DNA of 23,505 nt from a virus. Under the pieces are notes generated by a model. It was not told the origin of the DNA. It saw nothing but the letters and a program-made list of their open reading frames with translations, and searched no databases. Position 1 is the stretch's first letter, and every line of letters starts with the position of its first letter. Both the position numbers and the translations under genes were made by a program. Shown here in pieces: positions 1 to 23,505 of this stretch. The stretch spans positions 1-23,505 of the IMG/VR virus record IMGVR_UViG_3300032753_000877, one strand, 5' to 3'.

Positions 1-1
1 A

Positions 2-505
2 ATTAGACAAAACACCAATTTAGGCTCAAACAAGCGTACTCGTTTCATTGGTTATGGCTTGAAGAAGGGTCGCGCCCTGGGGACGCTATTGGATGTGCCA
101 GACGATCAAATCATTGAAATGCCTGTTGCTGAAAATTTGATGATGGGTTGCGCTATCGGTTTATCGTTAAAAGGATATTTGCCTGTGGTGTTCATTGAGC
201 GCATGGATTTCATTTTGAATGGATTGGACGCGATTGTGAATCATTTGGACAAAGCGCGCGAAATCTCAGAAGGTGAGTTCACTCCAGCTGCCATTATTCG
301 TTGTGTAGTGGGAAATACGAAAAAACCGCTTTATACGGGTGCTACTCATGTGCAAGATTTCTCAGAAGCACTCATGGATATGGTCAGTTTTCCCGTTTTT
401 CAGCTAAAAGATGAGGAAGAAGTGAACGCTTTTTATCAATTAGCCTACATAAATTGGCAAAAAGGAAGGTCAACAATGTTGGTCGAATACAAGGATTTAG
501 TGTGA
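2..505 (+). CDS. Thiamine-diphosphate enzyme, pyrimidine-binding domain (transketolase / E1-beta-like), 5' end cut off
   Basis: The reading frame is open from base 2 to a TGA at 503-505, so the true start lies left of the window; a TTG at 59 is only an internal codon. The 167 visible residues match the Pyr domain of transketolase and 2-oxoacid dehydrogenase E1-beta proteins. The PVAEN motif carries the Glu expected to contact the aminopyrimidine ring of the cofactor, followed by a GCAIGLSLKGYLPVVF strand-helix unit and a DAIVNHLDKAR helix. The protein ends right after this domain; the third (C-terminal) domain of standard transketolases and E1-beta subunits is absent. It could be the back half of a PP-Pyr fusion or a stand-alone Pyr subunit. 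The stop overlaps the next start by four bases, so it is probably cotranslated with the radical SAM gene. The substrate is unknown. Confidence 0.75.
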   Translation: MRQNTNLGSNKRTRFIGYGLKKGRALGTLLDVPDDQIIEMPVAENLMMGCAIGLSLKGYLPVVFIERMDFILNGLDAIVNHLDKAREISEGEFTPAAIIRCVVGNTKKPLYTGATHVQDFSEALMDMVSFPVFQLKDEEEVNAFYQLAYINWQKGRSTMLVEYKDLV

Positions 506-1596
506 AAAACAATAAATATAGCGATTTCAAGATATTTTTACACCCAGAAAAGCTAAATTCTTTTGGGGCGGGGGAGGTTAAAGCACCGCTATATGTACGC
601 GTCAAGCCAATCAACCTTTGTAATCATGGTTGTTTCTTTTGCGTGTATAGCACGGGATTTCGCGTGAAAGATGGGGGAGACATGGAGCATATCCAAAGTG
701 GTATGCACCAGGACATGAAGGAGATGGATGCCATACCTACCGAGAAGATGATGGAAATACTGTACGACCTTAGTCGTATAGGTACGAAAGCCATCACCTA
801 CTCTGGTGGGGGTGAGCCACTCATGCACCCAGACATTGTTCAGATCATGCAACGCACCCTTGACCTTAACCTTGACTTATCCATCATCACCAATGGCCAG
901 AATTTAGCCAAGGAAAGAGCCGAGGTGCTTGCAAAAGCCAAGTGGGTAAGGGTCAGTATGGACTACACCGATGGAGAGCAAATGAAGCGTTTTAGGAATG
1001 TTCCTGAGAAGAGCTTTGACGCGGTGATACGCAACATCAATCGCTTTGCAGCCATCAAGAATAGTGATTGTGATTTAGCGGTTAATTATATTGTGCATCG
1101 CAACAATTACAAAAATTTATGGGGGTACACTCAGTTATTAAAAGAGGCTGGAGTTGAGAATGTGCGCTTTAGTCCTATGTATGTGCCTGATTTCTACGAC
1201 TACCACAAGGAAATAGCTGATGAAGTCAATGAGCAGCTGGCAAAGATTCAAACGATATGTGACGATCGCTTTACTGTTAACTCCACTTATAACATTATTC
1301 CTGGGAGCAGTCATTCTCATACTAGAAGCTATAACAGATGCTTCATTATGCAAACCGTACCCGTCATCGGTGCGGATCTCAAGGTGTACGCCTGTCATAA
1401 CAAAGCCTACGATTCCACAGGCTGCATAGGTTCTATCTCTAACCAGCGATTTACAGACTTATGGTTTAGCGAGGAAACCAAGGCGTATTTTGAGAAGTTC
1501 AATGCCAAGACCACTTGTATGCACGAATGTTCAAATGACCGCAAAAACATATTGATTAACGAATTTGTAAACGCTAGTACAGATAACTTTATTTAA
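502..1596 (+). CDS. Radical SAM protein with C-terminal SPASM/twitch-like cysteine cluster
   Basis: I chose the GTG at 502 (364 aa) because AAGGA lies six bases upstream and the GTGA overlaps the preceding stop; a longer frame from TTG 454 lacks this support. The motif CNHGCFFC gives C40, C44 and C47, the CxxxCxxC that binds the SAM-cleaving 4Fe-4S cluster. It is followed by the family's GGGEP-type motif (YSGGGEPLMHPD). The C-terminal part has C280, C298, C308 and a CMHEC pair (C339, C343), the arrangement of an auxiliary-cluster SPASM or twitch domain. Relatives modify peptides, sugars or other small molecules by radical chemistry. The flanking thiamine-enzyme and glycosyltransferase genes suggest a carbohydrate or nucleotide-sugar substrate, but that is inference. 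The family call is firm; the reaction is unknown. Confidence 0.9.
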   Translation: MKNNKYSDFKIFLHPEKLNSFGAGEVKAPLYVRVKPINLCNHGCFFCVYSTGFRVKDGGDMEHIQSGMHQDMKEMDAIPTEKMMEILYDLSRIGTKAITYSGGGEPLMHPDIVQIMQRTLDLNLDLSIITNGQNLAKERAEVLAKAKWVRVSMDYTDGEQMKRFRNVPEKSFDAVIRNINRFAAIKNSDCDLAVNYIVHRNNYKNLWGYTQLLKEAGVENVRFSPMYVPDFYDYHKEIADEVNEQLAKIQTICDDRFTVNSTYNIIPGSSHSHTRSYNRCFIMQTVPVIGADLKVYACHNKAYDSTGCIGSISNQRFTDLWFSEETKAYFEKFNAKTTCMHECSNDRKNILINEFVNASTDNFI

Positions 1597-1604
1597 GGAA
1601 AACC

Positions 1605-2369
1605 ATGACTCAAGAATACGATGTAAAGAAAGACACCGTTTTTATCGCTACACCGATGTATGGCGGTCAATGCGTAGGTTATTACACGCAATCTATCATT
1701 CAAATGATTGGTACTTTTATGCGCGAAGGTGTCAATACGCAATTTAGCTTTATGTTTAATGAGAGCTTGATTACACGGGCTAGAAATGCGCTAACACATC
1801 AGTTTTTGAAGACTGAATCCACGCATTTGATGTTTATTGATGCCGACATTCGCTTTAATCCAGAGGATATTTTGCGTATGCTCAAGGCTGATAAGGACAT
1901 CATCTGCGGTATCTATCCTAAGAAAGAAATCAACTGGCAGACAGTCAATCAAGCCATGAATAACGGGGTAGATAAAGAGCAACTCAAATATCACACAGGC
2001 AGCTTTGTAGTGAACTTAGTGGGCTACGAGCATGAGGTGACTGTGCCTGTAAATGAGCCTGTAGAAATCTTTAATGGTGGCACAGGATTTATGCTTATCA
2101 AGCGCAAAGTGTTTGAAGACTTGGCTGACAAAGTGCCTAGCTACCGCAATGATGTGGGCGATTTATCAGGTCAAATGCAAACTGCTGAACAAATCAAAGA
2201 GTATTTTGCAACTTCGATTGAGCCTGAGACCAATCGTTTGCTATCTGAGGACTATCACTTTTGCCGTTTGTGGCGCTTGAATGGTGGTCAGGTCTGGGCA
2301 GCACCTTGGGCTCATCTTGGCCACATGGGAAGCTACTTGTTTGAAGGCGCTCTTACCCCAGCAGCTTAA
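1605..2369 (+). CDS. GT-A-fold glycosyltransferase-like protein
   Basis: This 254-aa protein starts at an ATG preceded by AAGGA. Its N-terminus (VFIATPMYGGQ) is a Rossmann-like first strand. The segment NESLITRARNAL and then HLMFIDADI place a DAD (DxD-type) metal/nucleotide-sugar motif near residue 78, as in GT-A glycosyltransferases of the Anp1-like type. A later EDYHFCRLWR segment resembles the catalytic acidic region, and a His-rich APWAHLGHMGS lies near the C-terminus. No signal peptide or membrane segment is seen, so it should act in the cytoplasm. It begins eight bases after the radical SAM gene and is surely in the same operon. It may glycosylate phage DNA, a virion protein or a cell-surface precursor. 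Its 3' end overlaps the converging DUF2061 gene by 17 bases. Confidence 0.75.
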   Translation: MTQEYDVKKDTVFIATPMYGGQCVGYYTQSIIQMIGTFMREGVNTQFSFMFNESLITRARNALTHQFLKTESTHLMFIDADIRFNPEDILRMLKADKDIICGIYPKKEINWQTVNQAMNNGVDKEQLKYHTGSFVVNLVGYEHEVTVPVNEPVEIFNGGTGFMLIKRKVFEDLADKVPSYRNDVGDLSGQMQTAEQIKEYFATSIEPETNRLLSEDYHFCRLWRLNGGQVWAAPWAHLGHMGSYLFEGALTPAA

Positions 2370-2556
2370 TCTTTTGCCAGACGCGCTCATGCAACCAGTA
2401 GAGCGCGATCTTGGTAAAGAGTTCAACAAAAGCGATTGAAAAAGCAAGATTGGCGTGTCCAGTAATAATCCAAGACAACGCAAAAGTGTCCAGACTTCCT
2501 GTGATACGCCAAGTAACCGCTTTTAAAAGAGATTTGTAATGACTATCTTCTGCCAC
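2353..2556 (-). CDS. DUF2061-family small membrane protein
   Basis: This 67-aa protein has the DUF2061 pattern: a [14 protein letters not shown] start, two hydrophobic segments (about residues 20-35 and 38-54) separated by ITGHANLA, and the hallmark LYWLHERVW near the C-terminus. It probably has two membrane passes in the inner membrane. The GTG start at 2556 has AAAGG nine bases upstream and overlaps the end of the DUF6496-like gene by 14 bases. It is the last gene of the long - strand block, directly after the lysis genes. A role as holin, antiholin or envelope modifier is possible but not shown; the function of DUF2061 is not established to my knowledge. Confidence 0.8.
2382..2407. terminator. 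Inverted repeat at the convergence point (possible weak bidirectional terminator)
   Basis: CGCGCTC at 2382-2388 pairs perfectly with GAGCGCG at 2401-2407 around a 12-base loop. It starts 13 bases after the + strand glycosyltransferase stop and lies inside the converging DUF2061 gene. No clear U tract follows on either strand, so it may only be a chance palindrome in coding sequence. Its position between two converging operons is the main argument. Confidence 0.25.
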
Positions 2557-2683
2557 GCTTTTTTGCCTTTCTTGCAGTAGATAAAGAAGCGGCTACCGCT
2601 TGTCTTTGTGGATAGCCTTCATGCATCATCTTGCGAATGTTTTTAGAAATGGTTTTCTTAGAACTTCCTTTAGCTAACGGCAT
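2543..2683 (-). CDS. 46-aa basic protein, DUF6496-like
   Basis: This short ORF encodes 46 residues. It begins at ATG 2683, overlapping the spanin stop as TAATG, and ends at a TAG. It follows the pattern common in phage DUF6496 proteins: [19 protein letters not shown], then a helix with [17 protein letters not shown], and a strongly basic tail (KKRGRR). The protein is Lys/Arg-rich, with no membrane segment, and is probably soluble and nucleic-acid- or protein-binding. It sits between the spanin pair and the DUF2061 membrane protein in the same transcript. The family resemblance is recalled from sequence pattern, and the function of the family is unknown to me. Confidence 0.75.
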
Positions 2684-3084
2684 TATTTGACCTCATCATA
2701 TTGTTTGTAACACGCTGCTAGTGCTGACCGCAATCCGTCTGCTCTGGCAGCTTCCCTGTCAAGAAAAGCTGCATCCTCGGCAAAAAGGGACAACCCAGAT
2801 CCACCTTGTCCAGCGTTGGCTTTGTTGTCGTTACGACTGGTTCTGTTGCGCAGCTTGATAAGAGCATCAGCAAGCTGATTATTGATAGCGTTGATTTGAT
2901 CATCTTTCTCTTTCCTGATTTGATCGGCAGCAGCCTGATTGGCGGTCTCTTGATCCTTGATCGCCTTCTCCCTTTGGATCTGTTCCGCTTGAACTTTTTT
3001 CTCCCATCTCCATCCATTGACGCTCCAACCAGCAGAGAAAGTCAAAACGATAGCAACAATGTAAGCAATCAACTGGATTGGCAC
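2683..3084 (-). CDS. Rz: i-spanin (Rz-like inner-membrane spanin subunit)
   Basis: This 133-aa protein has one N-terminal hydrophobic helix (about residues 4-20), then a long charged periplasmic coiled coil rich in Gln, Glu, Lys and Arg. That is the usual architecture and length of Rz-type i-spanins. The GTG start at 3084 has GAGGA about nine bases upstream and overlaps the lysozyme stop by 16 bases. A second lysis gene, Rz1, is nested inside it in another frame, which strongly supports the call. Rz anchors in the inner membrane and pairs with the Rz1 lipoprotein to fuse inner and outer membranes at the last step of lysis. Confidence 0.9.
2718..2903 (-). CDS. Rz1: o-spanin (Rz1-like outer-membrane lipoprotein) embedded in Rz
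   Basis: The 61-aa frame from ATG 2903 lies wholly inside the i-spanin gene in a different frame. It has a signal peptide ([18 protein letters not shown]) ending in the lipobox LSSC, with Cys18 as the lipidation site and Ala after it, which favours outer-membrane sorting. The mature part is short (44 aa). AGGAAAG lies upstream of this ATG; longer versions from upstream codons in the same frame would bury the signal sequence and were rejected. Nested Rz/Rz1 pairs are well known in phages of Gram-negative hosts. Confidence 0.9.
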   Translation of the reverse strand: MIKSTLSIISLLMLLSSCATEPVVTTTKPTLDKVDLGCPFLPRMQLFLTGKLPEQTDCGQH

Positions 3085-3521
3085 TTTTCATATTCCTCTT
3101 GTCTGCGCTTTAAAAGCCCTGGTTCTACTTTACCGCCAGCAGTATCCCACTTCAACAACTCTTTGCAAGCCCCGTCATAATCCATTGAATTGAGCTTTTT
3201 ATTAAGGGTTGAATGACAGAAAGCAGACACCCCAACATTATAGGAAAAGTCCAAATAAGCATCGTATTCACCTTGAGAGACAGGAACATGAATACATTGA
3301 ACCATGCCTTTGGCGTGTTCGTCTAGACTTTGATTGAGCTTTACTAAAGCCCTTACAGGATCGGTGGTATCACCTTTCTTAGTGCCGTCAGCTTGTCCAA
3401 AGCCAACGGTATATACACCGACTACATCTTGATATGCTTTACTACTGTAGCCTTCATGTACGGCAACAGAAACAAGCACCGCTGCGCTTGCAATCATGGC
3501 AGCAGCGGGCTTTCTATCCAT
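3069..3521 (-). CDS. SAR endolysin, GH24 phage lysozyme (muramidase)
   Basis: I start it at ATG 3521 (150 aa), which overlaps the previous stop as TGATG; a TTG one codon earlier is possible. After a short basic N-terminus (MDRK) comes a weakly hydrophobic Ala/Val-rich stretch (residues 6-21), typical of a signal-arrest-release segment rather than a cleaved signal. The GH24 catalytic triad follows with canonical E-x8-D-x5-T spacing: Glu23 (HEGY), Asp32 (YQDVVG) and Thr38 (VYTVGFG). It cleaves the glycan strands of peptidoglycan after release from the inner membrane. Its length is normal for the family, and it lies next to the spanins. Confidence 0.93.
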   Translation of the reverse strand: MDRKPAAAMIASAAVLVSVAVHEGYSSKAYQDVVGVYTVGFGQADGTKKGDTTDPVRALVKLNQSLDEHAKGMVQCIHVPVSQGEYDAYLDFSYNVGVSAFCHSTLNKKLNSMDYDGACKELLKWDTAGGKVEPGLLKRRQEEYEKCQSS

Positions 3522-4279
3522 CAATAACCTACAGCGGTATTGTTGTTAGCAACTAAATAACCTTCAAGCGAAATACCTATTGTTGCATTACCAGTATTGG
3601 TATTGGCTTGCCATTGGATGTCAGTACCAGCCGCGTATGGATTAGGCGCTACACGCAAAATATTGAAATTTCCAACAAAAGGTCTGCGAGTCAAAATTTG
3701 TTGAACACCATTAACAAAAACAGTAGCTACTTGATAGTTGTTATAAACATTTGTTGAAATAGCGGGTGCGCTAGAAAATACCTGTGAACGAGTCAAGTAA
3801 AAAGTGCTGTTAGCTGGAACGGTGTACCAAGAGTTTTGTGACTTGCCAACGCCAGTAACAATCTTTGCGTAAGTGTTTGAGGTATTGCCGTCAGTTGTTG
3901 TTAATGTCACATTGGCCGCTGGGTTTCCAGAGCTAACAACAATGCTATTTACGCGGAAATATTGGTTTGCCGTATTAACGCCAGTAGAGCCGTTTAGCGT
4001 TACAACTTCGCTTAAAGGGTTGTAATTGGCATCTAAACCATTGATGGTTACTTTGGCAGTATCGCTACCAGTACCCGTCATCTGCATGGTAATTGCTGAT
4101 GTTGGGTAAGTGTAAACGGTATTGTTTTCCCAAATAGGAATATAAGTGCTGCCAACAACGGTTTGGTATCCGTAAATATTGACTACTTGATGGTAAGGAA
4201 TCTGACCTCTTGATACTTGCAGATCAAACGGCTCATGCCTACCATGCTGAGTCATCGAGAAGGTAGATTGAGTTGCCAT
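3521..4279 (-). CDS. Beta-rich putative virion structural protein, unrecognised
   Basis: This 252-aa protein is rich in Thr, Val, Asn and Gly with almost no Cys or long helices, the composition of a beta-sandwich virion protein. The N-terminal part (HEPFDLQVSRGQIPYHQ, then a Tyr-rich segment) is distinctive. Near the C-terminus a segment with VFVNGVQQILTRR and NATIGISLEGYLVANN suggests a jelly-roll or fibre-like fold. It starts at ATG 4279, three bases after the preceding stop (TAAATG), and its own stop overlaps the lysozyme start. I would guess a head-decoration, tail-accessory or receptor-binding component. I do not recognise a named family. Confidence 0.65.
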   Translation of the reverse strand: MATQSTFSMTQHGRHEPFDLQVSRGQIPYHQVVNIYGYQTVVGSTYIPIWENNTVYTYPTSAITMQMTGTGSDTAKVTINGLDANYNPLSEVVTLNGSTGVNTANQYFRVNSIVVSSGNPAANVTLTTTDGNTSNTYAKIVTGVGKSQNSWYTVPANSTFYLTRSQVFSSAPAISTNVYNNYQVATVFVNGVQQILTRRPFVGNFNILRVAPNPYAAGTDIQWQANTNTGNATIGISLEGYLVANNNTAVGY

Positions 4280-4531
4280 TTAGACTATCTTCTTTCCGCC
4301 AGCATTGCCAGGCTTAGAGGTAGCAGAATTCTTAGTTCCTCTGCCGTCAAAATCCCATACGGCAACATAACCAGCTGGCATTTTGCCTCTTAGGGTTGTG
4401 TTAATTCCGCCAGCAGAGCCGTCACGAGGCAACTGTGGGCGCACAGACTTAGCAATTTGCTGATTATCGTCTGATGGTCTTTTGTGTGGCTTACCGCCAC
4501 TACTCTCTGGAGTTTTCGGTTTGAGGCTCAT
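4280..4531 (-). CDS. Small basic hypothetical protein
   Basis: I choose ATG 4531 (83 aa) because AAAGGA lies upstream at good spacing; an ATG at 4552 would add seven residues without a ribosome site. The N-terminal half is disordered-looking and basic (KPKTP, KPHKRPSDDNQQ), followed by a Gly-rich segment and one hydrophobic strand around GYVAVWDFDGRG. It overlaps the two-membrane-pass gene upstream by 32 bases. No family is recognised. Its N-terminal RP-S-DDNQ motif resembles one in the 61-aa ORF at 21036-21221. Confidence 0.6.
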   Translation of the reverse strand: MSLKPKTPESSGGKPHKRPSDDNQQIAKSVRPQLPRDGSAGGINTTLRGKMPAGYVAVWDFDGRGTKNSATSKPGNAGGKKIV

Positions 4532-4724
4532 GCTTTGTCCTTTCTTTGACATTGACTATAAGGTAACAAAATACTACGAATATGGCTAGTGTCGTTACCC
4601 GTTCCCACATGGGATTCCACATTGTCCATCCGCACATTACGGAAGAAGCTATAAGAGCCAGTATCGTAATCAAGCGGTCTGAGATGATTTTTAACGCTAG
4701 GCGAATGAGTGTGATTGCATCCAT
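4500..4724 (-). CDS. Two-pass small membrane protein, holin candidate
   Basis: This 74-aa protein has two hydrophobic helices, about residues 18-36 (LITILALIASSVMCGW) and 43-59 (VTTLAIFVVFCYLIVNV), joined by a short Trp/Pro turn (TMWNPMWER), and ends in a charged hydrophilic tail. Size, topology and charge fit a small holin. It lies two genes upstream of the SAR endolysin, and a holin or pinholin would be needed to trigger that enzyme. GGGGAT precedes the ATG. Holins lack conserved motifs, so this is an architectural guess. Rivals in the window are the DUF2061 protein and the 78-aa protein at 11448. Confidence 0.6.
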   Translation of the reverse strand: MDAITLIRLALKIISDRLITILALIASSVMCGWTMWNPMWERVTTLAIFVVFCYLIVNVKERTKHEPQTENSRE

Positions 4725-4736
4725 GATTTATCCCCG

Positions 4737-4763
4737 AAAAAGTTAAACAATTCATAGTTTAAC
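4737..4763 (-). terminator. Hairpin plus U tract, possible weak intrinsic terminator
   Basis: Read on the - strand, GTTAAAC and GTTTAAC form a 7-bp stem around an 8-base loop, followed directly by five Ts. It overlaps the stop codon of the 68-aa ORF and precedes the ribosome site of the holin candidate. The stem is AT-rich, so termination would be partial. It could reduce lysis-gene expression relative to the virion genes upstream. Confidence 0.4.
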
Positions 4764-4965
4764 CTTCATCATCATCTACTGCAATAAAGCCACTACCCCA
4801 TTCATCATCGCTAATCTTTTGCTTTAATTTCTCAATATTGACTGCGCGGTCAATCACCTTACATTTATCGGTAAGGGAAGCCATGTCATCGTTCATGACT
4901 TGCTGGAGCAGCTTGCTGACCGCTGCTTCTAGATCGGGGTTTACGCCTTTGGATTTTTTGCTCAT
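4759..4965 (-). CDS. Small helical hypothetical protein
   Basis: The start is ATG 4965, overlapping the stop of the 755-aa gene as ATGA; this gives 68 aa. A longer frame from 5052 would lie inside the upstream gene and was rejected. The protein is mainly helical: NPDLEAAVSKLLQQV, then TDKCKVIDRAVNIEKLKQK, with a very acidic tail (DDDEG). There is no membrane segment. It follows the internal virion candidates and could be a chaperone, adaptor or small terminase-like helical protein. No specific family is recognised. Confidence 0.65.
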   Translation of the reverse strand: MSKKSKGVNPDLEAAVSKLLQQVMNDDMASLTDKCKVIDRAVNIEKLKQKISDDEWGSGFIAVDDDEG

Positions 4966-7229
4966 CTGTAGTATTTGGGGACATCGCCCATTGGAGTTAA
5001 TTTGGATGCAAGCTGAGTTAAACCTAGATATGCAGACGCTCCCAATACCCATTTACGGGCGGTGGAAGCATCTTTGAATTGTTCGGCATTTTTGTTTGCA
5101 GCATTAACAAACGCGTCACGCTCTGCCTGAGTAATGTAGCCATCTTTAAGCATTTTGTTTGCTGCGCCTACGATTGCATCAGGAATCTCTTTGGCTTTCA
5201 TTTTGGACAAATCATTGACTAAAGAGTTGTACTCTTTTTCAACTCCGTTGATTTGCTCTAGAGTCTTCTCGGCTGCTCCCAGACGCTGTTTGAGCTTAAC
5301 TTCTGCTGGTTTTGCTCTGGCTTCACTACGAGCCAACAACTTTTCCATCGGTTCAGCGGTTTGCATGGTCTCTGCCAAGCGTTTTTGAGCAGTCTGAGAC
5401 ATACCAGTTAAGCGTTTTTGTTCCTGTTCGGCAGCTTTAGCCGTTGCACCAGCAATCTTTTCGCCTTCCTTGTAACCTTTTTCAAAGCCTTTAGCGTTCT
5501 CAACTGCATCTTTTGCGGTTCTTTGAGCAGTACGCAAGTCTTTAAAGTCTTTGTAAAGACCTAATTGCTTTAGCGGAATTTCATTGTTTTTAAGGAATGT
5601 CTTGATAACTGCGTCAGTAGGCGCAACATCCTGACCAAACAATTCTTTGGTGAAATACAGTTTTGCTGGCTCTTGCAAGCTGGGGTTGGCTTCTAATAGC
5701 TTCTCAAAGACCTTATTTCCAGCCCTAGCCTTTGCAATTACCGCTCCGACTACCGCAGCCTCATCCATCTTGTAAGCGGTTGATAGCGGGTCTTTTTCAA
5801 TGACTTTAGCCAAAGCACCATTACGCTCAACAATATCTAATGGGCGCGATAGCACTCGGAAGTTGTTAAGGGCTTCCATGTAAGGCTTGTTGCCAAACAA
5901 AATGGATTGCATGAGCTCGCCTTTTACTTTGCGAATCTCAGACACAATGGTTTTATCCAGCTTGGTATCGCCAAATTGTTTGGAATTGATAATCGAATCC
6001 AAATAGCCTTTGAGGTCATCAGCTGACTTTAGAGTTAGTCCTGGCACAGATTCTTCACCAACTGTGGTGTTTAGCTCTTTTTTAACTTGGCTCAAAATCT
6101 GACGGGTTACTGGATTGCGAGTGCTTTCTAGCATTCCGTTAATTGTTTGATCCACATTAGCGGTAGATACAGAAAGTTTGTCACCAGCTGCTCTAATAGC
6201 GTTGCCTATACCGGCCTGTTTGCGCAAGGCTTGGAAGTCATCAAATATCTTTTGTGCGGTTTGCTGAATCCGTTTACCAAACTGTTCTTTGGTCATGGTC
6301 GGCAAAGCTAACAAGTCTTTTTGCAAACTATCAACGGCTTGCTCTGTCTGCAATACCCGTTGTTCAGCTTGTTTTACTAAATTTTGAGCTTGTTCGTAGC
6401 TCATGTTGGCATCTCTGGCAGCGTAACCCGCTTCTACTTTGGCGCGATTTACCTTGTCTAGAACGGCTTGGCGCTCGGAAACCATCGGTATTCCAGTTTG
6501 AGCAGCTTCCGCGCGAGACTCGGCTTTAATGCCTCTTTCGGATAATTGGCGTTCTACGCGTTGAGCAGCTTCTAATTCTGATTGAGCTTGCAAACGGCTC
6601 ATGCCAGCGTCTTCTAAAATCTTTAACGCTTTATCTTTGCCAGCGGTTTTTAGCATATTAGATAAAGAACGACCCTCTAAATTAAGGGCTTTACCTAAAA
6701 AATTAGTAATAACTGAAGATGGTGCGCCTACCGCTAAAGTAGATAAAGGGAACGCTACTGCGCGTGGCATACCCATCATTTCTAAACCTTGCTGGGCAGT
6801 CTCAGCTGTAGATCCACCAACACCGCCAACCAATGCGCGTTTGCCAGCACCAGTTTCGGCTAATGTTGTTCCTAATGCTTGTAATCCAGCTCCAGCAAAT
6901 CGTGTAGGAGCAGTAGGAATAGCACTCAATACTTTTCCGCTGACCTCTGCAATCGCTGGTGCGCCATATCCTAAAGCTGCGCCAGTAAGACCAGCACCTC
7001 CTACTTCTGTACCAGAAAAGTCTTCTCTTCCAGTTGGGCCAAAAAGATATTTTCCTGTGGCTTCAACTGCTTTAGCCACGCGCCCTTTAGTTTCTGGGCT
7101 AGATGGTGTTGAAGCTCCCGCTTTAGGGGGAACTAAAGCAGCACCACCGCCTGTGGATGTAGCTCCTGGCGGTAATGGTGGCAAAGAAACGCTTGTTGCA
7201 CCTTCTGGTAGTGGTGGTAAATCAGCCAT
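4962..7229 (-). CDS. Large Ala-rich coiled-coil protein, putative internal virion / DNA-ejection protein
   Basis: This is the largest gene in the window, 755 aa. The first 30 residues hold a Pro-rich near-repeat (LPPLPEGATS, then LPPLPPGATS). Residues about 80-190 are Gly/Ala-rich and amphipathic, with segments that could enter membranes. Two long helical regions follow (about 200-310 and 560-690), rich in Ala, Gln, Glu and Lys, with likely coiled coils. This build is typical of ejection proteins stored in the capsids of short-tailed phages. The start overlaps the previous stop as TAATG. No lysozyme or protease motif was seen. The role is inferred from composition, size and position, not from a recognised domain. 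Confidence 0.65.
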   Translation of the reverse strand: MADLPPLPEGATSVSLPPLPPGATSTGGGAALVPPKAGASTPSSPETKGRVAKAVEATGKYLFGPTGREDFSGTEVGGAGLTGAALGYGAPAIAEVSGKVLSAIPTAPTRFAGAGLQALGTTLAETGAGKRALVGGVGGSTAETAQQGLEMMGMPRAVAFPLSTLAVGAPSSVITNFLGKALNLEGRSLSNMLKTAGKDKALKILEDAGMSRLQAQSELEAAQRVERQLSERGIKAESRAEAAQTGIPMVSERQAVLDKVNRAKVEAGYAARDANMSYEQAQNLVKQAEQRVLQTEQAVDSLQKDLLALPTMTKEQFGKRIQQTAQKIFDDFQALRKQAGIGNAIRAAGDKLSVSTANVDQTINGMLESTRNPVTRQILSQVKKELNTTVGEESVPGLTLKSADDLKGYLDSIINSKQFGDTKLDKTIVSEIRKVKGELMQSILFGNKPYMEALNNFRVLSRPLDIVERNGALAKVIEKDPLSTAYKMDEAAVVGAVIAKARAGNKVFEKLLEANPSLQEPAKLYFTKELFGQDVAPTDAVIKTFLKNNEIPLKQLGLYKDFKDLRTAQRTAKDAVENAKGFEKGYKEGEKIAGATAKAAEQEQKRLTGMSQTAQKRLAETMQTAEPMEKLLARSEARAKPAEVKLKQRLGAAEKTLEQINGVEKEYNSLVNDLSKMKAKEIPDAIVGAANKMLKDGYITQAERDAFVNAANKNAEQFKDASTARKWVLGASAYLGLTQLASKLTPMGDVPKYYR

Positions 7230-8860
7230 TATTTAGCCTCTGTGCCATCGTCCGCAAATACCCAGCCTGTGTTATTGGCATTGGGGATAATCTCTCTGTT
7301 TCTCAAATAATGCTTTTGTCCTGTAGCTGGTTGTTCACCGCCTAGAGGGGTAGCAGCCACATCGGGCTTCATTGTTTTCTCAAAGCCTTTTTCATTTGCT
7401 TTGATAGCTGATCTAACCTTGTTGTAATCGTCATTATTAAAACCAAGAGAAGCAATCTGTTCAATAGAAGATTGTTTTTCGTGTTGTAAAACGCGTTCAA
7501 AGGTTACGGCATCCATGTTTTCACGGGTCAACGCATTAGAAGCGGCTTTAAATTCAATCACAGGGGCGCGGTTGCCGTACTTGGATTGCAAGTAAGCCAT
7601 GACTGTATCAAGCTGCGCTTTACTGAGTTCTTTAGCGTTTTCAGAAAAGCCAACAAAGGTCTTGCCACGCTCTGCATCGTCAATCGCTTTTTGCAATGCT
7701 TCTTGAGTAATGATTTTTTGACCAGTTTGCGGATCTGTTTCAGCGTATTTGTCCAAATCCGTAGAAATGAATTTATTAGCAAATCCAGCAACTTCGGCAG
7801 CAAAACCGCTTTTAGTTCCAAGACCTCGGCTTTTTTCACCTAGATCATCGAGCTTACTCATGTAGCGAGCGGTAGCTGCCAACTTAGATCCTGTGTCCAC
7901 ATCCACTTTTCTGCCAATAGCATTAGAAATGAATGCAGCTTGGAATTCGCCTTTCTTAGGAAAGGCGTCACCCTTACCACCAGCACCCAATTTAGAAGCT
8001 CCAGCAAGATCAAACGGAATTTCTCTAACATCGCTAGGATTTTTGGTATTGACCGCGTAAGTCTTGCCATCTTTGGTGAAATACTGATAACTGCCAGACG
8101 CTTCTCTACGGCGTAATGCCAATTCTTCTTCTTTTTGCAAGAAATTGCCTGATTTTTCGTAGAAATCCACGATTTTATCGACTTGAGCTTTTTCAGCATA
8201 CGCGCCAATAATGGAATTTGTACCCGCTTTACGCGCAATCAATTCCAATTTAGCCTGGGCTTGTTCTTTGTCGTATGGAGCAAGTTTGTAATAGTCCTCA
8301 AGGTCTTTTCTGAGGTCTTCACGAATCTGTTTGATGCGGTCAAAGTTGGTTTTAAATTCTTTGTACTCTTTTTCATACAAATCTTTACGACCAGCTTGCC
8401 AGCCCTTTAGCATACCGCCCATCGCGTTCATAGAGTTTAGGGCAGCCATCTTTCCAGAGCTACCGAGCATTACGCCCATAGTAGCAATCATGCTAAATAA
8501 ACCGCCTAAACTCGCTGCATTATCTTGAGTAGGGTGAAACTCTGGGTAAGGATATTCAGCTTCTTTAGCTTTTTCTTCCTCTACTTTGCCTTTTAAATTG
8601 CCATAAACTTGTTCAGCGCCTTGCGCTCTAGCACCAACAATATCATTTTCAAGATTCATTTTGGCGCGTTCATATTCAGCACCAGCTTGAGCTTGTATTG
8701 GAGCTAATTCAGCACCTTTTTCAAATGCTTGGCGCGCACTTTTAGGCATACCAAACTGAGGTGTTTGCAGATTTGTGCCAAGCGCATTTTGAAGTGTGCT
8801 TGCGTCAGGTTGAGCAGTATTAACCTTTTCTTGTGGAATTTGATTTGCTGGAGTACCCAT
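7229..8860 (-). CDS. Putative internal virion / ejection protein, 543 aa
   Basis: The N-terminus is Pro/Gln-rich and unstructured. It is followed by a helical charged segment (residues 40-100), then a Gly/Met/Ala-rich hydrophobic stretch (about 115-155, with GLFSMIATMGVMLG) that may insert into a membrane. Next comes a strongly charged helical region (155-260, many Lys/Glu/Tyr), and the rest is mixed. Such a combination fits a protein ejected with DNA into the cell envelope. ATG 8860 lies two bases after the preceding stop, and the gene ends inside the start codon of the 755-aa gene, so the two are probably translated in a coupled way. No named family is recognised. Confidence 0.6.
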   Translation of the reverse strand: MGTPANQIPQEKVNTAQPDASTLQNALGTNLQTPQFGMPKSARQAFEKGAELAPIQAQAGAEYERAKMNLENDIVGARAQGAEQVYGNLKGKVEEEKAKEAEYPYPEFHPTQDNAASLGGLFSMIATMGVMLGSSGKMAALNSMNAMGGMLKGWQAGRKDLYEKEYKEFKTNFDRIKQIREDLRKDLEDYYKLAPYDKEQAQAKLELIARKAGTNSIIGAYAEKAQVDKIVDFYEKSGNFLQKEEELALRRREASGSYQYFTKDGKTYAVNTKNPSDVREIPFDLAGASKLGAGGKGDAFPKKGEFQAAFISNAIGRKVDVDTGSKLAATARYMSKLDDLGEKSRGLGTKSGFAAEVAGFANKFISTDLDKYAETDPQTGQKIITQEALQKAIDDAERGKTFVGFSENAKELSKAQLDTVMAYLQSKYGNRAPVIEFKAASNALTRENMDAVTFERVLQHEKQSSIEQIASLGFNNDDYNKVRSAIKANEKGFEKTMKPDVAATPLGGEQPATGQKHYLRNREIIPNANNTGWVFADDGTEAK

Positions 8861-8862
8861 GA

Positions 8863-9951
8863 TTACCTAATAGTGATGGTTTGACCGCCTGTACCGCCAC
8901 CAGCTGCTAATGAAGCCAGCTGAGTATAGAAATTGGTAGTAGCTTGGTTGAGCGTTTGATCCAGTTGTAAACCAGTTCTAATAGCACCCAAGGCAATATT
9001 GTCACCAATTTGTGCAACTTGCAATCCATAAGTATATTGATTGTTAAGCAATGTTTGGTAAATCTGCGCTTCTTGATTAGCCGCTTGTTGAACACCAACA
9101 CCGCCACGATTAGCAATGTTTTGGTTAAGTTGAGCTTTAGCAGCTTGGAAAGCAGCTTGAGATTCTGGACTTAATTGACCCGCTTGCGCTTGAGCAATCA
9201 GTTGTTGACCTTGTGTTTGATAAGGTTGAGCAATATTTTGTTGTTGTTGAACGGCAGCTTGGTTTTGAGTGCCAGCTTTACGAGCTTGAGAAGCACCAAA
9301 AGCACCTAACGCACCAGTTAAACCAAGACGAGCAAGATTTGTAGGGGTTAAAAGGTCTTTTAATTGATCTGTAAAAGACTGAGGTTGTTTGCCACCAGTA
9401 GTGGTTGTTGTTCCAGTAGTGCCTCCAGGAGCAGCTGCTTGCTGATCTGGACTTACCACTCCAGGCGCAACAGGACTAGCTGGAGTTAAAGTAGGTGTAG
9501 CAGATGATCCAGTAGGAACAACTTGTTGAAGTCCAGTATCAAATCTAGCTGGAACAGTTTGACCTTCCGCAGTCAAATAATCATATCCAGCATTACCAGC
9601 TGGGCTAACAGACGGAGCAAAAGACTCTCCGCCAGGAGTATAACTTTGCGCTACTTGTACAGGAACGCCAGTTTCAGATTGTGTTGGCGTAAATTGACCT
9701 TGTTGATTCACAACATCATAGGTTGGAGACACAGGGGCTGGTGCGCTATAGTCATAAGAACCAGAATCTTCAAACTCAGGCAAACCAGTATCGGGATTGA
9801 TTGTTCCAGAACCGCCTCTGCGCTTTAAGAGGGCAGCTTCTCTTGGAGTGATGTGAGCAAGCATGGTGTCTTTACCGCGCCCTTTAGAGCGCAACATTTC
9901 TGCCAATGCTGGCAGATCCATTTTTAAAGAATCTTTTAAAGCCTTACTCAT
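8863..9951 (-). CDS. Putative virion-associated protein with HITPREAxLLK...GSGTINPDTGLPEF motif
   Basis: I start at ATG 9951 (362 aa), which overlaps the upstream stop as ATGA and has AGGGAG eight bases ahead; the frame is open further up but without support. Residues 1-30 form a short helical region. Residues 33-58 hold a motif around H33, GGSGTINP and TGLPEFED that I have seen in many uncultured phage proteins next to internal virion genes. The middle (60-200) is Pro/Thr/Gly-rich and probably disordered. A Gly/Ala/Leu-rich hydrophobic stretch follows (about 213-232), then a long Gln/Ala-rich helical C-terminus. It probably belongs with the ejection or tail-internal proteins around it. Confidence 0.65.
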   Translation of the reverse strand: MSKALKDSLKMDLPALAEMLRSKGRGKDTMLAHITPREAALLKRRGGSGTINPDTGLPEFEDSGSYDYSAPAPVSPTYDVVNQQGQFTPTQSETGVPVQVAQSYTPGGESFAPSVSPAGNAGYDYLTAEGQTVPARFDTGLQQVVPTGSSATPTLTPASPVAPGVVSPDQQAAAPGGTTGTTTTTGGKQPQSFTDQLKDLLTPTNLARLGLTGALGAFGASQARKAGTQNQAAVQQQQNIAQPYQTQGQQLIAQAQAGQLSPESQAAFQAAKAQLNQNIANRGGVGVQQAANQEAQIYQTLLNNQYTYGLQVAQIGDNIALGAIRTGLQLDQTLNQATTNFYTQLASLAAGGGTGGQTITIR

Positions 9952-10718
9952 GAACTGCTCCCTGAATCGGTTGTCCGTAATGATGCCTGATTCCACACAT
10001 TTCGTGAAATCTGGTCTCCACCAACTTGTACTGGTGGGTTAATCTCGCCACCGCCAACATTTAGTGCTTGTCCTAAAGCGGATGAACTAGCTCCTGGAAC
10101 GCCTCCCGCCAATGAAGATGGCAAAGAAGACGCTTGAGTACCACTAGATGAGCTTGTGCTTGGGGTTGGATTAAATAAACTAGACACATCTTGACGGATA
10201 TAAGGGCTTGCAACAGACAATGCACCTCTAGTTACATCGCTAGGAACACCAGCAGATGAAGCAAGATCGGATATGCCACCAGTAATACCGCCTGTGACAC
10301 CGCCAATTTCGGCTGATTTTGTAGCTTGGGATAGATTAGACCCAGACAATTCTGCTCCTGTAAATCCACCCGCAGCACCTTTGGCTGCACCTGATACTGC
10401 TCCAGGAACATCGCCAATAGCTTGACCCACACCAGCAGTAACCGCGCCAGTTCCAGCACCGACTAAAGCACCTTGACCAACGCTTTTATCTGTTGCAGCG
10501 GCTTGTAAAGCACCAGTAGTAGCTCCAATAGCCGATCCACCAGCGACTACGGCCTCTGTAGTGGCCATTGACGCTACGGCTGCATCGCTTAACATTGCGC
10601 CAGCCAAAGCCGTATCGCCTGTGGTGATAAGCGTGCCGATTGCGGGGATAACTTCTGGTGCTACTACCGCAACTACTACTTCGGCTACCGCTACGATTGC
10701 TGGTGCTGCTTTGCCCAT
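9948..10718 (-). CDS. Gly/Ala-rich hydrophobic protein, putative virion-internal, membrane-active
   Basis: The 256-aa protein opens with a strongly hydrophobic segment (residues 5-30, AIVAVAEVVVAVVAPEV). It continues with a long Gly/Ala/Val/Ser-rich region (35-150) of glycine-zipper type, where GxxxG-like spacings recur. The C-terminal third is Ser/Pro/Gly-rich. Glycine-zipper proteins of this kind in phages can form membrane pores or channels during DNA ejection. The start overlaps the preceding stop as TAATG. It has no cleavable signal and no Cys. The role is inferred from composition and neighbours. Confidence 0.6.
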   Translation of the reverse strand: MGKAAPAIVAVAEVVVAVVAPEVIPAIGTLITTGDTALAGAMLSDAAVASMATTEAVVAGGSAIGATTGALQAAATDKSVGQGALVGAGTGAVTAGVGQAIGDVPGAVSGAAKGAAGGFTGAELSGSNLSQATKSAEIGGVTGGITGGISDLASSAGVPSDVTRGALSVASPYIRQDVSSLFNPTPSTSSSSGTQASSLPSSLAGGVPGASSSALGQALNVGGGEINPPVQVGGDQISRNVWNQASLRTTDSGSSS

Positions 10719-11104
10719 TATGCTGCTCCTTCATCAATAAGCATTTTTGCTATTTTTCCAACGCTAATGCCACTTGCTAACAAGTTGTAATCAATTTCGC
10801 CACCTTTAGGCGCTTGATCTGGTGTCAAAATGCCTTCTTTTACCGCCATTTGGATAGCAATAGGGTACATTTTAGGATCTCTTAACGCTGCTTCGGCATA
10901 TTTTCCAGCCTGTACTAATTTTTGCGCTGGAATTCCAAACTGTTTAATGATTTTTAAAATTCTTTCTTTGGCTTTTTGAACCTCGCCACGCTGGTCTGGT
11001 TGGCGTTTTTTCTTAACCAAATCCATCACATCCGCGTTGATTGGCTGAGTCTGCTGCGGTGCAGAAATCGGATTTTTTTGGGGGGCGGGGAGAGTATTTG
11101 GCAT
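10718..11104 (-). CDS. Hypothetical helical protein next to internal virion genes
   Basis: The likely start is ATG 11104 (127 aa), two bases after the preceding stop; a longer open frame to 11170 overlaps that gene and looks unstructured. The N-terminal 30 residues are Pro/Gln/Asn-rich. Then a basic helical region (LVKKKRQPDQRGEVQKAKERILKI) leads to an ordered C-terminus with LRDPKMYPIAIQMAVKEG and ISVGKIAKMLIDEG. I see no membrane segment and no recognised family. It is cotranscribed with the internal virion candidates, and its stop overlaps the next start. Confidence 0.6.
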   Translation of the reverse strand: MPNTLPAPQKNPISAPQQTQPINADVMDLVKKKRQPDQRGEVQKAKERILKIIKQFGIPAQKLVQAGKYAEAALRDPKMYPIAIQMAVKEGILTPDQAPKGGEIDYNLLASGISVGKIAKMLIDEGAA

Positions 11105-11106
11105 GG

Positions 11107-11451
11107 TCAATATGGGATGTTGAGTCCAGCAGCTATTTGTTGATGAATGAATAAATGAGTGGATAACCAATCGTAAAAAGAAGTCTGGTCATTGAAGTTC
11201 ACATCCAACATATTGAATGGATTTTCCAATCCAAGCAAGCTGGAAAAGGCTTGATGCTCGACCTGATGAGCCAATAACCAGTCATCTAGGTTGTTCGTAT
11301 CAGCGTCAATAAGGGGAAAAACAGGCACAGAAATGCCTTGTTGCATGAATTTTTGCTGAAAAAGGTAGTGTTGAGTGCCATTTTCAAACAAAAAGTCCCC
11401 TAATGATTCAACATTACCGAACTCTACGATTGAAAGGGTATTCATATTCAT
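11107..11451 (-). CDS. Hypothetical acidic protein, His/Phe-rich
   Basis: This is a 114-aa acidic protein starting at ATG 11451 in an ATGA overlap. It seems to be built of two similar halves: LGDFLFENGTQHYLFQQKF near residue 17 and FYDWLSTHLFIHQQIAAG near residue 92, each with a W/F-L-xx-(H/N) helix followed by H-x-F/I-x-Q. A third weaker copy is DDWLLAHQVEHQAFSSLLG near residue 55. It therefore looks like three repeats of a helix carrying paired His residues. No family is recognised. Confidence 0.6.
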   Translation of the reverse strand: MNMNTLSIVEFGNVESLGDFLFENGTQHYLFQQKFMQQGISVPVFPLIDADTNNLDDWLLAHQVEHQAFSSLLGLENPFNMLDVNFNDQTSFYDWLSTHLFIHQQIAAGLNIPY

Positions 11452-11684
11452 TTTGAATCAGCCTGGCGATCCATGCGGTCAAAAATACGGCCAAGCATCC
11501 CTTTAATTTCAGCAATATCTATGCGGTAATCATCTTTACGCACATAGTTTTCAGCAATATCTCTTTCAATATCTCTTTGATCGGATTGAATTTCTTTAAT
11601 GGCATCCCAGACAACCTTAAACAACCATCCAGCGATAGTTCCAGCAATAGAACAGGCGATGTTAAAAAGTAATTGAAAATCCAT
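11448..11684 (-). CDS. Small protein with one membrane helix and a coiled coil (holin-like / XhlA-like candidate)
   Basis: I choose ATG 11684 (78 aa), just after the fibre gene's stop at 11686. A longer frame to 11720 lies in the fibre gene. Residues 4-22 form a hydrophobic helix (LLFNIACSIAGTIAGWLF). The rest is a charged amphipathic coiled coil (KEIQSDQRDIERDIAENYV, then RIDIAEIKGMLGRIFDRMD). This resembles phage proteins found just after tail fibres that are often called holin-like or hemolysin-XhlA-like. It could equally be a membrane-anchored fibre-assembly factor. Confidence 0.6.
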   Translation of the reverse strand: MDFQLLFNIACSIAGTIAGWLFKVVWDAIKEIQSDQRDIERDIAENYVRKDDYRIDIAEIKGMLGRIFDRMDRQADSK

Positions 11685-11685
11685 G

Positions 11686-12636
11686 TTATGCGTTGTAGTA
11701 AGGGATTTTGACAAGGACACCGTTTAGATCAACATTGACATAACCAGCGGGAACGAGTTGCATAGTGGCACTTGTGTAAGTGACATTTGATGCGGTATTA
11801 GCGGTATGGTTAACTGTGGTGACATTGATCGTGCCACCAGTAATAGTGACATTCGTGCTAGTTAAATTAGCAATAGCTACCGTGTTATTTGCGTTTACGG
11901 TAATTGCGTCTGTATTAGCGTTGTTGGCAAGAATGTGAACTGCGTTGCTGCTACTTGTTCCCAAATATAAATCGGTAGAACCAGCATAAACATAAGCAAT
12001 ATTGGCTTTGTAAAAACTTCCTGATCCAGAAAAATTGCTTGATGTCATACCCATGTCAAGGTATCCAACAGCCGTATCGTTTGTTACTACCAAGTCGGTA
12101 GAAGCGTTAGATAAATTACTGGTATTTTGTATGACAAATTGAACGGAACTATTGGCTGAGTTGGCAAAAGACGCAACCAATCCAGTATCAGAATACGATA
12201 AATTTCCGTAAGAAAAAGCACCAGCACTTGTGGTTGTTTGAATATTGGCAGTAGCGACTTGGTAAGCAGCGTTGTCGTAAGTGACCGAGGTGTTACCGCC
12301 TGTAATAATGACTGCATTGGCATTTTGGTATGCCATCGTACCCAAGCCAGTAACGGCTGAGTTCGGAATTGTTCCGCTAAGAATGGTCACATTGGCAAGA
12401 GTCAAGTTGCCGATGTTATTGACTGTAGATCCTAGCGTGACAACAGTATTGCCGATAGTGGCTGAACTATTGACTAATTGAGCGTTGGTGACATTGCCTA
12501 AAGTACCACCAAGCGTCAGATTGCCTGTAGTGGTTACAAGACCCGTTAAAGTGATGCCGTTTACAGTACCGTTGCCACCGACCTGAGTGACCGTACCATT
12601 AGTGGCAGTTGCGGTAGTAACGACCTTTAAGACCAT
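11686..12636 (-). CDS. Short tail fibre / fibre-like protein
   Basis: This 316-aa protein is dominated by Thr, Asn, Gly, Val and Ala with hardly any charged residues, the profile of a trimeric beta fibre. The N-terminus contains VTQVGGNGTVNGITLTG and TGNLTLGGTLG, a repeat type common in phage tail fibres. Residues 61-89 (IGNTVVTLGSTVNNIGNLT) closely resemble residues 29-57 of the 649-aa fibre, so the two fibres share a module. A Ser/Asn-rich beta region follows. There is no S74 chaperone here. ATG 12636 lies two bases after the preceding stop. It may be a second receptor-binding or accessory fibre. Confidence 0.75.
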   Translation of the reverse strand: MVLKVVTTATATNGTVTQVGGNGTVNGITLTGLVTTTGNLTLGGTLGNVTNAQLVNSSATIGNTVVTLGSTVNNIGNLTLANVTILSGTIPNSAVTGLGTMAYQNANAVIITGGNTSVTYDNAAYQVATANIQTTTSAGAFSYGNLSYSDTGLVASFANSANSSVQFVIQNTSNLSNASTDLVVTNDTAVGYLDMGMTSSNFSGSGSFYKANIAYVYAGSTDLYLGTSSSNAVHILANNANTDAITVNANNTVAIANLTSTNVTITGGTINVTTVNHTANTASNVTYTSATMQLVPAGYVNVDLNGVLVKIPYYNA

Positions 12637-12638
12637 GG

Positions 12639-12965
12639 TTAAACTCCATCGCCTACAGTAATGTAAACAACCGCATTAGCGGTACTCGTTCCTGTAAAGT
12701 AAGCGTTTGGTACGAAGGTAAGGATTTCATCCGTTCCTGGCAACAATGGAAAAGCAGCTCCAGAACTCGTTACATTTGCAGACGCAGCCGTAGCAGTAGC
12801 AGCGTCAACTCCATAACCTAAAAAAACCACAGTAGTACCGCTATTGATAATTCGGTACTGATTGCCACCCAAAGTAGTGGATACGGCTTGAACGGGAGTA
12901 GGAGCGCTAACTCCAGCCGTAAATACTACGGTGTTTCCTGTTTTTTGAAAGGCATTGATTCCCAT
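12639..12965 (-). CDS. Small beta-rich protein between the two fibre genes
   Basis: This 108-aa protein has a beta-sandwich-like composition: FQKTGNTVVFTAG, YRIINSGTTVVFLGYG, a Thr/Ala-rich loop, LLPGTDEILTF and VVYITVGDG. I recall similar small proteins beside tail-fibre genes of uncultured phages, probably virion accessory proteins, but no named family. It starts at ATG 12965 and ends two bases before the 316-aa fibre gene. Confidence 0.65.
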   Translation of the reverse strand: MGINAFQKTGNTVVFTAGVSAPTPVQAVSTTLGGNQYRIINSGTTVVFLGYGVDAATATAASANVTSSGAAFPLLPGTDEILTFVPNAYFTGTSTANAVVYITVGDGV

Positions 12966-12974
12966 GTTTAATCC

Positions 12975-13133
12975 TTATTGGACAGGTGTTTCCTCTGGAG
13001 GTGGTACTTGTGGATCAGCTTGCTCCTTAATCTTGGCTAAAAGCACCCAAGCACCAGTCTTGGTTGGCAATTCGCCTAAAGTTTGCAAGATGTAATTCAC
13101 ATCGTTCACATCTAAAGTTAATTTAATTTCCAT
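12975..13133 (-). CDS. 52-aa hypothetical protein
   Basis: This short ORF runs from ATG 13133 to TAA and is preceded by AGGGGAT, a strong ribosome site. The protein begins MEIKLTLDVNDVNYILQTLG, then a short helix (WVLLAKIKEQAD), and ends in a Pro/Glu-rich tail (PQVPPPEETPVQ). The strand-helix start with a V-N-x-I-L-x-x-L-G-x-L-P pattern resembles a small protein I know from other phages beside fibre genes. The function is unknown. It fills what would otherwise be a gap. Confidence 0.75.
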   Translation of the reverse strand: MEIKLTLDVNDVNYILQTLGELPTKTGAWVLLAKIKEQADPQVPPPEETPVQ

Positions 13134-13151
13134 TTTTATCCCCTAAAAAAG

Positions 13152-13370
13152 TTAAAGTTTTACTGCGTTTTCAAAAGGTGTTAAATCATTACTACCATAA
13201 TACTCAGCTCCCTTTTCAAGCTGAATTTTGAGATGGTCAATATTGCGCTGTTTGCAATCAGCCCAATCAGCATCAGTCATATCAGTAGGTTTGCCAGCTT
13301 CTAATAAAGCAACGCTATCCATTGCGGCTTTATATGACTGCGCTACTTCTTGTTCGTGAGTTAATTCCAT
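13152..13370 (-). CDS. 72-aa hypothetical protein
   Basis: This is an acidic, helical protein (LTHEQEVAQSYKAAMDSV, then DMTDADWADCKQRN) with no membrane segment. It starts at ATG 13370 directly after the stop of the S74 fibre gene, so it is cotranslated with it. It may be a small assembly or chaperone protein for the fibre, but that rests on position only. Confidence 0.65.
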   Translation of the reverse strand: MELTHEQEVAQSYKAAMDSVALLEAGKPTDMTDADWADCKQRNIDHLKIQLEKGAEYYGSNDLTPFENAVKL

Positions 13371-15320
13371 TTATAGTCCTACCTTTGTTTTTAGTTGTTC
13401 AATAATTGCTTGTTGTTCTTGAATTGCTTTGACGAGGAATGGTATTACACCGCTATTATCCATTTGCTGATATTTAGGTGTTCCATCTTCGTTTACTGCA
13501 TCTTTTTCACCAGTTACACAATTAGGAATAACGGCTTGCAATTCATGCGCCAAGAAACCATCATCTTTACGACCATCTACCCAAGTAAAGCTAACTGGAT
13601 TTAATGCTTGAATTGTAGATAAACCACTTGCAAGAGGGGAAACATCATTCTTTAAACGATAGTCAGATGTGGTGTTGTAAAGAACCGCAGTAGTGCCGTT
13701 TTGTGAAACAGAGCCAATTTGTGTTCCATTATAAATATATTGGTTAAATACTGTTCCAGATGCTGCGCCACTTGGATGATTAATAGCGCAAATACCATAA
13801 CCATTGACAGTTGAAAGTTGGATATTGCTGTTTGTAGTGCCAATAGTACTAAATAAAGAACCATTATTATCAATGTAGCATCTAGGATTACCAGCACCAT
13901 CAGATAACACAATGTAGTTACTTGCTGTACGGATGTCTAGACCGCCTTGATTGCCGTTGTAGCAACCTAAAATGGTATTGTTTCCACCTGTTGTTAATGA
14001 ATTTCCTGATTGTGCGCCAATAGCTGTATTGCTTCCACCAGTTGCATTTGCTAAAGCCCCAGCACCAATTGCAGTATTGTTGTTTGAAGTAGTGTTTGTT
14101 TGTAAAGCGCCAGCACCAACAGCAACACTAACACCGCCAGTTGTAATTGCACGACCAGCATTTGCTCCTACAAAAACAGAACCAGTAGAATCAGCACCCG
14201 CTGGATTATAAGATTGCGCTGCTTGCCAACCAATTGCAGTTAAATAACTTTGAGTAGTGTTTGCATTTGCAGCTTGATAACCAAAAATAGCATTATTTGC
14301 ACCAGTTGTATTACTATACCCAGCTTGATAACCTACTGCTGTGTTATTAGATGCTGTGGTGTTTCCATTAAGTGCTAAATGACCTACGGCTGTGTTGTAA
14401 GAACCAGTAGAGTTTGTTCCTAATGCACCATTCAAAGCACCATTTTGACCACCACCAATAGCGGTATTCATTGTTCCTGTGGTGTTATTTCTTAAACTGC
14501 AAAAACCCATTGCGGTGTTGTTATTAGCAGTGGTATTTGATTCACCACAACGAACACCAACAAAAGTTGAACCACTACCAGTTGTGTTTGCATTACCAGC
14601 GTTAAATCCAACAGCAGTATTTTCTATGGCTGTATTGCTATATAGAGCTTGATAACCTACTGCTGTGTTATTAGATGCGGTGGTGTTTTGGTCTAACGCA
14701 TTTCTACCTACTGCCACATTATATGAACCAGTAGTATTTGATTCCATTGCAGCAAAACCTAATACCACATTATTAGTACCAGTTGTATTTGCTGTTAAAG
14801 ATGCAGCTCCTAATGAAGTATTGGCTGCGCCAGTTGTATTAACCAGCATTGCTTGATAACCAACAGAAGTATTATTGTTTGTTTGATTATTATTTAAAGA
14901 CTGGTAACCAATAGCTGTATTGTTTACACCAGAACTTGCATTTTGATTTGCACCGTTTCCGACTACGGTATTGCTAGATATAGCACCACCACCCTTACCA
15001 ACAGTAAGACCTGATATAGAAGCATCATTAGCTAAAGTTAATGTAGTGCCGTTAAAGGTCAAATTAGACGATGTTGTGCCGACACTTGTAGATCCGCTAT
15101 AAACAACAGCATTAGCGGTTGCATAGGTAATATTTGCAGTAATATTGGCAGTACCGCTAGTGATCGTAGCGTTTTGCAATGTTACATTACCAAGCGTGGT
15201 AACGGTGTTTCCAAGACCAACGGTAGTGTTACCGATAGTTAAGCCAGTATTAAAGTTGGCATCTAGGTTGGTTAACGGTATGCTTGTTGTAGCATTACCA
15301 AAGACATACGGAACTCCCAT
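13371..15320 (-). CDS. Long tail fibre with YadA-like repeats and C-terminal S74 intramolecular chaperone
   Basis: This 649-aa protein has three parts. Residues 1-110 are an N-terminal Gly/Thr/Asn-rich fibre region that should attach to the virion. Residues 131-458 are about 19 imperfect 17-residue repeats of the NNTAVGYQALxSNTTGS type. Residues 550-649 are a peptidase S74 / intramolecular chaperone domain: TSDYRLKNDV with Ser552 and Lys557 at the Ser-x4-Lys spacing of the self-cleaving dyad, then GFLAHELQAVIPN and a terminal coiled coil (EQQAIIEQLKTK). S74 domains trimerise the fibre and then cut themselves off. The repeats resemble the AIG/AVG units of YadA-type adhesin heads, which fold as a beta-roll. 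It is probably the main receptor-binding fibre. Confidence 0.9.
   Translation of the reverse strand: MGVPYVFGNATTSIPLTNLDANFNTGLTIGNTTVGLGNTVTTLGNVTLQNATITSGTANITANITYATANAVVYSGSTSVGTTSSNLTFNGTTLTLANDASISGLTVGKGGGAISSNTVVGNGANQNASSGVNNTAIGYQSLNNNQTNNNTSVGYQAMLVNTTGAANTSLGAASLTANTTGTNNVVLGFAAMESNTTGSYNVAVGRNALDQNTTASNNTAVGYQALYSNTAIENTAVGFNAGNANTTGSGSTFVGVRCGESNTTANNNTAMGFCSLRNNTTGTMNTAIGGGQNGALNGALGTNSTGSYNTAVGHLALNGNTTASNNTAVGYQAGYSNTTGANNAIFGYQAANANTTQSYLTAIGWQAAQSYNPAGADSTGSVFVGANAGRAITTGGVSVAVGAGALQTNTTSNNNTAIGAGALANATGGSNTAIGAQSGNSLTTGGNNTILGCYNGNQGGLDIRTASNYIVLSDGAGNPRCYIDNNGSLFSTIGTTNSNIQLSTVNGYGICAINHPSGAASGTVFNQYIYNGTQIGSVSQNGTTAVLYNTTSDYRLKNDVSPLASGLSTIQALNPVSFTWVDGRKDDGFLAHELQAVIPNCVTGEKDAVNEDGTPKYQQMDNSGVIPFLVKAIQEQQAIIEQLKTKVGL
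13947..14930 (-). repeat. About 19 tandem 51-base (17-aa) imperfect repeats in the fibre gene
   Basis: The unit is roughly N-N-T-A-V/I-G-x-x-A-x-x-x-N-T-T-G/A-S. Most copies are 16-17 residues; two carry insertions (about residues 288-306 and 370-380). Two near-identical pairs occur, NNTAVGYQALYSNT and NNTAVGYQAGYSNTT. Copy number could change by recombination, altering fibre length. Confidence 0.85.
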
Positions 15321-15321
15321 T

Positions 15322-17310
15322 TTAGAACCTCACTCTCAATTCATGTTCAAATTCAAATGTATTGACCACAAAACCCGCTGAGTTTGAAGTTTGTGTCAAT
15401 CCTAAATATTTACCCCATTGCTGCGCGTCTGACTTGTACAAGTAATAGCCCGTACTTCCTAACCAAGATATTACTGTAGAACTTACATTTATCCAAGGTT
15501 CGGTAGTGCCAGAACTGTTATACCAAGTCTGAATATTTCCTAATGTGTATGACGGACTAGATCCTTGTTCAGAATCGACTGTCACATTCAAAATACCGCC
15601 TTGAGACAAAGTGGCCTCAATACCAAATTTCAACGCTTGTTTAGTTCTGATTGGGTCAGTTAATGGCAATAATGCAGTTTGGATACGGCTGGTAATTGCA
15701 GAGGTTGTATCTTGATATAACTCGTACAAAGTATTATTGGTTGTTCCAAATAAAACATCTTCACCATTTACAGGGACAGATGCAATGTATTTAAGGCTAT
15801 TTCCCTGGCTGGTAATAAACCATTTCTTATCAAAGAACACCGCTTGTATATACCGATAACTATTGGTAAAAATAGCGTCAAAATATCTAAAGTTAAATGC
15901 AGCGCACAGAATATTGTTAATAATGACCTGGCCAGCATAAACAGGGCTAGTAAAGTCAATATTTTGAATCAATCCATCTAAAGGACTTGATAACTTGGTT
16001 GTAGTTGAGCCAACCAGCGCATAAACCCCGTAATTGTTCATAAATAGCACAGAACGGAAGTACGGAATGATGGCGTACGGCAGCTGCGTACCAACGGAAG
16101 CACTCACATTGGTATTGGTAAACAAGGTTTGTCCTGATGCGCTTACTTGCACATTTGAGAACACATTGATGGAAGAATCGCCAAAAATGTATAAAAAGTC
16201 GTTAGCAGCCAGTAATTGCTGGATGTTTCCGTGCAAAGTGGAGTCGGTAAGTTGTAAAGACCCCGCTGAAACGCTCGTAAAGTCGCTGTAATCGCCCGCA
16301 GCACTATAGGTGATAGTTCGCCCTGACGCAATCCAAACGCGCCCTGAGAAGCTCGCTATTCCAGTATTGGTGTTGTTATTGACTATAGCTTTTAAAACCG
16401 CGTTTCCAGTTACGGAAACAGTAATGTTGGCAGCGTTGGTGTAGCCTGTGCCAGGGTTGGTCATTACAACCTGAGTAATGGTATTCCCTGATATAACCGC
16501 AGTACCAGCCGCATTTGTGCCACCGCCACCGCTAATGGTGACAGGAGTGCTATAGCCAACATAGCCATTACCGCCATCAATAACGGCAATTTGTACTGTC
16601 CCTGTGGCAAAAGTCGATATGCCAGCAATCGCTTGCGCTCCCGATCCACCGCCACCAGATAGGGTGACTGTTAGGTTTGCACTATTGGTATAGCCTGATC
16701 CACCATTTACCAAGACGATTGAACCAACATTTGTACCGCCAGATACCAAGGAAGCAGTAGCGTTAGCTTGTACACCACCTGTTTGGTCTGGTCCAGAGAT
16801 AACTACTGTGGGCGCGGTGTTGTATCCGCTGCCTGGATTGGTAATGGCAATCACGCCAACAGAACCTACTGTGACTGTATTGTTGCCATCCCAAGTGAAA
16901 TAACCCTTTTGAGGGTCAAGAATCAAGCATTCTGTGTTGTACCATTGGGTAATATTCATGCCCGTAGTACTCGTAAAAGTACCCGCTGGAGCTATATTCC
17001 CCGTGGTTTTATCTTGAATTTTGTAATATTTTGCCGATCCATCTGTCAAGAAGAAGGTCAAATAATCGCTAACGCCAAGATTTACGCTGCTGAAATAAAC
17101 AATATCCGATGGTTGAACAACAGAATTACCGCCAGAATCTTTAATTAAAACATCGGTTGGAACAATTTTGATATTTCCATAACCGATTGGCTGGGCATTT
17201 TCTAGCCAAGAAAACTCGGATTCATCAATAGCCGTGCGGTTAGCTTGAGTATTAAGCCCTTTAAACTGCTTAATTACTTGATACGATTTTTTCTGTTCAG
17301 CAGCTGCCAT
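15322..17310 (-). CDS. Tail nozzle / DNA-stabilisation protein, P22 gp10-like, with repeat insertion
   Basis: This 662-aa protein lies directly after the gp4-like adaptor, the position of gp10 in P22-like phages. The N-terminus (YQVIKQFKGLNTQANRTAI) with an early LENAQP segment is typical of gp10-like nozzle proteins. The later part has beta-propeller-like strands (GRVWIASGRTITYSAAGDYSDF, FLYIFGDSSINVF, YGVYALVG). Residues about 150-312 are an insertion of four roughly 45-residue repeats based on PGSGYNTAPTVVISG. The C-terminus (VVNTFEFEHELRVRF) is basic. It should plug the connector after DNA packaging. It overlaps nothing, but lies one base from the fibre start and two bases from the adaptor stop. 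Confidence 0.7.
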   Translation of the reverse strand: MAAAEQKKSYQVIKQFKGLNTQANRTAIDESEFSWLENAQPIGYGNIKIVPTDVLIKDSGGNSVVQPSDIVYFSSVNLGVSDYLTFFLTDGSAKYYKIQDKTTGNIAPAGTFTSTTGMNITQWYNTECLILDPQKGYFTWDGNNTVTVGSVGVIAITNPGSGYNTAPTVVISGPDQTGGVQANATASLVSGGTNVGSIVLVNGGSGYTNSANLTVTLSGGGGSGAQAIAGISTFATGTVQIAVIDGGNGYVGYSTPVTISGGGGTNAAGTAVISGNTITQVVMTNPGTGYTNAANITVSVTGNAVLKAIVNNNTNTGIASFSGRVWIASGRTITYSAAGDYSDFTSVSAGSLQLTDSTLHGNIQQLLAANDFLYIFGDSSINVFSNVQVSASGQTLFTNTNVSASVGTQLPYAIIPYFRSVLFMNNYGVYALVGSTTTKLSSPLDGLIQNIDFTSPVYAGQVIINNILCAAFNFRYFDAIFTNSYRYIQAVFFDKKWFITSQGNSLKYIASVPVNGEDVLFGTTNNTLYELYQDTTSAITSRIQTALLPLTDPIRTKQALKFGIEATLSQGGILNVTVDSEQGSSPSYTLGNIQTWYNSSGTTEPWINVSSTVISWLGSTGYYLYKSDAQQWGKYLGLTQTSNSAGFVVNTFEFEHELRVRF
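16375..16863 (-). repeat. Four PGxGY-type protein repeats inside the nozzle gene
   Basis: Units start at about residues 153, 196, 239 and 279 of the 662-aa protein. Each carries I-x-x-x-N/D-x-G-x-G-Y followed by a T/S-V-x-(I/V)-S/T-G strand (for example TNPGSGYNTAPTVVISG and NGGSGYTNSANLTVTLSG). They are imperfect at the DNA level, so this is an old protein duplication. Confidence 0.8.
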
Positions 17311-17312
17311 GT

Positions 17313-18230
17313 TTACATTGGGCTACTGTAAACGCTAGGCACTCTTCTTGTGTACACAGTATTGATCACAGAAGCTATTTGCTTGTGATATTCCTGTTTA
17401 TAAATTTCAGATTCGCCATAGCTTTGTTCATAATACTTGGCCAGATAAGCTGCATAGAACTGTACGCAGTTGTTATATGGGTCGTTAATGCTATCCGTAG
17501 TATTTGGGCTGTTTAAACTCAGTTCATTAGGCAATACTACGCAATCAATCTCAATTTGGTAAATCTGATCTGGTACTGGTCCAATATAAATTTGTTGCTG
17601 ACCATAAATGCTAAATGCTAATGGACGACCAATGTAGTTCTGCCAAAAGCGCAGACGGGCGTTAAAGTCCGACCAGGACAAATAGTCTAGCGGAACACGA
17701 GTGTTACCCCAGTATAAATTGATATTAATAATGTCCAAAACAGTATTGCCGCTACTAGGACTAAGAGGGCTACTCCCCATGAGATTAGTAAGCGCAGCGT
17801 AACTGACATTTTCGCAATTACCGACATAAGTTAATCCTACCGTACCGTTCAAAAACTCCGTGCTTGGAGGATAGTTACTGTAGTTATTGGTGTTATTAGC
17901 TGGATAAGGAGGCGCAGTTGTGCCGCTTGTACCGCTTGTAGTAACTTGATAAATAAAAATATTGCTAAAGATAAACTGACCCGAAGTATAAGCGGTACTT
18001 GCCGCCCAGGCTAAAGGGTTAGCTGGAGGAACGCTACCAATAGTAGCAGTAGGAGCAACCTGACAAGGGGTCTGCGTAACAACAATTTCACGCAACGCGC
18101 CCGTGTCTCGTACAACCCTCTCTCTAGCAGAGTTGATGTAATCCGTTAATTGAGACTGACTGTAGAAATTATTGTTAGCATCATGAAGTAACCTTTGCAC
18201 TTGCGTAAGGTATGTGTTGAGTGTTGCCAC
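17313..18230 (-). CDS. Head-tail adaptor, gp4-like, with inserted carbohydrate-binding-like segment
   Basis: This 305-aa protein starts at GTG 18230 with AAGG six bases ahead. Its N-terminus (YLTQVQRLLHDANNNFYSQ, then LTDYINSARERVVRDTG) and its C-terminal half (LDYLSWSDFNARLRFW, IYIGPVPDQIYQIEIDCVV, YAAYLAKYYEQSYGE) match the pattern of phage gp4-like adaptors, which form the ring below the portal. Between them, residues about 68-137 look like a separate module with W75, Y81, G84 and Y94, then TTSGTSGTTAPPYP and GTVGLTYVG. This pattern is familiar as a decoration in many phage virion proteins and resembles small carbohydrate-binding modules. The adaptor role is likely; the insert's role is a guess. 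Confidence 0.75.
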   Translation of the reverse strand: MATLNTYLTQVQRLLHDANNNFYSQSQLTDYINSARERVVRDTGALREIVVTQTPCQVAPTATIGSVPPANPLAWAASTAYTSGQFIFSNIFIYQVTTSGTSGTTAPPYPANNTNNYSNYPPSTEFLNGTVGLTYVGNCENVSYAALTNLMGSSPLSPSSGNTVLDIININLYWGNTRVPLDYLSWSDFNARLRFWQNYIGRPLAFSIYGQQQIYIGPVPDQIYQIEIDCVVLPNELSLNSPNTTDSINDPYNNCVQFYAAYLAKYYEQSYGESEIYKQEYHKQIASVINTVYTRRVPSVYSSPM

Positions 18231-18247
18231 TTGTTACCTTTCATAAG

Positions 18248-18583
18248 TCATGCTACTGCTTGAAGGACTTTTCCCCCTACCTTTTTAGCGGGTAGGGGTA
18301 CTCTTTCCACCAACGGGGATATGGATTGGTTCTTTTTTGGCGGCTCAGTTGAGATATCCCATTGAGAAAGGATTTCCAAACCTTTTTCCAAATCGTTTTT
18401 AGAAACGATCCAACCAAGTCTTGCCAAGTACGGCTCTTTGTCATCGTCTCCGTAACCAAAAATATGACGGGCCACCTCTTTTGGTATTTCCACCGTCTTT
18501 CCTTTTGGGAACTCATAGAACACTCCACCGAGTCCATCGGTAAGTTTTTTATCAGAATTATTGGTTACAAAGATATTTGACAT
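18248..18583 (-). CDS. Small head-associated protein, unrecognised
   Basis: This 111-aa protein contains VFYEFPKGKTVEIPKEVARHIFGYG, a strand-helix unit, and LARLGWIVSKNDLEKGLEIL. I have seen this type in phage head modules between the capsid protein and gp4-like adaptor. The tail is basic (PAKKVGGK). ATG 18583 is one base after the preceding stop (TAATATG). It may be a head-completion or neck protein. Confidence 0.65.
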   Translation of the reverse strand: MSNIFVTNNSDKKLTDGLGGVFYEFPKGKTVEIPKEVARHIFGYGDDDKEPYLARLGWIVSKNDLEKGLEILSQWDISTEPPKKNQSISPLVERVPLPAKKVGGKVLQAVA

Positions 18584-18584
18584 A

Positions 18585-19043
18585 TTAGAACTGAACTACA
18601 TCGCCATAAACATTAAAACTTACAACATTTGAGTTGCCAGATGGTGTGGTTACATTCACAAACAATGTAGAGCTTGTTGCCCCAGACAATACGGTAGTAG
18701 TGTATGGAGAAGCGATTGCAAAGTCTTGAAATGTGCCAGACGCACTTAAACTGCTTAATGCCACATTAGCCACCACCGCATTTGACGCATTACCGTCATT
18801 TGAAGTGGTGATTGTGACATAAGCAGAACTAACAGATCCGTTCAGAATAGTCGCAGAAATTCTGCGAATAATTACTGCACCAGAGTTGCTAGTTGCACCA
18901 CCATTGGTTAACCCACCAGTGCAGATAGAAAGGTTAGCGATTGCATTGCCAGCAGTTGCCAAAGATACGGCTTTAGCTGATGCGACCTTAGCGTTTCCAA
19001 AACTGTCTAGGTATAGCTGCGCTACTGAATCTGGGTTAGCCAT
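18585..19043 (-). CDS. Beta-rich head decoration candidate
   Basis: This 152-aa protein is Ala/Ser/Val/Asn/Thr-rich with nearly no charge, probably all-beta. It has AGGAG before its ATG 19043, a strong site that suggests high expression, like the two genes on its right. It follows the capsid gene by one small ORF. A decoration or cement protein is the most likely role from position and expression signals; no family motif is seen. Confidence 0.65.
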   Translation of the reverse strand: MANPDSVAQLYLDSFGNAKVASAKAVSLATAGNAIANLSICTGGLTNGGATSNSGAVIIRRISATILNGSVSSAYVTITTSNDGNASNAVVANVALSSLSASGTFQDFAIASPYTTTVLSGATSSTLFVNVTTPSGNSNVVSFNVYGDVVQF

Positions 19044-19054
19044 TACTGTTCTCC

Positions 19055-19405
19055 TTAACTGTTGTAAGTGCCAGAAACAGCTTGACCGCCGTTTACGGTG
19101 ATTAACTGCAAAGTAGTATTTGTGCCACCAGCGATCACATTAGCCTGTACATTCACGCCGTCAGAAATCACAACGCCACCAGAGTTAGCAACATAGACAT
19201 TTGACCATGTAGCCACATTTGATGTGGTGTTGTAGTTAGATACGGCTTGGATTACCACATTGGATGTGGCAAATGCAAGGTAAGTACCAGCTGGGATCAC
19301 ATTACCAGCAGTAGTAACTGTGATATTTGCGGGAGATTGCCAATACGCGCCAGGCGTATTTTCATAAGTACCCGCAATGAGGATTTTATTTAAGCCGAGT
19401 GCCAT
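19055..19405 (-). CDS. Beta-rich head protein candidate
   Basis: This 116-aa protein sits twelve bases after the major capsid gene and starts at ATG 19405 with a strong AGGAG. The sequence is Thr/Asn/Val-rich (PANITVTTAGNVIPAG, TYLAFATSNVVIQAV) and ends in NGGQAVSGTYNS. It lacks helices and Cys. A capsid-decorating or head-stabilising protein is likely from position and composition. It resembles the next gene in composition but not in clear alignment. Confidence 0.65.
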   Translation of the reverse strand: MALGLNKILIAGTYENTPGAYWQSPANITVTTAGNVIPAGTYLAFATSNVVIQAVSNYNTTSNVATWSNVYVANSGGVVISDGVNVQANVIAGGTNTTLQLITVNGGQAVSGTYNS

Positions 19406-19417
19406 GGTTAGTTCTCC

Positions 19418-20428
19418 TTATAGTGAAATAGAGTTGTAACCAGATACACGGGTCATTGACTTAGGCTTGGTGCTCACTAATTCAGCGATCATCAAGACTG
19501 CGCCAACATAACCGATCTGCCAGTTTGGAAGTGTTGATTCAAAACCAGTAAATACGAAAGAGCCCTGATCGTGGATGTAGAGGCTTAAGTAGTTGCTGTT
19601 AATGAAGTAAACAGTACCTTCTGGGCAATATGGGTCTGGATAGATTGGAACACCAGCAACCATCAAAGCGCGGAAAGCAGCTTGTGGGCCATTGGAGTCA
19701 CCATCAAAACCGTGTCCTGGGGTGATTACATACTGTTCTTGACCGACATAGTCTTGTGCCAAGAGAGTCCATGTACCGAAACCGCAAACGCCGAAAGTTG
19801 GAACTTCTGCGCCATTCTTAACAGTACCAGAGATGTACTGGAGAATGTTTTGACGGGTTGGGTTTACTGAACCAGCGTTGTAAACCTTAGACTTCCACCA
19901 TGTGTAGGTAGAACGGTTGATGTTACCGTATGTGGTTAAGTTTGTACCATCGTCAATAGCACCAGGCAAGCCGATGAACTGTTGAGTGTTGGTGTAGTTG
20001 GTGTACAAAGCAGTTGCCATTGCATCCATCATCACATTGGTTGCATCGTTCATACGAGCTTCAATGAGAGGAATGATTGCATAGTCTTGCTGAACTGCAC
20101 CTTCCATACCGAGGAACGGTACAGGAGAAATCATCAACTTTAAGTTGAATTCAGCATTAAACGCACCTTGCTGAACTGCTGGCTGGTTGAAAGAACCAGA
20201 GTAGTCAGACCATTGTGCATTGACAAACTGTGCGCCTTGTACAGGCACGGTTACTTGGGACACACCGCCTGATGCTTGTTGACTGTTAGCAATCAACGCA
20301 GCCATCAAAGGTGTACTGTTGTACAGCTGTACGACCAGCTTGGGGATAAACGCACGGCGAGTTACATAAGTAAGCTCGTTATACTGACTTGATCCTGACG
20401 CTGGAACTATTCCGCCACCAATAGGCAT
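19418..20428 (-). CDS. Major capsid protein (HK97-like fold expected)
   Basis: This 336-aa protein follows the scaffold candidate and has a strong GGAG site seven bases before ATG 20428. Features typical of capsid proteins include the start GSSQYNELTYVTRRAFIPKL, a spine-helix-like segment IPLIEARMNDATNVMMDAMATAL (about residues 125-147) and a C-terminal TLPNWQIGYVGAVLMIAELVSTKPKS. A mid-protein stretch (TPGHGFDGDSNGPQAAFRALMVAGVPIYPD) holds the usual beta hinge. The length fits, and no N-terminal delta domain is evident, which agrees with a separate scaffold gene upstream. HK97-like fold is expected from the phage class, not proven here. Confidence 0.88.
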   Translation of the reverse strand: MPIGGGIVPASGSSQYNELTYVTRRAFIPKLVVQLYNSTPLMAALIANSQQASGGVSQVTVPVQGAQFVNAQWSDYSGSFNQPAVQQGAFNAEFNLKLMISPVPFLGMEGAVQQDYAIIPLIEARMNDATNVMMDAMATALYTNYTNTQQFIGLPGAIDDGTNLTTYGNINRSTYTWWKSKVYNAGSVNPTRQNILQYISGTVKNGAEVPTFGVCGFGTWTLLAQDYVGQEQYVITPGHGFDGDSNGPQAAFRALMVAGVPIYPDPYCPEGTVYFINSNYLSLYIHDQGSFVFTGFESTLPNWQIGYVGAVLMIAELVSTKPKSMTRVSGYNSISL

Positions 20429-20445
20429 AATAATTCTCCATTAAA

Positions 20446-20466
20446 AGTAAATATCCCCTATTTACT
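20446..20466 (-). terminator. Hairpin in the leader of the capsid gene (attenuator or mRNA-stabilising)
   Basis: On the - strand AGTAAATA and TATTTACT form a perfect 8-bp stem with a five-base GGGGA loop, followed by TTT. It lies in the 46-base gap between the scaffold candidate and the capsid gene, just upstream of the capsid ribosome site. It could be a partial terminator or a processing or stability element that raises capsid output. Confidence 0.4.
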
Positions 20467-20474
20467 GCTTGTTG

Positions 20475-21017
20475 TTAAATACCTATCGGTCTTGAGTTCT
20501 TTCTCAATTCCTGTAGGGCTTTTGATGCTTCGTCCCGCGCGCCCATTTGTGGGTTCTTCCAATACTTAGAAAGGTCGAACTTAGAAAGTGCGCTTGGGTT
20601 GTAACCCATAGCAGAATTAGGCGTTGGAGTGGCGGCTTGCTTCATCCATTCAAAATACTGAGCTGCTGTTTCATGATTTGTCATACCTTGCTCCAGCATC
20701 AATTTTTCAATTTGCTCAATATCCTCATCGGATTGGGCTAACCCTTTCTCTTTCAGCTTGCTTCTGCGCTTGTCGAGTTCTTCTCTTGCTTCTTTCTCAC
20801 GAATCTGTGCTTCCAACTTCATGACGCGCTCTTCGGCAGCGGAAATCTTAGAGTTTGTGTGCTCTTCGATATCCAGCTCTGGAATTGTCATGTTAGGACG
20901 CACTTTCTTTGTGAGTCGTAATGCTTCTTTGCGAGTTTCTGGATTATCGGACAACTCTTTCATCAAGAGAGCCAATTCGTCCCGTTGCTCTAAACTGAGA
21001 TCTTCTAAAGATGCCAT
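20475..21017 (-). CDS. Scaffolding protein candidate
   Basis: This 180-aa, highly charged, mostly helical protein lies directly before the major capsid gene, the classic scaffold position. A coiled coil spans about residues 55-115 (ISAAEERVMKLEAQIREKE, with heptad-like Leu/Ile/Lys). The C-terminal part (QMGARDEASKALQELRKN) is a basic helix, as needed for scaffold binding to the capsid shell. There is no Cys and no membrane segment. ATG 21017 follows a GGGG site. The role is inferred from composition and position; scaffold sequences are poorly conserved. Confidence 0.75.
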   Translation of the reverse strand: MASLEDLSLEQRDELALLMKELSDNPETRKEALRLTKKVRPNMTIPELDIEEHTNSKISAAEERVMKLEAQIREKEAREELDKRRSKLKEKGLAQSDEDIEQIEKLMLEQGMTNHETAAQYFEWMKQAATPTPNSAMGYNPSALSKFDLSKYWKNPQMGARDEASKALQELRKNSRPIGI

Positions 21018-21035
21018 TATCTATCCCCTTTTTCC

Positions 21036-21221
21036 TTAGATGACTTTTTTGGTATCGCCAGGATGAGACAAGTTCATCATATTCTTGTATCCAGCTTTAG
21101 CAGAAGAAGTTAATCCGCCAAATTGTGAATAGCGAGGAGTATTGATTACTTGACCATTCTTTTGGTTGTTGTCGGTTGGTCTGCGTGGGCTAGACGAACC
21201 GCGTGGTTTAAAGAGTTCCAT
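21036..21221 (-). CDS. 61-aa basic hypothetical protein
   Basis: This short basic protein has few hydrophobic residues: KPRGSSSPRRPTDNNQK, then PRYSQFGGLTSSAKAGYKN, then HPGDTKKVI. It is likely disordered. It sits between the 168-aa protein and the scaffold candidate. Its RRPTDNNQK matches RPSDDNQQ in the 83-aa ORF at 4280-4531. The function is unknown. Confidence 0.6.
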   Translation of the reverse strand: MELFKPRGSSSPRRPTDNNQKNGQVINTPRYSQFGGLTSSAKAGYKNMMNLSHPGDTKKVI

Positions 21222-21230
21222 AGTAATTCC

Positions 21231-21737
21231 TTACATTTGTGGAGTTGCGGAAGGCACACCAGCGCCAGGCATACCGCCAGCTTGGGCTGGAGGAGGAACT
21301 GGAGCAGACATACCTGGGATTGTTGGTGCTTGGTTCATTGCTTTGCCTTCTGCTGTAGCACCGCCAGCTTGAGGTAATGTTTGAAGCATTTGCATAATTT
21401 CGTTAGGTTGCAACTCATTCACCTTAGCCTTCTTAGGCCCGATAACGGAAGTCATTGTGCGAATTGCATTTAAAACCTTTTGACCTTCTTCGGATTCGCT
21501 ACCCAAAGCTGGTAATGTTTGTTCCAGCAAATCCATCGCCATCGAAATGTTAATCATCGCGGCTTCGCGGTTTCCCATTTTTGGTTCTGGAGTGGACATT
21601 GGTGCTCCCATCGGAGGAGCGGAAGTATCTGACATACCCATAGATGGTGTATCAGGTGTAGGAGCTGCACCAGCGGGTGTTGCACCATCCCGTTGGGATT
21701 TAATCATTTGCATCAACTGGTCTGAGGGTACGCCCAT
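21231..21737 (-). CDS. Low-complexity Pro/Met/Ala-rich protein in the head module
   Basis: I choose ATG 21737 (168 aa), which has AGGA six bases upstream, over the TTG at 21752. Residues 20-55 and 125-168 are Pro/Ala/Gly/Met-rich and disordered. The middle (about 57-120) is helical (NREAAMINISMAMDLLEQTLPALG, then LNAIRTMTSVIGPK). It is the first gene after the putative promoter at 21763-21790. Its place between portal and scaffold suggests an assembly or head-internal protein; no family is recognised. Confidence 0.65.
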   Translation of the reverse strand: MGVPSDQLMQMIKSQRDGATPAGAAPTPDTPSMGMSDTSAPPMGAPMSTPEPKMGNREAAMINISMAMDLLEQTLPALGSESEEGQKVLNAIRTMTSVIGPKKAKVNELQPNEIMQMLQTLPQAGGATAEGKAMNQAPTIPGMSAPVPPPAQAGGMPGAGVPSATPQM

Positions 21738-21762
21738 AACTTTTCCTATCAAATTACTGTTA

Positions 21763-21790
21763 ATCGTAATCTTAATCTATTGCTTGTCAA
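21763..21790 (-). promoter_or_regulatory. Sigma70-like promoter before the 168-aa/scaffold/capsid genes
   Basis: On the - strand a perfect TTGACA (21790-21785) is followed after 16 bases by TACGAT (21768-21763), four of six to TATAAT. Transcription would start near 21756, about 19 bases before ATG 21737, leaving room for its AGGA ribosome site. It sits just downstream of several hairpins in the only loosely packed part of the - strand block. Confidence 0.6.
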
Positions 21791-21792
21791 GT

Positions 21793-21821
21793 GGGGAGGT
21801 TTATTTAGTTTCCTCCTCCCC
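21793..21821. repeat. GC-rich inverted repeat upstream of the promoter
   Basis: GGGGAGG (21793-21799) pairs with CCTCCCC (21815-21821) around a 15-base AT-rich loop. There is no U tract. It abuts the -35 box of the putative promoter and may serve as a terminator core or protein-binding site. Confidence 0.4.
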
Positions 21822-21830
21822 TAGGACGGA

Positions 21831-21845
21831 TTCGGTCTGACCGAA
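21831..21845. repeat. Perfect palindrome TTCGGTCTGACCGAA
   Basis: TTCGGTC and GACCGAA flank a single central base. It could be an operator-like dyad or a small hairpin; there is no direct evidence of which. Confidence 0.4.
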
Positions 21846-21880
21846 GTAATCAGAGGGTTTTAGCCCTCATACGATTACTT
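21844..21880 (-). terminator. Two-part hairpin at the end of the second tiny basic ORF
   Basis: An outer 8-bp stem AAGTAATC/GATTACTT (21844-21851 with 21873-21880) encloses an inner stem GAGGG/CCCTC with a six-base loop. The outer arm includes the stop codon of the 13-aa ORF at 21875-21916. No clear U run follows. Likely roles are a transcript end or an mRNA 3' end after the portal operon, just before the next promoter. Confidence 0.4.
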
Positions 21881-21916
21881 GCGAGATTTACGACCTTTGC
21901 GAGCTTTGCGTGCCAT
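21875..21916 (-). CDS. Tiny Lys/Arg-rich peptide B (13 aa)
   Basis: The peptide is MARKARKGRKSRK. It has nine basic residues and no acidic ones. GGAG lies nine bases before the ATG. It resembles peptide A at 21997-22038 (shared RKA-x-K...RKSR pattern) and is also 13 codons long. A protamine-like DNA-binding or packaged peptide is conceivable, in analogy to the small basic J protein of microviruses. An ORF this short could be chance, but two similar ones with ribosome sites in tandem argue against that. Confidence 0.55.
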   Translation of the reverse strand: MARKARKGRKSRK

Positions 21917-21968
21917 GTGAGTATTCTCCAGTTAGCAGCGGCCACTTAGTTCCAGGGCAAGCAGCCAT
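21888..21968 (-). CDS. Possible 26-aa ORF overlapping tiny peptide B (doubtful)
   Basis: An ATG at 21968 preceded by GGGAG at eight bases opens a 26-codon frame (MAACPGTKWPLLTGEYS...) that runs into peptide B in another frame. It may be a real leader that couples translation to peptide B, or noise. Nothing in the product is recognisable. Confidence 0.25.
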   Translation of the reverse strand: MAACPGTKWPLLTGEYSHGTQSSQRS

Positions 21969-21996
21969 ACCCTTTTCTCCCGTGAAGGAAAACCTA

Positions 21997-22038
21997 TTAA
22001 CGGCGTGACTTGCGTGACTTTTTATGAGCTTTTCTCAT
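21997..22038 (-). CDS. Tiny Lys/Arg-rich peptide A (13 aa)
   Basis: The peptide is MRKAHKKSRKSRR, with eight Lys/Arg and one His out of 13 and no acidic residue. AGGAG (22045-22049) is followed by three in-frame ATGs; the third, at 22038, has the best spacing (six bases), and starts at 22041 or 22044 would only add Met. It follows the 54-aa ORF by 18 bases, in the same direction as portal and capsid genes. Together with peptide B it forms a tandem pair of basic peptides between portal and scaffold. Confidence 0.6.
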   Translation of the reverse strand: MRKAHKKSRKSRR

Positions 22039-22056
22039 CATCATCTCCTAAGTTAG

Positions 22057-22221
22057 TTATCCCCTAACTGAACGACCATAATCACGAGTTTTTGAACTTC
22101 TGTCAAAACTCTTGATTCCTTGAGTACGATACTGCAAATTTGGGCTACCCTCACTACGCTTTAAATTTTCCGTAGTAACTCTAGGTTGATCAGCCTTTGG
22201 TTGAACATTACCCGTTGCCAT
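22057..22221 (-). CDS. 54-aa hypothetical protein after the portal gene
   Basis: ATG 22221 overlaps the portal stop as TAATG. The protein is polar and basic (QPKADQPRVTTENLKRS, then SFDRSSKTRDYGRSVRG), with no hydrophobic core, so it is likely disordered. Translational coupling to the portal supports it as a real gene. The function is unknown. Confidence 0.65.
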   Translation of the reverse strand: MATGNVQPKADQPRVTTENLKRSEGSPNLQYRTQGIKSFDRSSKTRDYGRSVRG

Positions 22222-23505
22222 TATTCGCCTTTCGGTTCTTTCTTTTCTTTAGGAGCTGGTTGAGGTTGCGGGTTGGCAGCCTGTTCCTTTTCCCGTTTCT
22301 TTAACTTGTCTTTGATCAACTGCTTCATTGGTGGTTCAACCAAATCAACCAGCGTTTCTTTATCGATAGCTTGCGCCTTAAATAAATTAAATGCAAGTTG
22401 TTTTAGATCTTCCGTAAAGATTGGGCTATTGCTATGCGCATCAACCTTCACAACGAAATCCTTAGTAAATTGCTCGGCAATAAACGGCACATCTTCTGTA
22501 TCGCGGAAATGCGTGTCGTCATACGCTTGCATCATCTTCAAATACAAAGTTGCTACCTTTTCCAAGCTATCTTCAACGATTAAAGCGCGTTTTTTCGCGC
22601 GTGAGCTACCAAGACGAGCTAATTGGCTTGCATGACCCGTAGAACGGACACCAGCCTCGCCTTTTCCGCTCAATACATTGGAAATACCCGAAACTTCCGA
22701 GAACATCGCGTCAATTTCGTGAATAACCTCAAATAAATCAGGTGGCATCTCTGGTGCAAGGCGATCTACCTTTGCTCCTGGCATATCCGTGGCAATCATT
22801 GATCCAGCGCGCTGCATAGCAAAATATTTCTCGTCTGTAATTCCTGAGAAGCCACTAAATGCGGTTGGTGGAGCTACTTGTTTAGACAATAGGTCTAAAA
22901 CTTCGGTCATGCGGGTGTTGCGCAGCTGCTGAAGCAAGATAAGTTGCTGGCACTCGGACGCACCCCAGTAATAATCGTATAAAGGGTTAGGGCAGATCTG
23001 TACAAACGGGCATTCGCCCTTGAGGAACACAGATGCGCCTGGTCTATCGTAAATAATGACATCGGGCGCGGCCATTGTGACCACTTGATAATCCTCGGTG
23101 TCATCATTCCACACCCACAACTCAGTCATCTCAATCGTTTCTTCGGCTACGCGGGACTTATAGCGGTTCATGCCGTATAAATCCAAATTTACATTACCGT
23201 AGATGGTTGGATTGGTCTGGCTCATCACGATGCGGTTCACCGCTTCTGGAATGTCAGACTCAGATACTTTTGTTCCTGTGGTTACGCGAGAAACAATCGA
23301 ATCGCGCTTTGGATGGGAATACAGACGGGCATAGAGCTCAGACTTGGTAATGTAGTATGTTTGAACGATAGCTTCTTGCCTGTCTGTATAGGGCGTATCC
23401 TCCCGCAAAACACCAATAGCAGAAGGCTCAATCATGTAAGGGTGGATGCCGTTCTTGTAAACCAGCTTGATAAAGGTTGAGTTGTAAACCAATGACCAAG
23501 TCAAG
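22221..23505 (-). CDS. Portal protein, C-terminal part (N-terminus beyond the window)
   Basis: The frame is open to the window edge, so about 428 C-terminal residues are seen and the start is missing. Features of a P22-like or related portal include a long region with YITKSELYARLYSHPKRD, ETIEMTELWVWND and the segment CPNPLYDYYWGASECQQLI, followed by LLQQLRNTRMTEVLDLLSKQ. A loop GKGEAGVRSTGHASQLARLGSSRAKK then leads to long C-terminal helices. The end is Lys/Gln/Pro-rich (EKEQAANPQPQPAPKEKK). Portals form the dodecameric DNA-entry ring. The terminase genes are expected to lie to the right, outside the window. Confidence 0.85.
   Translation of the reverse strand, partial: LTWSLVYNSTFIKLVYKNGIHPYMIEPSAIGVLREDTPYTDRQEAIVQTYYITKSELYARLYSHPKRDSIVSRVTTGTKVSESDIPEAVNRIVMSQTNPTIYGNVNLDLYGMNRYKSRVAEETIEMTELWVWNDDTEDYQVVTMAAPDVIIYDRPGASVFLKGECPFVQICPNPLYDYYWGASECQQLILLQQLRNTRMTEVLDLLSKQVAPPTAFSGFSGITDEKYFAMQRAGSMIATDMPGAKVDRLAPEMPPDLFEVIHEIDAMFSEVSGISNVLSGKGEAGVRSTGHASQLARLGSSRAKKRALIVEDSLEKVATLYLKMMQAYDDTHFRDTEDVPFIAEQFTKDFVVKVDAHSNSPIFTEDLKQLAFNLFKAQAIDKETLVDLVEPPMKQLIKDKLKKREKEQAANPQPQPAPKEKKEPKGE

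Follow-up and report, generated by a model that had tools for sequence, protein, structure and literature searches.

Tandem Arg/Lys-rich micro-genes and a linked RNA pseudoknot in the head-assembly operon of a group of freshwater tailed phages

The stretch of DNA analysed here (the window, 23,505 bases) is an IMG/VR virus record and represents a fragment of a podovirus-type genome, whose nearest complete relatives, MW202753 and MW202825, are circular records of 34-36 kb from Manatee Spring. The head-assembly genes follow the order portal, 54-aa basic ORF, micro-ORF A, micro-ORF C, 168-aa Pro/Met-rich ORF, 61-aa ORF, 180-aa ORF and major capsid protein, in which the 180-aa product is coiled-coil-like and scaffold-like. 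An earlier note on this DNA had described two 13-codon ORFs with Shine-Dalgarno sites between the portal and scaffold genes; both ORFs and both sites are present on the minus strand, and the general location is right, although the pair is not adjacent to the scaffold-like gene. The adaptor and capsid proteins of the window match Pfam SU10_adaptor and PHROG 9953, respectively. The features of the region are as follows.

22221..23505, minus strand: portal protein, its 5' end lying beyond the window; matches Pfam SU10_portal (E 3.2e-10) and PHROG portal families
22057..22221, minus strand: basic ORF of 54 aa (net +6), directly 5' of A; kept in most relatives
22045..22049, minus strand: Shine-Dalgarno site AGGAG of A, 6 nt 5' of the third ATG
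21997..22038, minus strand (22038->21997): micro-ORF A, MRKAHKKSRKSRR; relatives at the same place
21974..21992, minus strand: small hairpin (UUUUCC..GGAGAAAA), directly 5' of the pseudoknot
21940..21974, minus strand: H-type RNA pseudoknot, identified by covariation and a covariance model; P1 pairs 21973-21969 with 21958-21954, and P2 pairs 21966-21959 (GGCUGCUU) with 21947-21940 (AAGUGGCC)
21926..21929, minus strand: Shine-Dalgarno site GGAG of C
21875..21916, minus strand (21916->21875): micro-ORF C, MARKARKGRKSRK
21792..21872, minus strand: run of hairpins after C (GAGGGCUAAAACCCUC, UUCGGUCAGACCGAA, GGGGAGG..CCUCCCC); recurs in relatives
21763..21790, minus strand: sigma-70-like promoter TTGACA-16-TACGAT for the downstream head genes (10/12 matches)
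21231..21737, minus strand: Pro/Met-rich ORF of 168 aa, start ATG at 21737, 3' of C; also downstream in relatives

Lys and Arg make up 8 of the 13 residues in each peptide and A holds one His in addition, in agreement with the 8-9 basic residues previously counted. Both are dominated by Arg and Lys and are of low complexity, with RKx repeats, a protamine-like composition. For A, in-frame ATGs also occur at 22041 and 22044 (MM-, MMM-), so that products of 13, 14 or 15 aa are possible, and SD-like sites also precede its homologues in relatives. The 26-aa ATG ORF lying between the two micro-ORFs (21968->21888) was a candidate third gene but was dismissed, since relatives do not conserve it and its 'start' ATG falls in loop 1 of the pseudoknot (GGGU[A/G]UGGC). 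In MW202753.1 (locus L280), A lies at 4758-4799 and C at 4878-4919; the GenBank hypothetical proteins UOF81572.1 and UOF81573.1 (4740-4877 and 4874-5038) run over both on the opposite strand and look like spurious gene calls.

Elsewhere in the window, inspection by eye picked out two plus-strand ORFs, one at 454-1596 with a CxxxCxxC-like cluster (CNHGCFFC) that recalls radical-SAM proteins and one at 1605-2369 resembling a glycosyltransferase. A large minus-strand protein (13371-15320) carries repeats of the NTA.GYQA...NTTG kind and ends in what looks like a self-cleaving endosialidase-type chaperone; the tail region of MW202753 includes a gene annotated as an endosialidase-type chaperone. Matches to the portal in genome bins fall in Legionella, betaproteobacterial, patescibacterial and alphaproteobacterial bins.

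We then gathered related loci using the portal, the capsid protein, a divergent portal alignment, a more distant portal, the C pattern and the RNA pattern. Scored by the portal anchor only, all 198 distinct loci of the first lineage contain one to three basic micro-ORFs. With the divergent set added, micro-ORFs occur at the same place in 239 of 251 distinct portal-anchored loci. The short basic ORFs with SD sites that the earlier note expected in related phages are widespread, and they persist in relatives with portals as little as 39% identical. These 251 loci comprise 176 with A and C, 38 with C only, 25 with A only and 12 with neither. Homologues of A, ending in RKSRR or RKTRR, are found at the same place in 201 of them, and C, preceded by the pseudoknot, in 214. 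Wherever a locus holds the flanking genes, the position is between the portal and capsid genes. To these may be added features that go beyond the earlier note, namely a covarying pseudoknot locked to C, a frequent third copy, and loci missing A or C alone.

Such ORFs are rare elsewhere in the same DNA. A filter for ATG-initiated ORFs of 9-16 aa with at least 50% K+R and an SD site, run over 279 loci (4.07 Mb of strand), returned 302 unique matches, of which only about three lie outside the A/C family. The only matches in the 23.5-kb window are A and C, and the same holds for the complete 35.6-kb MW202753 genome. In the stretches read, no basic micro-ORFs were seen in L350-L354, distant relatives by capsid protein, or in SU10 and phiEco32 (L360, L361), whose portal family is common with the window.

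The variation among relatives is that of protein-coding sequence. Single-base codon differences are synonymous in 87% of cases for A and 89% for C, compared with 24% expected and 0.2-11% off frame. Because the first version of this test used ORFs selected for basic residues, it was repeated on non-overlapping pairs from portal-anchored loci, giving pN/pS of 0.21-0.31 for A of 12-14 aa and C of 12-13 aa; the bias is synonymous, as the earlier note anticipated, and basic character is kept. The 12- and 13-aa forms of C give 0.22-0.28, and the 15-aa form, for which there are just three pairs, gives 0.50. The codons used for Arg and Lys drift. Start codon, SD and stop are kept as length changes by whole codons. 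No locus was seen in which the ORFs carry frameshifts or stops and the element around them is intact. Taken at the level of comparative sequence evidence, A and C are real protein-coding micro-genes.

The consensus of A is MYGKK.KRGRK[ST]RR or MRK..KKSRK[ST]RR and that of C is M(A)RKxRKGRKxRK, with C-termini of RR, KR, RK, CK or CR among relatives. Some copies of A start with GTG (L116, L075), and C has a 24-aa form in L323, L338 and L343 (MMYGKAKMAPKMARMGRKARKGRK and variants). Third copies, of a Z type ending in SCK, occur for example in L007, L022, L052, L056, L102 and L105. In L403, three successive and mutually different micro-ORFs (MAYKSVKRSRRGKRK, MARRKGRKAKR and MRRKARKARR) lie 171-370 nt past the portal stop, with only composition in common and no recognisable pseudoknot; this set is apparently an independent expansion. 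L401 has an intact pseudoknot and a C frame, ARKGRKSRKMCK, about 235 nt past the portal stop, with ATA where its near relative L394 has ATG, possibly a non-standard start or a sequencing error. Apparent additional micro-ORFs in L374-L381 (e.g. MRKKRTMKRKA) were not counted, since they fall within the downstream gene. Across relatives, the basic residues shift freely in register and spacing, and composition is kept while sequence, length and copy number vary.

The interval from A to C contains a conserved non-ORF element, GGGU[A/G]UGGCU-GCUU-CCC-(loop)-AAGUGGCC. The first GGG run pairs with the CCC run to form P1, and GGCUGCUU in the P1 loop pairs with the downstream AAGUGGCC to form P2, crossing P1. 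Across 60 distinct sequences, 84.9% of pairs are standard and double changes affect 10 of 14 pairs (4/5 in P1, 6/9 in P2). Double-change cells number 84, versus 27.0+-3.8 after shuffling; the covariation score is 0.302, reached by 0 of 500 shuffles (0.113+-0.010), and sliding the partners by 1-3 columns gives at most 0.146. Compensatory variants include CGGG/CCCG, TGGG/CCCA, GAGG/CCTC, CCGG/CCGG and TAAG/CTTA in P1, and GACUU/AAGUU, GCAUU/AAUGU and CCUGCUC/GAGUAGG in P2. A covariance model finds the element once in the window (21940-21974, minus strand; 42.4 bits, E 1.3e-7) and once in the complete MW202753 genome. In the window region Rfam gave nothing at E<=5, and among 10 relatives only CyVA-1 in L226, at 22.5 bits against a gathering score of 41.4; this match is sub-threshold and lies away from the pseudoknot, and CyVA-1 was rejected as its identity.

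Since unrelated windows score similarly when the best pseudoknot is sought freely, that score is too permissive, and linkage was judged by the conserved GGCU-type anchor together with the covariance model. On this basis the pseudoknot is present in all 214 loci with C, 212 by pattern and two (L342, L431) by inspection. Loci scored as A-only or as having neither ORF lack it, with three exceptions: L311, which was scored without C and yet has both C and the pseudoknot on inspection, and L373 and L412, which are pattern artefacts. A scan with the C peptide yielded 80 loci, 79 of them with the pseudoknot and one ending too close. Conversely, 76 new loci came from a scan with the RNA pattern alone; in 75 of these C follows at a distance of 17-24 nt, and the remaining sequence breaks off within C. 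In relatives, the 3' end of the pseudoknot lies a median of 21 nt (mostly 19-23) from the ATG of C and 9 nt from its SD. The footprint of the ribosome on mRNA in the 30S initiation complex is established, and with its 3' end about 21 nt from the start codon the pseudoknot adjoins the stretch that an initiating 30S subunit covers. Most likely, the pseudoknot tunes initiation at C, perhaps through a ligand.

The small hairpin 5' of the pseudoknot is usually present in relatives, with modest support (mean dG -5.4 kcal/mol, mean z -1.1, 101 loci). On the other side of C, the segment 21760-21874 has an MFE of -32.6 kcal/mol (z -3.28). The TTGACA of the promoter after C is conserved at the same place in alignments; another TTGACA-like site, at 22106 within the 54-aa ORF, was set aside because the alignment shows no conservation of it.

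Relatives with conserved neighbours generally keep the ORFs, as the earlier note's proposal demands, with the exception of one clade. The 12 loci without micro-ORFs (L359, L362-L366 and L368-L373) share the neighbouring genes yet have neither of the ORFs and no pseudoknot, the 54-aa ORF being followed directly by the TTGACA promoter, and parsimony on the portal tree counts this state as one change. The peptides are therefore not universally needed, and this clade shows that phages can do without their function or supply it by other means. The 54-aa-type protein of the clade ends in a basic GRMKR tail, a possible candidate substitute for the peptides. At the other extreme, L458 and its relatives L521-L524 and L526, with a portal only 39% and a capsid protein about 60% identical to those of the window, keep the hairpin, pseudoknot, SD and C (MARRMRRHKRK, MARRGRRHKRK, MRKGRRHKRK). 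C is followed in this group by another basic peptide, some 13-18 aa long (MAGRRGAKRPRRY, MFVGRHVGYRKPKRGSRK, MAGRPRGARVKRRTKRY, MPGKVRGARKPRRAKRY), whose stop codon overlaps or directly adjoins the next gene's start. In L521, L523, L524 and L526, where several of these peptides end in KRY or RRY, translational coupling to the next gene is possible.

The earlier note had likened the peptides to Microviridae protein J (phiX174), and as a functional analogy the likeness holds in that both are very small, highly basic and encoded among head genes. Protein J is longer, belongs to a single-stranded DNA virus and has a hydrophobic/aromatic C-terminal part contacting the capsid. This part of the comparison fails, as A and C (9-24 aa, one to three copies, in dsDNA tailed phages) have no such C-terminal part. 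Condensing packaged dsDNA is the role proposed for protamine-like viral core proteins (PMC5899202, PMC6163548). Baculovirus P6.9, adenovirus mu and ascovirus P64 resemble A and C in being dominated by Arg and Lys with small spacer residues, but they are bigger, occur abundantly in the virion and belong to viruses of eukaryotes. For the RNA, the T4 gene 32 operator, which serves a nucleic-acid-binding protein, offers an H-type pseudoknot 5' of the ribosome-binding site, about 28 nt long and followed by an unstructured stretch of >40 nt with UUAAA repeats (PMC535899). By contrast, the C pseudoknot is about 35 nt long, ends 21 nt from the ATG of a 12-13-codon ORF and has no UUAAA repeats. By analogy, its position and linkage would fit an autogenous translational operator of the T4 gp32 kind. 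The Downstream-peptide RNA motif of cyanobacteria and cyanophages likewise consists of a conserved structured RNA with a short conserved ORF immediately behind it (PMC2864571), but the C pseudoknot differs in sequence and structure and has no Rfam match in the window or relatives. SU10/phiEco32-type podoviruses (Kuravirus) share with the window the order portal, small ORF, scaffold and capsid; their genomes, however, are about 77 kb, and the ORF after the portal encodes a 78-aa protein of mixed charge. Protein J, the viral protamines, the T4 gene 32 operator and the Downstream-peptide RNA are none of them demonstrated relatives. In open-licence text we found only analogues and no paper on these peptides, and IMG/VR may itself hold gene calls for them. 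Viral peptides that are small and basic are known, and so are pseudoknots acting as translational elements; their combination is not described in the literature searched.

How might these peptides act? We propose, with moderate confidence, that they are polycations that bind nucleic acid during head filling, most likely as a protamine-like packaging cofactor, with the pseudoknot setting the level of C. A and C belong to one family of phage micro-genes of 9-24 codons (mostly 12-15), which encode polycations of the form (R/K-K-x)n and stand in the head-assembly operon singly or as tandem pairs and triplets. The peptides would bind electrostatically to nucleic acid, or to some other surface of strongly acidic character, as heads assemble and fill, probably as a charge-neutralising cofactor of DNA packaging that resides in the virion or associates with it transiently. 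The pseudoknot would set the amount of C, possibly by binding the basic peptide itself. That the peptide is the selected product is suggested by the persistence of A in phages without any RNA element; electrostatic binding is suggested by the way composition and charge outweigh exact sequence, and location in the head operon points to a role in assembly or packaging. Against packaging, charge-neutralising about 36 kb of dsDNA would take thousands of peptide copies, and small cations generally suffice for this in tailed phages. The stronger version, in which freshwater tailed dsDNA phages would encode genuine virion-packaged protamines as tandem polycations of 12-15 residues, the second of them dosed by an autogenous, peptide-bound pseudoknot, we consider unlikely.

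Conservation at the level of composition fits binding to RNA or to an acidic protein equally well. The peptides might act as Arg-rich regulators of phage or host mRNA, with the pseudoknot as their cognate, autogenous site and with no structural role. The structured RNA immediately 5' of C, at near-fixed spacing and locked to C, is an argument from position for this, and T4 gp32, which represses its own mRNA through a pseudoknot, supplies a precedent (PMC535899). However, the A-only phages retain a peptide without the pseudoknot, and the free drift in register and spacing of the basic residues is unusual for a peptide that recognises a specific RNA, so that we regard this explanation as possible but rather doubtful. 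The site between the portal and the scaffold-like and capsid genes, all three of whose products are net acidic, would suit peptides that bind an acidic scaffold, portal or capsid surface, and not nucleic acid, in head assembly or scaffold release; yet no correlated change was found in a neighbour, and an acidic downstream protein also occurs in the clade without peptides, leaving such a cofactor improbable.

Two further explanations would deny the peptides themselves a function. If translation of Arg/Lys codon runs mattered rather than its product, through attenuation, stalling or coupling, the hairpins 3' of C and the basic ORF of the divergent clade, which overlaps or abuts the next start codon, would find a natural place. 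Drifting Arg and Lys codon choice, and the loss of one or two micro-ORFs with the remaining peptide kept, weigh against this. Moreover, in the A-only loci L374-L382 the TTGACA of the next promoter lies 1-2 nt past the A stop, so A cannot lead the downstream transcript; a leader role is accordingly disfavoured and seems very unlikely. Finally, the region does hold conserved RNA structure and a promoter, within which the ORFs could be coincidental, but the synonymous bias in frame and its absence off frame, the persistence of A without the RNA element, and the maintenance of start, SD and stop through whole-codon length changes make this hardly credible.

Few phage genes with comparative evidence for selection are as short as A and C, and both are missed by the GenBank annotation of MW202753, the nearest complete genome. 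That a 12-codon ORF has a covarying pseudoknot of its own in front of it implies a benefit in controlling how much of a 12-residue peptide is made. Should the peptides be packaged, the idea that small cations alone manage genome charge in tailed dsDNA phages would have to be revised; if they bind the pseudoknot, they would form one of the smallest known autoregulatory circuits. In either case, a large group of freshwater tailed phages carries unannotated basic micro-genes, which may represent an overlooked layer of phage assembly or control.
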